Part shown: piece after piece, positions 1 to 64,000 of the stretch
Position numbering within the stretch: position 1 is the first letter of the stretch
How the letters are laid out: every line of letters begins with the position of its first letter
NCBI RefSeq assembly: GCF_013166655.1
Contig: NZ_JABKCA010000010.1
Span: forward strand, 1 to 64,000
Reading direction: 5' to 3'
Source of the DNA: Lentimicrobium sp. L6
GTDB taxonomy: Bacteria; Bacteroidota; Bacteroidia; Bacteroidales; UBA12170
DNA length: 64,000 nt
Program-made: the position numbers and the translations under genes
The notes under the pieces: model-generated
Seen by the model: only the letters and a program-made list of their open reading frames with translations
What the model was told of the DNA's origin: nothing
Database searches by the model: none

Positions 1-1
1 C

Positions 2-268
2 GAATTTAAATCGAAAGCTACCTCCCTTTGGGGAGGTTTAGTTCAACAAAAAATAATAAACAGATTGCTTGACGGATTTGATGGAAAGTTGACAAGCTCG
101 AAATGGGGAAGAATTAACAAGTGTTCACAGGATACAGCTCTTCGAGATATTCAAGATTTGATAAAGAAGGATATATTACAAAAAGAAGCAAGTGGTGGAC
201 GCAGCACAAATTATGAATTGAAAGAAATGCCAGACGGTATCATGCGGAAAAAAATATTGCTTAGATAG
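2..268 (+). CDS. Fic family protein, C-terminal fragment (5' end outside the window or lost)
   Basis: The open frame enters from the window edge and ends at 268. From about position 50 it reads like the C-terminal winged-helix tail of Fic/DUF4172 proteins: a helix, then GKLTSSKW, then CSQDTALRDIQDLI, then GGRSTNYEL. Fic proteins AMPylate targets through an HPFxxGNGR motif in the catalytic domain, which is not visible here. Positions 22-37 (CCTCCC TTTG GGGAGG) form a perfect palindrome inside the same frame, just before the recognisable tail. The upstream part may therefore be replaced by repeat DNA rather than merely cut by the window. The TTG at 65 is not a convincing start. Family assignment of the tail is fairly sure; integrity of the gene is not. 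Confidence 0.6.
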   Translation, partial: EFKSKATSLWGGLVQQKIINRLLDGFDGKLTSSKWGRINKCSQDTALRDIQDLIKKDILQKEASGGRSTNYELKEMPDGIMRKKILLR

Positions 269-275
269 TGCTAAA

Positions 276-305
276 TTTGACAAAATCATATTTGAATTTG
301 TCAAA
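276..305. repeat. Perfect 9-bp inverted repeat TTTGACAAA / TTTGTCAAA
   Basis: TTTGACAAA (276-284) and TTTGTCAAA (297-305) are perfect reverse complements separated by 12 bases, starting 7 bp after the Fic-tail stop. There is no T-run after it, so it is not a typical terminator. It could be an operator for a dimeric regulator, an RNA hairpin, or a remnant of a mobile element. Confidence 0.45.
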
Positions 306-452
306 AGCAGTTATGGACTATTTTATCTTGAAATGAGGCGGTGGTGTATACGGCAATAGGTAGTGGGCTATATTATCATATAGGGTCTTCGAAACTTAAA
401 GAGGAACCAGATGGGCCATTGATGTTCAAGCAAGTCCATTAAATAAATTATT

Positions 453-635
453 ATGCATAGATTTTATAAGAGATTAAGCAATTGGTCAACGATATTGATA
501 GTTTTCTTATTTGTGTTAATTTTCTTTTTTGAAGAAGAATTTTCAGCTCAAATCACAAATATACTATACGGTGCCTTTATAGTTTCTTGGATAGCTTTGC
601 CTTTTGCTGAGATTATGAAGTATAAAAACAAATGA
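453..635 (+). CDS. Small hypothetical membrane protein (60 aa)
   Basis: A 60-residue frame with two hydrophobic segments, roughly residues 13-27 (ILIVFLFVLIFFF) and 38-52 (LYGAFIVSWIALPFA), and a basic C-terminal tail (MKYKNK). The pattern suggests a two-pass inner-membrane mini-protein. There is no recognisable family and no clear ribosome-binding site, as expected in Bacteroidota. It sits alone between the Fic remnant and repeat-rich DNA. It could be a real small gene or a chance AT-rich hydrophobic frame. Confidence 0.35.
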   Translation: MHRFYKRLSNWSTILIVFLFVLIFFFEEEFSAQITNILYGAFIVSWIALPFAEIMKYKNK

Positions 636-741
636 AAATGAAAAAACATATCATACACTTAGGTATTTATCTTGCTTATAATATTCATCAAGTTATAAAT
701 ATAATTTTTGCTTTCTCTCTAGTTTTTCTTGTTCCAGCTCG

Positions 742-920
742 CTCGGATTTGCAATCCGAGTGTATATTATACTCAAAACATTTATACTTTTGTTTGATGT
801 TAGACAGTTAGGAGAATAATGAGCTCAAATGACTATTATTTTAGTTGCTATTTTAAAACAGTTGATTTGGACATTATGATTGTTTCTTTTGGTTATTTAC
901 TCTCGGCTTGCAAATCCGAG
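742..920. repeat. Pair of REP-like palindromes in inverted orientation
   Basis: 742-760 is a hairpin, CTCGGATT-TGC-AATCCGAG. 902-920 reads CTCGGCTTGCAAATCCGAG, whose reverse complement differs from the first copy at one base. Similarity continues past the palindromes (GAGTGTATAT on one side, GAGAGTAAAT in the mirrored copy). The two face each other across about 140 bp with no gene. Such short imperfect palindromes are typical of REP/RAYT-derived elements in Bacteroidota. The rest of the gene-free stretch 636-1005 shows nothing else recognisable. Confidence 0.6.
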
Positions 921-1005
921 TCAGCTTGTGAATCCATACATGCGTTTTCTTAGTGATGCCATTGAGCCTTTCTGTCTTAGTGGCTGATATTTAAAACATT
1001 GGTTT

Positions 1006-2484
1006 CTACATCCCCCGAAAAGCCAAATAATCAACCGGAGCAAAATCATCGTAGAGGATGGCCTGGTTTAAAGGAATGGCCTCTGTTACTCGTTTGGCTA
1101 ATAAACTATCAATACTTGTGTCACTAGAAGAAAAAGCTGGACGAGTTTCTGATTTGATGGCGAGAATGATGGTACTTTGGATTTCTTCTCGTTTTTGCCC
1201 TCCTCTGTCAGCGAATAAATAGACTTGCGGGAAGACCTGCATAAAGGTTTTGAGTTCTGCTTGTAGGAATAAACTGGATTTTCCTTCTACCGCTTGTATC
1301 ACATTTACCAAAACTACTCCACCTTCATTTAATAGGTCGTATTGTTTTTGTATGGCTTCCACAGTAGTTAATTGATAGGGAAGACTCACTGCGTTTCTGA
1401 AAGTGTCGCTATAGATTATATCGTATTTTTCTTCACAGGTGTTGATATAGGTTCTGGCATCCTCATGAATGATGTTTAAGTTTTTATTTTCTTTTAATCC
1501 AAAATACTCTTGAGCAACTCTGGTTACTTCCTCATCAATTTCTACCACATCTATTTTGGCTTCTGAATATTCATTCAAAAAGTATTTGGGAAAGCTATAG
1601 GCAGCTCCGCCCAGCATCAAGGTGTTTTTAAAATCGGGGTTGAAGTGTTCTGCCAATCTGAAATAGTACAAATAATTAAATGGAAGCGGTCGGTCACTTA
1701 AGCTCATTCCTCCAGCTCTTTGTCTTCCCAGTTGCATGATTAGAATACTGTCGCCACTTGAATAGTCTGTACTTGGAAATACCTTGATACTATTATATTC
1801 AGATTCAAATTGATAGGTATATGGTTGGTCTTTTTTTTTGTTTAATTGAAAAATTCCTAGAATAACGAGGAGGATAGAAATCCCAACAAAAGTCCATTTT
1901 TTCTTCATTAGAAATATGATAAGAGCAATGGCTATGGAGATAAAAAATAGTGTGACAAGTATATAGGTCAACGAGAAATTGGGTAAAAGGTAAAAACCAG
2001 CCAAAAAAGTCCCAAACAAACTACCAATGCTACCAAAAGCGAATACATTTCCTATGGTTTTTCCTGCTTTTGGTAAATCATCCAATAATAATTTGCTGAT
2101 CATGGGAGAAATCATGCCAAAGAAAATACTGGCTGGAACAAATAATACAAAAGTAGAAATGATAGCAGAGGCTTTGATACCTCTCACATGTTGTAAAACC
2201 CATTCCAAGAAGTTATCTTTGATAAATAAGACCAAAAGCAAAGAAGCAGCTGCTCCTAGAAATGCAATGGCCGGTATTTTAATATCAGGATTCTTATCTA
2301 TCCATTTTCCTCCTATAGAATATCCTAAGCTCAGGCTAGCTAAGACAAATCCAATTAAAGCTGTCCACACAAAGAAAGAAGTACCAATATAAGGAGCCAA
2401 AATCCGTGCACCAATAATCTCAAATACCATCACCATGGCTCCAGAAATAAAAGTCAATAAAAGAAGAAAGCTTTTTGATTTCAT
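1006..2484 (-). CDS. Membrane-anchored spermidine synthase-like protein (fused MFS/spermidine synthase type)
   Basis: This is a 492-aa protein. The first about 210 residues form a series of hydrophobic helices (e.g. GAMVMVFEIIGARILAPYIG, then several more), and the C-terminal half is a SpeE-like Rossmann methyltransferase fold. Visible motifs are GGAAYSFP (nucleotide-binding loop), VVEIDEEV (acidic residue for ribose contact), IIHEDARTY, and YDIIYSDTF in the catalytic region. Proteins of this build are annotated as fused MFS/spermidine synthase; their substrate is mostly unproven, and many are probably not true polyamine synthases. The gene stands alone, reading away from the repeat-bearing region at 2485-2735. 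The ATG at 2484 precedes a plausible first membrane helix. Confidence 0.85.
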   Translation of the reverse strand: MKSKSFLLLLTFISGAMVMVFEIIGARILAPYIGTSFFVWTALIGFVLASLSLGYSIGGKWIDKNPDIKIPAIAFLGAAASLLLVLFIKDNFLEWVLQHVRGIKASAIISTFVLFVPASIFFGMISPMISKLLLDDLPKAGKTIGNVFAFGSIGSLFGTFLAGFYLLPNFSLTYILVTLFFISIAIALIIFLMKKKWTFVGISILLVILGIFQLNKKKDQPYTYQFESEYNSIKVFPSTDYSSGDSILIMQLGRQRAGGMSLSDRPLPFNYLYYFRLAEHFNPDFKNTLMLGGAAYSFPKYFLNEYSEAKIDVVEIDEEVTRVAQEYFGLKENKNLNIIHEDARTYINTCEEKYDIIYSDTFRNAVSLPYQLTTVEAIQKQYDLLNEGGVVLVNVIQAVEGKSSLFLQAELKTFMQVFPQVYLFADRGGQKREEIQSTIILAIKSETRPAFSSSDTSIDSLLAKRVTEAIPLNQAILYDDFAPVDYLAFRGM

Positions 2485-2538
2485 ATTGTACTATCTTGTT
2501 GTTGTATCATTATTAGTACTAATGTACATTATTTTTTT

Positions 2539-2636
2539 GCTCCCTTTAGGGTTTAGGGGCTAACAAAAAAAATACCAAATGCACAATTAATTTCTATAAT
2601 ATTGAATTTTAGTTTTGCCCCAGCCCTAAAGGGAGC
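2539..2636. repeat. Inverted repeat of a GCTCCCTTTAGGG word
   Basis: GCTCCCTTTAGGG (2539-2551) and its exact complement CCCTAAAGGGAGC (2624-2636) flank about 70 bp of AT-rich DNA. The similarity extends inward to GGGGC / GCCCC at 2556-2560 and 2617-2621. It lies in the non-coding stretch between two minus-strand genes. A close relative of the left arm, GCTCCCTTTTAGG, recurs at 62648-62660. The layout resembles a small non-autonomous inverted-repeat element. Confidence 0.5.
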
Positions 2637-2703
2637 CTAAAATTCATGATTCTCCCTTTGAAATCTGATGGACATTAGAAATAAAATATCCTTCTATTTT
2701 TTT

Positions 2704-2734
2704 TCTTTGTGCCTCAGTGCCTTTGTGGTAAATA
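2704..2734. repeat. Degenerate CTTTGTG-type intergenic repeat
   Basis: The sequence repeats the word ctttgtg with gcctcagtgc between (TCTTTGTGCCTCAGTGCC, then TTTGTGGTAAAT). It abuts the stop of the downstream trmN6 gene. Similar words built from CTTTG(T/C)G occur at 27540-27690, 29089-29125 and 29549-29630, so it appears to be a dispersed low-complexity family rather than chance. Confidence 0.4.
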
Positions 2735-2735
2735 A

Positions 2736-3443
2736 TTAAAATGCAAGATAAAAATCTTTTGTGACACGGCGATACTCTTCGGTATAATCATTCCCTTCTT
2801 CCCGAATAATGATGTTTTCCTTTGTCGTTTTGCAAGGTGATAATACAAACTCCAAAACCAAGCGATTGGCTATTTTAGAAGGTTTGGGCTGTATCTCCAC
2901 TCTTCTTTGTAGATAAAACTGATAAGATGAGGCTATCTTAATAAATTCTTCTCCTTCGGTAAATGGGAGTATTAATGCTAGTTTTCCATGAGTGAAAAGA
3001 AGTTGACGAGCAGAATGAAGTAGGTCTTGGGAGCTTAAAGTATCATTATGTCTGGCTTTATTCCTGCTTTCCAATGGCGATTTTAAGGCATTCTCAAAAA
3101 ATGGAGGATTGCTGATGAGGAGGTCAAACTTCTGATCTGATAGTTTTGCATATTCTTGCATACTGCATTCCGATGCTTTCAATCTGCTATTCCACTTGGA
3201 GGACTCAAAATTCTCCTGGGCTTGTTCCACCGAATCCTTGTCAATATCAATTGCCGAGATTTGAGCTTTCGATTTTTGAGCACACATTAAAGAAATGACT
3301 CCGCTACCACATCCAATATCCAATATTTTCCCATAGTTTTCCATCTCCACTAATGCGGCTAAGAGCACAGCGTCTGTTCCTACTTTCATGGAACTTTTAT
3401 CATGAAAAACGCTGAATTGTTTAAAATTGAATGGCTTTGACAT
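2736..3443 (-). CDS. trmN6: tRNA1(Val) (adenine(37)-N6)-methyltransferase
   Basis: This 235-aa class I SAM-dependent methyltransferase of the TrmN6/YfiC type modifies A37 of tRNA1-Val next to the anticodon. Visible elements are the family N-terminus with FKQFSVFHDKSSMKVGTDAVLL, the SAM-binding loop ILDIGCGSGVISLM (about residues 40-53), an acidic residue at AIDID, and the N6-adenine catalytic motif SNPPFF (about residue 112). Length matches the family. The start at 3443 agrees with the conserved N-terminal motif. It is transcribed in the same direction as rimM but separated from it by a tandem repeat block, so an operon link is doubtful. Confidence 0.88.
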   Translation of the reverse strand: MSKPFNFKQFSVFHDKSSMKVGTDAVLLAALVEMENYGKILDIGCGSGVISLMCAQKSKAQISAIDIDKDSVEQAQENFESSKWNSRLKASECSMQEYAKLSDQKFDLLISNPPFFENALKSPLESRNKARHNDTLSSQDLLHSARQLLFTHGKLALILPFTEGEEFIKIASSYQFYLQRRVEIQPKPSKIANRLVLEFVLSPCKTTKENIIIREEGNDYTEEYRRVTKDFYLAF

Positions 3444-3512
3444 GGGTAAAGAGGTTGAGAGGTTGGGGTTTAGAGATTGGTTTTTTAATAGGGGATTTAT
3501 ATATTATTAGAA

Positions 3513-3710
3513 GTATTAAGCATTAAGCATTAAGCATGAAGGATGAAGCATTAAGCATGAAGGATGAAGCATTAAGCATGAAGGATGAAGGATGAAGGAT
3601 GAAGCTTGGATTTTATCCGTCATCGGTCATCCGTCATCAAGCATCCGTCATCCGACTTCCGACTTCCGACTTCCAACTTCCAACTTCTAACTTCCAACTT
3701 CTAACTTCCT
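3513..3710. repeat. Composite tandem repeat of short words (GCATTAAGCATGAAGGATGAA and CGACTTCCAACTTC types)
   Basis: About 200 bp made of decaying short tandem words. First come GCATTAA, GCATGAA and GGATGAA units (3519-3605), then CGTCATC and CATCCGTCATC units (about 3618-3655), then CGACTTC, CAACTTC and TAACTTC units (about 3654-3708). The block ends exactly where the rimM stop begins. It has no coding potential. The 3599-3799 open frame across it is an artefact of the repeat. Such word-grammar repeats are common between genes in Bacteroidota. Confidence 0.8.
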
Positions 3711-4250
3711 TTACTCCTCTTCCGCCAAATAAACGTCCAATAAACCCTCAGGTAGCTCCATTAAAATCTCTTTCTTTTTTCTATCTACATCAAGAATAAA
3801 CTCATCTTTAATGGGGATAAGTACTTCTTTTTTCTCATGAAAAACTTGGAAAAGGGCTTGTTGGGGATAATCCAATATATGATCACACTTGCCAATAAGG
3901 CCGAAGCTTTTCTCAATAATATTGAATCCCAAAACTTCATGAAAGTAGAATTTGGTACCTTCAAGTATAGGTAAGCTAGCTGTAGGAAGATAAAGGAGGC
4001 TATTAACCAAGCTTTGAGCCATATCAATATCATCCACATCCTCAAAATAAACTACGGCAGTATTTTTAGAAGTATGAATCTGCATTTTATCGATAAAATA
4101 GGGGATGAGGCTTCCTCTATAATCCACGAATAGAGCATCTAGGCCAGCATATTCATGAGGGTTGTCTACATCTAAATAAATACTCAAACCACCTTGATGT
4201 CCGTTGGTTCTTGTAATTTTCCCTAGGTAATAACATTCTTCTTTAGTCAT
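3711..4250 (-). CDS. rimM: 16S rRNA processing protein RimM
   Basis: RimM binds ribosomal protein S19 and helps mature the head of the 30S subunit. The protein has the N-terminal RimM beta-barrel signature (YYLGKITRTNGHQGGL), a DVDNP loop, and a PRC-barrel C-terminal half that starts around FYFHEVLGFNIIE and contains VLIPIKDEFILDVD. I chose the ATG at 4250 (MTKEECYYLGKI) over the GTG at 4268 because the conserved domain starts directly after it. It lies downstream of rpsP, as is usual, but a strong hairpin terminator lies between the two (4341-4379). At about 179 aa it is normal length. Confidence 0.92.
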   Translation of the reverse strand: MTKEECYYLGKITRTNGHQGGLSIYLDVDNPHEYAGLDALFVDYRGSLIPYFIDKMQIHTSKNTAVVYFEDVDDIDMAQSLVNSLLYLPTASLPILEGTKFYFHEVLGFNIIEKSFGLIGKCDHILDYPQQALFQVFHEKKEVLIPIKDEFILDVDRKKKEILMELPEGLLDVYLAEEE

Positions 4251-4340
4251 GGAAAGATATTTTTGCACGAAGTTTCAAGTTTGAAGCATGAAGGTTTATG
4301 CTCTTCTCCAAAATTTTTCGGCTGTTAATATTATGGCTTA

Positions 4341-4379
4341 CAAAAATAAAAAAAACCGCCATGAAAGATCAGGGCGGTT
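4341..4379 (-). terminator. Rho-independent terminator/attenuator between rpsP and rimM
   Basis: On the minus strand AACCGCC (from 4379 to 4373) pairs with GGCGGTT (4360 to 4354) across a 12-base loop, followed by a run of T residues. It sits 23 bp after the rpsP stop and about 90 bp before the rimM start. Transcription of rimM from the rpsP promoter would therefore have to read through it. Confidence 0.8.
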
Positions 4380-4401
4380 CTTATTTTTAAGAGAAAAAAT
4401 G

Positions 4402-4998
4402 CTATTCAGCAGTTTCTTCTTTTGCTTCTTCAGCAGGAGCTTCTTCGCTTGCAGCTTCTTCAACAGGAGCGGCAGCAGCTTCGGCAGCAGCAGCTTCAGC
4501 GGCTTTTGCAGCGGCAGCAGCTTCAAGAGCAGCTTGGGCATCAGCTCTTTGCTTTGCAAACTCAGCTTTACGAGCTTCGTTTACTTCAGCTTCAGCAGCT
4601 AAACGCTTCTTAAGGTCTTCTCTAGTAGTGTCTACTAAACCTTTAGCTTTTGCTTCAATCTTAGCTTCTTTTTCTGCTAACCATTCTTTGAATAAGATCT
4701 CAACCTTATCTTCAGTTAAAGCACCTTTTTTAACTCCTCTTAATAAGTGTTCTTTATATAAAACACCTTTGTAGGATAAAATTGCTTTTGCAGTGTCTGT
4801 AGGTTGAGCCCCAACTGTTACCCAATGCATTGCTCTTTCGAAATCTAATTCGATAGTTGCTGGGTTAGTCATAGGATCGTAAGTGCCAATCTTCTCTATT
4901 AATTTTCCATCACGAGGTGCACGACCATCTGCAATTACAATGTGGAAAAAAGGACGTCCTTTTTTACCTTTTCTTTGTAATCTAATTTTTGCTGGCAT
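4402..4998 (-). CDS. rpsP: 30S ribosomal protein S16 with long Ala/Glu-rich C-terminal extension
   Basis: The first about 80 residues are S16: MPAKIRLQRKGKKGRPFFHIVIADGR-type start, IEKIGTYDPMTNPATIELD, and HWVTVGAQPTDTAKAILSYKGVLY. S16 stabilises the 5' domain of 16S rRNA. Most bacterial S16 proteins have 80-100 residues; this one has 198. The extra about 100 residues are a lysine-rich helix followed by Ala/Glu low complexity (KAAEAAAAEAAAAPVEEAA), ending in acidic KEETAE. Extended S16 is common in Bacteroidota; the role of the tail is not known to me. It is followed by a terminator and then rimM. Confidence 0.95.
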   Translation of the reverse strand: MPAKIRLQRKGKKGRPFFHIVIADGRAPRDGKLIEKIGTYDPMTNPATIELDFERAMHWVTVGAQPTDTAKAILSYKGVLYKEHLLRGVKKGALTEDKVEILFKEWLAEKEAKIEAKAKGLVDTTREDLKKRLAAEAEVNEARKAEFAKQRADAQAALEAAAAAKAAEAAAAEAAAAPVEEAASEEAPAEEAKEETAE

Positions 4999-5223
4999 AA
5001 TTGCTTAATTTTTAATTATTTATATACTTAATCTTAAAAATGGGTGCAAATATCGTAATAAGTATTGAATTAGAAAAGCTTTTTCCTTAAAAATCAATGA
5101 TTTAATTCATTTTATATCATATCAATGGAAAGACCTAGTTTATGATGTTGGTATACAGAAGGATAGTGTTGAAATGATAAATATTGAAATCTATTAAATA
5201 TCCGGTTTAAGTAGGTTGAATTA

Positions 5224-5254
5224 TTTGCTTATCGAAAAGAATTGGCTATTTTTG
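5224..5254 (+). promoter_or_regulatory. Bacteroidota-type promoter P1 upstream of rpmG
   Basis: TTTG at 5224-5227, a 19-base spacer, then TATTTTTG at 5247-5254 fit the consensus TTTG-N19-TAnnTTTG exactly. It lies about 100 bp before the rpmG ATG and is followed by a second, equally good promoter. Confidence 0.65.
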
Positions 5255-5303
5255 CCGCGCAATTGGGCGAAATAAAAATAATTCGAAAATATTTCTCTTT
5301 CTA

Positions 5304-5334
5304 TTTGATAGTATGGAAAATAGTATTATTTTTG
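5304..5334 (+). promoter_or_regulatory. Bacteroidota-type promoter P2 of rpmG
   Basis: TTTG at 5304-5307, a 19-base spacer, then TATTTTTG at 5327-5334 match the primary sigma consensus of this phylum. The expected transcript start near 5341 leaves a leader of about 15 nt before the rpmG ATG at 5357. Confidence 0.75.
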
Positions 5335-5356
5335 CAGCCCTGAAAAATTAGACAAA

Positions 5357-5545
5357 ATGGCAAAGAAGAGTAAAGAAGCAAGAGGACAAGTTATCTTAGA
5401 ATGTACTGAGCATAAAGAAAGCGGTAAACCAGGTACATCTCGTTATATTACAACGAAGAATAGAAAAAACACTCCTGATAGATTGGAATTGAAGAAATTC
5501 AACCCTATTCTAAAGAAAATGACAATTCATAGAGAAATTAAATAA
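5357..5545 (+). CDS. rpmG: 50S ribosomal protein L33
   Basis: A 62-aa basic protein with the L33 pattern ([19 protein letters not shown], then [24 protein letters not shown]). It belongs to the large subunit near the E site. Only one cysteine is present (LECTEH), so it is the zinc-free form without the CxxC pairs. It starts a three-gene unit with the DUF4295 gene 14 bp downstream. Two consensus promoters precede it. rpmB, which often precedes rpmG in this phylum, is not immediately upstream; 5000-5223 shows no gene. Confidence 0.95.
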
Positions 5546-5559
5546 TAAGAATATAAGAT

Positions 5560-5712
5560 ATGGCTAAGAAAGTAGTTGCGACCTTACAATCTGCCGGTAA
5601 AGACTGGGCAAAGGTAATACGTACATTAAAATCAGAGAAAACTGGAGCTTATTATTTTAAAGAAGATTCAGTACCTTTGGCACAAGCTAAGGAACTGATT
5701 AAAAAGAAATAA
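5560..5712 (+). CDS. DUF4295 family small protein (50 aa)
   Basis: This short gene starts at the ATG at 5560 and encodes 50 residues: MAKKVVATLQSAGKDWAKVI, then RTLKSEKTGAYYFKED, then a basic KELIKKK end. This is the DUF4295 family, which in Bacteroidota consistently follows rpmG. The constant position next to ribosomal protein genes and the basic composition suggest a ribosome-associated role, but that is inference. It is followed by a strong terminator at 5739-5773. Confidence 0.9.
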   Translation: MAKKVVATLQSAGKDWAKVIRTLKSEKTGAYYFKEDSVPLAQAKELIKKK

Positions 5713-5738
5713 TTGTAATAACAATTTCGGTATTACTG

Positions 5739-5773
5739 ATGCCTTATCTGCTTAAATGATAAGGCATTTTTTC
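5739..5773 (+). terminator. Rho-independent terminator after rpmG-DUF4295
   Basis: ATGCCTTAT (5739-5747) pairs perfectly with ATAAGGCAT (5759-5767) and is followed by a T-rich tail. It separates the small ribosomal unit from ftsY. It also contains the ATG at 5756, which makes that codon an unlikely ftsY start. Confidence 0.85.
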
Positions 5774-5794
5774 TATTTTTTAAAAATAATAATT

Positions 5795-6745
5795 ATGGGA
5801 TTGTTTTCGATTTTCAATAAAGAGAAGAAAAAGAGCCTAGATAAGGGTCTTGAAAAGACAAAAACCAGCCTGTTTGGTAAAATTACCAAGAGTATAGCAG
5901 GTAAGAGTAAGATTGATGATATAGTATTAGACGACTTGGAGGAGATTTTGGTTTCTTCTGATGTTGGTGTGGATACTACTCTAAAAATTATTGAAAGAAT
6001 AGAAGCTAGGGTATCCAAAGATAAATACCTTGGAACATCGGAATTGAATAGAATGCTCAAAGAGGAAATTGCTGATCTTTTATCCGAGAATGAGAATCCT
6101 AATCTTCGAAATTTCAATTTTCCAGCTCAAGATCAACCCTATGTAATAATGGTGGTTGGAGTTAATGGTGTTGGTAAAACAACTACTATCGGAAAATTGG
6201 CTTATCAGTTTAAAAAAGCTGGAAAGAAAGTGGTTCTTGGTGCAAGTGATACTTTTAGAGCTGCAGCCGTAGAGCAATTGAAAATATGGGCTGGTAGGGT
6301 AGATGTGCCTATAGTGGAACAAGGAATGAATGCCGACCCTGCAAGTGTAGCCTATGATGCTTTAGAGTCTGGTGTTGCCCAAAAGGCTGATGTGATTATT
6401 ATTGATACAGCTGGTCGATTGCACAATAAGATTAATTTGATGAATGAATTGGGGAAGATTAAGCGGGTGATGCAAAAAGTATTACCAGATGCTCCTCATG
6501 AAATTCTGTTGGTTTTAGATGCCAGTACTGGTCAGAATGCAATAGAGCAGGCTAAGCAGTTTACTGCTGCAACTGAAGTGAATGCTTTGGCATTAACTAA
6601 ATTGGATGGTACTGCTAAAGGAGGGGTTGTTATTGGGATCAGTGAGCAATTCAAAATTCCTGTAAAATATATTGGGCTTGGTGAGAAAATGGAAGATTTG
6701 CAAGTTTTCGATAGAAACGAATTCGTAGATAGTTTATTCAGTTAG
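5795..6745 (+). CDS. ftsY: Signal recognition particle receptor FtsY
   Basis: The SRP receptor GTPase docks ribosome-nascent chains at the Sec translocon. At 316 aa it has a short N-terminal region (MGLFSIFNKEKKKSLDKGL, typical of forms without a long acidic domain), an NG four-helix bundle, and the G domain with GVNGVGKTTTIGKL (P-loop, about residues 122-135), DTFRAAA, DTAGRLHNK, and TKLDGTAKGG. The start at 5795 is preferred over 5756 because the extra 13 residues would be encoded inside a terminator hairpin and are not family-like. A bidirectional terminator follows at 6771-6803. Confidence 0.95.
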   Translation: MGLFSIFNKEKKKSLDKGLEKTKTSLFGKITKSIAGKSKIDDIVLDDLEEILVSSDVGVDTTLKIIERIEARVSKDKYLGTSELNRMLKEEIADLLSENENPNLRNFNFPAQDQPYVIMVVGVNGVGKTTTIGKLAYQFKKAGKKVVLGASDTFRAAAVEQLKIWAGRVDVPIVEQGMNADPASVAYDALESGVAQKADVIIIDTAGRLHNKINLMNELGKIKRVMQKVLPDAPHEILLVLDASTGQNAIEQAKQFTAATEVNALALTKLDGTAKGGVVIGISEQFKIPVKYIGLGEKMEDLQVFDRNEFVDSLFS

Positions 6746-6770
6746 TTAAGCCAGAATAAAAAGATATAAA

Positions 6771-6803
6771 AAAAGGACGTGAATTTATTTTTCACGTCCT
6801 TTT
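6771..6803. terminator. Bidirectional terminator between ftsY and the convergent gene
   Basis: AAAAGGACGTGAA (6771-6783) and TTCACGTCCTTTT (6791-6803) form a perfect 13-bp stem with a 7-base loop. The stem is bordered by A-rich and T-rich runs, so it serves ftsY on the plus strand and the minus-strand gene ending at 6822. Confidence 0.88.
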
Positions 6804-6821
6804 CTTTTTTTTATATGCTGA

Positions 6822-7211
6822 TTAGAATTTGGCAGCTCTTGCAAAACTAACATATTCTTTTTTAAGTTCTTTGTAAAGGTCTAAGGCTACATTGATATCA
6901 GCTCTTAGGTTGGTGTGGTCAGATATATTTTGGTCTGAAATATCGTTATCGCTCATCTTTTCTAAAGATTCTATATAACTGTCTTGTGCATTAATGCGGT
7001 CGTTGAAACTGTCGAAATGTTTTCTTTGAATATCAAATTTGTTTTGGAAATAATTTATTTTTTTTTGGAACTCAATGTCATAGCTCTTAAGACTAATGCT
7101 CGATAGCCATTCTTGATAAACATTGAGTTCACCTAAAATTATTTTCATTTCACTTTTCCAGAGCCTGTGCTCAAAATGTAATTCGCTAATATTATAAACT
7201 TTGGTTTCCAT
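6822..7211 (-). CDS. Hypothetical helical protein (129 aa)
   Basis: A soluble protein rich in charged and heptad-like patterns, with predicted long helices over about residues 10-85 (HRLWKSEMKIILGELNVYQEW, then FQKKINYFQNKFDIQRKHF) and 95-125. It has no signal peptide, no membrane segment and no cysteines. I do not recognise the family. The two helical halves suggest a coiled-coil bundle. The gene has its own terminator shared with ftsY and lies about 100 bp from the YhhN gene, reading in the same direction. Confidence 0.7.
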   Translation of the reverse strand: METKVYNISELHFEHRLWKSEMKIILGELNVYQEWLSSISLKSYDIEFQKKINYFQNKFDIQRKHFDSFNDRINAQDSYIESLEKMSDNDISDQNISDHTNLRADINVALDLYKELKKEYVSFARAAKF

Positions 7212-7308
7212 ATATCTTGTTTTATTTTATACGAAACGAATATACGGAAAAATACAAGACCAAAGTCTTAGAATTTTGTCTTCGTTTTTTATTTAGAATA
7301 AATGGAAA

Positions 7309-7983
7309 TTAGCTATTCTTTTTTAAGAAGCCATAAAATATAAGAGCTTGTGCGGAGGTATAAGTGCTGATTACCCAAATAGGTGAATAGGGAAGGTTAA
7401 ACACAAATTTATTGATGGAAAGAAAACTATCCGATAATAGAAATAATCCAGAACCAGCTAATATATAATGGTAGCTAAGTCTAGGAGTTTGTTTTCTAAT
7501 GATAGCAGTGAGTATAAGACCAAATAATGCTGTTGAATAAAGGAGGATGGCAATGATTAGAAAGTAATCTGGGTTTTGAGGAATTAATTTCCATAATATT
7601 AGAGAAGGCAGTGATAAGAAAATAAGCAGACCGAGTGATAAAATAGTAATTTGAGTAGGATTTAGTTTTATTGGCATTGCTCTGTCTTTTAGGTAAAGAA
7701 TAATATAAAAAATGTGTGCCATCAAAAATGATGTGAGACCAGCCAAAAATTGATTAAATAAGGGCATTAAAAAAGCATCCCCTAGAAAACTGAAGACGAT
7801 GGCAGCAAGATATAAATAGTCATTTTGTTTTGATGCTCTATTTTTAAACAAGAAATAGCCAGTAAATAAGCTGACCATCAGCATGGGTTTTAGGAAGTTT
7901 TCTAAAGTGTTTGCTCCTAAAAGTTGAGAAATAATTACAGAGATGCTTAAAACTATGTAGCAGAAGATAAATTTCTTAATCAT
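7309..7983 (-). CDS. YhhN / TMEM86 family membrane protein (lysoplasmalogenase-like)
   Basis: A polytopic protein of about 224 aa with seven to eight hydrophobic helices and the family-type segments LKPMLMVSLFTGYFLF, IVFSFLGDAFLMP, FLMAHIFYIILYL and LAGSGLFLLSDSFLSINKF. Family members include vertebrate TMEM86B, which hydrolyses the vinyl-ether bond of lysoplasmalogen; bacterial function is mostly untested. Conserved acidic residues in GDAF and LSDS are present. The start at 7983 (MIKKFIF) is chosen because the longer frame from 8025 would begin inside the terminator hairpin of the upstream gene. Confidence 0.82.
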   Translation of the reverse strand: MIKKFIFCYIVLSISVIISQLLGANTLENFLKPMLMVSLFTGYFLFKNRASKQNDYLYLAAIVFSFLGDAFLMPLFNQFLAGLTSFLMAHIFYIILYLKDRAMPIKLNPTQITILSLGLLIFLSLPSLILWKLIPQNPDYFLIIAILLYSTALFGLILTAIIRKQTPRLSYHYILAGSGLFLLSDSFLSINKFVFNLPYSPIWVISTYTSAQALIFYGFLKKNS

Positions 7984-8000
7984 GGTGCGAATATAGAGAG

Positions 8001-8030
8001 AAATAAAAAAGCGATTGAATTTCAATCGCT
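8001..8030 (-). terminator. Terminator downstream of the Omp28 gene
   Basis: AGCGATTGAA (8010-8019) and TTCAATCGCT (8021-8030) form a 10-bp stem. A-rich DNA on the low-coordinate side becomes a T-run on the minus strand. It lies 11 bp after the stop of the minus-strand gene ending at 8041. Confidence 0.82.
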
Positions 8031-8040
8031 TTTTTTTATT

Positions 8041-8856
8041 TTAATTAATCTTTATTTCTTCAACCTGAATGACTTTTTTACTTTCTTGTTCATATAGATA
8101 AACTACTAAGGATAGTTTGTCTGTGACCCAGTCGTCACCCAATTGGAAGTTAGAAAAACTGATACTTTCATTATCTCCTGAATTATAGCTTGCGGAAGGT
8201 AGTGCTTCCCCCCAATTTCCATTAATGGCTCCTCTGAGCACATGCATATGAACATAGTCTTCTTCCATGCCACCCGGAACAACCTGAGGTTTAATAATGC
8301 TATCTTCTGTAATCCAAATTTGAACATTGCCTTGAGATGCAAAACCCTCGATGAAATCAAGATTGACTTCTCCGCTTAGTTTATTACCATTTAAAGAAGG
8401 GGTGATCTCTATATTGACCAGGCTGGTTTCTTCAAATTGCTTTGCAACCTCAGTGGCCCAACCATCTTTGTCAATTAGGTAATTGCCATCGGTATTGACT
8501 CTGTTCACCATTCCGGTTGGATAGGTTTGTACAGAGAAATAACTCTCGTATATGTCTCCAGCCTCTGTTCTGAAATCATAATCAAATGGCGCTGCACTAG
8601 GAGTTGCAAAGAAACCAGCATGAATGGCTACAACTATGAGTTTTTCTCCATAATTACTGGTGTCTTGTAGGGTATGAGCAATTTCATGTGCTAAAGGACA
8701 GTTTACACATTTCTGACCGGTAAAATCTTCTAAAAGAACTTTTTTGTTACCAACAGGTTTCTCAACTTCTTGGGTATAGGGTGCTTCTATCTTATCGCAG
8801 GCGGCGAAAGAAAAGCCAATTATTGTGAGGGCTAAAAATATTTTTAAAACTTTCAT
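8041..8856 (-). CDS. Omp28-related outer membrane lipoprotein with thioredoxin-like CxxC
   Basis: A 271-aa lipoprotein: a signal sequence ends in the lipobox SFAAC (Cys20 acylated). A thioredoxin-like start follows (VLLEDFTGQKCVNCPLAHE) with the CxxC pair at about Cys50/Cys53, then AIHAGFFATP and a beta-rich C-terminal part. The family is named after Porphyromonas Omp28, an outer-membrane adhesin-like protein. The CxxC placement suggests redox or disulfide interaction, which is inference. It is the last gene of a TlpA-DUF6029-Omp28 cluster, 16 bp after the DUF6029 gene, and ends at a terminator. Confidence 0.85.
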   Translation of the reverse strand: MKVLKIFLALTIIGFSFAACDKIEAPYTQEVEKPVGNKKVLLEDFTGQKCVNCPLAHEIAHTLQDTSNYGEKLIVVAIHAGFFATPSAAPFDYDFRTEAGDIYESYFSVQTYPTGMVNRVNTDGNYLIDKDGWATEVAKQFEETSLVNIEITPSLNGNKLSGEVNLDFIEGFASQGNVQIWITEDSIIKPQVVPGGMEEDYVHMHVLRGAINGNWGEALPSASYNSGDNESISFSNFQLGDDWVTDKLSLVVYLYEQESKKVIQVEEIKIN

Positions 8857-8872
8857 TTTCTTTTAGTTTAAA

Positions 8873-10600
8873 TTAGAAACTACTGGTGATGGTAATTTTG
8901 AATCCATTGGATTTAGGCACTGCGCGACAAACTCCGCCTACGCATAATATGCCTTCTCTTTGACGACCATATGATAATAATACCCTGGTAGTGCCTTTGG
9001 TATAGCCGGCAGCTATTGTGGGGTAATGTAGTTTGTCGTATTTGTTTTCGTGATATTCTCCTTGATCATTAGTATAAGAGATGATTCCATCGTTATTTAC
9101 ATAATTGTATTGATCGGATACTGCAAGGAACCAAGTTGGAGCAAAGTTATACTCCAAGGTAGAAGCAATCCAATTTCCTTGATCTTGCTTGGTCAATAAT
9201 TGAGATAGTTCCCAACGAATACTATGTTTTCTTTTAAATCTATAACTTAAATCTGTCACCCAAACAAAAGCCTCCACATTGGGTTCTCCTGGATGGCCTT
9301 CAATCACATCCATATTATAGGTGATCATATCGGCAGATGCAATCAATTTGAAATGCTTATTGATTTTTTTATTGATTTCGAACCCTAAATCTTGGAAGTA
9401 GACTTCATCTCCTATGGATAGGAATTTTGTTTCGTATCCTAGTGTTCCCGATTCGCCAATAGGAGTTTCTGAGTCGAGTTGTGATTTTTCGATGGAGCGA
9501 ATGTGAGAGAAATTGATTTCAATTCCCATTCCGTATTTACCACCGAGTTTAGATTTTTTAGGAACTTTATAATTTAGGGTAGCTTGTATGGCTGCTTCTC
9601 CATTCACTTGGGTGGCATAGGGATACATGGCCGATAGGCTGTAGGTATGAGTCTTAGCATTTGGAGGGAGGAAATTGATAAACAAGGCATCTCCAGTTAC
9701 TGATCTGTCAGATTTGAATCCCATATTGTCGATCCATTTTCCGCTTAAAGCAAAACCAAATCCTTTTTGTGAATAGGACATAGAAGTGAATAAACCTTGG
9801 CCATCTTTATAAATAAAATTATTAATGGCATTTGGGTCGTTGATTTTATGTGCATATTCTGTTTGCCAGAAAAAACCACCATGACTTAAATTAAATCTTG
9901 TTGACCATGACATTACATTTTCAGGTAATTTATAGATAGGATCTAAGTCAGCTTGATATTTACTAATTAACCCTCCGCCAAGTGTTAATTTGGTCTTAGA
10001 GGTCTCAAGACTTGAGAAAAGGTCATTAATGAAAAGATCGACATCACCACCTCTTACTATTCCTCTACTGTCTTTCTCGTATTTTTCCCAAAAAAATCTT
10101 TGTGTACCATAAATACCTTTGATAGTTACTCCTTTTGTGGGAGTTAGAATAATTCTGGCACCATCCACAGAGTTGTCATACCCTAAACTCCATTCTTCGT
10201 AGGCTCTAAATATCATTCCAGAGCCAAATTGCTCATAAAAGTTACCTACTGTTACATCAATGATTCCAGTATTGTATCTGGCCCATCTGTTTGCAAAGCC
10301 CTGACCCTCTAGCCTGTCATCAAAACCTGCTAAAGGGGGAAGATATGCTTCGTAACGAACCCCCGCAGAGAAATTACCCAAGCGGTAAATGATATTACCA
10401 AAGGCATTCATTCTAGCGTCTTTTCCATTAATATCTTCGTTGGTAATTCCCAATTTACTATCAGGTTGGTAAATCTGAGCGTCCAACTGAAAACTTCCGC
10501 TTACTTGTCCGTATTTTTGAGGACTCTGAGCAAAAGCAACTTGTGTAAAAGCGAATAATATCGCAAATACTCCAATCGATTTAAGTATATGTTTTTTCAT
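8873..10600 (-). CDS. DUF6029 family protein, predicted outer-membrane beta-barrel
   Basis: 575 residues with a signal peptide cleaved after about AFAQ (residue 25). The rest is rich in alternating aromatic/hydrophobic strands (GSFQLDAQIYQ, GNFSAGVRYEAYL, KHSIRWELSQLL) and ends in the aromatic FKITITSSF, the pattern of an outer-membrane beta-barrel. A CVGGVC pair near the C-terminus could form a disulfide. The DUF6029 call rests on composition and on its place between a TlpA-like thioredoxin and an Omp28 lipoprotein, a combination I recall from other Bacteroidota. The cargo or ligand is unknown. Confidence 0.75.
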   Translation of the reverse strand: MKKHILKSIGVFAILFAFTQVAFAQSPQKYGQVSGSFQLDAQIYQPDSKLGITNEDINGKDARMNAFGNIIYRLGNFSAGVRYEAYLPPLAGFDDRLEGQGFANRWARYNTGIIDVTVGNFYEQFGSGMIFRAYEEWSLGYDNSVDGARIILTPTKGVTIKGIYGTQRFFWEKYEKDSRGIVRGGDVDLFINDLFSSLETSKTKLTLGGGLISKYQADLDPIYKLPENVMSWSTRFNLSHGGFFWQTEYAHKINDPNAINNFIYKDGQGLFTSMSYSQKGFGFALSGKWIDNMGFKSDRSVTGDALFINFLPPNAKTHTYSLSAMYPYATQVNGEAAIQATLNYKVPKKSKLGGKYGMGIEINFSHIRSIEKSQLDSETPIGESGTLGYETKFLSIGDEVYFQDLGFEINKKINKHFKLIASADMITYNMDVIEGHPGEPNVEAFVWVTDLSYRFKRKHSIRWELSQLLTKQDQGNWIASTLEYNFAPTWFLAVSDQYNYVNNDGIISYTNDQGEYHENKYDKLHYPTIAAGYTKGTTRVLLSYGRQREGILCVGGVCRAVPKSNGFKITITSSF

Positions 10601-10660
10601 TCTATGATATGTTTATATCTTATGCTTCAAACTAAAGGTTCTGAATACTTAATCACGTGA

Positions 10661-11182
10661 TTAGTGTCCAGATATGTCTTCTCCGTTTGCTACTTTTTCA
10701 ATGATTTCAATTAAATCTAATTCTGCACCTTCTGCGAAAGAAGTATGTTGCCAAACAATATTCTTGTTACCATCAAGAACAAAAGTATGAGGAATCATGT
10801 TTACGTTCATAGCTCTCTTAAAATCACCATTAGGATCTAGAAGAACTTCATATTCCCATGCTTTTCCATTAACCAATGGTCCAACCTTAGCAGTAGAACG
10901 TGCATCATCAATTGAAATAGCATAAAGCTTTACGCCAGTTTCCTCTTGCCATTCTTCGTATACATCAGCAATGGTTGTTAACTCCTTAATACATGGGTGA
11001 CACCATAATGCCCAAAAGCTAACTATGATTGGTTTTCCATCATTATCAATATCTGCTGTATTGAAAGATTCTCCAGTGATGGTTTTTACTGTAACTTCTG
11101 GTAAAGTTTTGCCTGCATGATCTTGTGCAAAAATGACTCCAGTGAATAGTATTAAAGCTAAAATGATACTTAATCTCTTCAT
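10661..11182 (-). CDS. TlpA-like periplasmic thioredoxin/peroxiredoxin family protein
   Basis: 173 residues: a signal peptide (to about residue 19, VIFAQ), then a TlpA/ResA-type fold. Features are the redox motif WALWCHPC (Cys61/Cys64), PIIVSFWA before it, a DPNGDF strand-helix, and the cis-proline loop NMIPHTF. It probably reduces or isomerises disulfides in the periplasm. It is the first gene of the cluster, 60 bp upstream of the DUF6029 gene, so the partners are likely the CxxC lipoprotein and the barrel downstream (inference). Confidence 0.88.
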   Translation of the reverse strand: MKRLSIILALILFTGVIFAQDHAGKTLPEVTVKTITGESFNTADIDNDGKPIIVSFWALWCHPCIKELTTIADVYEEWQEETGVKLYAISIDDARSTAKVGPLVNGKAWEYEVLLDPNGDFKRAMNVNMIPHTFVLDGNKNIVWQHTSFAEGAELDLIEIIEKVANGEDISGH

Positions 11183-11440
11183 AATGTGTGTTTTAAATTC
11201 AATTTGTGTTTGAGATGTTTATTAGACATATATCCAATCTAAAAAGTTGTACAAGTTTACAACTATTTTTAGAAATAAAACACAAGTTTCGTAAATATTT
11301 TAATAAGTTTTTGATTTTATCTTTAATAATTTAGAAACTTACTTGTTTAATGATTTCATATGCTAAAACAATGCCAAGATAAGAATTATTTGAAATGTAG
11401 GGGGAGTTGAACGACTAAACTACGGTAAAAATATTGACTG

Positions 11441-12277
11441 TTAGTTGTCGATAATGATGATTTCCACTCTTCTGTTTGCTATTTTCTCTCTGTCGTTTTT
11501 TTCAAACTCAAAGAGTTTTTGTGAAGACCCATAACCTTTATAGGAAAGTCTGTTTTTATTAATTCCTTTAGAGATCAGGTAGGAATATACAGCGAATGCT
11601 CTGTTAACTGATAGGTGGTAATCGCCAGTTAGGGCATCGTAGCCATCGCTTCCATCATATTGGCAGCAAATATGGCCTCTGATTTCAATTTTTATGGCTG
11701 GGTGTTCTTCTAGTGCTTGGTGTAATTGCTCTAATTCGGGGAGTGATTGAGGAAGGACTCTGTGATTTCCTGGTTGGAAATTGATGTTTTTAGCAATAAT
11801 TTTATCTCCAACATCACCTGAGCTTATTTGTTCATCAATTTGTTTAGGAATAGCTTTCTTCTTTGGCTGTTTTTGTTTGGTGGGCTCCTCTGTTTTATTT
11901 TGATGATATTGGTATATAATGGAGACTCTTCTGGAACTAGATAGCTGATTAATATTGTTTTTATCCTCCCCAAATCCTTTTACTTCTTTAAAAATTTCGA
12001 TTGGGAAGTCTAGTTTGAGCAAGGAAAAATAGGTGTAATAGGCTCTTTTATTGGAAAGTTTTTGATTATAGGTATTAGAGGCTATGCTGTCTGTAAATGC
12101 ATTAATCTTAATACTAGTGATTTCAAGTGTTTGGAGTTTTTGGAGTTCATGAAAATGCTCTTCGGTATTCTGAAAATGATCGGTGTCAAAAAACAAATTC
12201 AGGGTATCGGTTTGAATTTGTGCAAAGAGGAGGGAATACACAAATATCATTAGGCATAACAAAAAGATACGTTTCAT
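11441..12277 (-). CDS. OmpA family protein
   Basis: 278 residues with a signal peptide (LLFAQ, about residue 19). A first OmpA-like half has the SNKRAYYTYFSLLKL and SSSRRVSIIYQ pattern, a Lys/Pro-rich linker (QKQPKKKAIPK) follows, and a complete C-terminal OmpA/MotB peptidoglycan-binding domain comes last. The latter shows IEIRGHICC, NRAFAVYSYLISKGINKNRLSYKGYG, and NRRVEI. Two tandem OmpA-like modules without a barrel suggest a periplasmic or lipid-free anchor linking the envelope to peptidoglycan. It stands alone. Confidence 0.83.
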   Translation of the reverse strand: MKRIFLLCLMIFVYSLLFAQIQTDTLNLFFDTDHFQNTEEHFHELQKLQTLEITSIKINAFTDSIASNTYNQKLSNKRAYYTYFSLLKLDFPIEIFKEVKGFGEDKNNINQLSSSRRVSIIYQYHQNKTEEPTKQKQPKKKAIPKQIDEQISSGDVGDKIIAKNINFQPGNHRVLPQSLPELEQLHQALEEHPAIKIEIRGHICCQYDGSDGYDALTGDYHLSVNRAFAVYSYLISKGINKNRLSYKGYGSSQKLFEFEKNDREKIANRRVEIIIIDN

Positions 12278-12329
12278 ATTTCAAATGTTTGGAAATATTA
12301 AAACGTATTTCATTACTTTATATTGTTTG

Positions 12330-12347
12330 CTGTTCCTGATGGAACAG
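12330..12347. repeat. Short hairpin CTGTTCC-TGAT-GGAACAG
   Basis: A perfect 7-bp stem with a four-base loop lies between two minus-strand genes and is followed by TTTT on the plus strand. It is in the wrong orientation for terminating the upstream minus-strand gene cleanly. It could be a minor REP-like sequence. Confidence 0.35.
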
Positions 12348-12364
12348 TTTTCTTAGGTCTGATA

Positions 12365-13567
12365 TTATTTCAAGAGTGAGCAGGCTTCCTTAATTCTAGT
12401 AGCTGCAATAGTTAATGTTTCTGAGGATGCTGCATAAGATAGGCGCATACAATTGGCATCACCAAAAGCTTCTCCTGTTACCAAAGCTACATTAGCTTTT
12501 TCTAGAATGTATAAAACCAAGTCGGTGGCTGTATTGATAGTGATATTTCCGTCTGATTTTCCAAAAAATGCAGTAATATTGGGGAAAAGATAAAAGGCGC
12601 CTGGAGGTGTGTTAAGCACGAATCCATCAATTTCTGAGAGGAGGGAGATCAGTAAATCTCTTCTTTCTTTAAAGGCCAGAACCATATCTTGAATTTCTTT
12701 ACACTCTTTAGGGTCGGCTTCAAAAGCAGTAATCGCGGCTCTCTGCGCAATAGCGTTAGTTCCAGATGTAGTTTGTCCTTGAAGTTTAGTACAGGCATCT
12801 GCTATTTCTTTCGACGCGGCAATAAAACCAAGTCTCCAGCCTGTCATGGCATACCCTTTTGACACTCCATTAACAATAACCACCTGATTTTTTACTTCTT
12901 CAAATTGTGCAATACTCTCATGCTGACTGTCAAAGTTGATGATTTCATAAATTTCATCACTGATGATGATGATTTCTGGATAATTCTTCATCAATTCTGC
13001 AATTTCTTTTAGCTCATCTTTGGTATAAACTGTTCCAGTAGGATTACAAGGAGAGGAGAAGATAATCGCTTTAGTTTTATCGGTGATTGCTTTTCGAATT
13101 TCTTCGGGAGTTACCTTAAAGTCATTGGCAATATCAGTTTTAATGAGAACAGGTTTGCCTTCTGCTAGCATCACCATGTCAGCGTAGCTCACCCAGTATG
13201 GGGCTGGAATTACAACTTCCTCACCAGGGTTTACTATGCTAAGGAATACATTGCTAATGGATTGTTTAGCACCTGTAGAAACAACGATTTGATTAGCTTG
13301 GTAATCAAGACCATTATCGCGCTTAAGCTTTTTCACTATGGCTTCACGCAAAGGCAGAAAACCAGGAACAGGTGGATAATGAGTATAATTCTCATCAATG
13401 GCTGTTTTACCGGCTTCTTTAATAAACTCAGGAGTGTTAAAGTCTGGTTCACCAATACTTAAATTGATCACGTCAATTCCTTGTTCTTTAAGTTCACGGC
13501 TCTTTTTAGTCATGGCTAAAGTGGCCGACTCTGTCATTTGATTTAAGCGATTCGATACGATTCCCAT
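12365..13567 (-). CDS. aspC: Aspartate aminotransferase-type PLP enzyme (class I)
   Basis: A class I aminotransferase of about 400 aa, subgroup Ib, catalysing amino group transfer between aspartate-like donors and 2-oxoglutarate. Motifs are LSIGEPDFNTP, YTHYPPVPG, STGAKQSISN, FSSPCNPTGTVY, ISDEIYE and the PLP lysine in SKGYAMTGWRLGF, then RLSYAAS near the end with the substrate arginine. The ATG at 13567 (MGIVSNRLNQM) is supported by a consensus promoter at 13589-13619 that would start the RNA just upstream. The longer frame from 13618 would begin inside the promoter. Confidence 0.9.
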   Translation of the reverse strand: MGIVSNRLNQMTESATLAMTKKSRELKEQGIDVINLSIGEPDFNTPEFIKEAGKTAIDENYTHYPPVPGFLPLREAIVKKLKRDNGLDYQANQIVVSTGAKQSISNVFLSIVNPGEEVVIPAPYWVSYADMVMLAEGKPVLIKTDIANDFKVTPEEIRKAITDKTKAIIFSSPCNPTGTVYTKDELKEIAELMKNYPEIIIISDEIYEIINFDSQHESIAQFEEVKNQVVIVNGVSKGYAMTGWRLGFIAASKEIADACTKLQGQTTSGTNAIAQRAAITAFEADPKECKEIQDMVLAFKERRDLLISLLSEIDGFVLNTPPGAFYLFPNITAFFGKSDGNITINTATDLVLYILEKANVALVTGEAFGDANCMRLSYAASSETLTIAATRIKEACSLLK

Positions 13568-13588
13568 AGTGTTGTATTTTTGTCTTGG

Positions 13589-13619
13589 CAAAATTAACTT
13601 TTGTTCGTGAATTAGCAAA
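13589..13619 (-). promoter_or_regulatory. Consensus promoter of the aspartate aminotransferase gene
   Basis: Read on the minus strand, TTTG (13619-13616), a 19-base spacer, then TAATTTTG (13596-13589) match TTTG-N19-TAnnTTTG exactly. The predicted start near 13582 leaves about 15 nt before the ATG at 13567 and decides the start codon. Confidence 0.78.
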
Positions 13620-13660
13620 TTTGTTCTTCTGAATCCTAACCAGTGGTTTACTGATTTTTA

Positions 13661-13692
13661 CAAAAAAAAAGGGCCACCGTTTTCAGTAGCCC
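13661..13692 (-). terminator. Terminator of the class V aminotransferase gene
   Basis: On the minus strand GGGCTAC (13692-13686) pairs with GTGGCCC (13677-13671), including one G-T pair, and is followed by nine T residues. It lies about 27 bp after the stop at 13719. Confidence 0.8.
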
Positions 13693-13718
13693 AAGCTAAT
13701 TGCTTCTCTCTGTATTTT

Positions 13719-15185
13719 TTAGTCAAATTCGAACCAGTTTTTTACCAATTCTACTTTGTCTGTTGTTTCTGATATGTGGATGAATTCATTATTCTTTACG
13801 TTATAACGATAATCCTTTTCCCATTCATTAATATTTTCTATCATATCTTTAAAAGCTTGTGCTATGAATTCCAATTCTTGAATGGTCATGGTAGGATGTA
13901 GTGAAAGTCTTACCCATCCAGGCTTAGAAGATAAATCACCTTTATTAATCTTTTCAGTGATTTTTTTTGATTCGCAAGAAGTAATTCCCATTAAAAAATG
14001 TCCATAGGTACCAGCACAAGCACAGCCGCCACGCAATTGAATTCCAAATCTGTCATTCAATATTTTAACTGCAAGATTATAATGAATATCTTCTATATAA
14101 AAGGATATAACCCCTAATCGGTCTTTTAAATCTCCAGATAGAATATGTAGCTTTTCAATCGGATCCAATAATTCGAATGCCTTTGCTACCAACACTTTTT
14201 CTCGTGCTTCTATATTTTTGACTCCAATTTGCTCTTTTAGTTTTATAGCCAGAGCAACTCTAATAGCTTGCAGGAATCCAGGTGTTCCACCATCCTCTCT
14301 AGCTTCTATATTATCTACATATTTATATTCTCCCCAAGGATTGGTCCAATCTACTGTTCCTCCACCGGGATGATCTGGAGTTTTGTTTAAGTATAACTTA
14401 TTATTGAAAATTAAAACACCACTACTGCCTGGGCCTCCTAAGAATTTATGAGGAGAGAAATATATAGCGTCTAATTCTTCTTCAGGATCTTCAGGGTGCA
14501 TGTTCATATCTTCATATGGTGCATTGGCAGCAAAATCAATAAAGCATAAGCCCTGATGTTGATGCATGATTTTTGCTAATTCATGATAGTTGGTATGAAC
14601 ACCTGTAACGTTTGAACAAGCCGAAAAACTTCCCATTTTGAATTTTCTATCCTCGTATTTCTTCAGCTGTTTCCTTAATTCATCAGGATTTACGGTTAAA
14701 TCTTTGTTAGGTTCTAAAACAATCACCTCGGCATTGGTTTCTAGCCAGCTGGTTTGATTTGAATGATGTTCCATATGGGTAATGAAAACGATGGGGCGAT
14801 CTTTTTCATTTTGTATACATGATTTACCAGAAAGAACACCACAGTTCTTTAGGCCAAGAATTCTTTGGAATTTATTGATGACACTTGTCATTCCATTACC
14901 ACTGGTTATTAAAATATCATCGTCATGTGCATTCACATGTTTTTTGATAATCTTTTGTGCCCAATGATAAGATTTGGTCATTATGGTTCCTGTCTCGCTG
15001 GTCTCAGTATGTGTGTTAGCTACCCAAGGACCAAAATCCTCTTGAATCTTTTTTTCAATAGGGCTATATAGCCTACCACTGGCGATCCAATCTGCATACA
15101 ATACCTTTTTTTCCCCATAAGGAGACTGCATTACTAGATCGTTTCCAATAATATTATTTCTGTATTTCTCAAAAAAATGGTCCAT
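13719..15185 (-). CDS. Aminotransferase class V-fold PLP-dependent enzyme (cysteine desulfurase-like)
   Basis: 488 residues with the class V fold: VLYADWIASGRLYSPIE at the N-terminus, GNGMTSVINKFQ, THMEHHSNQTSW, CFIDFAANAPYEDM, the PLP-lysine segment YFSPHKFLGGPGSSGVL, and a late cysteine-bearing loop LRGGCACAGTYG in the region where cysteine desulfurases carry the catalytic Cys. It could be a cysteine desulfurase/selenocysteine lyase or a related lyase; no sulfur-acceptor gene lies beside it. It is longer than SufS/IscS (about 400 aa). It is transcribed alone, with a terminator, and carries a TATATTTG -7 element on the minus strand at 15265-15272. Confidence 0.82.
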   Translation of the reverse strand: MDHFFEKYRNNIIGNDLVMQSPYGEKKVLYADWIASGRLYSPIEKKIQEDFGPWVANTHTETSETGTIMTKSYHWAQKIIKKHVNAHDDDILITSGNGMTSVINKFQRILGLKNCGVLSGKSCIQNEKDRPIVFITHMEHHSNQTSWLETNAEVIVLEPNKDLTVNPDELRKQLKKYEDRKFKMGSFSACSNVTGVHTNYHELAKIMHQHQGLCFIDFAANAPYEDMNMHPEDPEEELDAIYFSPHKFLGGPGSSGVLIFNNKLYLNKTPDHPGGGTVDWTNPWGEYKYVDNIEAREDGGTPGFLQAIRVALAIKLKEQIGVKNIEAREKVLVAKAFELLDPIEKLHILSGDLKDRLGVISFYIEDIHYNLAVKILNDRFGIQLRGGCACAGTYGHFLMGITSCESKKITEKINKGDLSSKPGWVRLSLHPTMTIQELEFIAQAFKDMIENINEWEKDYRYNVKNNEFIHISETTDKVELVKNWFEFD

Positions 15186-15457
15186 TCAATATTTTTTGAC
15201 TGGTTGTTTTAGTAAAGATTCGTAAATATTTTACAAAGTACCTAGGTCATTCGTAAAAACTTAGCAAATATAGTATTTTTTTAGAAAAAAATATGGAAGT
15301 ACCGAAATGTTAATTTCATAAGCCTTGTTTTTATTCAATTTAAATTACTGAAAAATAAAGTTGCACAAAACCAGTGAGTTGTAAAAAATAATCTCTTGGT
15401 ATTTATATGCATGCATGGTTTTGTTTATAGGAATGTTTATGGAGATTCAAAGAGAAA

Positions 15458-16327
15458 TCACTTTTTTTGGCGTAAAATGGCTGTGCTAAATCTAATTCGG
15501 CCTCTAAAATCGCATATTATTTGGATGGATTCGAAGCCATGTTTAATTAAAAGATCTGAAAGTTCAGTTCCATATTTTTCATTGATCTCAAAATATAACC
15601 TTCCATTATTATGGAGGTGGTCTTTAGCTTGAAGAATAATTCTTTCGTAAAATAAAAGAGGAGCGGAGTCTTTTACATATAAAGCAGATTCAGGCTCAAA
15701 ATCTACTACATTTTTATGCATTTCTTTTTTCTCGGATTCTAGAACGTATGGAGGGTTGGAGATGATAACATCGTAATCTCCACTGAAGTCTTCTTTGAGG
15801 ATATCTAATTGGACAAGGTCGATGGTAGAGTTCTGAGCTTGAACATTCTTTTGGGCCAATTCAATAATCTCAGATTTAAAATCAAGTCCATAATACTTAT
15901 GCTGTGGCATGGCCTTTTCTAAGGCTAGAGGAATGCAGGCTGTTCCTGTGCCGATATCAAGTATCTTCAAACTACTATTAGAATTTTCTTTGGAAATAAT
16001 GTATTGAACTAGCTCCTCAGTTTCTGGTCTGGGAATTAAAGTGTGTTCATTTACTTGGAGTTTTAGATTGAGAAACCAGGTGTATCCTAATACATGTTGT
16101 ATGGGCTTCCCTTTTTTTAAATCCTTAATGGCGAAATTGAACTTTAATAATTCCGATTCGCTCATGCCGTTATTCAAGTTTAATTGAAAGTCCACTCGTC
16201 CAACTCCCAAAAATTCTTCGAATAGCCATAAAGTAATGGCTTTTGTTTCTTCTTCAGGATATATTCCGGAGAGCTCCTCTATGGCAAATGCCATGACGCT
16301 TTTATATTTATTGCTAGAAATACGCAT
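15458..16327 (-). CDS. prmC: Peptide chain release factor N(5)-glutamine methyltransferase
   Basis: PrmC (HemK) methylates the GGQ glutamine of RF1/RF2. The frame has an N-terminal helical domain, then LKILDIGTGTACIPLALEKAM (SAM loop), YYGLDFKSE, and the catalytic NPPY in IISNPPYVLESEKKEM followed by VVDFEPESALYV, which is diagnostic for PrmC. Length 289 is usual. A -7-like element on the minus strand (16332-16339) sits so close that the ATG at 16294 (MAFAIEELSG) may be the true start; both fit the family. It is divergent from xdhC, separated by about 70 bp. Confidence 0.93.
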   Translation of the reverse strand: MRISSNKYKSVMAFAIEELSGIYPEEETKAITLWLFEEFLGVGRVDFQLNLNNGMSESELLKFNFAIKDLKKGKPIQHVLGYTWFLNLKLQVNEHTLIPRPETEELVQYIISKENSNSSLKILDIGTGTACIPLALEKAMPQHKYYGLDFKSEIIELAQKNVQAQNSTIDLVQLDILKEDFSGDYDVIISNPPYVLESEKKEMHKNVVDFEPESALYVKDSAPLLFYERIILQAKDHLHNNGRLYFEINEKYGTELSDLLIKHGFESIQIICDFRGRIRFSTAILRQKK

Positions 16328-16398
16328 TTGGCAAAAATATGGAGATTATTTAGAGCAAACCTATAGATTTTTGTAAATTCGCTTTTAAACTGATCGCT

Positions 16399-17163
16399 AT
16401 GAACGAAATGATACCGTCTTTAAACCAAATTCAAGAAGAAAAGAAAGCTGCTGTACTCTGTATGGTCATAGAAAGTGTGGGCTCCACTCCACGTAAAGCA
16501 GGTAGTAAAATGCTGGTATTAAGCGATGGAAGTATAGAAGGTTCTGTTGGTGGTGGAGTGATAGAGCAAACGGTGATAGCGGAGGCTCTTCAGATGATGA
16601 ATACTTTTCAGATAAAAACGATGGACTATGAACTGGGAAGTGATTTGAGTATGCATTGTGGAGGAAGTGTGAAAATCTATTTTGAAGCCATTAACTCCTT
16701 ACCGCGTCTTCTTATCTTTGGGGCAGGTCATATTGGGAAAATGTTGGCAGAAATGGCACTTCCTTTTGGTTTCGATGTTCATTTAATCGATAATAGAACT
16801 GATATTTTCATAGATAAGAATAGTGCAATAAATTATATAGGTAATGAATTTCCAGATGCTTGGGAAAGTATGGAATTTCAGAAGAATGATTTTGTGGTGG
16901 TGACTACTTATAAACATGATTACGATGCTGGCATTGTTGACCATGTTTTATCAAAGCCGCATGCTTATTTAGGAATGATGGCTAGTAAAAGAAAGGCTGC
17001 CAAAGCTCAAAATAAATGGCTGGAGAGTGGTCATTCAGAAGAAGCTATTAATAAGGTGTATTCTCCAATAGGCTTAAAGATTCAATGTGAGACTCCTCGA
17101 GAAATTGCTTTAAGCATTTTGGCGCAGTTGGTTGATGAAGTCAATAAAATGAGAAAGGCATAA
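16399..17163 (+). CDS. xdhC: XdhC family molybdenum cofactor maturation protein
   Basis: 254 residues with the XdhC/CoxI N-terminal domain (VIESVGSTPRKAGSKMLVL, GSVGGGVIEQ, MHCGGSVKIYFE) and the C-terminal Rossmann domain (LLIFGAGHIGKMLAEMAL, HLIDNR, GMMASKRKA). XdhC proteins bind and sulfurate molybdenum cofactor and insert it into xanthine dehydrogenase-type enzymes. It is translationally close to xdhA (2-bp gap), so they form an operon. The molybdenum-binding partner that XdhC should serve is not encoded in this window. Confidence 0.9.
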   Translation: MNEMIPSLNQIQEEKKAAVLCMVIESVGSTPRKAGSKMLVLSDGSIEGSVGGGVIEQTVIAEALQMMNTFQIKTMDYELGSDLSMHCGGSVKIYFEAINSLPRLLIFGAGHIGKMLAEMALPFGFDVHLIDNRTDIFIDKNSAINYIGNEFPDAWESMEFQKNDFVVVTTYKHDYDAGIVDHVLSKPHAYLGMMASKRKAAKAQNKWLESGHSEEAINKVYSPIGLKIQCETPREIALSILAQLVDEVNKMRKA

Positions 17164-17165
17164 TC

Positions 17166-18602
17166 ATGAGAGAAGAAAGAAATAATATTGAGTTTCTATT
17201 GAATGATGAATTGGTGAATCTCAAACTAGATTCGGATTCAGATTTTTCATCTACAACTACTGTCTTAGAATGGTTAAGATCTAATTCTGATTATTTAGGT
17301 GCTAAAGAGGGTTGTGCCGAAGGCGATTGTGGTGCCTGTACAGTTGTTATTGTTGAGGAAGTAAATGATAAATTGATTTATAAAGCTGTGACCAGTTGTA
17401 TCTTATTCTTGCCTTATCTGCATGGAAAGCAATTATTAACGGTGGAGCATTTATCGAAAACGGTAAATGGAGAATATGAGCTTCATCCTGTGCAAGAAGT
17501 ATTGGCAAAATATAATGGAAGCCAATGTGGTTATTGTACACCAGGAATAGTGATGAGTCTATTTTCGTTTTATAAGAACCAAGAAACGGAGGAGGATATA
17601 CAAAATAGTTTGAGTGGTAATTTATGTCGTTGTACGGGTTATGAAAGCATAAAAGAAGCGGCTATTGAGATTGGTGAGTCAGATTTTGTTGACGAGTTTG
17701 CCAATAAGGAAAAACATATTATTGCCAGATTAAAAGAGCTAAAACAAAATTTACAAGCTTTTGACTCCGCTAATTATATCCAGCCCTTAAGTTTAGAAGA
17801 AGCCTTAAGTATCAAACAAGAAAAACCAGACCTCCTGTTGATAGGAGGTGCTTCGGACATCGCTTTATTAAAGACCAAAAAACATCAAGAATTGCCGGCT
17901 ATTTTAGACCTTTCCAATGTAAAAGAGCTGAAAGAGATAACAAAACATGAAAGCTATTGGGAAATTGGTGCTTCTGTAACGATGGAGCAGCTTCGATTGG
18001 AAATGGTAAATGATTGGCCCGATTTTAAAAAGATATTAGATGTTTTTGGCAGCAAACAAATTCGAAATGTAGCTACCATTGGTGGCAATGTGGGAAGTGC
18101 TTCTCCCATTGGAGATATATTGCCATTATTGATGGCTCATCAAGCAGAAATCATTATACAAAGTAAACATGAAGCCAGACCCGAAAGTTTAGAAGAATTC
18201 ATTTTAGCTTATAGAAAAACCAGCTTAATGCCCGATGAGTTGATTTCTAAAATCATCATTCCAATTGATAAGGATTGGATATTTTGGTCGGAGAAAGTGA
18301 GTAAAAGAAAGCAATTGGACATCAGTACTATCAGCGCTGCTTTTGCCGTCCGATTAACTAAGGAAAAGAAAATAGGAGCGATTATTTTAGCCTACGGAGG
18401 AATGGCTGCTATGCCAGTTCGTGCGACTATGGCTGAGGAATTTCTGCTAGGAAAAGAATTTGAGGAGGCTCATTTTGAAAAAGCAGCCCAATTAATTACA
18501 GAAGAATTTGAACCTATTACAGATGCTAGAGCCTCAAAAGAAGGACGAGCCATTTTAGCTGCCAACTTAATGCGGAAGTTCTATTTTGAAAATCTTCCTT
18601 AG
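17166..18602 (+). CDS. xdhA: Xanthine dehydrogenase small subunit (2Fe-2S and FAD domains)
   Basis: 478 residues: an N-terminal 2Fe-2S ferredoxin fold with EGCAEGDCGACTV, a second all-alpha [2Fe-2S] domain with SQCGYCTPGIVMS and GNLCRCTGYE, then a molybdopterin-dehydrogenase FAD domain (LLIGGASDIALL, IRNVATIGGNVGSASPIGD) and a CO-dehydrogenase flavoprotein C-terminal domain (VSKRKQLDISTISAAF). It transfers electrons from a molybdenum subunit to NAD+ or another acceptor. All cluster cysteines are present. The usual next gene, xdhB for the molybdenum subunit, is absent here; an unrelated membrane protein follows. Confidence 0.9.
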   Translation: MREERNNIEFLLNDELVNLKLDSDSDFSSTTTVLEWLRSNSDYLGAKEGCAEGDCGACTVVIVEEVNDKLIYKAVTSCILFLPYLHGKQLLTVEHLSKTVNGEYELHPVQEVLAKYNGSQCGYCTPGIVMSLFSFYKNQETEEDIQNSLSGNLCRCTGYESIKEAAIEIGESDFVDEFANKEKHIIARLKELKQNLQAFDSANYIQPLSLEEALSIKQEKPDLLLIGGASDIALLKTKKHQELPAILDLSNVKELKEITKHESYWEIGASVTMEQLRLEMVNDWPDFKKILDVFGSKQIRNVATIGGNVGSASPIGDILPLLMAHQAEIIIQSKHEARPESLEEFILAYRKTSLMPDELISKIIIPIDKDWIFWSEKVSKRKQLDISTISAAFAVRLTKEKKIGAIILAYGGMAAMPVRATMAEEFLLGKEFEEAHFEKAAQLITEEFEPITDARASKEGRAILAANLMRKFYFENLP

Positions 18603-18603
18603 C

Positions 18604-19980
18604 ATGAAAAAGTTTTTTGTCAGTTTCTCTTTTCATGATTTCCTTTTGATTTTATTATGGGTGTTTTTTAGCATTAATGTCCTTAATTCAATAAAGTATT
18701 TGACAAATTATGATTTTATTCCTCACCTAGTGACAATAATTGTATTATTTTTCAATAGCATATTGACTGTTCCTTTATTTTTAGCTAGAAAATCAAAATC
18801 CAGAGTCTTAACCAAAAATGTACTCTTCATTCTTATTTATTCTATCGTATTTGTATTGGTTTTTTGGCTACAAATTAAGTTTATTTATCAGAATAGAGTT
18901 ATCGATTTTATTTTGTTGTCAATCTTTCTAAAAGCCTTAGTTGTAGTTTCTATAGTACTTGTAGTATTTACAGGAGGAGCTTTTTACATTTCATTATTAT
19001 TTAGAGATAAATATGATAAGTTACAATTTAAAGGTTTTACTATTCAAATACTGTTAATTATAAATATTGTTTTTAATATGTTATTTATGATGATCGAAGG
19101 GGATTTGTTAAGGAAAGAGGAAAAGGTATATTGGGAAGAGAATAGGATTCTAAATGCAGATTATTACAAAGGCTTCCCTAATTATTTTACATCAAGCGTT
19201 GGATTAATTTCTGGAAATTTCGAATATGATATATTGAGTGAGAATTTTGATTCAATAAGAGTGAAAGCTCTGATGTTGCCCTGGCATTCTTACTTAAAAG
19301 ATGGGAAGTATGATGATGAAACACTCATTCATTTTGATTACTATTTCAAGATGAATGAATTGTTCTCTAGAAAGTTTAAAGAGGCTCTCGTCAAACTTCC
19401 TCCTGAATTTATATCTGAAGAAAATATTTACTTGCTCTATCTTCAATATTATAAAGATTATCAGAAGTTTATGAAGGATTATTATAAAGATATATCATAT
19501 AATCCCAGTTTGAAGAATGTCATAAAAAACGAGAATAAGATTGACAGTCTTTTGAATCTATATAAATGTTATGCTCCTAGTGTTATTGTATTGAATACTT
19601 TAGATCGGGTTCGAAGACAAAAAGATTTTGATGAATATCAAGAAACAGTACCAATAAATAAACTTCAAACCGACTATTACAAAAATGGGAATAAGAAGTA
19701 CGAGGTATTTATGATTGATGGAAAGCTAGAAGGTTGGTATAAGATATGGTATGAATCAGGGGAACTTGATAGTGAAATAGAATACCATAATGGGATGAGG
19801 AATGGTTTGATGTTGGAGTATTATAAGAATGGTCAGATTTCTGCCCGGATGTTATATGATAATGGAAACTGTATAAACGATTCAACCATAAATTGGTATG
19901 ATAATGGGCAAGTCAAGTCAAGGTTTTTAAATGGAGAGTTTGAATATTATGATAGAATGAGCCAAGTAGAACTTGATTAG
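18604..19980 (+). CDS. Membrane protein with C-terminal MORN-type repeats
   Basis: About 458 residues. Four hydrophobic helices lie in the first about 165 residues (FLLILLWVFFSINVL, HLVTIIVLFFNSIL, LFILIYSIVFVLVFW, VSIVLVVFTGGAF), then a soluble domain. The end holds about four MORN_2-like repeats of the form YYKNGNKKYE / WYESGELDSE / YYKNGQISAR / WYDNGQVKS. Such repeats occur in YwqK-type antitoxin-like proteins, but this does not prove a toxin-antitoxin role. The ATG at 18604 begins just after the xdhA stop; the TTG at 18586 would overlap it. The gene is more AT-rich than xdhA, which may mean a separate origin. Confidence 0.72.
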   Translation: MKKFFVSFSFHDFLLILLWVFFSINVLNSIKYLTNYDFIPHLVTIIVLFFNSILTVPLFLARKSKSRVLTKNVLFILIYSIVFVLVFWLQIKFIYQNRVIDFILLSIFLKALVVVSIVLVVFTGGAFYISLLFRDKYDKLQFKGFTIQILLIINIVFNMLFMMIEGDLLRKEEKVYWEENRILNADYYKGFPNYFTSSVGLISGNFEYDILSENFDSIRVKALMLPWHSYLKDGKYDDETLIHFDYYFKMNELFSRKFKEALVKLPPEFISEENIYLLYLQYYKDYQKFMKDYYKDISYNPSLKNVIKNENKIDSLLNLYKCYAPSVIVLNTLDRVRRQKDFDEYQETVPINKLQTDYYKNGNKKYEVFMIDGKLEGWYKIWYESGELDSEIEYHNGMRNGLMLEYYKNGQISARMLYDNGNCINDSTINWYDNGQVKSRFLNGEFEYYDRMSQVELD

Positions 19981-20062
19981 TCCTTAAAAAACACCGTTCT
20001 AACTGATTAGATTCTAATCAATAATAATGTATAAACACCGTCAAACTCAATAAATAATGTAT

Positions 20063-20070
20063 TATATTTG
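20063..20070 (+). promoter_or_regulatory. -7 element (TATATTTG) upstream of bcp
   Basis: TATATTTG ends 17 bp before the bcp ATG. No good TTTG is found 19 bp upstream, so this is a partial match to the Bacteroidota promoter. It would drive bcp-recA and probably the TPR gene. Confidence 0.5.
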
Positions 20071-20087
20071 TATCAAAATATTTACAA

Positions 20088-20552
20088 ATGGTTGAATTAA
20101 AAGTTGGAGATTTGGCTCCTGATTTTAAGGGAGTTGACCAGGATGAGAATCCTATTTCATTTGCAGATTATAAAGGAAAAAAGCTGGTGGTATTCTTTTA
20201 TCCAAAAGCAAGTACTCCTGGTTGTACTGCGGAGTCGTGTGATTTTAGAGATAACTATTCCGATTGGCAAGCAAAAGGCTATTCCATTATTGGTGTTAGT
20301 GCCGATTCTGTGAAACGTCAGAAAAACTTTGCCACTAAAAATGAGCTTCCTTATCCACTAATAGCCGATGAGAAAAAAGAAGTGATTGAAGCATTTGGTG
20401 CCTGGGGACCTAAGAAATTATATGGTAGAGAATATGAAGGAATCTATCGCTATACTTTTGTGATAGATGAGGAGGGTAAAATAGCACATATACTCCATAA
20501 GATAAAAACCAAAGAAGCTACCCAACAATTATACAAAGAACTAAGTCTATAA
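20088..20552 (+). CDS. bcp: Thioredoxin-dependent thiol peroxidase (peroxiredoxin Q/BCP)
   Basis: A 154-aa peroxiredoxin of the BCP type reducing hydroperoxides with thioredoxin. The motif [19 protein letters not shown] has the peroxidatic cysteine Cys46 and a second cysteine at Cys51, the atypical 2-Cys arrangement. Later comes [16 protein letters not shown]. It is 16 bp upstream of recA in the same direction, so peroxide defence and recombinational repair share a transcript here. Confidence 0.93.
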
Positions 20553-20568
20553 TATCAAGAAACATAAA

Positions 20569-21600
20569 ATGGCAAAAGAACAACAAGACGTTAAAAAGGA
20601 AAAGTTAAAAGCTTTACAACTCACTCTAGATAAGATTGAAAAATCATATGGTAAAGGTGCCATCATGAGAATGGGTGATGAAGCTATTTCTGAAATTGAA
20701 TATATACCTACAGGGTCTATTGGTCTAAATGTAGCACTAGGAATTGGTGGTCTTCCAAGAGGAAGAGTAGTAGAGATTTATGGTCCTGAATCATCAGGTA
20801 AAACCACTTTGGCCATCCATGCCATTGCAGAAGCTCAAAAGGCTGGTGGTATTGCCGCATTTATTGATGCAGAGCATGCTTTCGATCGTTTTTATGCCGC
20901 AAATTTAGGTGTGGATATTGAAAACCTTTTCATCTCTCAACCAGATAACGGAGAGCAAGCTTTAGAAATTACAGAGAACTTAATTCGCTCTGGTGCTATT
21001 GATATTATTGTAGTGGATTCTGTAGCAGCACTTACTCCTAAAAGTGAAATAGAAGGAGAGATGGGAGACAGTAAAATGGGTCTTCAAGCTCGATTAATGT
21101 CTCAAGCTTTGCGTAAGTTAACAGGAACAATTAGTAAAACTGGTGCTACTTGTATTTTCATCAACCAGCTTCGTGAGAAGATTGGGGTGATGTTTGGAAA
21201 TCCAGAAACTACTACTGGTGGTAACGCCTTGAAATTTTATGCCAGTGTTCGTCTAGATATCCGTAGAATCTCATCTATTAAAGACCGCGATATGGTGGTT
21301 GGAAATAGAGTGAGAGTTAAAGTGGTGAAGAATAAAGTGGCTCCTCCATTTCGTCAAACCGAGTTTGAGATTACTTTCGGACAAGGGATTTCTAAAGTTG
21401 GTGAAATTGTGGATTTAGGTGTTGAATATGGTATTGTTAAAAAAGCAGGTTCTTGGTTTAGCTATGGAGATACTAAACTAGGTCAAGGTAGAGATGCTGT
21501 TAAAGCTTTATTGAAAGACAATCCTGAATTAGCCGATGAATTAGAACAAAAAATTATGGATGCTATTAATCCAAAACCAGAAACAGAGGATGAAGCATAA
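20569..21600 (+). CDS. recA: Recombinase RecA
   Basis: 343 residues, normal length. Recognised by [18 protein letters not shown] at the N-terminus, the Walker [15 protein letters not shown], the MAW-like [31 protein letters not shown] (Walker B and loop L1), and [22 protein letters not shown] (L2). The C-terminal tail is acidic (ETEDEA). RecA forms the ATP-dependent filament for strand exchange and the SOS response. The downstream lipoprotein gene starts inside the last 11 bases of recA, which suggests translational coupling. I see no obvious LexA box upstream. Confidence 0.97.
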
Positions 21601-22609
21601 AAATATCGTTTACATATTAGCTCTTTTGGTATTCTTTGGCTTTTCTTGCCAAAATACAGAGCCAAAAGAGTCGGTGAGTCAACAAGAAGAAGTAGTTAAA
21701 ACGCGTGTTTTAACTACTTTTGATTCTTTAAACCTGAATATTAGAGATGAGCCTAATAATCCGTTATTATATAATGACCGGGCCAATTTTTTTCTGATCA
21801 CAGGAGAATATAATAAAGCTTTAGCTGATGTGAGTAAGGCTATTCAGCTTGATACTTTGAATCCAAGTATTTGGATCACTCTTGCCGATGTTTATTTTGC
21901 TAAAGAACGATTTGTAGATAGTAGAGCGATCCTTTTGAAAACTATAAAAATGGATCCTCAGAATACTGCTGCATTATTGAAACTGTCGAGGTTGTATTTC
22001 ATTTATCAAGATTATAAGATATCGCTTCAATATGTAGATGATGCTTTGGCTATTGATCCCATGTTGGAAGATGCATACTTTTTAAAAGGAATGACTTATG
22101 CTGAGAAAGGTGATACCTCAAGTGCTATTTTCCAATATCAAAAAGCAGTTGAAGTCAATCCTGATTTTTACGATGCTTGGATTATGTTAGGTAACCTTCA
22201 GGCAGCAAAACAAAACCCATTAGCAGAGCAATATTATCAAAATGCTTTAGATTTAGATACCAATAACACCCACGCTATTTATATCATGGGTTTGTATTAT
22301 CAAGATAATGGAAATCTGGGGGAGGCTGTTAGAAAGTACGAATCATTATTAGCCAAAGAAGAAAGCGAAAATGCATATTATAACTTAGGCTATATTAATT
22401 TGGTTTATTTAGAGGATTTTCCTCAAGCTATCATTTATTTTCAAAAAGCCTTGAATATTAATGAAGATTATTATGATGCCCTTTTTAATATGGCATTAGC
22501 CTTAGAATTAAGTGGTGATAAAGAGGATGCTAGAATTAAGTATAAGGAATTACTAAAAAAAGTGCCCAATCACGAAAAGGCACTTTCTCAACTTAATCAA
22601 TTAGATTAA
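21590..22609 (+). CDS. TPR-repeat lipoprotein
   Basis: 339 residues when started at the ATG at 21590 ([20 protein letters not shown]), which gives a lipoprotein signal with Cys20 as the acylated residue. The earlier in-frame start at 21560 would add a non-signal extension. The body contains about seven tetratricopeptide repeats (e.g. [59 protein letters not shown]). It probably scaffolds protein contacts at a membrane surface. It overlaps recA by 11 bp and converges with the Hpt gene, leaving only 9 bp. Confidence 0.85.
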
Positions 22610-22618
22610 TATCGTTTT

Positions 22619-22960
22619 TTAACTATATTCTCTACCTAAAGCTTCAAGTTCGTCAATTAGACTTTCTGAAGCTTTTTTTAGTTCTTCAAAGATTTCTTCT
22701 AATCCTGTGGAGTCGCCTTCTCTACCTTTTGATTCAAGTTGACGCGCAAACTCTTCAGTTTCTTTGTCAAAGAAATTGGCGGTAACCCCTTTCATGCTGT
22801 GTGCATTTTTGTATAAACTTTCAAGATCGTTTTCTTTAATGTTTTTTTCCAGATTAACCATTCTTTCTGGGTACTCTGCAATATATATATCAATGATTTC
22901 TTTTACAATTTCTCTATCGAAAATTTCGTAATTGGAATTAAATGTGGCTTTGTTTATCAT
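22619..22960 (-). CDS. Hpt domain histidine phosphotransfer protein
   Basis: A 113-aa stand-alone Hpt four-helix bundle. The phosphorylatable histidine is His54 in NAHSMKGVTANF, matching the HSLKGSSANFG consensus. The surrounding helices are acidic, as usual. It relays phosphate between hybrid kinases and response regulators; no partner kinase is adjacent, though histidine kinases occur at 27.7-29 kb and 40-46 kb. The gene is alone and convergent with the TPR lipoprotein gene. Confidence 0.85.
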   Translation of the reverse strand: MINKATFNSNYEIFDREIVKEIIDIYIAEYPERMVNLEKNIKENDLESLYKNAHSMKGVTANFFDKETEEFARQLESKGREGDSTGLEEIFEELKKASESLIDELEALGREYS

Positions 22961-23084
22961 AACATCTTAATATTTTAATGTAAAGTTAGTGAAAATTATT
23001 AAATATCAAAACTAAAATGATAAGCGTAATGATTTTTAAAAAAGGTGAGGAGAATAAGCTGATATCTGTGGATGAAAAATTGAC

Positions 23085-23306
23085 TTAGCCATTCATTTTT
23101 TCATAGTCCACTTTTAATGGGTGTAGTATTTTTTTGTTGTTAGCAATAATTTTAACACTACAACTTCCGCAAGAGGAGGAGGCACACGAGCCGCAAGCTG
23201 ATTTATTACTATCGTTTTTAAACATATCAAAGAAGCCAAAAAGCTTATAAAAAGTTAATCCGAAAGTTATAATCAATATCGCATAAACAATTATTTCTTG
23301 TATCAT
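23085..23306 (-). CDS. FeoB-associated Cys-rich membrane protein
   Basis: 73 residues: one N-terminal membrane helix (IIVYAILIITFGLTFYKLF), then a Cys-rich SACGSCASSSCGSCS segment with four cysteines, and a basic tail. Proteins of this type follow feoB in many bacteria and are thought to assist ferrous iron uptake, possibly by binding iron. It starts 3 bp after the feoB stop, clearly one operon. Confidence 0.88.
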   Translation of the reverse strand: MIQEIIVYAILIITFGLTFYKLFGFFDMFKNDSNKSACGSCASSSCGSCSVKIIANNKKILHPLKVDYEKMNG

Positions 23307-23309
23307 TTT

Positions 23310-25802
23310 TTAAAATATTAAGTGTCCTATTTGGTTGACAAGAAATGCGAGTATCCATGCTAAACCTGTGGTATAACTCATCATGAAGATGGCCCATTTC
23401 CAGCTGCCCGATTCTTTTTTAATAGCAGCAACGGTGGCTATACATGGGAAATATATTAATACGAATATGAGGAAAGCAAAAGCGGTAATAGGATCAAACA
23501 CTTTTTGCCCTTTATTTGGTCCAAACTTATAGGTTTCCTCTTGTAATCTTTTTTGTAAAATTTCAGCTTCTTCATCAGGATCTGCTTGGTAGAGTACGCC
23601 TAATGTGCTTACTACTATTTCTTTGGCACTGGCTCCCGCTATTAAACTCACACTCATTTTCCAATCAAAGCCAAGTGGTTTCATGATGGGTTCAACCCCT
23701 TTTCCTAGCATCCCCAAATAACTCTTTTCTTGTAGTTCGGCTGCTTGTTCTTTTTTTAAGGTGATAAGCTGAAATTGATAATCTTCAATAATTTCTTTAT
23801 TCCTTTCTAGGCTGATTACTTGTTCTTTTTGTGCAATTTGCTCTAGGTAATTCTTGCTGAATTCTACATCCCTTGGGAAATAGCTCAATGCCCAAATAAT
23901 AATGCTGGCTACTAAAATGATTCCTCCCATTTTTTGCAAATATTGCCTGGTTTTAAACCACATATGCTTTAATGAGTTTCGCATGGTTGGAACTCGGTAG
24001 GGAGGAAGTTCCATTACAAAAGGGGAGTCCTCAGATTTAAATATGGTCTTTTTGAATATGATGGCCACTAATACTGCCAGTATGATTCCTATTGAATAGA
24101 TGCTAAATAATACTGTACCCGGATTGTTTGGAAAAAAGGCTCCGATAATTAGTAAATAAACTGGTAAGCGAGCAGAACAAGACATAAAAGGATTGATGAG
24201 CATCGTTAACAATCTATCGTTACGGTTTTCTATGGTTCTAGTGGACATGATAGCGGGCACATTACAACCAAAACCCATTAACATGGGAATGAAGGAACGA
24301 CCATGAAGGCCCATCTTATGCATCAGTTTGTCCATAATAAAGGCCACTCGAGCCATATATCCGGTATCTTCCATTAAGCTAATAAAAAAGAATAGAATGA
24401 GTATGTTGGGAAGAAAAACTATAACACCACCAACTCCACCGATTATGCCATCCACAATTAAATCTTTAAGCATCCCATCGGTCATTATCTGATTGAGGAA
24501 ATTACTGAGGAAAGAAACACCAGTTTCAATCCATTCCATGGGATATTGTCCCACAAAAAAAGTAGAATAAAACATCAACCACATAAATCCTAAGAAAACC
24601 GGAAAGGCAAATATTTTGTTTAACAGGAAAGCATCGATGATATTCACGGTTTCCCATTTCTTGCTTTGACCTGGCTTAAGGGTTTCTTTTAATGCACCGC
24701 CAATAAATGCATATCGTGCATCAGCAATAATCGTTTCCGGCTCATCATCAAATTCATGTTGAAGTCTTTTTTGTTCGTGTTTTACCGTTTTAGTGATGGC
24801 TTTTACATTTCCTAGAACCTTTATTCTATCGAAGGAATGTTGGTCCTCCTCTAGTAATTTAATGGACAAGAACCTACTGCTCACTAAATTGGTCAAGTGA
24901 TAGTTCTCAGGATTCTTAATCAATTTTTGAATATAGGAAATAGAATTTTCCAACTGTTTTCCATAATTGATATGAATATGGCGAACAAATGTATGCCTAT
25001 CATGATAGACTTCAATCACAGTATTGAATAATTCTTCAATTCCTTTTCCTTTGAAACCAACAGTTGGAACCATGGGGATTCCAATCATTTTTCCAAGGGA
25101 CTTATAATCAAATTCATCTCCCTTTTTCTCTAGTTCGTCAAACATATTAAGAGCAATGACCACTTTAATATCCATATCGATGAGCTGGGTGGTTAGGAAA
25201 AGGTTGCGCTCCAGATTTGAGGAATCTACTACATTAATCACCACATCTGGAGTTTCTTCGAAGATATAGTTTCTTACATAAAGCTCCTCAGGAGTATAAT
25301 GAGTAATAGAGTAGGTGCCAGGAAGATCGGCAATATTGAACTGGTAGTCGTTTTGATAAAATCGAGCAGTTTTAGCATCAATGGTGACTCCGCTATAATT
25401 ACCAACTCGTTCCCTCGAATTACTCGCAAAGTTGAACAAGCTCGTTTTACCAGAATTTGGATTTCCAACTAAAGCTACATTGATGATCTTATCTTTTCTG
25501 ATATGACCTTTTTTACCTCTAGAGCCATCCTCTACCATTCCATGAAAGTCAGGCGATTTTACTCTACCTGGTTCATCTTCCATCATCACATCAATAAGCT
25601 GGGCTTCTTGTTTTCTTAGACTCACATCATAATCCATGATGCTATAGTCTACAGGGTCAAGGAGGGGAGCTGATTTGAGAGAGGTAACTTTTTTTCCGAC
25701 TACAAAACCCATTTCTATGATCCTGGTTCGAAAGGCACCACGGCCGCGAACTTTAACAATAATGGCGCTTTCGCCTTGTTTTAAATCGTAAAGGGTTTTC
25801 AT
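23310..25802 (-). CDS. feoB: Ferrous iron transporter FeoB with fused N-terminal FeoA domain
   Basis: 830 residues. Residues 1 to about 75 form a FeoA SH3-like domain (LYDLKQGESAIIVKVRGRG, IIEMGFVVGKKV). Then comes the cytoplasmic G domain with GNPNSGKTSLF (G1), DLPGTYSIT (G3) and LNMFDE (G4), then about eight membrane helices with Gate/Nramp-like segments (GFGCNVPAIMSTRTIE, PFMSCSARLPVYLLI, GASAKEIVVSTLGVLY). FeoB takes up Fe2+ across the inner membrane. FeoA-FeoB fusion is frequent in Bacteroidota. Upstream DNA (25803-26132) shows no clear Fur box, which I could not test. Confidence 0.95.
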   Translation of the reverse strand: MKTLYDLKQGESAIIVKVRGRGAFRTRIIEMGFVVGKKVTSLKSAPLLDPVDYSIMDYDVSLRKQEAQLIDVMMEDEPGRVKSPDFHGMVEDGSRGKKGHIRKDKIINVALVGNPNSGKTSLFNFASNSRERVGNYSGVTIDAKTARFYQNDYQFNIADLPGTYSITHYTPEELYVRNYIFEETPDVVINVVDSSNLERNLFLTTQLIDMDIKVVIALNMFDELEKKGDEFDYKSLGKMIGIPMVPTVGFKGKGIEELFNTVIEVYHDRHTFVRHIHINYGKQLENSISYIQKLIKNPENYHLTNLVSSRFLSIKLLEEDQHSFDRIKVLGNVKAITKTVKHEQKRLQHEFDDEPETIIADARYAFIGGALKETLKPGQSKKWETVNIIDAFLLNKIFAFPVFLGFMWLMFYSTFFVGQYPMEWIETGVSFLSNFLNQIMTDGMLKDLIVDGIIGGVGGVIVFLPNILILFFFISLMEDTGYMARVAFIMDKLMHKMGLHGRSFIPMLMGFGCNVPAIMSTRTIENRNDRLLTMLINPFMSCSARLPVYLLIIGAFFPNNPGTVLFSIYSIGIILAVLVAIIFKKTIFKSEDSPFVMELPPYRVPTMRNSLKHMWFKTRQYLQKMGGIILVASIIIWALSYFPRDVEFSKNYLEQIAQKEQVISLERNKEIIEDYQFQLITLKKEQAAELQEKSYLGMLGKGVEPIMKPLGFDWKMSVSLIAGASAKEIVVSTLGVLYQADPDEEAEILQKRLQEETYKFGPNKGQKVFDPITAFAFLIFVLIYFPCIATVAAIKKESGSWKWAIFMMSYTTGLAWILAFLVNQIGHLIF

Positions 25803-25925
25803 CAGCTTCGAAAATATACGCGAAAATAGATCTTATTAAGACAGATTATAAAGAAAGCTTTCAAAATACCTACTTTTAGGTATGGGAAATTGATTTTTTT
25901 GATAAGATTATCGTGGGGAGTAATT

Positions 25926-25992
25926 CAAAGAAGCCTAAAATTCCGCGAAGGAATTGGTGCTATTTTATTTTGTATTTTTTGAGGTTTCTTTG
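25926..25992. repeat. Nested inverted repeat element (CAAAGAAGCCT ... AGGTTTCTTTG)
   Basis: Outer arms CAAAGAAGCCT (25926-25936) and AGGTTTCTTTG (25982-25992) are complementary with one mismatch. Inside is a smaller palindrome, AATTCC-GCGAA-GGAATT. A related sequence (CGAAGGAATT then ATGCT, T-rich DNA and CTTTGTGG) occurs at 27591-27650, on the other side of the alcohol dehydrogenase gene. The gap 25803-26132 holds this and a terminator, no gene. Confidence 0.5.
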
Positions 25993-26073
25993 AGTATTTG
26001 TGTCAGATATGAGCTAATTATCTGAAACTGTGGCCTCATTTAATGTCGTATTGAGGTTAATAATTGTAGGTTT

Positions 26074-26110
26074 AAAAAAAGGCTAAAAACCTTTTAGTTT
26101 TTAGCCTTTT
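26074..26110 (-). terminator. Terminator of the iron alcohol dehydrogenase gene
   Basis: AAAAGGCTAAAAAC (26077-26090) and GTTTTTAGCCTTTT (26097-26110) form a perfect 14-bp stem with a six-base loop. The A-run at 26074-26080 becomes a T-run on the minus strand. It is about 23 bp after the stop of the minus-strand gene. Confidence 0.88.
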
Positions 26111-26132
26111 AATCTTTTGTAAGATTATAGGA

Positions 26133-27284
26133 TTATAGTTGTGATTTTAAAATCATTTCCACTTTCTCAGCGGTTACCAATCCTTTTTCTCCAAGTTTAA
26201 TTTCGTTTCCTTTGGCTAGGTTTTCAATGATGGCAGGAATATCTTCTTCTTTAATATCATATTCTGATAACTTAGTTTTCACACCTAAGCTCTGGAAGAA
26301 TTTTTCAGTTTTTTCAATTACCAATTCTACACTAAATTCCTCATTGCTGATATTATAAACATTACGAGCAAATCGACGGATTTTTTCTTCTTTAGCTTCA
26401 AACATAATGCGCATCATTCCTGGCATCACAACAGCTAAAGTTTGTGCATGATCTAAACCATGTAAAGCAGTAATCTCATGCCCAATCATATGAGTGGCCC
26501 AATCGTGAGGCACACCTAAACCAATAATTCCATTTAATGCAGATGTAGCTGCCCACATGACATTAGCTGCAACATCATAATCAAAATCTTCTAAAACATA
26601 TCTTTCACCATAACAGAGGAGGGTTTTTAATACTCCTTCGGCCCAATGGTCTTGAATGCTGGCTTCATTTGGAAAAGTTAAATATTGTTCTAAAACATGG
26701 ATATAGGCATCAACAACACCATTTGCCTTTTGGCGTTTCGGAAGGCTTTCCATCACATTAGGGTCTAGAATAGAAAACTGAGGATAGGAAAGAGGATGAA
26801 GGAATGCCAGTTTCATTTTTAATTCTCTTCTGCTTACTACGGCGCCCATATTCATTTCACTACCCGTTGCAGGAAGCGTTAATACGCCTGCTAATGGAAC
26901 AGAACATGTGATAGGAGCTCCTTTGGCAAGAATGTCCCAAGCATCTTCCCCTTCATATTTTGCTGCTGCTGCAATGAATTTTGTTCCGTCCAATACACTT
27001 CCACCACCCACAGCCAAAAGGAAATCTATATTTTTTTCCTTAACCACATTTGCGGCCTTCATTAATGTTTCGAACTCTGGGTTGGCTTCGATGCCACCAA
27101 ACTCGTAAGTCTCGTATCCTTTAAGGGCTTGTTTTACTTGTTCATAAACACCATTCTTCATAATGCTCCCTCCTCCATAAGTAATGAGGACTTTTGCAGT
27201 TTTAGGAATTTCGTTGGCTATTTTACTAATGCTACCTGCTCCAAAAATAATTTTAACAGGATTTCTATATTCAAATGAGTACAT
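26133..27284 (-). CDS. Iron-containing alcohol dehydrogenase (butanol dehydrogenase-like)
   Basis: A 383-aa type III NAD(P)-dependent alcohol dehydrogenase. The N-terminal Rossmann-like domain has KVLITYGGGSIMKNGVYE and LLAVGGGSVLDGTKFIA. The C-terminal all-helical domain carries metal-binding residues in VPHDWATHMIGHEITALHGLDHAQTLAVVMPG. It is close to YqdH/BdhA enzymes that reduce butyraldehyde and similar aldehydes; the physiological substrate cannot be read. A minus-strand -7 element TATTTTTG at 27302-27309 supports the ATG at 27284. Related repeat sequences flank the gene on both sides (25926-25992 and 27575-27650). Confidence 0.9.
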   Translation of the reverse strand: MYSFEYRNPVKIIFGAGSISKIANEIPKTAKVLITYGGGSIMKNGVYEQVKQALKGYETYEFGGIEANPEFETLMKAANVVKEKNIDFLLAVGGGSVLDGTKFIAAAAKYEGEDAWDILAKGAPITCSVPLAGVLTLPATGSEMNMGAVVSRRELKMKLAFLHPLSYPQFSILDPNVMESLPKRQKANGVVDAYIHVLEQYLTFPNEASIQDHWAEGVLKTLLCYGERYVLEDFDYDVAANVMWAATSALNGIIGLGVPHDWATHMIGHEITALHGLDHAQTLAVVMPGMMRIMFEAKEEKIRRFARNVYNISNEEFSVELVIEKTEKFFQSLGVKTKLSEYDIKEEDIPAIIENLAKGNEIKLGEKGLVTAEKVEMILKSQL

Positions 27285-27301
27285 AATATTTAATTTTTAT
27301 G

Positions 27302-27309
27302 CAAAAATA
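27302..27309 (-). promoter_or_regulatory. -7 element (TATTTTTG) of the alcohol dehydrogenase gene
   Basis: On the minus strand TATTTTTG lies 17 bp upstream of the ATG at 27284. No TTTG is found at the 19-bp distance, so only half the consensus is present. Confidence 0.5.
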
Positions 27310-27419
27310 GGGAATTATATAGGCTGTAATTTGTCTGAAACTTTCATTTTTGCGCTTTTAAGATTTTTTAAAGATATCGACTTAATAATATTATGATTTT
27401 TAATGAATAGTGAAAGCTA

Positions 27420-27690
27420 TAACTCAAAGTGGCTAAAGTTGTCAGGGCTTCAATCCCCTTTGGGGCTTTTGATCCCTTTAGAGATGAGTAAAGGATGATA
27501 GCCTTGAGCTAAGAAAGGATAGGTCCTTGGTTTTTGAATGATTAACAAAAGTCCTACCACAAAGTGCCCGAAGAGTTTCTCAAAGTTTCACGAAGGAATT
27601 AATGCTTTTTTAATGTTGGCTTGTTTTGTTATTTTTATTCTTTGTGGATTCCCGTGTATTCTTTGAATCCCTCTGTGTAATAGCTTCTAA
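27420..27690. repeat. Gene-free stretch with several degenerate intergenic repeats
   Basis: Between the alcohol dehydrogenase and the kinase (27310-27708) there is no credible gene. The stretch contains CAATCCCCTTTGGGGCTTTTG (27451-27471, with a CCCC-TTT-GGGG hairpin), CCACAAAGTGCCCG (27557-27570), CACGAAGGAATTAATGC (27589-27605) and CTTTGTGGATTCCCGTG (27640-27656). These resemble the words at 2704-2734 and 25926-25992, so it is probably an accumulation of decayed short elements. Confidence 0.5.
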
Positions 27691-27708
27691 ATCTAGTAAT
27701 TGGTGAAC

Positions 27709-29088
27709 CTAAGTCTTTGCATTATGATTAATAACGAAGCAAGTAAACCCTTCTTCTTTTTCTGTCACATAAATATCACCATCCATTTTCAGCATGATTT
27801 GTTTACTTAAACTCAGACCAACACCGGTTCCATCTTCTTTGGTAGTGAAGAATGGAACAAAAATCTGTTCTTTTATTTCTGGAGGAATACTTGGTCCATT
27901 ATTAGAAATCTCAATGCTGGTTTGTGTTCCTGTTTGTTGAAGACTTATTTTTAGAATAGGATTTTTAATTTCTGACTGAATCAAACTTTCATAGGCATTT
28001 TTGAGAATATTATGTATCACCTGAGAAATCAATTGCGCATCGGTTTCTATAAATACTTTCTTGGGGATTTTGAATTGAACTTTTATTTGATCGAAATGTG
28101 GATAGGTTCCCACTGCCAATAATGCACCTGTTAATACCTCCGAAATATCGGTAGAATGAATTTCCGGTTTTGGTAATTTGGTGAATTTTCGATAATTCTC
28201 TACAAATTTCATCAATCCACTGCTTCTGTCTTGAATGACATTGAGCCCTTTTATGGTGTTGGCTATGATTTTAGGATTGAGTTCCTCCACTTCAATAGCT
28301 TGATTTTCTTTTTTATAATAGCTAGAAATCACCTGAGATAAGGTAGTGATGGGTGCAATATTATTCATGATTTCGTGAGATAAAGTACGAGCTAGTTTTA
28401 TCCAGGCTTCTACTTCGCCATTGTCTAATTCTTTGGTGATATCGCTAACCGCAACTAACCTGATCCTCTCGTTTTGGGTTTTAATTTCAGAGAGTTTGAA
28501 TAAAAGCTTTTGTCCAAACTGATTTTCAAAAATAGCTGAATTTTGATCTAATGGATGATGGGTGAGGAACTTGGGTAAGGCTGCATCGATATGTCTAAAG
28601 GTATTTACATGATGAAACTCATAAAGTTGAGTGAGTTTGGTGGCGGCAGAGTTGATATTGATGATTCTATTATTTCCATTGATAGAGAAAAGTCCGGTGG
28701 CCGATTGTTTTATCACCTTTTTAAAATACTGTTCTTGTGTATTGATTTCTATTTTAGCACTTTTAAAAATATCGTTCAGACGGTTCATCCCTTTATAAAC
28801 ATCATCGATAGATTTATTACCCGATTTTGGAGGAGGTTTTAAAGTGGTATCCTCGTTTTCAATACCTAGAAGGAAAAAGGCCATCCAACGATTGATATTA
28901 TTAAAGTATTTAATGAGCAAAACAACAGTTATCACAAGAAGCACGAGTAGGGCAGAGGCTATCCAATAATTCTGTTCTATGAGGACATAATAGGTCCCAG
29001 CTATGCTCAGGCTAATAATAAAGAACAAGCGGAGGGTGATGTGTATGTAGAAGTTTTTATTTGACATTTCTCTTTTTTTTATTTCCAT
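27709..29088 (-). CDS. PAS-type sensor histidine kinase (NtrB/AtoS-like)
   Basis: 459 residues: two N-terminal membrane helices (FFIISLSIAGTYYVL, ALLVLLVITVVLLI), a linker, a PAS domain (TGLFSINGNNRIININSAATKL), a HisKA region with the phospho-accepting His in LSHEIMNNIAPITTL, and a HATPase_c domain with ILKNAYESLIQ (N box) and KEDGTGVGLSLSKQIM (G box). The natural partner is the sigma-54 activator at 29631-30995. The pair is interrupted by a GxxExxY gene. An alternative start is the ATG at 29067 (MSNKNFYIH), which lies clear of the repeat at 29089-29125. Confidence 0.9.
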   Translation of the reverse strand: MEIKKREMSNKNFYIHITLRLFFIISLSIAGTYYVLIEQNYWIASALLVLLVITVVLLIKYFNNINRWMAFFLLGIENEDTTLKPPPKSGNKSIDDVYKGMNRLNDIFKSAKIEINTQEQYFKKVIKQSATGLFSINGNNRIININSAATKLTQLYEFHHVNTFRHIDAALPKFLTHHPLDQNSAIFENQFGQKLLFKLSEIKTQNERIRLVAVSDITKELDNGEVEAWIKLARTLSHEIMNNIAPITTLSQVISSYYKKENQAIEVEELNPKIIANTIKGLNVIQDRSSGLMKFVENYRKFTKLPKPEIHSTDISEVLTGALLAVGTYPHFDQIKVQFKIPKKVFIETDAQLISQVIHNILKNAYESLIQSEIKNPILKISLQQTGTQTSIEISNNGPSIPPEIKEQIFVPFFTTKEDGTGVGLSLSKQIMLKMDGDIYVTEKEEGFTCFVINHNAKT

Positions 29089-29125
29089 GCAAAGAGCGCA
29101 AAAGGTCTCGCTAAAATCGCAAAGG
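29089..29125. repeat. Left flank of the GxxExxY cassette: GCAAAG / GCGCAAAA words
   Basis: GCAAAGAGCGCAAAAGG followed by TCGCTAAAATCGCAAAGG fills the 38 bp between the kinase start and the GxxExxY stop. Read on the opposite strand it matches the CTTTGCG words of the right flank (29549-29630), so the two flanks are in inverted orientation. Confidence 0.55.
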
Positions 29126-29126
29126 A

Positions 29127-29507
29127 TTATAGGTCATTTACAATTCTGTGGATATTATGTTTTAATGTTTTTGAATTGAAGTTAATCAACAATCCTAATT
29201 TGTGACCAGATAGCTTTAAATAGGTCAGAACTTGAGTGTGATGAACAGGTAGTAAATTCTCAACTGCTTTGATTTCGACGATTACTTTGTTTTCAACTAA
29301 CAAGTCTATTCTGTATCCAACTGCTTGTCTCACATCTTTATAAATAAATGGTAAGGCGAGTTGTTGTTGTACATCAAATCCAATTTCTCTTAAATCATGG
29401 ACCAGTGCATTTTCATAGGCCGATTCTAATAAACCTGGTCCAACTGCTTTGTGAGTTTCTATGGCTGCACCAATACACTTGTATGAAATATCATTTTCGT
29501 CCATCAT
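29127..29507 (-). CDS. GxxExxY family protein
   Basis: 126 residues. The family signature is in AVGPGLLESAYENAL (G-x-x-E-x-x-Y). A PD-(D/E)xK-like core follows: YRIDLLVENKVIVEIKAVENLLPVH, with Asp and Glu-x-Lys, then QVLTYLKLSGHKLGLLINF. Function is unknown; the fold suggests a nuclease-like relative. It lies between a sensor kinase and its regulator, on the same strand, with inverted CTTTGCG-type repeats on both sides. That is how I recall these genes often appearing, as solitary insertions in intergenic DNA. Codon 2 (29504) is an alternative start. Confidence 0.9.
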   Translation of the reverse strand: MMDENDISYKCIGAAIETHKAVGPGLLESAYENALVHDLREIGFDVQQQLALPFIYKDVRQAVGYRIDLLVENKVIVEIKAVENLLPVHHTQVLTYLKLSGHKLGLLINFNSKTLKHNIHRIVNDL

Positions 29508-29548
29508 GTTGGTTTTTAAATTCTTAATTTCCTAATTCTTGTTTTTTG

Positions 29549-29630
29549 TTTTTTCTTTGCGTTTTTCGCATGGTTTTTCCTTTGCATACTTTGCGTGGAA
29601 TTTTCTTTTGCGCGCTTTGCGTGGAATCTT
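29549..29630. repeat. Right flank of the GxxExxY cassette: CTTTGCGTGGAAT words
   Basis: Three to four copies of a CTTTGCG word: CTTTGCGTTTTTCGCATGG, CTTTGCATACTTTGCGTGG, and GCGCGCTTTGCGTGGAAT. They lie between the GxxExxY start and the stop of the regulator gene. It is non-coding; the plus-strand open frame across it is an artefact. Confidence 0.55.
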
Positions 29631-30995
29631 CTATAAGCCGTATTTCTTCAATTTACTATACAAAGTAGGTCTAGTAATTCCCAAGTTCTTGGCTACCATG
29701 CTCATATTTCCTTTGGCTTTCTTTAGACTTGCCTTTATCATTTTCTTTTCCATCTCCTCAAGAGTTCCCATCTGGAATCCTCCAGAATTAGTTTCTTGCT
29801 CCTCATTAAGACTGAAGCTAAACTCGTCCAGCTTCGACTTTTCGGCTAGGATAACTACTTTCTCCATACAATGTTGTAGCTCTCTCACATTTCCGGGCCA
29901 ATTATAGCTCAGTAGTTTTTTCTCTGCTTTATCACTTAGGCTAAAAGCAGGCTTGCCATATTTTTGAGCATATTTATTGAGGTAGAAATGAGCGAGTAGG
30001 ATGGCGTCATTGCCTCTTTCCCTCAAAGGAGGAAGCTCAATATTTATCGTGTTAATTCTGTATAGAAGATCTTCTCTAAATTCACCATCCTCCACCATCT
30101 TATTAATGTCTTTATTGGTGGCAGAAATCAATCTAATGTCAATTGGAATGGCTTGATGACTTCCGATTTTAGTGATGGTTCTATTTTGAAGTGCAGTAAG
30201 TATTTTTGCTTGCATAGCCAATGATAGATTCCCTATTTCATCTAAAAATAGACTTCCTCTTTGTGCGGCTTCAAACTTTCCACTTCGGTCTTCTTTGGCA
30301 TCTGTAAAAGCGCCTTTTTTATATCCAAAAAGTTCGCTCTCAAATAAAGATTCACTTACGGCTCCCATATCCACAGTCACTAAAATCTCATCTTTGCGTT
30401 TGGATAGGCGATGGATTTCTCGAGCCACCAGTTCTTTACCTGTTCCATTTTCTCCAGTGATAAAAATATTGGCATCGGTTTTGGCTACCTTTTCTATCAT
30501 GCTCATCACTGATTTTATGCTATCCGATTGACCAATGATGGAATAAGAATTGGCATTCAATTCATTTTTTAAAAGGTGAGTGGTTTTTTGAAGATTGACA
30601 TTCTCCAATTTTGTTTTTCTGAGTTTGAGACTGGCATCAATGGTGCTCAATAGTTTGTTATTGTCCCAAGGTTTTAGGATAAAGTCGAATGCGCCAACCT
30701 TTACTGCTTTTACTGCTAGTTCCACATCGCCATAAGCAGTAATTAATATCACAGAAATACTAGGATCCAATTTTTGAATTTCCTTCAACCAAAATAATCC
30801 TTCATTTCCAGAATTGATTCCCGTTTTAAAATTCATATCCAAGAGCACCACGTCAATCTGATTTTGTTTAATAGTAGAGATTAATGTGTTGGGATTGCTG
30901 AGCGTATATACATCGTCAAACTCAGTGAGTAATAGCATTTCTAGGGACTCTCTCACGCCTCTGTTGTCATCAATGATTAGAATTTTCTGTGGCAT
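29631..30995 (-). CDS. Sigma-54-dependent response regulator (NtrC family)
   Basis: 454 residues from the ATG at 30995 (MPQKILIIDDNRG); the frame from 31025 adds a non-family stretch. The receiver domain has IIDDN, the phospho-acceptor Asp in VVLLDMNF, and Lys in FILKPWDN. The AAA+ domain has Walker A TGENGTGKELVAREIH, the sigma-54 loop as GAFTDA (a common variant of GAFTGA), and SLFLDEIGNL. The C-terminal Fis-type helix-turn-helix is MSMVAKNLGITRPTLYSKLKK. It activates sigma-54 promoters; the cognate kinase is probably the product of 27709-29088. Confidence 0.92.
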   Translation of the reverse strand: MPQKILIIDDNRGVRESLEMLLLTEFDDVYTLSNPNTLISTIKQNQIDVVLLDMNFKTGINSGNEGLFWLKEIQKLDPSISVILITAYGDVELAVKAVKVGAFDFILKPWDNNKLLSTIDASLKLRKTKLENVNLQKTTHLLKNELNANSYSIIGQSDSIKSVMSMIEKVAKTDANIFITGENGTGKELVAREIHRLSKRKDEILVTVDMGAVSESLFESELFGYKKGAFTDAKEDRSGKFEAAQRGSLFLDEIGNLSLAMQAKILTALQNRTITKIGSHQAIPIDIRLISATNKDINKMVEDGEFREDLLYRINTINIELPPLRERGNDAILLAHFYLNKYAQKYGKPAFSLSDKAEKKLLSYNWPGNVRELQHCMEKVVILAEKSKLDEFSFSLNEEQETNSGGFQMGTLEEMEKKMIKASLKKAKGNMSMVAKNLGITRPTLYSKLKKYGL

Positions 30996-31365
30996 AATGA
31001 ATGGGTTGTTAATGTATCCATACAAAAATACACATTTGAGAAATAGGCTAGACTAGAGTGTAAAAATATTTTACAGTTATTTTGAGATGTTGAACTTTTA
31101 AAATGATGAATGCTTTGGCCTTAAGTAATCTTTGAACATGGTTTTTGCTATAACCTATTAATTGATTTTTTGTTGATATCCAATAATCCATTAAGCAGAA
31201 ATGAAAATTATAAAAGCTTAAGGTTACATGTTTGGTGTTGTAGTGTGCCGTAAGTCAGTAAATAGTGATTTTAGTAATTTGGAATGATTACGTATTATCG
31301 AATTGCTCAAAATTCTCTTTTTAGCATGAAAAAAAAACTAATTTTGTTGTTCAAAATCAAATAAA

Positions 31366-33405
31366 ATGCAACAAAAAACAGCTCTTATTTTGCTAGTATT
31401 GACGGGTTTATTCCTCGTTAACTTTAGCCATGCAGGAAATAAAAAATCAACAATTTCTAACGGAAAGATAGAATCTGTGATTAAATCAATTCAGGAAAAA
31501 CAGTCAAATGCAGATGCCTTTCTACTCAAAAAAGGCGTAGTACAAGTGGCCAGGCTTTGGAGAGAAAGTGATGGGAGTGCTGAAGAGTTTCAATCCTTCT
31601 GTGAGGAAAATTATGTAGCCAATCCTGAGGAGCGTAAACAATTATTTTTACGTTTCGATAGACATTATGAAGTATTGTGGGGAAATCTACTCAAGTTGCA
31701 ATTAGAGTTAAACGAGCCCAATCACATGGATATTGGGGAGTTGACCGATGTGGATATGATGTTTGCCGCTTATAATCCCCAAGCACATTTGGCTGAAGAT
31801 TTATTTGCCAATAAAATAGCATTTGTTACTGCTTTAAATTTCCCAGAATTGAGTTTAGACGAGAAAAACGATTTGGGAAAAGATTGGGATAGTTTAGATT
31901 GGGCTTATGCTAGAATGGGTGATGTATTCACTTCGCGTATTCCAGCTTCTTTATTACAAGCACGTTCTAATGCGGCTACTACATCAGATGCTTATATTTC
32001 TGAGTATAATATTTTCATGGGTCATGTTATAGGTAAGGATGGAAAAAAACACTTTCCTGAGGATATGAAATTAATCACCCATTGGAATCTTCGCGATGAG
32101 TTAAAATCTAATTATAGTACTGAAAATGGTCAGTATAAACAAGAAATGATCTATTTGGTGATGAAAAGAATCATTGACCAAAGTATTCCTCAAGCTGTAA
32201 TTAACTCTCCTGAATATGATTGGGACATCATTAATAATACAATATCGAAGAAAGGTAAAAATGTGACTTCTGAGTCAGAACCAGATACTCGTTATCAGCA
32301 ATTGCTAAACAACTTTTTAACGACAAAAGCTTTAGATGAATATTACCCGGCTTATCCAACTTATGTGGAGCGTCGTTTTTCTGGAAACATGGAAATTCCT
32401 CAGGAAGAAGTGGAGCGCATCTTTATTGATTTAGTATCCTCCGAAGAAGTGAAAGATTTAGCCAAATTGATTAAGAAGCAATTGGGCCGTGATTTGCGTC
32501 CTTACGATATTTGGTATAATGGATTTAAGGCGCAAAGCTCATTAAGCGAAGCTGAATTAAATGAGATTACCCAAGAAAAATATACAAACCCTAAGGCTTT
32601 TGAAGCTGATATGCCTCGTATGTTGCAAGATTTGAAATTCTCTGAGGAGCAAGCCAATTTCTTAGCCTCAAAGATTCAAGTGGATGGTTCTAGAGGAGCA
32701 GGACATGCATGGGGAGCAGAAATGAAAGCAGAGAAAGCCAGATTAAGAACCAGAATTGGTGCCGAAGGAATGAACTATAAAGGTTATAATATTGCGGTTC
32801 ATGAGTTTGGTCATAATGTAGAGCAAACCATCACACTACACGATGTGGATTATTATATGTTGCGTGGCGTACCAAATACAGCTTTTACTGAGGCTTTAGC
32901 TTTTATCTTTCAAAAGCGCGATTTAGAATTGCTTGGATTGGAAGAAAAGAATGCTGCAAAAGTGCATTATATGGCATTGGCTAATTTATGGAGCTGCTAT
33001 GAAATTATGGGTGTTTCTTTAGTAGATATGGCTGTTTGGGAATGGATGTATGCCAATCCAAATGCAACAGCAGCAGAACTAAAAGTTGCAGTTATTGATA
33101 TTGCAAAAGAGGTGTGGAATAAATACTTTGCTGAAAAATTTGGAGTAAAAGATGAGCCAATCCTGGCTATCTATTCCCACATGATAGACAATCCTCTTTA
33201 TCTTTCGGCTTATCCAATTGGTCAGTTAATCGATTTCCAAATTGAGCAGCAAATAGAAGGAAAGGTATTCGCAGACGAAATCAATAGGATTTATTCGGTC
33301 GGTCGTTTAACGCCAAAATACTGGATGGAAAATGCAGTGGGAAAAGAATTATCTACTAAGCCTTTGTTAAAAGCATCTCGTGGAGCTTTAGAGTTTTTAA
33401 AGTAA
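31366..33405 (+). CDS. Secreted zinc metallopeptidase-like protein with HEFGH motif
   Basis: 679 residues: a signal peptide (LVLTGLFLVNFSHAG), a large helical domain, and the zinc site HEFGHN at IAVHEFGHNVEQTI, followed about 30 residues later by FTEALAF, where Glu would be the third ligand. That makes it a gluzincin-type peptidase (HExxH...E). I do not recognise the exact family; M2/M3-like folds and M49 dipeptidyl peptidase III were considered, but the M49 HExxGH spacing is absent. A -7 element TAATTTTG at 31339-31346 supports the start. The preceding 370 bp (30996-31365) are AT-rich and show no gene or clear signal other than this. Confidence 0.7.
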   Translation: MQQKTALILLVLTGLFLVNFSHAGNKKSTISNGKIESVIKSIQEKQSNADAFLLKKGVVQVARLWRESDGSAEEFQSFCEENYVANPEERKQLFLRFDRHYEVLWGNLLKLQLELNEPNHMDIGELTDVDMMFAAYNPQAHLAEDLFANKIAFVTALNFPELSLDEKNDLGKDWDSLDWAYARMGDVFTSRIPASLLQARSNAATTSDAYISEYNIFMGHVIGKDGKKHFPEDMKLITHWNLRDELKSNYSTENGQYKQEMIYLVMKRIIDQSIPQAVINSPEYDWDIINNTISKKGKNVTSESEPDTRYQQLLNNFLTTKALDEYYPAYPTYVERRFSGNMEIPQEEVERIFIDLVSSEEVKDLAKLIKKQLGRDLRPYDIWYNGFKAQSSLSEAELNEITQEKYTNPKAFEADMPRMLQDLKFSEEQANFLASKIQVDGSRGAGHAWGAEMKAEKARLRTRIGAEGMNYKGYNIAVHEFGHNVEQTITLHDVDYYMLRGVPNTAFTEALAFIFQKRDLELLGLEEKNAAKVHYMALANLWSCYEIMGVSLVDMAVWEWMYANPNATAAELKVAVIDIAKEVWNKYFAEKFGVKDEPILAIYSHMIDNPLYLSAYPIGQLIDFQIEQQIEGKVFADEINRIYSVGRLTPKYWMENAVGKELSTKPLLKASRGALEFLK

Positions 33406-33524
33406 AATATCTAGTTTTAGGTATAGATAATCAATACTGTTCAAAATAAGTTTCATATTATAAAAAGATTCTTCACTTCATTGCATTTCGTTAAGAAGGA
33501 CAATGTATTAGAATATGACACCTT

Positions 33525-33573
33525 GGAAGAATGGGCTTTATTTTTTCAATGGCAAAATCAAACCCATTCTTCC
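33525..33573. repeat. Long hairpin GGAAGAATGGG / CCCATTCTTCC
   Basis: A perfect 11-bp inverted repeat (33525-33535 with 33563-33573) around a 27-base AT-rich loop, in the gene-free DNA 33406-33737. There is no T-run behind it. It is followed by a smaller palindrome and then a true terminator. The small open frame at 33481-33675 covers it but looks non-coding. Confidence 0.6.
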
Positions 33574-33597
33574 AGTTTCCTTAGCAAAACAGTTGTC

Positions 33598-33619
33598 ACT
33601 CCGATGCGTAGCGAGGAGT
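33598..33619. repeat. REP-like ACTCC...GGAGT palindrome
   Basis: ACTCCGATGCGTAGCGAGGA then GTC: the arms ACTCC and GGAGT flank a GATGCGTAGCGA core and are followed by TTTTG. Its CG-rich composition stands out from the surrounding AT-rich DNA. It resembles the short CGAAGCGAGGA-type dispersed repeats of this phylum. Confidence 0.45.
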
Positions 33620-33657
33620 CTTTTGTAATTATTAGGACGCTATTGATAAATAATATA

Positions 33658-33692
33658 GGGTGGTCTTCTATTTGAAGATTACCCTTTTTTTT
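33658..33692 (+). terminator. Terminator downstream of the HEFGH peptidase gene
   Basis: GGGTGGTCTTC (33658-33668) pairs with GAAGATTACCC (33674-33684), two G-T pairs included, with a five-base loop and an eight-T tail. It lies about 250 bp after the peptidase stop, so the 3' region is long or an independent short RNA ends here. Confidence 0.78.
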
Positions 33693-33709
33693 GTGGCGGT
33701 TTTTTTGAC

Positions 33710-33717
33710 TAAATTTG
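33710..33717 (+). promoter_or_regulatory. -7 element (TAAATTTG) of the BNR-repeat gene
   Basis: TAAATTTG ends about 20 bp before the ATG at 33738. A TTTG exists upstream at 33690-33693, but the spacing is 16 rather than 19, and it lies in the terminator tail, so only the -7 box is convincing. Confidence 0.45.
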
Positions 33718-33737
33718 AGCTCTAAACATAGACTATC

Positions 33738-36251
33738 ATGCGATACAAGATTTTAATTTCCTTAATTTTAGTTTCAGCTTCTGTTTTCTTATGGAAATCT
33801 TTTGAAGAATTTGAAAAGAGTTCTCAAAAGCAAATGGAATATAAACCTATAGATTGGTTTTATCAGCAAAGGGCTTTCCCTAGTGGCGACATCAATAGAG
33901 ATGCTTATCAGGCCGCTTTGAAGCAAAGTTCATCGATGCATAAGAATCCCACCAAGAGTTTGGGGACATGGGAATTGGCAGGCCCGGTAAATGTGGGTGG
34001 TCGATTAACGGATGTAGAAATAAATCCATTAGATGAGGATGTTATTTATATTGGTGCAGCCAGCGGAGGAGTCTTTAAATCTAATAATGCAGGCTTGTCC
34101 TTTAATCCTATTTTCGATGAGAGTTTGAGCTTGTCCATTGGTGATATTGCTTTAGCACCTTCAAATCCAGATGTGATTTATGTAGGAACTGGCGAGGCCA
34201 ATCCTGGAGGAGGTTCTTTAGCTTACGATGGTAATGGCATGTATAAAAGTGCTGACGGAGGAGATTCTTGGTCGCATATTGGTTTAGATGAGATAGGATC
34301 GGTTGGACGAGTAGTGGTTTCCCCAAATGATCCAAATACGGCTTATGTGGCTGCTATGGGTTATTTGTTCGAGAACAATGCAGAGCGAGGCGTTTTTAAA
34401 ACCACTGATGGAGGGGCTAATTGGGAGAAGGTTTTGTTTATTAATGATTCCACTGGAGCTATCGATTTAGCTATACACCCGACTAATCCTGATATTATAT
34501 ATGCTGCTACTTGGGAGCGCGTTAGAAGATTGGAGTTTTATACTTATGGAGGTGAAGGCTGTGGGATTTACAAAAGTGAAGATGGCGGAGAGAACTGGGA
34601 AGAATTAGACAGTGGATTGCCTTCAGGAATTAATGTGGGTAGAATCGGAATCGGAATTTCACAAAGTGAACCGGATATCTTATATGCGATTTATGCGGAT
34701 AGTCCTGGATATTTTGAGGGAATGTATAAAACTGAAAATGGTGGCGATTCTTGGTCTCAAACCAATGATGGAAATATGACTGATCTATACGCTAGTTATG
34801 GTTGGTGGTTCGGAAGGTTAAAAGTAGATCCTCAAGATGCAGATATTGTGTATGCCATTGGATTCTATTTATACAAAACAGAAAATGGGGGAAGTACTTG
34901 GTTTGATATTACCAATGATGTTCACGTAGATCAGCATGAAATTGCGATATCTCCAACAAATTCTAACTTGGTATACTTGGGGAATGATGGTGGCTTATAT
35001 AAATCAGATGATGGTGGAAATAATATGATTCATCATGAGAATTTACCTATCACACAATTTTACACCACAGCCATTGATGCTCTTGAACCGCAACGATTAT
35101 ATGGAGGAGCCCAAGATAATGGAACCAATAGAACTTATAATGGAGCCATTGATAATTGGAATAGAGTCTATGGAGGGGATGGCTTTTATTGCCTGATCGA
35201 TCCAGAGGATAATAAATATGTTTATGCTGAATATCAATATGGAAATTTAGCTCGTTCTACAAATTTTGGCAACTCCTTTTACTCGGCTATCGAAGGGATA
35301 AGCAGTTCAGATAGAAAAAACTGGAATACACCAGTGGTGATGAATCCTCAAAATCCATCCTCATTATATTATGGTGCTAATAGAGTATACAAATCAACCA
35401 ATAGAGCTCAAAATTGGCAATTGTTTTCTGGGGAACTTTCCAATGGGGAAGGAAGTGGAAATCAAAAATACGGAACCATTACTACTTTGGCCGTTTCACC
35501 AGTTGATACCAATATTGTATATGCGGGTACTGATGATGCTAATGTTTGGGTAACCCTGGATAATGGTAACCTTTGGACTAAAATAAGTGATGATTTGCCA
35601 CAGCGATGGATTAGTAGAGTTGTGGCAGATCCGGAATTTTCTAATATTGCTTATGTCTGTCTCTCAGGATTCAGAGAGAATGAATACTTGGCACATGTTT
35701 ATAAGACTGAAGATTTTGGAGCAAGCTGGGAAGCTATTTCAGAAGGATTACCTAATGCACCAGTAAATGATATGGTGATTTGGAAGGGCAGTATTGACAG
35801 ATTGATTGTAGCTACCGATGTTGGTGTCTTTTATCAAAATGAAGATTCGGAGGAGTGGCATGTTTTCGCTGAGGGTTTACCCTTGGTTGCTGTAACAGAT
35901 TTGGCTCTAGATTTTGCTTCCGGAACTATAGCGGCAGCAACTTATGGGCGCTCCATGTATAGAATAGAATTATCAGTTGGGCTTGATGAAATTGAATTAG
36001 GCTCCTCTGATTTCGAATGGCAGGTTTTTCCTAACCCTATTCATCAAGATTTTCAAATTTCTATAGCGGATTTTAATACAGATAATTATTTCAAAATCTA
36101 TAATATGAGTGGACAGCTAGTATATTCTAGTGTCTTAGAATCCTCAAAAAAAATATTTAATACTAATAATATTGGTCTAAGTAGTGGCGTTTACCTATTT
36201 GAGCTAACAATGAATGAACAAGTTAGTAGTCGAAAACTGATTATTGAGTAG
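33738..36251 (+). CDS. Secreted BNR/sortilin-type beta-propeller protein with T9SS sorting domain
   Basis: 837 residues: an N-terminal signal/anchor helix (ILISLILVSASVFLW), then repeated propeller blades with Asp-box-like motifs (VFKSNNAGLSF, MYKSADGGDSW, VFKTTDGGANW, IYKSEDGGENW, MYKTENGGDSW). The C-terminal type A sorting domain is FPNPIHQDFQISI ... YNMSGQLVYSS ... SGVYLFELTMNEQVSSRKLIIE. Such proteins resemble VPS10/sortilin or BNR glycosyl hydrolases, but no sialidase active site was identified, so an enzymatic role is unproven. It is exported by the type IX system to the surface. Confidence 0.88.
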   Translation: MRYKILISLILVSASVFLWKSFEEFEKSSQKQMEYKPIDWFYQQRAFPSGDINRDAYQAALKQSSSMHKNPTKSLGTWELAGPVNVGGRLTDVEINPLDEDVIYIGAASGGVFKSNNAGLSFNPIFDESLSLSIGDIALAPSNPDVIYVGTGEANPGGGSLAYDGNGMYKSADGGDSWSHIGLDEIGSVGRVVVSPNDPNTAYVAAMGYLFENNAERGVFKTTDGGANWEKVLFINDSTGAIDLAIHPTNPDIIYAATWERVRRLEFYTYGGEGCGIYKSEDGGENWEELDSGLPSGINVGRIGIGISQSEPDILYAIYADSPGYFEGMYKTENGGDSWSQTNDGNMTDLYASYGWWFGRLKVDPQDADIVYAIGFYLYKTENGGSTWFDITNDVHVDQHEIAISPTNSNLVYLGNDGGLYKSDDGGNNMIHHENLPITQFYTTAIDALEPQRLYGGAQDNGTNRTYNGAIDNWNRVYGGDGFYCLIDPEDNKYVYAEYQYGNLARSTNFGNSFYSAIEGISSSDRKNWNTPVVMNPQNPSSLYYGANRVYKSTNRAQNWQLFSGELSNGEGSGNQKYGTITTLAVSPVDTNIVYAGTDDANVWVTLDNGNLWTKISDDLPQRWISRVVADPEFSNIAYVCLSGFRENEYLAHVYKTEDFGASWEAISEGLPNAPVNDMVIWKGSIDRLIVATDVGVFYQNEDSEEWHVFAEGLPLVAVTDLALDFASGTIAAATYGRSMYRIELSVGLDEIELGSSDFEWQVFPNPIHQDFQISIADFNTDNYFKIYNMSGQLVYSSVLESSKKIFNTNNIGLSSGVYLFELTMNEQVSSRKLIIE

Positions 36252-36316
36252 TTCTTGTTTATTATTGGACTGCAAAATGATTAATTAATATATTTGTGAA
36301 TCGACAAAAAAGAACC

Positions 36317-37177
36317 ATGATGAATAAATTTACCATTTTGATTTTCTTATTTGCTTGCCAATTTTCTTGGGCGCAGAGTTTTCAAGAACCAACCATTGAG
36401 CAAAATGTGCTGAGGATTATCGAAGACTTCAATGCACATGTCAATAATAAAAATCTCATTGAAATAGATTTATATTTAATGGATAATGCCCAACTCAGTA
36501 GAATACAACATTTGAAAGCTGATCTGCAATTAACACAGATTACACCAAATGAATTGGCCAATAAAAACTGGGTTTCAAAGCGATATGAGTTTGTTCCTCA
36601 GGTAGATGTGCGCTCTTCTTTTGCTAGTGTTTATGGTTATTATACAGCCTTTGATACCAATGGAGTGAAGAAATGTGGGACCGATTATTACCAGCTTTTT
36701 CAACAAAAGGGGAGATGGAGAATTATTGCCTATACAGAGACTATTTATAATACCTGTAAATCCATCGAACCCAGAAAAACAGAGATTAGTTTAATTAATA
36801 ATACTTTAGATGAATGGCATGGGTTGGCAGCTGTTGGTGATTCTACTTATTTTGATTATTTTAGTAGTGGCAGTTTTTATTTAGGTACGGATCCTAAGGA
36901 AGTCTGGAGCTTACAAGGTTTTAAAGATTTTGCAATGCCACATTTTAGACGTGGTGCTGCTTGGAGTTTTAAAAATAAAAGTAGAAATGTTCACTTGGGT
37001 GATTATGGGCATTATGCTTGGTTCGATGAAAAGTTGGATACTTGGATGGGTTTGTGCAGAGGAAGTGGTGTGATGGAAAAACAATCTGATGGCTGGAAAA
37101 TTAAATTCTATAGTCTTACTGTCTTAGTTCCCAATAGTAAAATTAATGCATACATAAAAATCCTAAATAACGATTAA
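36317..37177 (+). CDS. Secreted protein with two SnoaL/NTF2-like domains
   Basis: About 286 residues from the ATG at 36317 (or 36320): a signal peptide ending FSWAQ, then two NTF2-like domains. The second is clearest, with DEWHGLAAVGDSTYFDYF, LGTDPKEVWSLQGFKDFAMPHF, GAAWSF, YAWFDEKLDTWMG and CRGSGVMEKQSDGWKI, the SnoaL_3 pattern. The GTG at 36296 is rejected because it is the last part of a TATATTTG -7 box (36289-36296). Function is unknown; such domains bind small ligands or catalyse isomerisation. The next gene starts directly at the stop. Confidence 0.8.
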   Translation: MMNKFTILIFLFACQFSWAQSFQEPTIEQNVLRIIEDFNAHVNNKNLIEIDLYLMDNAQLSRIQHLKADLQLTQITPNELANKNWVSKRYEFVPQVDVRSSFASVYGYYTAFDTNGVKKCGTDYYQLFQQKGRWRIIAYTETIYNTCKSIEPRKTEISLINNTLDEWHGLAAVGDSTYFDYFSSGSFYLGTDPKEVWSLQGFKDFAMPHFRRGAAWSFKNKSRNVHLGDYGHYAWFDEKLDTWMGLCRGSGVMEKQSDGWKIKFYSLTVLVPNSKINAYIKILNND

Positions 37178-38131
37178 ATGACTTATTTTTACCGCTTTGT
37201 CGTCCTTTTACTTCTCATTAGTTCATGCTCCAATCCTATTGAGGAGGGTTTGTTTATGAGATCTTCTGTAATCATAGAAACTATTCCTTCCGCATCGGGT
37301 GTCATATGCGATGAGAGCCACATATGGTTGGTAGGAGATGATGTAGCACCATTATTTGAAGTTAATAATAAATTAGAAGTAGTAAATCAATATACCCTTT
37401 CTAAAATCAATAATAAGGTTGATGGAAGAATCTTGAAATCCTTAAAAGCCGATTTTGAGAGTATGGATATTTCTGGAGATGAGATTATTGTTCTAGGTAG
37501 TGGAAGTAAAGAGATAAGCAGAGATACCGCATTTGTTTTTAATAAGAAAACAAGAATGCTCATGTCTAAAAAATCTATTCGCCCCTTATTTGATGTATTT
37601 ATTCAACTTGGGAATTATGATAGCCTGTCAAGTATAAATATCGAAGGTTTAACCTCTTGTTCAAATTATTTCTATTTATTGCAACGTGGAAATATCGGTG
37701 ACCATAATGATATATTTCGTATTTCGAAACCAGATTTTCTAAGTTATTTATATGGAGGGGATTTGCCTCTGGTGGAAATATATCATTTTCAATTACCAAT
37801 GATTGAGGAATATATGAGTGGATTTTCAGGTGCATGTATTTCACCTGATGAGAAGTTTTTAATATTTACTTCCTCAGTTGAGTCTACTTTAGATGTATAC
37901 CACGACGGGGAAGTGTTAGGGAGTTTTATTGGAATGATTCCACTGCAAGGGGTGAATGCACTTAATCAGATAAAATCATGGCCCGTTAAAGAAAATGAAT
38001 TGTTTATAAAAACAAAACTAGAATCTGTTTGTGTTAAAAACCAAGAACATCAGCTATATGATTTACTCTGTGTGAGCGATAATGATGATGGCAAGAGTGG
38101 AATCTACGAATTTACATTAATAGTAAAATAA
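37178..38131 (+). CDS. Hypothetical lipoprotein, beta-propeller-like (DUF6929-like)
   Basis: 317 residues with a lipoprotein signal (VVLLLLISSCSNP; Cys at about 17). The body, with GVICDESHIWLVGDDVAPLFEVN, DFESMDISGDEIIVLGSGS, and LTSCSNYFYLLQRGN, has the short-strand, Gly-rich look of a beta-propeller and resembles DUF6929; I hold that loosely. It begins with zero spacing after the NTF2-like gene and ends 6 bp before a protease gene, so it belongs to a secreted-protein operon. Confidence 0.6.
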   Translation: MTYFYRFVVLLLLISSCSNPIEEGLFMRSSVIIETIPSASGVICDESHIWLVGDDVAPLFEVNNKLEVVNQYTLSKINNKVDGRILKSLKADFESMDISGDEIIVLGSGSKEISRDTAFVFNKKTRMLMSKKSIRPLFDVFIQLGNYDSLSSINIEGLTSCSNYFYLLQRGNIGDHNDIFRISKPDFLSYLYGGDLPLVEIYHFQLPMIEEYMSGFSGACISPDEKFLIFTSSVESTLDVYHDGEVLGSFIGMIPLQGVNALNQIKSWPVKENELFIKTKLESVCVKNQEHQLYDLLCVSDNDDGKSGIYEFTLIVK

Positions 38132-38137
38132 GGAATT

Positions 38138-39784
38138 ATGAAATATATAAAGTCCTATCTAGGCTTTTTAGCCATTTTGAGTTTGTCAGTTTTTAATGGT
38201 GGCTTTGCGCAAGTTAGCCATGGAGGCCAACCTTACTCCTTTACCCATCAACTCGAAACGCCAATTGCGGTGATGCCGGATGCTAGTGCTTTAATAAGAT
38301 TAAACTTTGACGAAGGAAAAGATTGTTCAGGGCTTGAATTTGCTCGTTTCCTTCCTCTAAATATTTCTTTAACTAGTGATGATTGGCAGATAAACAATCT
38401 TCCAAATGGAGACAGAATATACCAATTAAGCATTAAATCAAAAGGGGCTTTAGGTATTGGTGTATATTTCAATAATCTATTCATTCCAGAAGGAGGGGAG
38501 CTTTTTATTTATTCTCCAGACCATCAGCAATATATTGGTTCTTTCAATCATTTGAATAATAAAGAAAATAAAATTTTAGCCACTGAATTTCTTTATGGCG
38601 AAGAGGTTATTATCGAATATTTTGAACCAAAGAATAAAGTAGGGCAGTCACATTTTACTGTAAACGAAATATTACATGCTTATAGAGGAGTTAGAGAAGT
38701 TGATGAAGAGAAAGGTTATGGAGGTTCTGGTGATTGTGAAGTGAATGTAAATTGTCCAGAAGGCAATGGTAAAAAAGATCAACGAGATGCCGTGGTTCGT
38801 ATCCTCATTAAAAAAGGATCTGCTGGATTATGGTGTACCGGTTCATTAATTAATAATACCAGCGAAGACAGAACGCCTTATATCATTACTGCTGATCATT
38901 GTGGTAAAGCCTCTTCCGATGAAGATATGGAACAATGGATCTTTTATTTCCATTACCAGAGTTTAACTTGTGAATTTCCTGATGAAGAGCCGGAGCATCA
39001 AAGTGTTGAAGGTTGTGAAAAAATTGCAGCGAGTTCTAATGCAGACATCCTTGGTTCCGATTTCTTTTTGGTGAAGATTACTCAAGATATCCCATTAGAT
39101 TATAATCCTTTTTTTATAGGATGGAATAGAGATGGTTTGGGAAGTAATTCAGGCTATACCATTCATCATCCTGATGGTGACATTAAAAAGATTTCTATTT
39201 ATGAAGAACCTTTAGTTAGTGCAAGTTATAGTTCGTCAGGAATTACAAATGCTTATTGGCAAGTGGTTTGGGCTGAAACAGAAAGTGGTCATGGTGTTAC
39301 AGAAGGAGGTTCTTCTGGTTCCCCCATTTTTGATCAAAATGGATATTTAATTGGAACTTTAACAGGAGGGCAAGCTGCTTGTTCTAATTTAACGGGTCCT
39401 GATTTTTATGGAAAAATAAGTGTGCATTGGGAAGATAATGGAACAGCAGATGATGAGCAATTAATGCCTTGGTTAGATCCTTTAAATTCTGGGATAGAGA
39501 AAATGTCAGGGACCTATTTAGGCCTAGATGAAAAGGATCTCATTCAAACAGATCTTTTTAGTCTTTTTCCTAATCCAGCACAAGAATCGGTGACTTTGTA
39601 TTTTAAAGAAGATTATAGAGATTTGAGCATTCAGCTTTATGATATAAAAGGGTCGCTTGTGAATGAGACCATGCAGAATGGAAATAGTCAAGTTATACCT
39701 ACTGACCATCTCATGAATGGAGTGTATTTCATTAAAGCCACTAATAGCAAGTCAAGTCAAACGATACGATTTTTAAAGAACTAG
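38138..39784 (+). CDS. Trypsin-like serine protease with T9SS sorting domain
   Basis: 548 residues: a signal peptide (about FNGGFAQ), a pro-region, then a chymotrypsin-fold protease related to lysyl endopeptidases. The catalytic His is in IITADHCGKAS, the catalytic Ser in EGGSSGSPIFDQNG, and several cysteines (CEVNVNCPEG, LTCEFPDEEPEHQSVEGCEK) may form disulfides. The C-terminal sorting domain is LFPNPAQESVTLYF ... LYDIKGSLVNE ... MNGVYFIKATNSKSSQTIRFLK. It would be cleaved and shown at the cell surface. It ends the three-gene operon and converges on the 39787 gene with a 2-bp gap. Confidence 0.88.
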   Translation: MKYIKSYLGFLAILSLSVFNGGFAQVSHGGQPYSFTHQLETPIAVMPDASALIRLNFDEGKDCSGLEFARFLPLNISLTSDDWQINNLPNGDRIYQLSIKSKGALGIGVYFNNLFIPEGGELFIYSPDHQQYIGSFNHLNNKENKILATEFLYGEEVIIEYFEPKNKVGQSHFTVNEILHAYRGVREVDEEKGYGGSGDCEVNVNCPEGNGKKDQRDAVVRILIKKGSAGLWCTGSLINNTSEDRTPYIITADHCGKASSDEDMEQWIFYFHYQSLTCEFPDEEPEHQSVEGCEKIAASSNADILGSDFFLVKITQDIPLDYNPFFIGWNRDGLGSNSGYTIHHPDGDIKKISIYEEPLVSASYSSSGITNAYWQVVWAETESGHGVTEGGSSGSPIFDQNGYLIGTLTGGQAACSNLTGPDFYGKISVHWEDNGTADDEQLMPWLDPLNSGIEKMSGTYLGLDEKDLIQTDLFSLFPNPAQESVTLYFKEDYRDLSIQLYDIKGSLVNETMQNGNSQVIPTDHLMNGVYFIKATNSKSSQTIRFLKN

Positions 39785-39786
39785 TT

Positions 39787-40491
39787 TTACTTTATCTTCT
39801 CTTTAAAACTATAATCCATTTCGCTCCATGGTTTTGGTCTCTTATGGCTTAATGTCCTTTTTATAAGCTCCTCAAAAGTATGGGAATTTTGTTCTTGAGT
39901 AAGATGGATACACTCTAGATATCTGGAGAAACACATCCTTCTACCTTCAAAGCCTTGGCTAATGGGGTAATTAATATCTTCTTGTATCACTATCCATTTA
40001 ATAGAATAGAGGAGCTCTTCGAGATCTAAATCTATTTTGTTTCCCAATTCATTATAATACTTTGAGCCATGATATTGTTTTACGAGTTTTAGGAGTTGAG
40101 GAGTGGGAGGAGTAGGCCTATAGTTCAGAAGAGTTTTGACCTTTTTAATTTCTATCCTTCCTGTTTGACTCAGTTCCATTAAAACATCACTAAGTTTCTC
40201 TGCATCTATCTTTCCATGGAGGATTTTATTATAAATATCAACTAAGATATTCGAATGTGATAAAGAGGTCTCTTTTCCCTTTCTATCCAAATCAATTCTG
40301 TAATCGTAGATTATTTTTGATCCTTTAAATTTAGATTTATAACCTGGGAAGGAAACAGAAATGATAGAATGGTTTTCACAAGTTTCTAATTTTATAAATT
40401 TGCTATTAAATTGGGATAATGATAGTGATTTCCCAAAATCATTTTTCTTAAAATTATCTTCTAAATATTTTTGTAGTAGTGAATAGCTCAT
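39787..40491 (-). CDS. Hypothetical protein (234 aa), next to a histidine kinase
   Basis: A soluble protein with no signal or membrane segment. Visible features are a mixed alpha/beta N-terminus (SIISVSFPGYKSKFKGSKIIYDYRID), a Pro-rich link (YRPTPPTPQLLKLVKQYHG), and a C-terminal helical part with GFEGRRMCFSRYLECIHLTQEQ and KRPKPWSEMDYSF. I do not recognise it. It is 20 bp downstream of the periplasmic-binding-protein kinase on the same strand, so it is probably co-transcribed and could serve as its output or accessory protein (inference). Confidence 0.65.
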   Translation of the reverse strand: MSYSLLQKYLEDNFKKNDFGKSLSLSQFNSKFIKLETCENHSIISVSFPGYKSKFKGSKIIYDYRIDLDRKGKETSLSHSNILVDIYNKILHGKIDAEKLSDVLMELSQTGRIEIKKVKTLLNYRPTPPTPQLLKLVKQYHGSKYYNELGNKIDLDLEELLYSIKWIVIQEDINYPISQGFEGRRMCFSRYLECIHLTQEQNSHTFEELIKRTLSHKRPKPWSEMDYSFKEKIK

Positions 40492-40511
40492 TATTACAGT
40501 CTAGCTTGTTC

Positions 40512-42692
40512 TTATTGAATTGTATTAGGAGAGGGGATTTTAATAATAAATAAACTTCCTTTTCCTACTTCGCTCTCTACCTCTAAACTCCCACCATGTT
40601 TTTTTATGAAATCATAGCATAGATATAGTCCCAGGCCACTTCCTCTTTCGCCTCTTGTACCATTGGTGCTAATATTTTGTGTATTTACGCGGAAAAGCTG
40701 TTTTAGCTTATCTTGTTCTATACCAATACCACTATCTTTAATTTCAATAATGAGTTCGTGATTGTCTATTTTGGATAAAATTGATATTTCGCCTTCCTCT
40801 TGGGTGTATTTTATGGCATTATTAATCAGGTTCCTAATAACCAAATTAATCATTTCTTTGTCAAATTTTGCTGTGATATCGTTCTCACATTTGTTGACCA
40901 TTTTAATTTTCTTAATCCGGGCACTTTCCTTAAATAATAATAGGTTAGATTGAATGATTTCAGAAATACTATTTTCTTTTGGATGAAAAGAGATGTCATT
41001 TTTTTGGGATAAAGACCACATTAAGAGGTTTTCCAATAATTCAAAAGTATTTTTTAATGTTTCTTTCAGTCTAAGTAAAATTTCTTGCTGTTCCTCTTGA
41101 GGAATGTTTTCATCCTCATTAACTAATAATTCTAATAAGGAATCGAGAGTTCCAAGAGGACCTCTTAAGTCATGAGCAATAATGGAGAATAGCTGATCTT
41201 TATCTTGGTTGGCAATGATTAATTTGTCCTCAAGTTCTTTGCTATCAGTAATGTCCATTATGGCAGAGAATAGTGCTGGGTGACCATCGAAGGAAATGAA
41301 GTTTGAGGATATTAGAGACCAGAATTCTTTTCCTCCAGCCGTTTTTAATTTAAATTCTGTATTCTTTACAAAGCCATGTTTATTCAATTGGCTTATTAGT
41401 TGATTCCTCTTTTCTGGTTCTACATATAACATCGATGACGGCTTTTTCAGTGCTAAATGGGATGTGATTTCAAATTTTTCACAAGCTCGAGGATTTAAAT
41501 ATAGAATTTTATTGTCTTCTGAGGAGGATATAATAATCGGGAATGGGGCGTTCTCAGCTAAATTGCGATACCTTTCCTCTAAACCAGAGATGAGCTTTTC
41601 TTTTTGCTTTCTATTTTCACTTTCATCTTTCAATTTTTTTGAAAGAGAATAGAATCTAATGGCAATAAAAGAAATGATTATTGTAAAAGAGATAATGATT
41701 CCAAATATGATATATGCTTTTTTATTACTTGGTTGTGGATTTCTTTCATAAATTAAACCCTCCATTGAAAATTCTCGAGGTAACATTCCCAATTCAGAAT
41801 ATATTTCCCCAATTCTTCTCCATCGATCTTTATTGATATAACCAATCTCTATCACATTGGGCATAATTAATCTATTGGTTTGTTGTGCTTCATACTCAAG
41901 GTGTGCTTTACTATGACGGGTACTATAATGTTCGAGAATGATATTGATGAGGGCATCTTGGTTTTTTAGGGCATAATCCCAACCTTTTAAAGATGCTTCT
42001 AAAAATGCTTTTACTCTTTGTGGATGGTTTTGGATCTCATCATCAGTTGTAAATAAGTTATCCCCATAAAAATCTATTCCACTTGCTCTGGGATTGAATA
42101 TATTGTATTCCACTCCGGATTCAATCAAAAGAAAAGGTTCATCGGTGGAATATGCCGACATGGCGTCAGCCTCTTGGTTGATGAGTGATTGTGGTGAAAA
42201 TGTATGATTAATAAAAGACAAATCATCTAAAGGAATTTGCTCCATAGCTAGATAAGCCAAAAGCTCGGCTGTTTGATTTTCGAGCATGATAGTTTTCCCT
42301 GCCAAATCATGGATATTATCATTTCCATCTTTTTTAAGGCTTAAAAATATATGTGGCGAATGTTGAAAAATATTAGCTAATAGAACCACTGGAAATCCTG
42401 AGTTTCTTGCTAAAATGATGTCTGAAGAGGCTATTCCATATTGTGCCTCACCATTTAATACAGAAGAAATAGGCTCGTCATCATGTTCGGCTTCAATGAT
42501 CTCAACAAATAAGCCATTATTTTTATAATAACCTTTTTCAATGGCTGCATAGTATCCTGCAAACTGGAATTGGTGTTTCCATTTTAATTTAAGTTGTATG
42601 CTGTCTAGTGTTTGAATAGGAGCAGAAAAAGCACCTAAATTACTTACTAGAAGTAAAAGGGTCAGAAACCATATTTTTGTATTTGCTTTCAT
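40512..42692 (-). CDS. NMT1/THI5-like substrate-binding domain fused to PAS histidine kinase
   Basis: 726 residues. After a signal peptide (LTLLLLVSNLGAFSAP), residues about 30-315 form a periplasmic binding protein of the NMT1/THI5 type (LKWKHQFQFAGYYAAIEKGYY, GIASSDIILARNSGFPVVLLA, DDEIQNHPQRVKAFLEASLKGWDYAL). One membrane helix (IIFGIIISFTIIISFIAI), a PAS domain, HisKA with the phospho-His in SIIAHDLRGPLGTLD, and HATPase_c with NLINNAIKYTQEEGE and GERGSGLGLYLCYDF follow. The binding domain should detect a small ligand, perhaps a pyrimidine/thiamine precursor or sulfonate-like compound. No response regulator is adjacent. Confidence 0.9.
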   Translation of the reverse strand: MKANTKIWFLTLLLLVSNLGAFSAPIQTLDSIQLKLKWKHQFQFAGYYAAIEKGYYKNNGLFVEIIEAEHDDEPISSVLNGEAQYGIASSDIILARNSGFPVVLLANIFQHSPHIFLSLKKDGNDNIHDLAGKTIMLENQTAELLAYLAMEQIPLDDLSFINHTFSPQSLINQEADAMSAYSTDEPFLLIESGVEYNIFNPRASGIDFYGDNLFTTDDEIQNHPQRVKAFLEASLKGWDYALKNQDALINIILEHYSTRHSKAHLEYEAQQTNRLIMPNVIEIGYINKDRWRRIGEIYSELGMLPREFSMEGLIYERNPQPSNKKAYIIFGIIISFTIIISFIAIRFYSLSKKLKDESENRKQKEKLISGLEERYRNLAENAPFPIIISSSEDNKILYLNPRACEKFEITSHLALKKPSSMLYVEPEKRNQLISQLNKHGFVKNTEFKLKTAGGKEFWSLISSNFISFDGHPALFSAIMDITDSKELEDKLIIANQDKDQLFSIIAHDLRGPLGTLDSLLELLVNEDENIPQEEQQEILLRLKETLKNTFELLENLLMWSLSQKNDISFHPKENSISEIIQSNLLLFKESARIKKIKMVNKCENDITAKFDKEMINLVIRNLINNAIKYTQEEGEISILSKIDNHELIIEIKDSGIGIEQDKLKQLFRVNTQNISTNGTRGERGSGLGLYLCYDFIKKHGGSLEVESEVGKGSLFIIKIPSPNTIQ

Positions 42693-42755
42693 ACTTATTT
42701 GCCTTGTTTATTTTCACTCTATTAAGCTTTTTAAGCGGTATAGAGTATTAGGGGT

Positions 42756-45704
42756 TTATTTCAAAATAGGTATATTAAAATAAAATACAGACCCTACTCC
42801 AAGAGTAGAATCAACCCAAATACTACCTCCTAACATTTCTGCATAAGCTTTACAAATAGCTAATCCCAATCCCGATCCTTCAAAAGCTCGAGCATCTAGA
42901 ACATCAACTTGTTCGAATCTTTGAAATATGGCTTCAATTCTATTTTTAGGAATCCCTATTCCTTCATCTTTTACATAAAACTCTAAAAACTGTTGTTCTT
43001 TATAGCAGCCTATTTCAATCTCTCCTACGTCAGAATATTTTATGGCGTTTTTTATCAGATTAGTCAATATGGAATGGAGTTTATGTTTATCGGTTTGAAT
43101 GATGTTTACATCTTCAGGGACTTGGTATAGCCATTCTAACTTGAGTCCTTTGTTTTCGACTTCTGGTTTAAAGAAACTATAAAGGACATCCATTTCATCA
43201 TTAATATTTACTTCAGATTTGACTGTAAGCATTTGTCCTGTTTCTATTTTCGATATATCAATAAGATCATTAACGGTATCCAACATTCTGTCACCACTTC
43301 TCTTTATAATATCGATATACATCTTTTGCTCATCGCCAGTTAAATCTGGCTCTTTTAATAACTCCGTAAAACCTAAGATACCATTCATTGGGGTCCTAAT
43401 CTCATGGCTCATATTGGCCAAAAATGAAGATTTCAAACGGTCAGACTCCTCCGCTTTTTCTTTTGCCTTTATAAGCTCTTTTTGGTTTTGGATTTCTTTT
43501 GTAATATCCTTTATTACAATTAAAAAACGGTTCTCAATGGGTACCATATAAAACTCACAAGTTTTCTTCTTTCTATTTTTAGTGTAGATATGCCATTTTT
43601 GCATTTCTATGTCCGATTTGGTATCAATTGCTTTTTGAATAGCTAGGTTCATAGATTCTTGAACATAAAGTCTGTATTCAAGGTTTGGGTAGGCTAATTC
43701 CCACCATTTCTGTGCTGAAGGTAGGTCTTTTATAGTGTATCCAAATATCTGAATGAATTTGTCGTTGACATACTCTACTTTTTCGTTAAAATCGGTTATC
43801 ACCATTGGAATAGGTGATTTTTTAATGAACAATTCAAGGTTCGATTGGTTATTGTCAGCTTCTTGCTTGGCTAATTTAAGTTCAAGATTTTGAGTGATTA
43901 GTTTCTCTTCGTTTTCCTTTAATAATTCTTCGGCTTGTTTTAAATTTGTTATGTCCAATAAGGAAGTTACACTATTAGTGCTGTCAGGTATCATATCCAC
44001 CACAACGAGTATATTCTTTATGTTTTTATGGTGATCTACAAAACGAAATTCATATTGAGATTGTGCTTTGTTTTTAGCATTTCTTCTTAGATGGTGTTGG
44101 TTTTGCATCATTTCTGAATCTTCAGAATGCACAAAATCAGACCATTTTTTTTTATTGATAATTTCAATTAAGGGAAGCCCGGAAAGTACTGAGAATTTTG
44201 TGTTGGCAAGTGTTATGACACCTTCGTTATTGATAATGCAAGTTGCGGTTCCCGTATTTTCAAAAACAGTTCTGTAAATTTCTTCACTCACTTCTAAAGT
44301 CTTTTGAAGTTCATGCTTTTCAGTTACATCTCTAACGGCAGCTATTCTAACTTTTTCTCCGTTATGCCTAACGTCTTTGGCTTCTATTTCGGCAAGAAAA
44401 AAAGTTCCATCCTTTTTCTTTATTGTTATGGTATATGGGTTTACTTGTTTTTGCTTTATTTTGGAGTAGACTAACTTCTTGTCTTGTTCATATGGAATAT
44501 AATTAGATATCAGTTTTCCTACAGATTCATTAGCATTATATCCGAGCATTTTATAAAAAGATTCATTGGCATCTATTATAACTCCATCTTTGTGAACTAA
44601 TATGCCCTCAAAGGTTGATTTAGCAAGAAACTTATATTTTTCCTCACTCTCATAAATAGCTTTTTCATGAAGTTTTTCTTTCGAGAGGTCTCTAACTATG
44701 GCTTGTATGATGGTTTTGTCTTCGGTTATGATATTTGATAAAGTAACAACAACAGGAAATACCTCACCATTATCTCTAATATGTTCCCATTCAAATTGAG
44801 TGAAACCCTCTTTCAAGGCGATATCGATGTTTTTTAAAGCTTTCTCTTTGGAATCAGAACCATCCTTTTGCTTTTTTGGTGAGATTTCCCAAGGGTTTTT
44901 ATTTAAAAAATCATTTAGATTATTTAATCCAAACATTTTCAAAATCGCCATATTCCCTGAGCTAAACCTCATTGTTTCTACATCAATAGTCATGATGGCA
45001 TCCTTAGAGGAGTTGAAAAGTGTACGGTATAAGTTTTCACTGTCTTTTAATGCCGTTTGTGATTTTCTCGTTTCACTAATATCTCTTATGGTTACGTAGT
45101 ATAGGTTTGAGTTGAAGTTTAATCCCGATGAAATGGAAAGAGTTTTATTTTTATATGGAATTTCGTATTCAGCAACATTCTGGCCGAGAAACATCCTTTT
45201 TAGATTATTCAGTAATGCTCCAAGAGACTGAACAGAACCAAACTTTTTCGCTAACACAAATCCGCTTTTGCCAATGACTTGTTCTCTAGTCAAGTCTGTA
45301 ATTTCTAAAAATGCAGGGTTTAGTTCTATTACTCTGAGATTTTTATTCACGATTAAAACACCATCTTTAGTACCTTTTAAAAGGCTTTTAAATTCAGTAT
45401 TTTTTTCTAAAGATTTTGGTTCAAAGGTGATGAGTAAATAAGTTTTGCCGGCTTCTTTTAAATTTTTGACAATAAGTTTTCCAAAGCATGAGGGTTTGTT
45501 AGGACGATGTAGTTCTGTTTAATCGAGGGTTTGTGGCTTTATATGTTTATGGTCTATGAATTTGGACATCTTCATAGTGCTCAGTTCCTTTTCGTTCATT
45601 TGCATGAATGTTAAGGCTTCAATACTAGCTTGTTTGATAAGTAGACTGTCACTTTCTACAAGAAAAGCAGGAATAGGTAATACTTTGATGATGGCAGATT
45701 CCAT
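42756..45704 (-). pseudogene. Multi-PAS sensor histidine kinase interrupted by one in-frame TAA
   Basis: One continuous frame of 983 codons is broken by a single TAA at 45521-45519. The 61 codons before it (MESAIIKVLPIPAFLVESDS ...) begin a PAS domain. The 56 codons between it and the GTG at 45350 are fully open and continue that PAS domain (GKLIVKNLKEAGKTYLLITFE). Then come about five more PAS domains, HisKA with the phospho-His in FLANMSHEIRTPMNGILGFTE, and HATPase_c with NLIKNAIKYSDVGE and GSGLGLAICKAYAEML. It is probably a nonsense mutation (CAA or similar to TAA), recoding being less likely. Downstream reinitiation, e.g. at the GTG, could still give a soluble truncated kinase. Confidence 0.85.
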
Positions 45705-45833
45705 AGTTATATAGTTCAGAGTATTGCCCTATAGGTTTTTATTTACCTAGTAGTTACGGGCTGATAAATCTTTTAACTCAAATATACGAAATATTATTGG
45801 AAGTTTTTATTGGTCATTCTACTTGATAAATAC

Positions 45834-45863
45834 AAAAAAAGCCGTCCTTATAAAAAGAACGGC
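45834..45863 (-). terminator. Terminator of the serine operon / DUF1015 gene
   Basis: GCCGTCC (45841-45847) and GAACGGC (45857-45863) pair over six of seven positions. The A-run at 45834-45840 is a T-run on the minus strand. It is 26 bp after the stop of the DUF1015 gene. Confidence 0.82.
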
Positions 45864-45888
45864 TTCTGATATAATATTTCGAATGATC

Positions 45889-47139
45889 TTATTTCAATTC
45901 ATGAATCACCAATCCACTTCTGAGTTTTGGCTCAAACCAAGTTGTTTTTGGAGGCATGATATTATTAGTATCAGCAATATCGATTAATTGTTTCATGCTT
46001 ACGGCATAAAGTGCAAAAGCAACTTCGTGATCACCACTGTCTACTCTTTTGCTCAACTCACCGAGTCCTCTAATTCCACCAACGAAATCGATTCTCTTAC
46101 TGGTACGAAGGTCTTCAATTCCTAATAGTTTGTCTAAAACTAAATTGGAAAGGATAGTTACATCAAGGACGCCAATGGGGTCGTTATCATCATAAGTTCC
46201 TTCTTTGGCGGTCATGCTATACCATTTGCCATCTAAATACATGCTGAATTCATGTAATTTTGCAGGCTTATAAATTTCTGCACCTTCCTCTTTTACTTCG
46301 AAGTTCTCAGCTAATAATTTTAAGAAATCATCTTTGCTGTGACCATTTAAATCTTTAACCACGCGGTTATAATCAATAATTTTTAATTGATTATCTGGGA
46401 AATGAACAGCTAAGAAATAGTTGAATTCTTCTTCTCCTGTATAATCAGGATATGCTTTTCTTTTCTCAGCACCCACTAAAGCAGCAGCAGCTGTTCGGTG
46501 GTGACCATCAGCAACATAAGTAAAAGGAACTTTAGTAGAGAAAAGCTCTTCTAGTTTAGTATTGATTGCATCGTCAGTAATAGCCCAGAAATGGTGCCCA
46601 AAACCATCTTCAGCAGTGAAATCATAATCTGCTTCCTGATTTTTAACGATATCTGCTACGATAGTATCAATTTCTTCTACCGCTGGATAAGCAAAGAATA
46701 CGGGCTCAATATTGGCTTCATTAATACGAACGTGAATCATTCTATCTTCTTCCTTGTCCGGACGAGTTAATTCGTGTTTCTTGATGATTCCATTTAAATA
46801 ATCATCAACTGAAGCAGCGCCAACGATACCATATTGTGTACGCCCTTCCATGGTTTGCGCATATATATAGTATAATGGTTTGTCATCTTGAACCAGCCAG
46901 CCGTTTTCTTTAAATTTAGAATAATTCTCTACTGCTTTGTCATAAACTTCATCAGCATGAACATCGATACCTTCTGGGCAATCAATCTCACTCCTGGTGA
47001 TGTGTAATAATGAGTATGGATTACCATCTGCCATTTGAGCAGCTTCTTGTGAGTTCATCACATCGTATGGTAAACTTGCTAATTGCTGAGCAATATCTTT
47101 TGTTGGGCGAAAGCCCTTGAATGGTTTAATAGTAGCCAT
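45889..47139 (-). CDS. DUF1015 domain protein of the serine biosynthesis cluster
   Basis: 416 residues with the DUF1015 (SerC-linked) pattern: IKPFKGFRPTKDIAQQLASLPYDVMNSQEA at the start, SLLHITRSEIDCPE, the YVADGHHRTAAAALVG motif typical of the family, and NFVLAVHFPDNQLKIIDYNRV-type beta strands. Function is unproven; the constant link with serC-serA suggests a role in serine metabolism. It ends the operon at a terminator. A four-helix-bundle gene precedes it. Confidence 0.87.
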   Translation of the reverse strand: MATIKPFKGFRPTKDIAQQLASLPYDVMNSQEAAQMADGNPYSLLHITRSEIDCPEGIDVHADEVYDKAVENYSKFKENGWLVQDDKPLYYIYAQTMEGRTQYGIVGAASVDDYLNGIIKKHELTRPDKEEDRMIHVRINEANIEPVFFAYPAVEEIDTIVADIVKNQEADYDFTAEDGFGHHFWAITDDAINTKLEELFSTKVPFTYVADGHHRTAAAALVGAEKRKAYPDYTGEEEFNYFLAVHFPDNQLKIIDYNRVVKDLNGHSKDDFLKLLAENFEVKEEGAEIYKPAKLHEFSMYLDGKWYSMTAKEGTYDDNDPIGVLDVTILSNLVLDKLLGIEDLRTSKRIDFVGGIRGLGELSKRVDSGDHEVAFALYAVSMKQLIDIADTNNIMPPKTTWFEPKLRSGLVIHELK

Positions 47140-47224
47140 TATAATTTATTTTTCAAGTTTTTAAATTACTATTCTTAATCTATTAGAGACTAAAAACAGG
47201 AGCATATCAGCTCACTTATTTTAT

Positions 47225-47665
47225 TTAATAATCATTGGAGCTGTTCCCAGCTTCATAATTTCTAGCACTGGAAGAATGATGTTCTCTTTCTCTTTGTAAA
47301 CTACCAATGAGTGCACCAATCATTTTGGTTAATTCCATCAAATGATTGCGGCTATTCTGCTCTTCATCTTCTGTAAAATATCCCGATTTATATGCAACAG
47401 CAGTATAGACAACGCAGCGTCGGATTGATGTTTTTGCATCTTTCAGGCAGTTTACAAAATGTGTTTTGTTTCTTGAGGAGCCTTCCGAAATTTTAGATGG
47501 TATTTCTAAAGAATCGATGATAAAGCTCTTCACCAAAGGATTAGATTCGGCATGAGGAAACATCTCTGTATTGATCTGAACCCAAGTATAATAATCTAAA
47601 GCCTTTTGATAGACACGAAGGTCTTCAAAGCGAAAGAATGATGGGGTAAAATCCTGATTTTCCAT
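47225..47665 (-). CDS. Four-helix bundle protein (S23/IVS-like family)
   Basis: 146 residues: FEDLRVYQKALDYYTWVQ at the start, then SFIIDSLEIPSKISEGSSRNKTHFVNCLKDAKTSIRRCVVYTAVAYKSGYF, and EELMELTKMIGALIGSLQRE-type last helix. This is the TIGR02436 four-helix bundle family, which includes proteins in 23S rRNA intervening sequences and the Avd accessory protein of diversity-generating retroelements. No 23S rRNA or reverse transcriptase is nearby. It lies between serA and DUF1015 on the same strand, so it is part of, or inserted in, the serine operon. The Ser/Asn-rich C-terminal tail is unusual. Confidence 0.85.
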   Translation of the reverse strand: MENQDFTPSFFRFEDLRVYQKALDYYTWVQINTEMFPHAESNPLVKSFIIDSLEIPSKISEGSSRNKTHFVNCLKDAKTSIRRCVVYTAVAYKSGYFTEDEEQNSRNHLMELTKMIGALIGSLQREREHHSSSARNYEAGNSSNDY

Positions 47666-47758
47666 AATAGATATTTTAGTATTAGTGTATTTCAGTTGGT
47701 TTAGAAATGATTTTGTATTTCCCTTCTCTCCTAAATCTTCTCAGTGCTGATTATTAAA

Positions 47759-48679
47759 TTAATTTACTTTGAAAGTGATATCACCATTCTCAATAAACGC
47801 TACAATTTGGTTAGCCCCAGCTACACCAGCATTAATATTGGCCTCTGCAGTTTGAGCACCCATTTTTTTAGGCGTAAAGAAGAATCTTCCTTCATACTTG
47901 GCTTCAAAATCTGCCTTGCAATCAGGAGCGATATCTGAAATATAAGTAAAATCAGCTCTTTCTTCCATAAGCTTCAATAACTCTTCCTCATGAATCACCT
48001 CTTTACGAGCAGTGTTCACAAGAGTGGCGCCTTCTGGCATGCTATTTAATAGCTCAAAGTTAATTGATTTTTTAGTCTTGTCATTGGCAGGAATATGAAG
48101 ACTGATATATTGACACTCCGCATATAATTGCTCCATAGTATCAACAGCAATGACACCATCTTTTTCAATATCTACTTTATTTACAAATGGATCGAAAGCT
48201 TTCACAGTCATTCCAAATCCTTTAGCAATTTTAGCTACATATCTACCAACATTACCATAAGCATGGATACCAATAGTTTTGCCTTTTAACTCTGTTCCAG
48301 CTTTGCCGTTATATTGACCTCTAGCTTGAAAAACCATCATTCCTAATGCCAATTCAGCTACTGCATTTGAATTTTGACCAGGAGTGTTCATGGCCACAAT
48401 GTTATTAGCAGTTGCAGCTGCCAAGTCAATATTGTCATATCCAGCACCAGCTCTAATAATGATTTTTAGGTTTTTGGCAGCGTCTAAAACTTCTTTGGTA
48501 GCTTTATCACTACGGATAATCATAGCATCAGCAGTTTTAGCTGCTTCAATTAATGCTTCCTGACCTTCATATTTTTCTAATAAAGCGAATTCGTATCCGG
48601 CTTTAATAACAACATCTTTAATTTGAGAAACAGCTGCAGGTGCAAAAGGTTTCTCAGTAGCAACTAATACTTTTGTCAT
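47759..48679 (-). CDS. serA: D-3-phosphoglycerate dehydrogenase, short form with Lys at the catalytic His position
   Basis: About 306 residues, no ACT domain. It oxidises 3-phosphoglycerate to 3-phosphohydroxypyruvate with NAD+. RAGAGYDNIDLAAA, MNTPGQNSNAVAELALGMM, and the NAD loop IHAYGNVGRYVAKIAKGFGM are present, with NTARKEVIHEEELL. The usual TPHxGxxTxEA catalytic-His motif reads TPKKMGAQTAEA, with Lys replacing His. This is the type described as IIIK in Entamoeba and Bacteroides-like PGDH. The ATG at 48679 (MTKVLVATEKPF) is chosen; the frame from 48751 adds an untypical extension. The ORF is 149 bp downstream of serC. Confidence 0.92.
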   Translation of the reverse strand: MTKVLVATEKPFAPAAVSQIKDVVIKAGYEFALLEKYEGQEALIEAAKTADAMIIRSDKATKEVLDAAKNLKIIIRAGAGYDNIDLAAATANNIVAMNTPGQNSNAVAELALGMMVFQARGQYNGKAGTELKGKTIGIHAYGNVGRYVAKIAKGFGMTVKAFDPFVNKVDIEKDGVIAVDTMEQLYAECQYISLHIPANDKTKKSINFELLNSMPEGATLVNTARKEVIHEEELLKLMEERADFTYISDIAPDCKADFEAKYEGRFFFTPKKMGAQTAEANINAGVAGANQIVAFIENGDITFKVN

Positions 48680-48828
48680 AATGTATAATTTAAATTGAAA
48701 CTGTCCTAAAAGTAAGTAAATTGATTTGTCAATGCTTTTTGCTTGCTTCATGCAAGAAATAACAACGAAAATTAATTTCGCTGAGTCTTCTTAATAAACT
48801 AACTTCAAGGACAGTTTGCAAATATTTA

Positions 48829-49899
48829 TTAATGATTTTTTTCGAATTCAGCCATGACTTCTATAAGAGCTTTTACGCTTTCTTTTGGAAGTGCATTATA
48901 AGTAGAGGCTCTAAATCCACCAACATCACGGTGTCCTTTTAGGCCCATCATTCCTTTAGAGGTAGCTAAAGCAAGGAATTCTTTTTCAAACTCTTCGTAA
49001 CCATCATTCATCACAAAGCAAATATTCATTAAAGAGCGATCTTCTTTATTTGGAACTGTTGATTTGAAACATTTGTTACGATCAATTTCATCATATAACC
49101 AACCTGCTTTTTCGATATTTATTTTTTCCATTCCTTCAACACCACCTTGTGCTTTTAACCAGCGTAAAGTTTGTAATGCGCTAAAGATAGGAAGTACTGG
49201 AGGCGTATTGAACATAGAATCTTTATCAATATGAGTTTGGTAGTTCATCATTGTTGGGATAGGACGGTCAACTTTACCTAAGATATCATTCTTAATGATA
49301 ACGAAAGTAACACCAGAAGGGGCTAAGTTTTTCTGTGCACCACCATAGATCATATCGTATTTGCTCACATCGATCGGACGGCTAAAAATATCAGAAGACA
49401 TATCAGCAATTAAAGGAACATTTACATCTAAATCTTCTCTAATTTCTGTACCATAAATGGTATTATTGGTTGTGATATGGAAATAATCAGCATCAGCAGG
49501 AATTTCATATCCTCTAGGAATATAGTTGAAGTTTTTATCTTTAGAACTAGCTACTTCAACAACCTCCCCAAATAATTTCGCTTCTTTAAGCGCTTTTGAT
49601 GCCCAAGCTCCAGTGTTTAAATAAGCAGCTTTCTTATTTAATAAGTTATATGCTACCATTAAAAACTGAGTACTTGCGCCTCCACCTACGAATAACACTG
49701 AGTAGCCTTCAGGAATTTTCAATAATTCTTTAAAAAGATTCTGTGCTTCTTCAACAACAGCAATAAATTCTTTACTACGGTGAGAAATTTCTAAAACAGA
49801 AAGTCCTGTGTCTGAAAAATTTTGAATTCCCTTAATGGTCTCGTCAATAGTGTATTGAGGCAGGATTGATGGGCCTGCAAAAAAATTATGCTTCTTCAT
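48829..49899 (-). CDS. serC: Phosphoserine aminotransferase
   Basis: 356 residues, class V PLP enzyme that makes phosphoserine from phosphohydroxypyruvate. [67 protein letters not shown] and the PLP-lysine segment [18 protein letters not shown] identify it. It heads the serC-serA-(four-helix)-DUF1015 operon. A minus-strand -7 element TATTTTTG lies at 49966-49973, about 67 bp upstream. No serB-type phosphatase is in the window. Confidence 0.95.
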
Positions 49900-49965
49900 T
49901 TCTGTATGTTTTAATTGTTTATTCCTAATTATTTGCTACTTAAGTAGTCTATTGCAAATTTGACT

Positions 49966-49973
49966 CAAAAATA
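49966..49973 (-). promoter_or_regulatory. -7 element (TATTTTTG) upstream of serC
   Basis: On the minus strand TATTTTTG lies 67 bp before the serC ATG; a matching TTTG is not seen at the 19-bp distance. The intergenic region to the divergent lipoprotein gene (49900-50069) also holds TAGTTTTG on the plus strand. Confidence 0.45.
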
Positions 49974-50030
49974 AGCTTTATCATTAATTAAATAATAAAA
50001 TTGATGTTTTTTTTATTGATTCAAAATAAC

Positions 50031-50038
50031 TAGTTTTG
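50031..50038 (+). promoter_or_regulatory. -7 element (TAGTTTTG) of the 50070 lipoprotein gene
   Basis: TAGTTTTG ends 31 bp before the ATG at 50070, with a TTTT instead of TTTG about 19 bp upstream. Confidence 0.45.
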
Positions 50039-50069
50039 AATACTCGTAATTGGAGATTTAAGTGGGCTT

Positions 50070-50825
50070 ATGGTGATACGATTTATAAAAAGGGTATTAG
50101 CAATATTTATTTTATTTGGTTTTGCTTCATGCGGCGGTGGGAAAATGGCTGCAGAGAACAAAGCCCTTATGACAAGAGTGACAGAGTTGGAGCATAGAAT
50201 TTATGAGCTTACTGAGTCACCAGATCACATAGGGGAGTCTGTTTTGAAGGATGCAGAAATGCTGATGAACATCCCATATAAAGAGAATCTTGACTTAGCT
50301 TCAGATATGTTGACTACCTTTTTAAAAACCTATCCCAATAATATTCATGGCTATAAAATGGAGCTAAAGCTACAGCAAATCAACGATATGTATGATAAAA
50401 CGGAGGGCTTGGTTTCCGGCATTTATGTTCCAGACAGCTTTAAAAAGGATAAAAATAAAGTAGATGACAGTACACCCAAAATTCAAGTTAGTGTTCAAAT
50501 TGTTGAAAAGAGTTTGGGTTTTGTAAATGTAGAAATGAAAGTGCAGAATATTAGTGATCAGGCTTTGGCTAATATTTGGATAAAGGCTACCATGGTTAAC
50601 TCGCAAGGAGAAAGTTACGGTATCACCCAAGACTTCTTTTTCAACCGCTTGAGTCCCTATGATTATAAAACAGAAGTCTTAAGTTGGGAATATGTAAAAG
50701 CAGATCATATAGCTGGAATTACTCTGTCCCAATTAAGATATAGTCTTAACCGTCAAACTCGTTTGCTCAAAAAGGAAGAATGCAAGATAGGGCAGGGGAA
50801 TGTTAAAATTTTCTTAGAATTTTAG
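50070..50825 (+). CDS. Hypothetical lipoprotein with coiled-coil start
   Basis: 251 residues: a lipobox FGFASCGGG (Cys at about 21), a short coiled coil (AAENKALMTRVTELEHRIYELTE), a helical middle, and a C-terminal beta-rich domain (KIQVSVQIVEKSLGFVNVEMKVQNISDQALANIWIKATMVNSQG) that looks like an Ig-like or FxLYD-type fold. I do not recognise the family. It is divergent from serC and followed by another unknown gene 133 bp downstream. Confidence 0.72.
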   Translation: MVIRFIKRVLAIFILFGFASCGGGKMAAENKALMTRVTELEHRIYELTESPDHIGESVLKDAEMLMNIPYKENLDLASDMLTTFLKTYPNNIHGYKMELKLQQINDMYDKTEGLVSGIYVPDSFKKDKNKVDDSTPKIQVSVQIVEKSLGFVNVEMKVQNISDQALANIWIKATMVNSQGESYGITQDFFFNRLSPYDYKTEVLSWEYVKADHIAGITLSQLRYSLNRQTRLLKKEECKIGQGNVKIFLEF

Positions 50826-50958
50826 TTGCTAACCGAAATGTTTTTTATTCTGAACTAATTTCATTATTTTTGGAAAGAATGTTGATTAGTACCTATTTAG
50901 TATCGCAATAAATATTGGACTAAGCATCCATTTACCTGAATTTTACACCTAAAAACAA

Positions 50959-51663
50959 ATGAAAACTATGCAAGAACAAAAAATAATCATCGAAACTGTG
51001 GGCACAGTGATGAAAAAAGAAGATTTGGTGTTTTTTGAGAACCCTAAAAATATTTTGGCATTTGAAACAGCCCATGCCTATCCCGGATATAATGGTATTG
51101 TTCCACAAAACTATAACCCTAATTCAATATTCTTAATCACTAAGGAACAATATCTAACGGAGGAGGTTTTTATTCACAGTCAGAACATTCGAAAAAGTGT
51201 AGAGTTTAAATTTAGCTCAGCTATAGCTTATGTGGAATACCAAAACAAGAAATACCCTGCCATTAGAATTAAAGATTTAAAAAACTATAGCTTCATACCG
51301 GAGTTGATAAGTGCCTATGTGGAATCTGGCATTGAGTTCGCCAAAAAGAAAAGCGTGAGTCCTTTCACTACTCTTATTCAAGTGAAAAAAGAGTTTTGTT
51401 TAGATCCAATAGAAAATGATTGCTATAAAGATAATTTCGATGCGAATATGTCTTATTTCGAAATACCAAACCATATGACTTGGGAACCATTTGAAAAGAT
51501 CATTACTGACATGAAATATAATAATTCTGGGATGAATTATGATGCGGCTCTTTCTTTATTTTACAGAGCGAGCAAAGTGGTATTTGCTGTTCGTATTTTT
51601 AAGGAAGGTCTTACCAAAGAAGAATTATTTGGTCTTAAAGAACAGTTTTATAAGAGGTTGTAA
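50959..51663 (+). CDS. Hypothetical soluble protein (234 aa)
   Basis: No signal peptide or membrane helix. Mixed alpha/beta sequence with FENPKNILAFETAHAYPGYNG near the start and FKFSSAIAYVEYQNKKYPAIRIKDL, and three cysteine positions (EFCLDPIENDCYKD). I do not recognise the family. Start either at 50959 or the ATG at 50968 (MQEQK). It has its own terminator at 51689-51718. Confidence 0.68.
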   Translation: MKTMQEQKIIIETVGTVMKKEDLVFFENPKNILAFETAHAYPGYNGIVPQNYNPNSIFLITKEQYLTEEVFIHSQNIRKSVEFKFSSAIAYVEYQNKKYPAIRIKDLKNYSFIPELISAYVESGIEFAKKKSVSPFTTLIQVKKEFCLDPIENDCYKDNFDANMSYFEIPNHMTWEPFEKIITDMKYNNSGMNYDAALSLFYRASKVVFAVRIFKEGLTKEELFGLKEQFYKRL

Positions 51664-51688
51664 TTGAGACTTAAAATGCAATGATATC

Positions 51689-51718
51689 AAAGCAATTCTA
51701 TATGGATTGCTTTTTTTT
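51689..51718 (+). terminator. Rho-independent terminator after the 50959 gene
   Basis: AAAGCAAT (51689-51696) pairs with ATTGCTTT (51706-51713) with a nine-base loop and an eight-T tail. It lies 26 bp after the stop. Confidence 0.82.
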
Positions 51719-51755
51719 ATGACATTTCATTAGCTTTGCAAAAAAATGACCCATT

Positions 51756-53027
51756 ATGTTGTATTCTTTCTATGATTATTTCGATCCGTATTTAGCAAAA
51801 TTCTATTCTTATTTGGGATTCTCCGATGAGACTAGTGAGGTTTATGCCAATTATAGTGAACTATTGATAGCCTTTGTTCTATCAGTGATTTTCTTTTATT
51901 TGGTTCGCTTTTTATTGAGAGTGGTATTGATTAAAGCCATCAGTAAAACTAAAAACCAATGGGATGATTTATTATTGAATCATAAGGTATTACATAAAGC
52001 CAGTTATTTGGCACCAGGTATTATCATGGATTATTCGGTAGACCATATATTAGCCAATCTTCCAGGTTTGCTTTCTGTGGTTAATTTAATGCTGGATATT
52101 TATTTTGCAATAGTAAGCGCCATGATCATTAACTCCATTATTGGAGTATTGGCACATATTGTAACTTTCCTTTCCAAGAATAAAAGATTGCCTATTAAAG
52201 GGATTTCTCAGGTCTTGAAAATTATAGTTTATATCATCACCACCATTGTTATCATTTCCTTTCTTTTGGGTAAAGAACCAGGAGCTATATTAGCTGGTTT
52301 GGGAGCGGCTTCTGCCATCATCATATTAATTTTTAAAGATGCCATCCTAGGTTTTGTGGGTGGAATTCAGCTCTCAGCTTTAGATATGGTAAAAGAAGGG
52401 GACTGGATTAGTCTGCCTAAGCATAATGCCGATGGAACTGTAATTGATATTTCGCTCACCACCGTTAAAGTTCAAAATTGGGATAAAACCATTTCTACCG
52501 TTCCTACTTATTCTTTGGTTTCTGAGTCGGTGAAAAATTGGCGAGGAATGGAGGAGTCTGGTGGAAGAAGAATTAAGCGTTCCATTAATATTGACATGAC
52601 GACTGTGAAGTTTTGTGATCAAGAAATGATAGACAAGTTTAAAACTTATGACTATTTGGCTGATTATGTGGATAGCACAGAGAAGCAGTTGAAGGAGTAT
52701 AACACGAAAGCCAAAATTAATTCTGGAGTTAAAGTAAATGGGCGCCGCCAGACCAACCTTGGTGTATTTAGAGCATATTTAGTACGCTATCTTAGAAATA
52801 AACCTGAGATTCATAATGATATGACTTTTATCGTGCGTCAGCTAGATCCTTCGGAAAAAGGTATTCCTATGGAAATCTATGTGTTTAGTCGCATACAATC
52901 TTGGGTAGAGTATGAAGCCATACAATCAGATATCTTTGATCATATTTTAGCAGCCATCCCAGAATTCGACCTTAGAGTTTTCCAAGAGCCTACAGGTTCT
53001 GATTTTAGAGGAGTCTTTAAAAATTAG
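51756..53027 (+). CDS. Mechanosensitive ion channel, MscS family
   Basis: 423 residues: about four to five N-terminal membrane helices, then the MscS pore region with AGLGAASAIIILIFKDAILGFVGGIQLSALDMVKEGDWI (TM3 plus beta domain) and VIDISLTTVKVQNWDKTISTVPTYSL. It opens on membrane tension to release solutes in hypo-osmotic shock. The protein is longer than E. coli MscS (286 aa), the extra length lying at the N-terminal helices and a C-terminal cytoplasmic part. It stands alone. Confidence 0.92.
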   Translation: MLYSFYDYFDPYLAKFYSYLGFSDETSEVYANYSELLIAFVLSVIFFYLVRFLLRVVLIKAISKTKNQWDDLLLNHKVLHKASYLAPGIIMDYSVDHILANLPGLLSVVNLMLDIYFAIVSAMIINSIIGVLAHIVTFLSKNKRLPIKGISQVLKIIVYIITTIVIISFLLGKEPGAILAGLGAASAIIILIFKDAILGFVGGIQLSALDMVKEGDWISLPKHNADGTVIDISLTTVKVQNWDKTISTVPTYSLVSESVKNWRGMEESGGRRIKRSINIDMTTVKFCDQEMIDKFKTYDYLADYVDSTEKQLKEYNTKAKINSGVKVNGRRQTNLGVFRAYLVRYLRNKPEIHNDMTFIVRQLDPSEKGIPMEIYVFSRIQSWVEYEAIQSDIFDHILAAIPEFDLRVFQEPTGSDFRGVFKN

Positions 53028-53266
53028 AATTGATTATTATTCTTAAAACTAAGTTTATTTGTGGTTTTAGTGCTATGGTATCTGCTAATAATACATCGCT
53101 TCTATTTTGAACTACAAATAGAGGAGGGCTAATAAGAATCTATCCAAACTGTTGGTATTACAAGTGATTCAGGTAAAAAGAGTAAATCGAGAACCCTAAA
53201 AATAAAATTTGATTTCAATCAATTTTTTATAGCTTTGTTTAAACATTAACAAAGAAATATCAGCTT

Positions 53267-54742
53267 ATGTTCAAGTGGTTTATTCTTCATCAATGGAAGT
53301 CGGCACGCCGCAGCAGTATTTGGCAAAAGAACCTAGGGTTAAACATCTTTATTGGTTTTTTATTAGTCATTTTGCTTTCCTATATTGTTATCTTAGGTAT
53401 TTTCTTAGATCAGATTTTACTCGAAGTAGTAAAAGACAAAGACCCCGAAGCAGTGGCGAGTGGAGGTTTAATATATTACTTCCTGATTGTTTTTGTGATG
53501 CGGTTTTTTATGCAAACCATTCCTGCGATGCAAGCCATACCCTATTTGCATTTGCCCGTGAAACGCAGCTCCTTAGCTTCTTATCTCACCCTGTCTTCTA
53601 TGACTAACTTTTTCAACTGGATGCCAGTTCTGATTTTCTTGCCCTTTACTTTAAAATGGGTGGCCGAATTTCATGGCATGCCCTCCGCTATGATTTGGTT
53701 TTTTGGAATACTATTTTTCGAATGGGCCTTGAATTTTAAGCTGATTTGGTTGAAAAGAAAAAGTACGGGGAAGCCTTGGTTAGGTTTTGTTTTAATAGCA
53801 ATAATTACCAGTTTGTTCCTTCTCGATAACTATGATATTTTTTCTATCTCCAATATAAGTGAGTGGTTTTTTATGGGGCTTTTAGTTCAGCCTTTATATA
53901 TCATTGTTCCTGTTGTGGCTCTTCTTTTCTGGTATTTTTATAATATCTTTTTTATTAAAAGCATTATATATGTGGAGGATCTTTCACAAAAAGAAAAATC
54001 TGATCATAGCTTAAGCGATTCTTTTGTAAAGCTTAAAGAATTTGGAGTAGTAGGGGAGTTGGTATTAAAAGAAGTTCGTTTATTATTTAGAAATAAACGC
54101 TCCAGAACGGTTCTATTCCTTATCCCCATGTTTTTATTATATGGTTTGATATTTTATCCCAATGAGATTTATAATACAAAATCGGGTTGGTTGGTGTTTG
54201 TGGGTTTATTTATCACGGGAGGTTTTTTAATGGCTTACGGACAGTATATTATGGCATGGGAAAGTGCGCATTTCGATTTCATATTGAGCTCTAAAACCAG
54301 CTTTTATGATTATTTTAAAGCCAAGTATTATTTAATGGTGATAGTTTCTGTGGTATTATATTTCTTCACCATCCCCTATATTTATTTCGGAATGGAGATT
54401 TTCTATTTAAATATCGCCGCACTTATTTATAATATTGGCGTGAATGCGCTATTGCTGCTATATACGGCTTCGTATAATAAAAAGCGAATGGATTTAAGCA
54501 AAGGAGCTATGATGAACTATCAAGGCGTGGGCATCAATAATTTTCTGATTGTTCTTCCCTTATTAATTATCCCCATGCTTATTTATGCGCCCATTAAAGC
54601 CTTTTTTGGATACGAAGTAGGCGTTATGTTTTTGAGTCTACTTGGAATTCTAGGAATGATTTTCCATAAATATTTTATCAACTTAGCTGTAAAACATTTC
54701 CAAGAGAAAAGATATGGAATTGCAGAAGGTTATCGTCAATAA
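53267..54742 (+). CDS. DUF5687 family membrane protein, ABC exporter permease
   Basis: 491 residues with about 10-12 hydrophobic helices (LGLNIFIGFLLVILLSYIVILGIFL, YFLIVFVMRFFMQTIP, WFFMGLLVQPLYIIVPVVALLFWYF and more). The cytoplasmic loop LKEFGVVGELVLKEVRLLFRNKRSRTVLF is typical of this permease type. It pairs with the ATPase gene starting 16 bp downstream. Together they form a two-component ABC transporter of unknown substrate. The gap before it (53028-53266, 239 bp) shows no clear feature. Confidence 0.85.
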   Translation: MFKWFILHQWKSARRSSIWQKNLGLNIFIGFLLVILLSYIVILGIFLDQILLEVVKDKDPEAVASGGLIYYFLIVFVMRFFMQTIPAMQAIPYLHLPVKRSSLASYLTLSSMTNFFNWMPVLIFLPFTLKWVAEFHGMPSAMIWFFGILFFEWALNFKLIWLKRKSTGKPWLGFVLIAIITSLFLLDNYDIFSISNISEWFFMGLLVQPLYIIVPVVALLFWYFYNIFFIKSIIYVEDLSQKEKSDHSLSDSFVKLKEFGVVGELVLKEVRLLFRNKRSRTVLFLIPMFLLYGLIFYPNEIYNTKSGWLVFVGLFITGGFLMAYGQYIMAWESAHFDFILSSKTSFYDYFKAKYYLMVIVSVVLYFFTIPYIYFGMEIFYLNIAALIYNIGVNALLLLYTASYNKKRMDLSKGAMMNYQGVGINNFLIVLPLLIIPMLIYAPIKAFFGYEVGVMFLSLLGILGMIFHKYFINLAVKHFQEKRYGIAEGYRQ

Positions 54743-54758
54743 TTTAAAAATACAAGTG

Positions 54759-55457
54759 ATGTTGAATATTAAACAAATATCAAAAGAATATAGTGGTGAA
54801 ACTGTTTTAAACATTCCACAATTAGAAATTAAAAAAGGGGAGAGCTTTGGCTTAGTTGGTAATAATGGAGCAGGTAAAACTACCCTTTTTAGATTAATCC
54901 TCGATTTAATCAAAGCGCATACAGGCGAAATTTATTCCAAAGATACTAGTGTGGCAGGTTCTGAACATTGGAAAGCTTATACTGGTTCCTATTTAGATGA
55001 GGGTTTTCTTATCGATTTCCTTACTGCTGAAGAGTATTTTGAGTTTGTGGGTGCTATCAATGGATTGAGCAAAGGAGATATTGAAGATTTCATGAAGGGT
55101 TTTGAACCATTTTTCGATGGGGAAGTTTTAGGCAAAAAGAAGTATATCAGGGATTTCTCCAAAGGAAATCAGAAAAAGATAGGCATCACCGCAGCTATTA
55201 TGACACAGCCGGAAGTTTTGATTCTAGATGAGCCTTTTTCTAATTTGGACCCTAGTACTCAAATCCGTTTGAAAAAGCTTTTACGTAGTATGCAAGAAGA
55301 CCAGAAAGTAACTATGCTCATTTCTAGTCACGATTTAAACCACGTGACCGAAGTATGTGATAGAATAGTAGTTTTAGATAAAGGAGAACTGGTTCATGAT
55401 ATTAAAACCAGTGAATCTACTTTGAAAGATTTAGAGTCTTATTTTTCGGTGGAGTAG
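54759..55457 (+). CDS. ABC transporter ATP-binding protein
   Basis: 232 residues from the ATG at 54759 (MLNIKQISKEYSGE); the frame from 54714 overlaps the permease gene by 29 bp and lacks family similarity. Motifs are Walker A GLVGNNGAGKTTLFR, a signature-like FSKGNQKKIGI in place of the usual LSGGQ, Walker B VLILDEPFSNLDP, and the switch His in LISSHDLNHV. It energises the DUF5687 permease encoded just upstream. Confidence 0.93.
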   Translation: MLNIKQISKEYSGETVLNIPQLEIKKGESFGLVGNNGAGKTTLFRLILDLIKAHTGEIYSKDTSVAGSEHWKAYTGSYLDEGFLIDFLTAEEYFEFVGAINGLSKGDIEDFMKGFEPFFDGEVLGKKKYIRDFSKGNQKKIGITAAIMTQPEVLILDEPFSNLDPSTQIRLKKLLRSMQEDQKVTMLISSHDLNHVTEVCDRIVVLDKGELVHDIKTSESTLKDLESYFSVE

Positions 55458-55463
55458 GAGTTG

Positions 55464-56288
55464 TTAAGACAACTTCATATTCCCTTGACTAGCGCTTTTG
55501 AGCTTTAGTTTAGTAATGACTTTCTTGGTGTATTCTGGGAATTGACCGCGCATCATCCAATCATAATAGCTAGGTTCTGTTTTGAATACCTCTGCTACTA
55601 ATCTGCCTTTATGTTTTCCGAAATTGATGATTTCTTCGTCATTATCATTTAGAACAATATGGCCTATTAAATCCACATTTCTATTCACAGTGGAGAATTC
55701 GCTTAAGGCTTTCACATTGTTTACTACAGGAGTGCTTACATTTCCTTTTTTATCGGTGAATTCTACTCCTTCGTACTTGTCGAGCATGGCTTCCATAATC
55801 TCAAAAGTTGCAATGGTATCTGCTTCGGCACTATGTGCATTTATAAGTTCTTTTTCACAATAGAATTTATAGGCAGCCACCAATGTTCTTTGTTCCATTT
55901 TATGGAAGACATTTTGAACGTCCACCAAATATCTGTTCTCTACATCGAAGTCAACACCGGCACGCAGAAATTCTTCAGCTAGAAGAGGAATGTCAAATCT
56001 ATTGGAGTTATAACCAGCCAAATCACAGTTTTTGAGGAATGCATCTAGGCTTTTGGCTAAAGCTTTAAAGTTAGGTTCATCTTTTACATCTTCATCATAA
56101 ATACCATGAATCTCTGATGTTTCAACAGGGATGGGCATCTCAGGATTTACTCTTCGGGTTTTAATTTCCTTTTTTCCGTCGGGATGAATCTTTACGATAC
56201 TGATTTCTACTATTCTATCAGTTGCCACTTTTATTCCTGTGGTTTCTAAATCTAAAAAGGCTATTGGTCTTTTTAATTTCAACTCCAT
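55464..56288 (-). CDS. 3'-5' exonuclease (DnaQ/epsilon-like, DEDDh)
   Basis: 274 residues. The exonuclease domain has IAFLDLETTGI (Asp/Glu), EIHGIYDEDV, DLAGYNSNRFDIPLLAEEF and the final acidic-histidine part NAHSAEADTIAT. The C-terminal about 70 residues (IGHIVLNDNDEEIINFGKHKGRLVAEVFKTEPSYYDWMM) match the small DUF3820-like module often attached to such exonucleases. It probably proofreads or repairs DNA or trims RNA; which one cannot be told. It converges with the ABC ATPase gene with a 6-bp gap. Confidence 0.88.
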   Translation of the reverse strand: MELKLKRPIAFLDLETTGIKVATDRIVEISIVKIHPDGKKEIKTRRVNPEMPIPVETSEIHGIYDEDVKDEPNFKALAKSLDAFLKNCDLAGYNSNRFDIPLLAEEFLRAGVDFDVENRYLVDVQNVFHKMEQRTLVAAYKFYCEKELINAHSAEADTIATFEIMEAMLDKYEGVEFTDKKGNVSTPVVNNVKALSEFSTVNRNVDLIGHIVLNDNDEEIINFGKHKGRLVAEVFKTEPSYYDWMMRGQFPEYTKKVITKLKLKSASQGNMKLS

Positions 56289-56574
56289 TGTGCTATTTTT
56301 TTTGGCAAAGTTAGTGAATAATACCCATTGTATAACACCAGCTCTAAGCCATTTTATCTGCGATTACTACAAATTACAAACTAACTTGTCTTTAATATTT
56401 TTCAGAAATTCAGTATGTTTTTTAGCTATCATGTTATTATAAACTTAACTTTATAGACAATAGTGAGATTAACTAATCAGTGATGAATTTCTTCATTACA
56501 CAGCATTCTATGCGATGATTTTTTTTACTGTTCGATTTTATTATTGATTTTAAAGAAGTTCTATAAATATTGTA

Positions 56575-56582
56575 TACTTTTG
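56575..56582 (+). promoter_or_regulatory. -7 element (TACTTTTG) in the intergenic region before the 56633 gene
   Basis: TACTTTTG at 56575-56582 is followed by GCGCGCTTG and the start at 56633, about 50 bp on. No TTTG lies at the 19-bp distance. The gene-free DNA 56289-56632 (344 bp) shows nothing else recognisable. Confidence 0.45.
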
Positions 56583-56632
56583 CGCGCTTGTTTAGTGACA
56601 AGATAAAATGAATCAAATAAAAGAAGTAGAAG

Positions 56633-57541
56633 ATGGCATCGAATTGGAAAGATATAGCAAAGGATAAGCAAATTGCTTTTAAGAAGAGTCTCGGATTTAC
56701 TAAATCTGGTACATATGGTAAGAAGAACAAGGAGTATGAAAACTTTTTACATGATTCTGATGCCCAAAAAGGAGGAAATTTTTACTGTCATAATAACCCA
56801 AAAGAGTGGCAAGCTTTAAGAGAGTGGGCCAAGGAGAATAAAGGAGAACGAGTTAACTTTGTGAGCTCCGATATGGTGAACTTAGTAGATAGTAAGCATA
56901 TCCCTTATAATTTCATTTTTCCATTGGAGAAACTGCGCAATGAGCAGCCCGATTTAGTGAATACTTTCCTCGAAACCTTGTTTTCTAATAAGATTCAAGT
57001 GGATAAAGTAAATCGCATCAAGATCGACTTTGCTTCTGATATGAAGAAACATGAATTATTGGATGATAATACCAGTTTTGATGCTTATATAGAATATGAA
57101 AGCGGAGAAAGTAAATGTGCTTTAGGAATTGGATTTAAATATGCCGAGAAATCTTATCCTTATGATAAACGAGAAAAAGCCAGGATGTTCGAACAAGAGG
57201 ATTCTATCTACCATGTATTAACTAGAGATAGTTATTTCTTTGTAACTGAAAAAGTAAACGAGTTACGGACAGATCAGTTGAAGCAGTTGTGGAGAAACCA
57301 TTTGCTAGGATTAAAACTAGCTGCCAATAAGCAATTAAACGATTTCCGTTCAGTCCATATTTATCCTGAAGGCAATACCTACCAGGCTGAAGCTTCTGAG
57401 AAGTATACTACATGTCTCAGAGAATCAAAAAGAGATTATTTCTTTCCTATCACCTTTGAGAAATTCATTATTACTGCCGAAAATGTATTTGGTAGTTTAG
57501 AAGGACAGGAGTGGATTGAATATTTGAAAGCACGTTATTAA
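56633..57541 (+). CDS. Putative PD-(D/E)xK restriction endonuclease-like protein (PGN_0703-like)
   Basis: 302 residues, soluble. The segment IKIDFASDMKKHELLDDNTSFDAYIEYESGESKCALGIGFKYAE gives FDAYIEY ... GIGFKYAEK, which has the Asp-x(n)-Gly-x-x-Lys shape of a PD-(D/E)xK nuclease core. The long WKDIAKDKQIAFKKSLGFTKSGTYGKK start is like the PGN_0703 family annotated as putative restriction endonucleases. No methyltransferase gene is beside it, so it could be a solitary nuclease. The family call is from memory and is only moderately sure. Confidence 0.62.
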   Translation: MASNWKDIAKDKQIAFKKSLGFTKSGTYGKKNKEYENFLHDSDAQKGGNFYCHNNPKEWQALREWAKENKGERVNFVSSDMVNLVDSKHIPYNFIFPLEKLRNEQPDLVNTFLETLFSNKIQVDKVNRIKIDFASDMKKHELLDDNTSFDAYIEYESGESKCALGIGFKYAEKSYPYDKREKARMFEQEDSIYHVLTRDSYFFVTEKVNELRTDQLKQLWRNHLLGLKLAANKQLNDFRSVHIYPEGNTYQAEASEKYTTCLRESKRDYFFPITFEKFIITAENVFGSLEGQEWIEYLKARY

Positions 57542-57732
57542 TGGTGTGTCGCTAACAGGTTGTTCACTAGTTGTTTATATGCCCTATTTTAAGTTTGTCA
57601 ATCTTGAAGAATTAAACAAGAAATGAGTGGGGAGATAGATCATGACTGTTAGTCAAGGCAAAAATGGTTTAGATTTTCACAATCTTTATTGATCCAGTTT
57701 ATAGTAAAGTCAGGTTTATTGCTGAGCTGTTA

Positions 57733-59115
57733 CTAAACCCAAACTAAAAATACCATACGAGCAATATAAAGATAAATCAATAGTCCCATAATATCGTTCA
57801 CAGTGGTGATAAATGGACCTGTAGCTAAGGCGGGATCTATTTCAAATTTATTTAAAAGCATGGGTACTAGGGTGCCAAAAAGAGAGGCAAATATGATGAC
57901 TATAAACAGTGCAATACTTACAGAAATAGTTAAGGGGAATGAGTCGTGGAAGAAATAACTGTAGGTGAATATTAACATAGAAAGGATAATTCCATTAACA
58001 AAGGATACTGCTAATTCTTTGACCAGTTTTTTTGCTATGCTATCGATTCCCATATCGCCAGATGCAATTCCTTGTACTATGATAGAAGAAGATTGTACTC
58101 CAGCATTACCACCCATTGCGGCAATGAGAGGAAGGAATAAAGCTAGGCCAGCATATTTTGCAATATCGCCCTCAAAATGACCAATAACTCCTGCTCCAAT
58201 AATTCCGCCAAAGAGTCCTATGAGTAGCCAAGGAAAACGAGCACGTGTCAAACGATAAACACTATCGCTAGACTCCACATCATCGGTCAAACCAGAAATC
58301 ATCTGGTAATCTTTTTCTGCTTCTTCTTTAATGACATCCACCACATCATCAATGGTAATTCTACCCATTAACTCTCCAGTCTTGTTAACAACTGGCAATG
58401 CTACCAAGTCATACTTCTGCATCATCAAAGCAACCTCCTCCGATTTTTCATCTAATTGGGCGCTGATGATATCGGTATTACAAATGTCTTTGGCTTTAGT
58501 TTGAGCTGAAGCAATTAATAGAGATTTTAAGGATAGCGTACCTATTAATATATTGGCATCATCAACTACATAAATATAGTATACATCGTGAACTTCTTCG
58601 GCTTGTTTTCTAAGCTCTACCAAACACTGACGAACTGTAGATTCCTGATTAACCAAGAATAACTCTTTGGCCATTAGTCCTCCAGCACTGTCTTCGTCAT
58701 AGCTTAAAAGCTCCTTAATGTCTTCAATTTGCTCTTCATCTTTCATGTGATAAAGAACACGCTCCTGCTTTTCTTCTGGTAATTCCTGGATTAGGTCGGC
58801 TGCATCATCGGAATCCATGTTCTCGATAAAACGCTTGGCAAGAATACTAGCAGGGAAGGCTTTTAAGAACTTCTTTCTATCATCCTCTTCTAATTCTGCT
58901 AAAACATCAGCTGCTACTTCTTGCTCATGCAGCAAGAATGTAAATTTAGCTTCATCAATATTAAGTTCCTCGTATATCTCTGCAATATCAGCAGGATGAA
59001 GATCTTCCAACATGGCAATGATTTGATCTTTTTGCTCAAATTCAATGTTTTGCTGAAGTTCCTCAATAAATTCTCGAGTCAACTCAAATTGTTCGTATGT
59101 ATTGTTTTCTCCCAT
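57733..59115 (-). CDS. mgtE: Magnesium transporter MgtE
   Basis: 460 residues: the N-terminal MgtE_N superhelix (LHPADIAEIYEELNIDEAKFTFLL, FIENMDSDDAADLIQELPEEKQERVL), two CBS domains (YDEDSAGGLMAKELFLVNQESTVRQCLVEL, VALPVVNKTGELMGRITIDDVVDV), then five membrane helices with GGNAGVQSSSIIVQGIASGDM and NKFEIDPALATGPFITTVNDIMGLLIY carrying the conserved TGP/ND ion pathway residues. It admits Mg2+ when cytosolic Mg2+ is low. A TAATTTTG on the minus strand at 59121-59128 lies too close to the ATG to be a sure promoter. Confidence 0.95.
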   Translation of the reverse strand: MGENNTYEQFELTREFIEELQQNIEFEQKDQIIAMLEDLHPADIAEIYEELNIDEAKFTFLLHEQEVAADVLAELEEDDRKKFLKAFPASILAKRFIENMDSDDAADLIQELPEEKQERVLYHMKDEEQIEDIKELLSYDEDSAGGLMAKELFLVNQESTVRQCLVELRKQAEEVHDVYYIYVVDDANILIGTLSLKSLLIASAQTKAKDICNTDIISAQLDEKSEEVALMMQKYDLVALPVVNKTGELMGRITIDDVVDVIKEEAEKDYQMISGLTDDVESSDSVYRLTRARFPWLLIGLFGGIIGAGVIGHFEGDIAKYAGLALFLPLIAAMGGNAGVQSSSIIVQGIASGDMGIDSIAKKLVKELAVSFVNGIILSMLIFTYSYFFHDSFPLTISVSIALFIVIIFASLFGTLVPMLLNKFEIDPALATGPFITTVNDIMGLLIYLYIARMVFLVWV

Positions 59116-59263
59116 TAAAGCAAAATTAATATTATTTATGAGTTTTACAGCTTATTTTGGTGAATTCTAAATAAAGAAAAACTAGTTTTAGTATTCTATC
59201 AGGGCGCTTATGCTTTTTCTAAGTGGCTTTGATTCACATAATGAGGAAAAAATGAAATTAGTA

Positions 59264-59803
59264 TTAGATTATCCCCTCATCTCTCAATATATCATATACT
59301 ATTTCTTTACGGATTCTAGTATCTGGATATCCGTTAATAATAATAGCATACAAATTAGCATTCGGTTCTGCTTTATTGGTAACAATATCAGGTTGAGGTG
59401 GGAGGCTTGTTATTATTGGTCTAGGCAATTGCGATATAGAGGTATAGCTCGTTTCCAAATCGAATGGATAGAATTTTTTATTTTGTATCTGATAATTGCC
59501 ACTAGCTGCATCAATAATAATATAGCGGCATTGATGGGCCCAATTAGCAAAAGGCCAATCGTCAACAAAACAAATCCAATTATTGGCATATAACAGATTA
59601 ACACTGGTATTATCCCATAATGAAATAGTAGTTTGATTAGATACTGGAGCTTGGGAGATATAAACATCAATTTTATTGAGTTCTTGATCCAGTATTTGGT
59701 TTAACACCAAGTTAATAGCTTGTTGTTGTGTGAATTGTGCTTTCAGGTTTATTGAAATGAAACTAAAAAAGCTCATAAATAAAATTAAGGATAGTTTTTT
59801 CAT
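59264..59803 (-). CDS. Secreted protein, perhaps a truncated caspase/legumain-like peptidase
   Basis: 179 residues with a signal peptide (ISINLKAQ). The middle, with NNWICFVDDWPFANWAHQCRYIIIDAASGNYQI and FYPFD, resembles the N-terminal domain found before caspase-like (C13-type) peptidase domains in Bacteroidota. The end NLYAIIINGYPDTRIRKEIVYDILRDEGII looks like the first strand of that peptidase domain and then stops. No continuation was found in the next about 150 bp in any frame. It is either a truncated peptidase or a stand-alone binding domain. It is encoded 12 bp downstream of the VCBS-type gene. Confidence 0.6.
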   Translation of the reverse strand: MKKLSLILFMSFFSFISINLKAQFTQQQAINLVLNQILDQELNKIDVYISQAPVSNQTTISLWDNTSVNLLYANNWICFVDDWPFANWAHQCRYIIIDAASGNYQIQNKKFYPFDLETSYTSISQLPRPIITSLPPQPDIVTNKAEPNANLYAIIINGYPDTRIRKEIVYDILRDEGII

Positions 59804-59815
59804 AATACGTTTTTT

Positions 59816-61273
59816 TTATTGTTTAATAATTTGAATAGTATTTGGCGTTTTATGGTCGTTTAAAATTTTTATAATATAAGCCCCAGGTTTGCAATTATTC
59901 CCATTTTGGTCTTTTCCATTCCAGAGGATGCTTTGTTTTCCGGCAGTATATTTTTTCTCTAATTGCCATACTAGTTCTCCTTTTAGGTTAAATATTTCCA
60001 ATAAAACCAAAGAGGCTTTTTCCAGCGTAAAATGAATTTGGGTTTGTTCGGTAAAAGGATTGGGATTTGCTGATAATGAAGATTTGTTTATATTGATATT
60101 GTTTATTGCCGCTATTGGGTTTTCAATAAAATTCCCTTCACCATCGTTAAACAATATTTCTAAATTGTCTGATACTATCTCATCCACTGTTTTTACACAA
60201 ATAATATCCTGAAATCCATTACCATCCATATCGGCACAAAAGAAACTTCTCCATTGCTCTTCAGGATTAGCTGCTGGCAATGCTATAAATTGCGAATCGG
60301 CCAATTGAAAATTGCCCTGATTATAATAAATCACATAGCCCGTTTTATCTAATAATTCAAACACCACATCTTGATATTCATTATTATTTATATCGCAAAT
60401 CTGGAATTCTGAAGATTGAAAATATCCTACAAACTCTTCTTGAACTTCTAAATTATTATTTTCAATATTTTTATAAAAATCAAGTAGGGTAACAGGAGTT
60501 CCACCAAATGTGATAATATCATTTTCTCCATCAAGGTCAAAATCAACAATCTTGGCAGCATGCTTCCAACTACTTCCTTCTTCAAGTGTTATATTTTCGA
60601 AACCATTCACAGTGCTAAAAAAAACTTCAACACTTTGTCTGATTAAAACAATATCGGCCCTACCATCGCTATTGATATCTCCACAATCAATGGAATTTGG
60701 ATATGCACCTTCCGTTTCATAATATTCGGGTGCAGAGAAATTGCCAATGCCATCATTATATAATACTCCCCAAAACTGGCCATGGTTAGATGTGATAGCC
60801 AAATCTACATGACCATCACCATTTATATCGCCATAGTCAATATCGGAAATAGGCTCATGGGTGTTTAAAGCAAAGTCCTGATAGCTATTATACTCACCAC
60901 CTGAGTTATAAAGTACTCTTATAAACATTTCTGAGATTTCTTCAGAAGCATCTATTCCCAAGCCAATAATATCTGGAAAATCATCATTATCAACATCAGC
61001 TAAAATAATATTGTATTGATAGGCGTAAAAATCTTTAATAGTATCGCTAATACTAAATTCTCCACTTTGCATATTGTCTAGCACTGTTATTACTGGGCTA
61101 TCGAGCAACCAATATATTCTATGGCCTACAATAATATCATTATCACCATCTAAATCGATATCACCAGCCATTGTGCTAAAAGCTAAGATTGGAATATTAT
61201 ATTTGCTTTTATTTCTGTCGGAAGTAAAAGAAACGAAAACAAGGGCGAGTAAAAAGAAGAGATACTTTTTCAT
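59816..61273 (-). CDS. FG-GAP/VCBS-repeat secreted protein with T9SS-type C-terminal domain
   Basis: 485 residues: a signal peptide (LALVFVSFTS), then FG-GAP/VCBS repeats with calcium-loop-like DxDxDxD motifs (GDIDLDGDNDIIVG, LADVDNDDFPDIIG, GDINGDGHVDLAI, GDINSDGRADIVLI, DFDLDGENDIITF, ADMDGNGFQDIIC), forming a beta-propeller. The end NPNPFTEQTQIHFTLEKASLVLLEIF ... GKQSILWNGKDQNGNNCKPGAYIIKI is a FlgD-like/T9SS sorting domain. It would be surface-exposed and may bind calcium. The adjacent 59264 gene shares its strand and is probably co-transcribed. Confidence 0.87.
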   Translation of the reverse strand: MKKYLFFLLALVFVSFTSDRNKSKYNIPILAFSTMAGDIDLDGDNDIIVGHRIYWLLDSPVITVLDNMQSGEFSISDTIKDFYAYQYNIILADVDNDDFPDIIGLGIDASEEISEMFIRVLYNSGGEYNSYQDFALNTHEPISDIDYGDINGDGHVDLAITSNHGQFWGVLYNDGIGNFSAPEYYETEGAYPNSIDCGDINSDGRADIVLIRQSVEVFFSTVNGFENITLEEGSSWKHAAKIVDFDLDGENDIITFGGTPVTLLDFYKNIENNNLEVQEEFVGYFQSSEFQICDINNNEYQDVVFELLDKTGYVIYYNQGNFQLADSQFIALPAANPEEQWRSFFCADMDGNGFQDIICVKTVDEIVSDNLEILFNDGEGNFIENPIAAINNININKSSLSANPNPFTEQTQIHFTLEKASLVLLEIFNLKGELVWQLEKKYTAGKQSILWNGKDQNGNNCKPGAYIIKILNDHKTPNTIQIIKQ

Positions 61274-61379
61274 CTGGATAAATTAGTTCTTGTAAAGATA
61301 TAAATATATGCTCAATAAGTATAGTAGGTAAAAATTTGCTAAACATTATATAAAAAACGAAACATACCATATTGATAAT

Positions 61380-61387
61380 TATATTTG
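61380..61387 (+). promoter_or_regulatory. -7 element (TATATTTG) of the antiporter gene
   Basis: TATATTTG ends 27 bp before the ATG at 61415; an upstream TTTG at the proper distance is not seen. Confidence 0.5.
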
Positions 61388-61414
61388 CTAGCATAAAACT
61401 GATTCAATAAAACA

Positions 61415-62620
61415 ATGCAACAACAATTCTATATCGCTCTTATTGCTTTTAGCCTTTTGGTCATTATTTCTTATGTGTTTTCTCTCATCTCTAAGAAATT
61501 CAAAATTCCATCGGTATTACTGCTCTTATTACTGGGGATTAGTGCTCGTTTTACTTTTCCTGACTTGGCCGACTCTGTGGAGATTCTCCAGCAGAGCCTT
61601 CAGTTTTTTGGAACACTCGGGTTAATTTTAATTGTATTAGAAGGTGCTTTGGAACTGGATTTTACCAGAAAGAAACTTCCTCTCATTCGTAATGCATTTT
61701 TTTCAGCCCTATCAATTCTGGTGATAACCACAGGCTTAATAGCCTTTGTTATCAAGCTTTTTGTTCCAGAATTGGAAATTCGTTCTTGTATTATTAATGC
61801 CATTCCTTTCTCAATTATCAGTTCTGCCATTGCTATTCCTAGTGTTGAAAATGTATTGAAACTAAAGAAAGAGTTCGTTGTTTACGAATCCATATTCTCC
61901 GATATTCTGGGGATTCTATTATTTAATTTCTTTGTGATGAACCCAGAAGTTTCTGGTAAATCTATTGGTTTTGTGGCCTTAGATTTGTTTTTGGTCACTG
62001 TGATTGCTGTGGGTTTAACCATCCTCATTTTCGAGTTTATCAAGAAAGATATTCTCCAGATTCGTTTTATCTTGCTATTGGCAGTGATTGTTTTGCTTTT
62101 CGTTATTGGAAAAATGCTGCATTTCTCATCATTAGTGATCATTCTTATTTTTGGTGTGATTCTTCATAATGCACCACGAATTAAATGGTGGATATTTAAG
62201 AAGTATGCAGAAGATGTCATGCTTAAACAGCATATTGACCAGTTTAAAGTGATCACCATTGAAGGTGCATTTATGATTCGAACCATCTTCTTTTTTGTGT
62301 TTGGTTATTCCTTAAACCTCATGTCTTTACTCAATTTCAATGTCATCATTCTAGGCTCATTAATCCTTCTAGTTATTTATGGAAGCCGATATGCTTATTT
62401 AAAGATTTTCCACAAAGAGAGTCTTAGTCTAGAGTTTTATGTAGCACCGAGAGGCTTAATTACCATCCTTTTGTTTTATAATATTCCTGAGGCTGATAGT
62501 ATTGGTTTACTTAGCGAAGGCGTCTTATTTTATATCATTCTAGTAAGTGCACTCGTCATGATGTTAGGAGTGATGAAAGGAAGCGAAGAAAAGTTTGTTC
62601 AAAAATCTGATTATCAATAA
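61415..62620 (+). CDS. Cation:proton antiporter (CPA family)
   Basis: 401 residues with about 11-12 membrane helices and no cytoplasmic RCK/TrkA domain. Family-like parts are LLLLGISARFTFPDLADS, GLILIVLEGALELDFTRKKL, SSAIAIPSVENVLK, YESIFSDILGILLF (with the Asp of the ion site) and the late APRGLITILLFYNIPEADS. It exchanges Na+ or K+ for H+ across the inner membrane; the ion cannot be told. It is a single gene. The stretch after it contains the TTTTTTTGCTCCCTTTTAGG repeat word at 62641-62660. Confidence 0.9.
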   Translation: MQQQFYIALIAFSLLVIISYVFSLISKKFKIPSVLLLLLLGISARFTFPDLADSVEILQQSLQFFGTLGLILIVLEGALELDFTRKKLPLIRNAFFSALSILVITTGLIAFVIKLFVPELEIRSCIINAIPFSIISSAIAIPSVENVLKLKKEFVVYESIFSDILGILLFNFFVMNPEVSGKSIGFVALDLFLVTVIAVGLTILIFEFIKKDILQIRFILLLAVIVLLFVIGKMLHFSSLVIILIFGVILHNAPRIKWWIFKKYAEDVMLKQHIDQFKVITIEGAFMIRTIFFFVFGYSLNLMSLLNFNVIILGSLILLVIYGSRYAYLKIFHKESLSLEFYVAPRGLITILLFYNIPEADSIGLLSEGVLFYIILVSALVMMLGVMKGSEEKFVQKSDYQ

Positions 62621-62640
62621 TAGGGTTTATTCTTTAAAGA

Positions 62641-62660
62641 TTTTTTTGCTCCCTTTTAGG
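62641..62660. repeat. Copy of the GCTCCCTTTTAGG repeat word
   Basis: TTTTTTTGCTCCCTTTTAGG directly parallels the left arm of the inverted repeat at 2533-2551 (TTTTTTGCTCCCTTTAGG). It starts 20 bp after the antiporter stop. A mirrored partner is not seen close by. Confidence 0.4.
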
Positions 62661-62749
62661 TATTGGCAGACAAATTAAATCTATGCAGATTTTTAAACCA
62701 TGTAATCGTTAATAATTTCAAAGAAAGACGAATTTCATTGCAATTGAGT

Positions 62750-62757
62750 TATCTTTG
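62750..62757 (+). promoter_or_regulatory. -7 element (TATCTTTG) of the MBL hydrolase gene
   Basis: TATCTTTG ends 59 bp before the chosen start at 62817 (35 bp before the ATG at 62793). A TTTG at the correct distance upstream is absent. Confidence 0.5.
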
Positions 62758-62816
62758 GTTTTATATTAAATTAATCCGTGAGAATTAGCGTAATGCGCGA
62801 TCGAAAAAATAAAAAT

Positions 62817-63662
62817 ATGAAATTATATAGTATAGAAACCGGAAACCTAAAACTAGACGGAGGAGCCATGTTTGGCGTTGTTCCAAAGGTAATGTGGTCC
62901 AAGAAATATCCAGCCGACGAGAACAATTTGATCAACTTAGCCATGCGTTGTCTTTTAGTGATTGATGGCGATAGAAAAATCTTAATAGATAATGGGATAG
63001 GAGACAAGCAGGACGAGAAATTCCTCAAGCATTTTCACTTAAATGGAGAAGAAACTCTAAAGTCTTCCTTGGCTAAATTAGGTTTATCAAAAGATGATAT
63101 CACCGATATGGTATTAACCCACCTTCATTTTGATCATACTGGCGGAAGTATTGAGTGGAATGAAGATAAAACAAAACTCATTCCAGCCTTTAAAAATGCC
63201 AATTATTGGGTAAGTAAAGCGCAGTGGGAATGGGCTACAAAACCTAATAAGAGAGAGAAAGCCAGCTTCTTAGGGGAGAATATCCAGCCCATGGAGGAGT
63301 CTGGTCAATTAAAAATCATTGAAGAAGAGGGAGAATTGTTTCCCAATTTTAATGTCAAATTGTATAATGGTCATACAGATGGACAAGTAATCCCACATAT
63401 AAACTATAATGGAAGAACGGTTGTGTTTATGGCCGATTTATTACCAAGTACCGCTCATATTCCTATGCCCTGGGTAATGGCTTACGATACGCGTCCACTA
63501 CTCACACTCCAAGAGAAAGAGCAATTCTATGAGGAGGCTATTGAAAATGATTATGTCTTATTTTTCGAACATGATATTTATAATGAATGTTGTACGCTAG
63601 AAGCTACAGAAAGAGGACCAAAAGTAAAAGAGACCTTTAAGTTAAACGAGCTATTGGAATAG
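62817..63662 (+). CDS. MBL fold metallo-hydrolase
   Basis: 281 residues from the ATG at 62817 (MKLYSIETGNLKLDGG); the longer frame from the GTG at 62778 adds a short charged extension. The metal site HLHFDHTGG (HxHxDH) is at about residue 105, with a second His in YNGHTDGQVIPHI, an Asp in VFMADLLPS and a later His in FFEHDIYN. The layout resembles lactonase-like MBL hydrolases (AttM/AiiA relatives), but the substrate cannot be inferred. It is a solitary gene between the antiporter and ilvE. Confidence 0.88.
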   Translation: MKLYSIETGNLKLDGGAMFGVVPKVMWSKKYPADENNLINLAMRCLLVIDGDRKILIDNGIGDKQDEKFLKHFHLNGEETLKSSLAKLGLSKDDITDMVLTHLHFDHTGGSIEWNEDKTKLIPAFKNANYWVSKAQWEWATKPNKREKASFLGENIQPMEESGQLKIIEEEGELFPNFNVKLYNGHTDGQVIPHINYNGRTVVFMADLLPSTAHIPMPWVMAYDTRPLLTLQEKEQFYEEAIENDYVLFFEHDIYNECCTLEATERGPKVKETFKLNELLE

Positions 63663-63688
63663 TTTTAGATTGATGAATTATTCCAAAG

Positions 63689-63737
63689 GTTTGAAACAAT
63701 AAGCTTTCAAACTAAGAACATGGAACAAATTCCATGT
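63689..63737. repeat. Two adjacent hairpins between the MBL gene and ilvE
   Basis: GTTTGAAA (63689-63696) pairs with TTTCAAAC (63705-63712), loop 8. Then ACATGGAA (63718-63725) pairs with TTCCATGT (63730-63737), loop 4, followed by CCGAG. Neither has a T-run. The second recalls the CCGAG-ended palindromes near position 742. It could be a REP-like pair or a weak factor-dependent stop for the MBL gene. Confidence 0.5.
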
Positions 63738-63788
63738 CCGAGAAACTCTGAATTCTATCCAACAATAATCCTGAGCTACCTTTTTGCT

Positions 63789-63796
63789 TATCTTTG
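63789..63796 (+). promoter_or_regulatory. -7 element (TATCTTTG) of ilvE
   Basis: TATCTTTG ends 32 bp before the ATG at 63829. No TTTG at the 19-bp distance. It fits the TAnnTTTG half of the Bacteroidota promoter. Confidence 0.5.
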
Positions 63797-63828
63797 TACA
63801 AGAGCGTAAAATATAAAATAATCGATAC

Positions 63829-64000
63829 ATGAAAGATATTAAATGGGGTGAATTACCCTTTGGATACTCAAAAACAAATTATAATGTTCGTTGTTATTAT
63901 CGTGATGGTAAATGGGGTTCTATAGAGACCACATCTTCTGAGCATGTTAGTATACACATGGCTGCCACAGCTTTACACTATGGTCAAGAAGCTTTCGAAG
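63829..64000 (+). CDS. ilvE: Branched-chain amino acid aminotransferase, 5' part
   Basis: The first 57 residues are in the window, truncated at its right edge: MKDIKWGELPFGYSKTNYNV, then the strand RCYYRDGKWGSIETTSS and SVSIHMAATALHYGQEAFE, all as at the start of class IV branched-chain aminotransferases. The full enzyme makes valine, leucine and isoleucine from their keto acids with PLP. The PLP lysine lies outside the window. A -7 box precedes it. Confidence 0.85.
   Translation, partial: MKDIKWGELPFGYSKTNYNVRCYYRDGKWGSIETTSSEHVSIHMAATALHYGQEAFE

Follow-up and report, generated by a model that had tools for sequence, protein, structure and literature searches.

HBP35 of Porphyromonas gingivalis (PDB 5y1a) is a surface-held thioredoxin that reduces insulin through its CxxC motif and needs a conserved C-terminal domain for transport; it also binds hemin, at a site outside the CxxC, and its mutants grow slowly when hemin is short (PMC2907840). 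The Omp28 lipoprotein of the same species is PG2173 (PMC9722745). PDB 2r2c, presumed to hold the C-terminal part of PG2173, was solved only from inside the thioredoxin fold onward, and the CxxC half is not seen. By inference from adjacent locus tags, PG2174 may be DUF6029 and PG2175 the thioredoxin 2m72. Thiol relays of the DsbD/ScsB type combine a helical inner-membrane protein carrying a cysteine pair with thioredoxin-like partners. LptD-LptE is a barrel plus lipoprotein in which the barrel disulfides matter, and LptE is not known to have a thioredoxin fold. For DUF6029, HHpred similarity of Wzi-type barrel homologues, which are polysaccharide porins, has been reported (PMC9603273). Literature searches on DUF6029, Omp28 and the PG2173 to PG2175 tags, which left out most subscription papers, found no description of a thioredoxin, DUF6029 and Omp28 trio.

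The window analyzed here is a 64,000-nucleotide stretch of Lentimicrobium sp. L6 (assembly GCF_013166655.1, contig NZ_JABKCA010000010.1, positions 1 to 64,000). The original prediction, made from sequence alone, was that three envelope proteins in a row, a periplasmic CHPC thioredoxin, a predicted outer-membrane beta-barrel with a late CVGGVC pair and an Omp28 lipoprotein with CVNC near its mature N terminus, carry potential redox cysteine pairs and form either an outer-membrane thiol relay or a disulfide-dependent barrel/lipoprotein complex. The observation was confirmed and proved stronger than had been anticipated. All three genes are co-directional, with gaps of 60 and 16 nt, and their features are listed in the table.

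Features of the three-gene locus, in positions of the window
Position	Strand	Feature	Support
10661..11182	-	Periplasmic thioredoxin (TlpA/ResA-like, 173 aa; signal peptide and no lipobox, both judged by eye)	Closest solved relative 2m72, E 7e-49
10991..11002	-	CHPC active site (C61, C64; residues 61-64)	WCxxC in 154 of 155 upstream thioredoxins
8873..10600	-	DUF6029 predicted outer-membrane beta-barrel (575 aa, 24 strands in the model by our count)	PF19494, E 2e-175; AlphaFold (AF2) pLDDT 93.1
8927..8944	-	C553-VGGV-C558 hairpin in the last extracellular loop (L12)	Pair in 96 of 96 complete draw proteins; loop assigned from strand order in the model
8041..8856	-	Omp28 lipoprotein, predicted thioredoxin domain plus beta-sandwich (271 aa)	NF033782 above cut-off; AF2 pLDDT 94.4; fold match to 5y1a
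8797..8799	-	Lipobox cysteine C20 (FAAC)	Invariant in the 60 aligned Omp28
8698..8709	-	CVNC active site (C50, C53; residues 50-53)	Invariant in the 60 aligned Omp28; CxxC invariant in the 69 aligned draw partners
8518..8520	-	P113, proposed thioredoxin cis-Pro (YPTG)	Invariant in the 60 aligned Omp28; cis-Pro role assigned from knowledge of the fold

The thioredoxin matched PF00578/PF08534. It scored below the NCBIfam cut-offs of the named subfamilies ResA (66.8 against 170), StoA (64.4 against 210) and DsbE (44.3 against 123.15) and was kept as a generic thioredoxin. The barrel protein scored 584.7 bits against the Pfam cut-off of 27 for PF19494, the only family it matched; DsbD_TM, the helical inner-membrane core of DsbD, was not matched, and the model is almost all beta. 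The lipoprotein scored 198.7 bits against the NCBIfam cut-off of 150 for NF033782 and matched 2r2c at E 4e-19 over residues 96-271. In contrast to HBP35, it is a predicted lipoprotein without a type IX sorting tail, as neither TIGR04183 nor PF18962 matched it at E up to 1. A selenoprotein profile (NF045500) matched 47 of 69 downstream partners at E 0.001, but the window protein scored 58.8 against its cut-off of 200, and no paper was found on Omp28 together with selenoprotein. A search of PDB sequences with the DUF6029 profile gave six hits, the best being RecA at E 7e-5 with no stretch passing on its own, and these were judged spurious.

To study whether the three families are found together only by chance and whether the cysteines are conserved, either of which could have overturned the prediction, 98 loci from a draw of 395 Bacteroidota genomes and 80 named loci were examined. 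One weak hit below the Pfam cut-off (locus L136) was dropped before neighbors were counted. A thioredoxin was located directly upstream of DUF6029 on the same strand in 73 of 96 draw loci and 73 of 76 named loci with room. For the draw, about 0.6 would be expected if 30 AhpC-TSA matches lie among an assumed 4,500 genes, with loci treated as independent, which they are not. This indicates that the co-occurrence is not due to chance. A thioredoxin-fold partner was located directly downstream in 67 of 96 draw loci and 71 of 73 named loci, a partner being an ORF better matched by the partner profile than by the thioredoxin profile (or of 215 aa and more), redoxin types included. The gap was 20 nt or less in 113 of 145 downstream partners. 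The complete same-strand trio was present in 115 of 164 loci with room on both sides (50 of 95 draw and 65 of 69 named). Hymenobacter duratus BT646 is one cultured carrier of the complete trio. Because the loci are related, these counts overstate independence.

The linkage was not universal. In 21 of 172 loci with room, no thioredoxin was called directly upstream. Four of these (L062, L055, L072 and L109) have over-long ORFs that hold WCxPC directly upstream but were excluded by a 215-aa limit, so that the 73 of 96 and the trio counts are low by up to four. In one locus (L147) the thioredoxin lies at 425 nt, and in two others (L081 and L086) one gene lies in between. Downstream, 31 of 169 loci with room lacked a directly adjacent partner; 14 of the 29 such draw loci had a match to the partner profile upstream instead, several of them without CxxC.

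Co-occurrence was also tested at the genome level with several cut-offs for the best NF033782 match, since the strictest lay just above a draw genome without DUF6029 (3.8e-12). DUF6029 was present in 67 of 69 genomes at E 2e-12 or better, 67 of 70 at 1e-11, 73 of 76 at 1e-10, 74 of 82 at 5e-9 and 79 of 115 at 1e-3. SprA_N, a marker of the type IX secretion system (T9SS), was detected in 303 of the 395 draw genomes, and DUF6029 was found in 97 of these 303 and in 1 of the 92 without (compared by eye; Fisher P = 4e-12). This association is confounded by ancestry, as 14 of the 20 listed genomes without SprA_N belong to one family.

All three cysteine pairs are under strong constraint. The C-x4-C pair of DUF6029 was present in 96 of 96 complete draw proteins, in which no other column had cysteine in 8 or more, and in 79 of 80 named proteins, the other being cut by its contig end inside the motif. 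A truncated protein (L075) and one broken in two frames (L073), whose second piece holds CVGGVC, were left out of the 96. The one upstream thioredoxin of 155 without WCxxC is a fragment at a contig edge; the 155 include divergent proteins and some at contig edges. The draw partner alignment holds the first downstream partner within 650 nt in each draw locus with room, and CxxC was invariant in all 69. The Omp28 alignment holds the window protein and 59 of 61 named partners filtered by length (255-345 aa), and the barrel alignment of the named set holds the window protein and 74 of 78 named barrels.

In the AlphaFold model of DUF6029, the cysteine pair lies on the outer face by strand order, a point absent from the original prediction. 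Among the loops, sequence information peaked in the extracellular loops L12, L3 and L7; 24 of 215 extracellular positions reached 2.5 bits, against 1 of 48 periplasmic-turn positions and 35 of 280 strand positions. Fold matches of the barrel included OccK channels and AlgE (Z up to 18.9, rmsd about 6). Wzi was not among the 50 rows shown of each fold search, which does not prove that there is no match. The Omp28 model revealed, again beyond the original prediction, that CVNC is the active site of a complete predicted thioredoxin fold, closest to HBP35 (Z 24.7, rmsd 2.6, 220 residues aligned).

The downstream partner varies in type and export route, while its CxxC does not. Of the 69 draw partners, 50 matched Omp28 and 19 matched Redoxin (that these do not overlap is inferred from their sum), and 19 carried the T9SS tail TIGR04183. 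A DsbD with all its domains is located directly downstream of DUF6029 in one locus (L041), and DsbD lies directly after Omp28 on the same strand in two others (L172 and L188). DsbD was found near in only these 3 of 178 loci in a search with one query. The Lentimicrobium genome has its own DsbD_TM match in a 684-aa frame.

The interpretation offered in the original prediction is partly supported. The trio is a recurrent unit, and the constraint on the cysteines together with the exchange of partners makes a shared thiol-disulfide function at the outer membrane the likeliest reading. A conserved outer-membrane thiol-exchange module is well supported, but the explanation as a whole, with its proposed working, is tentative (probability around 0.4). 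In this view, DsbD would keep the periplasmic thioredoxin reduced, the thioredoxin would pass reducing equivalents to the barrel, whose only conserved cysteines form the pair in the last extracellular loop, and this pair would exchange with the CVNC site of the surface-held Omp28. Omp28, and possibly other surface thioredoxin-like proteins, would then reduce or isomerize disulfides of secreted or external proteins or ligands. The sequences, models and gene order establish the parts, their conservation, their predicted folds and their linkage, whereas the surface location of Omp28 (inferred from HBP35 and from the T9SS-tailed partners), its thioredoxin activity, contact between the three proteins, electron transfer through the barrel, its direction and any substrate are inferred. 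The weakest step is how a periplasmic thioredoxin reaches an extracellular loop; the wide 24-strand barrel or a mobile loop would be needed. A structural disulfide would be conserved just as well, and a disulfide-dependent barrel/lipoprotein complex without a relay, or an uptake role, also fits the data. The boldest form of this reading, a trans-outer-membrane electron path from the cytoplasm to the cell surface through DsbD, the periplasmic thioredoxin, a barrel with an extracellular redox loop and a surface thioredoxin, which may also serve the many tail-bearing Omp28 proteins of the same genome, is not excluded but is more doubtful. Unlike the DsbD/ScsB relays, it would run through an outer-membrane barrel with one pair on the outer side.

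The reach problem is avoided if the loop disulfide is structural and the thioredoxin is a dedicated oxidoreductase or isomerase that sets disulfides in the barrel, and perhaps in Omp28, before they leave the periplasm, much as LptD depends on disulfide formation, with Omp28 as a surface subunit of the barrel. An invariant pair in a hairpin can be structural, and barrel plus lipoprotein pairs are common in Bacteroidota. However, this assembly model, which appears unlikely, does not explain why the surface partner keeps a CxxC in 69 of 69 and is itself a thioredoxin fold even when it is of the redoxin type. Somewhat less likely is uptake, in which the barrel imports a redox-active ligand (heme or iron, cystine, a disulfide peptide or a metal) captured by the surface thioredoxin-like protein and processed by the periplasmic thioredoxin. 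The hemin phenotype of HBP35, the width of the barrel and its fold matches to OccK channels and AlgE fit this model. In a single-linkage clustering of neighboring ORFs, which included some antisense ORFs and was listed only for clusters of 8 or more loci, TonB-receptor-like ORFs recurred in 17 loci, 14 of them in one family (f25), and an iron-dependent-repressor family in 11 f25 loci, about 1.7 to 5.7 kb from DUF6029 (Pfam assignment of one member each). Together with a further thioredoxin near f25 loci, these point to another role there. On the other hand, the hemin site of HBP35 is not its CxxC, and the iron-related genes lie at varying distances, the repressor always on the opposite strand, and mostly in one family; inheritance from a common f25 ancestor is not excluded.

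Two further readings are very unlikely. Polysaccharide export through a Wzi-like porin is suggested by the reported HHpred similarity and is slightly favored by the commonest recurrent neighbor, a phosphomannose isomerase gene (Pfam assignment of one member) just upstream of the thioredoxin in about 46 loci, all of the named set. However, no polysaccharide-export or glycosyltransferase family was recognized by eye among the listed clusters, the model has 24 strands by our count and not 18, and this reading gives no role to the cysteines or thioredoxins. The tight adjacency of the genes would fit DUF6029 as a dedicated exporter of Omp28 to the surface, but the 19 of 69 partners with a T9SS sorting tail have their own route out.

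Thiol-disulfide systems are described for the cytoplasm, inner membrane and periplasm, but none built into the outer membrane is known to us. The cysteines and partner genes identified here make the proposal directly testable. If the trio works as proposed, it explains how Bacteroidota could keep surface thioredoxin-like proteins such as HBP35 and Omp28 supplied with electrons, gives DUF6029 a function, and bears on the folding of secreted proteins or on heme and iron capture.

The three ORFs were confirmed on the minus strand at the places given by the original prediction, and they are read in the order thioredoxin, DUF6029, Omp28, with gaps of 60 and 16 nt. The prediction of three adjacent envelope genes held. 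Family scans agreed with these assignments: generic thioredoxin (PF00578, PF08534), DUF6029 (584.7 bits against a cut-off of 27) and Omp28 lipoprotein (NF033782, 198.7 bits against 150). The Omp28 protein also gave a match below the cut-off (58.8 against 200 bits) to NF045500, an Omp28-related selenoprotein family, in which selenocysteine at the CxxC would be strong evidence of redox function. The window lies in a 5.1-Mb genome of 195 contigs with one DUF6029 match, 13 Omp28-domain matches and 30 AhpC-TSA matches. The closest named relative of the barrel that was found (78% identical) is in a Bacteroidales MAG (locus L137). The genes flanking the trio in the window, and the DsbD genes found beside three other loci, are listed in the table.

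Coordinates of Omp28, of the genes flanking the trio in the window, and of DsbD genes adjacent to the trio genes in other loci
Sequence	Feature	Coordinates	Strand	Placement
Window	Omp28 lipoprotein	8041-8856	minus	last gene of the trio
Window	OmpA-domain protein	11441-12277	minus	upstream of the trio, 258 nt away
Window	YhhN-family membrane protein	7309-8025	minus	directly downstream of Omp28
Locus L041	complete DsbD gene	2906-5059		directly downstream of DUF6029
Locus L172	complete DsbD gene	7666-9765		directly downstream of Omp28
Locus L188	complete DsbD gene	7733-9841		directly downstream of Omp28

To study whether the three genes are linked, DUF6029 was searched for in 395 Bacteroidota genomes drawn across the phylum and was found in 98 of them. 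About 5 kb on each side of the hits was retrieved (98 stretches), and 98 loci, the window included, were analyzed after one weak hit (L136) had been dropped. Of the loci with room upstream, 73 of 96 have a thioredoxin directly before DUF6029 on the same strand, and 5 more have a divergent one. Of those with room downstream, 67 of 96 have a thioredoxin-fold partner directly after DUF6029. In 80 named loci, the corresponding figures were 73 of 76 and 71 of 73, but these are the best 80 by similarity and the draw is the fairer sample. The complete same-strand trio stands in 115 of 164 loci with room on both sides, 50 of 95 in the draw and 65 of 69 among the named loci. Chance would give about 0.6 upstream thioredoxins in 96 loci if 4,500 genes per genome are assumed. 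The exceptions are real: no upstream thioredoxin was called in 21 of 172 loci, although four of these are artifacts of the length limit applied, and no adjacent downstream partner was found in 31 of 169. Of the 29 draw loci among the latter, 14 have partner-profile matches upstream instead, several of them without CxxC. The YhhN-family gene was not recognized among the neighborhood clusters of 8 or more loci.

In the draw genomes, the stronger Omp28-lipoprotein matches mostly co-occurred with DUF6029. Of the genomes whose best Omp28-lipoprotein match reaches an E value of 2e-12, 67 of 69 also have DUF6029; the figures were 67 of 70 at 1e-11, 73 of 76 at 1e-10, 74 of 82 at 5e-9 and 79 of 115 at 1e-3. 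Nineteen DUF6029 genomes have no such match, and 17 of them belong to one family, here called f25, in whose loci the direct partner is a redoxin-type protein (the dropped weak hit L136 apart). SprA, the type IX translocon, is in 303 of the 395 genomes, and DUF6029 is in 97 of those and in 1 of the 92 without it, a pattern that may be explained in part by shared ancestry. A complete trio (locus L066) occurs in a 99%-complete genome, G230, without a SprA_N match, indicating that the type IX system may not be required.

The cysteine pairs of all three proteins are conserved. In DUF6029, only two alignment columns hold cysteine in 8 or more of 98 rows, corresponding to C553 and C558 of the window protein. 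This pair is present in 96 of 96 complete draw proteins and in 79 of 80 named ones, the other ending inside the motif at its contig edge. The upstream thioredoxins have WCxxC in 154 of 155 cases, with WCKPC in 97, and the downstream draw partners have CxxC in 69 of 69.

The structure model of Omp28 (pLDDT 94.4) is a thioredoxin fold with CVNC at its helix start, followed by a beta-sandwich. Its best solved match is HBP35 of P. gingivalis (5y1a, Z 24.7 over 220 residues), followed by 2axo (Z 18.9) and 2r2c, a domain of P. gingivalis Omp28 (Z 10.0). HBP35 is surface-held, reduces insulin through its CxxC and binds hemin elsewhere in the chain (PMC2907840). The model of DUF6029 (pLDDT 93.1) has 24 long strands by manual count. 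Loops and turns alternate, mostly long and short, the chain ends in a C-terminal F at what should be the periplasmic side, and the C553-C558 hairpin falls in the last extracellular loop, L12. This topology was read from the secondary-structure string and general barrel rules rather than from coordinates. No close structural relative was found; OccK and AlgE channels (Z up to 18.9, rmsd about 6) and pilus ushers (Z up to 17.7, rmsd 4.2-5.0) look like generic large-barrel matches. Mean information per position was 1.61 bits in strands, 1.36 in extracellular loops and 1.02 in periplasmic turns. Within the extracellular loops it was concentrated in L12 (3.16), L3 (2.40) and L7 (1.84), while the other nine lie between 0.50 and 1.36. 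This is interpreted as a functional site on the outer side or in the lumen.

The downstream partner differed among loci. Of the 69 downstream draw partners, 50 match Omp28 and 19 match Redoxin, and 19 carry a type IX sorting tail. In most f25 loci (within L116-L134), the order is thioredoxin, DUF6029, a redoxin of about 175 aa (with a lipobox by pattern in 8) and then a thioredoxin of 265-275 aa, giving up to three thioredoxins around one barrel. In three f25 loci, L132, L134 and L118, the direct partner itself ends in a type-IX-like tail. In nine named loci, mostly ruminant MAGs by title, Omp28 has an N-terminal extension of about 170 residues ahead of its CxxC. What stays constant is a CxxC thioredoxin fold with a likely surface address. 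In the host genome, the longest ORF has CxxC and a tail that looks type-IX-like by eye in the seven loci inspected of the 12 other Omp28 loci.

A relay is proposed that would run from DsbD through the periplasmic thioredoxin and the barrel loop to the surface thioredoxin. The original prediction of an outer-membrane thiol relay or disulfide-dependent complex is partly supported: the gene linkage, the conservation of the cysteines and the folds were shown by gene order, sequence or structure model, whereas the barrel topology, the surface location of the partner and the passage of electrons between the proteins are inferred. The DsbD genes adjacent to DUF6029 or Omp28 fit the relay, and the host genome has its own DsbD-type protein, but 3 of 178 loci is few. 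The weakest step is how a periplasmic thioredoxin would reach an extracellular loop.

The chief alternative is that the thioredoxin only helps to assemble the barrel and that the cysteine pair is structural, but this leaves the constant CxxC of the surface partner unexplained. An uptake role, for heme or iron or for disulfide ligands, ranks next. HBP35 binds hemin, TonB-receptor-like ORFs recur in 17 loci and an iron-dependent-repressor family in 11, mostly in family f25 and not in the trio itself. In f25 loci L118-L133, these genes and one more thioredoxin recur near the trio, about 1.7 to 5.7 kb from DUF6029. Polysaccharide export, suggested for DUF6029 by one paper (PMC9603273), has slight support from a phosphomannose isomerase gene that sits just upstream of the thioredoxin, about 2 kb upstream of DUF6029, in about 46 named loci (within L138-L215), many of them Bacteroidales. 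In the window, that place holds the OmpA-domain gene.

The three families are known one by one, and no description of the trio was found in the literature searched, which was a partial collection. In P. gingivalis, PG2173 is called Omp28 lipoprotein and PG2174 is an uncharacterized vesicle protein; that PG2175-PG2174-PG2173 is this operon is inferred from the adjacent locus tags and from the source of the solved structure 2m72. An Omp28-related protein of Paraprevotella clara is needed for trypsin recruitment and degradation (PMC9477747), so that an Omp28-type protein is tied to the handling of outside proteins. The trio is placed among the envelope thiol-exchange systems as a new variant, and in the boldest reading it would be a relay that crosses the outer membrane.
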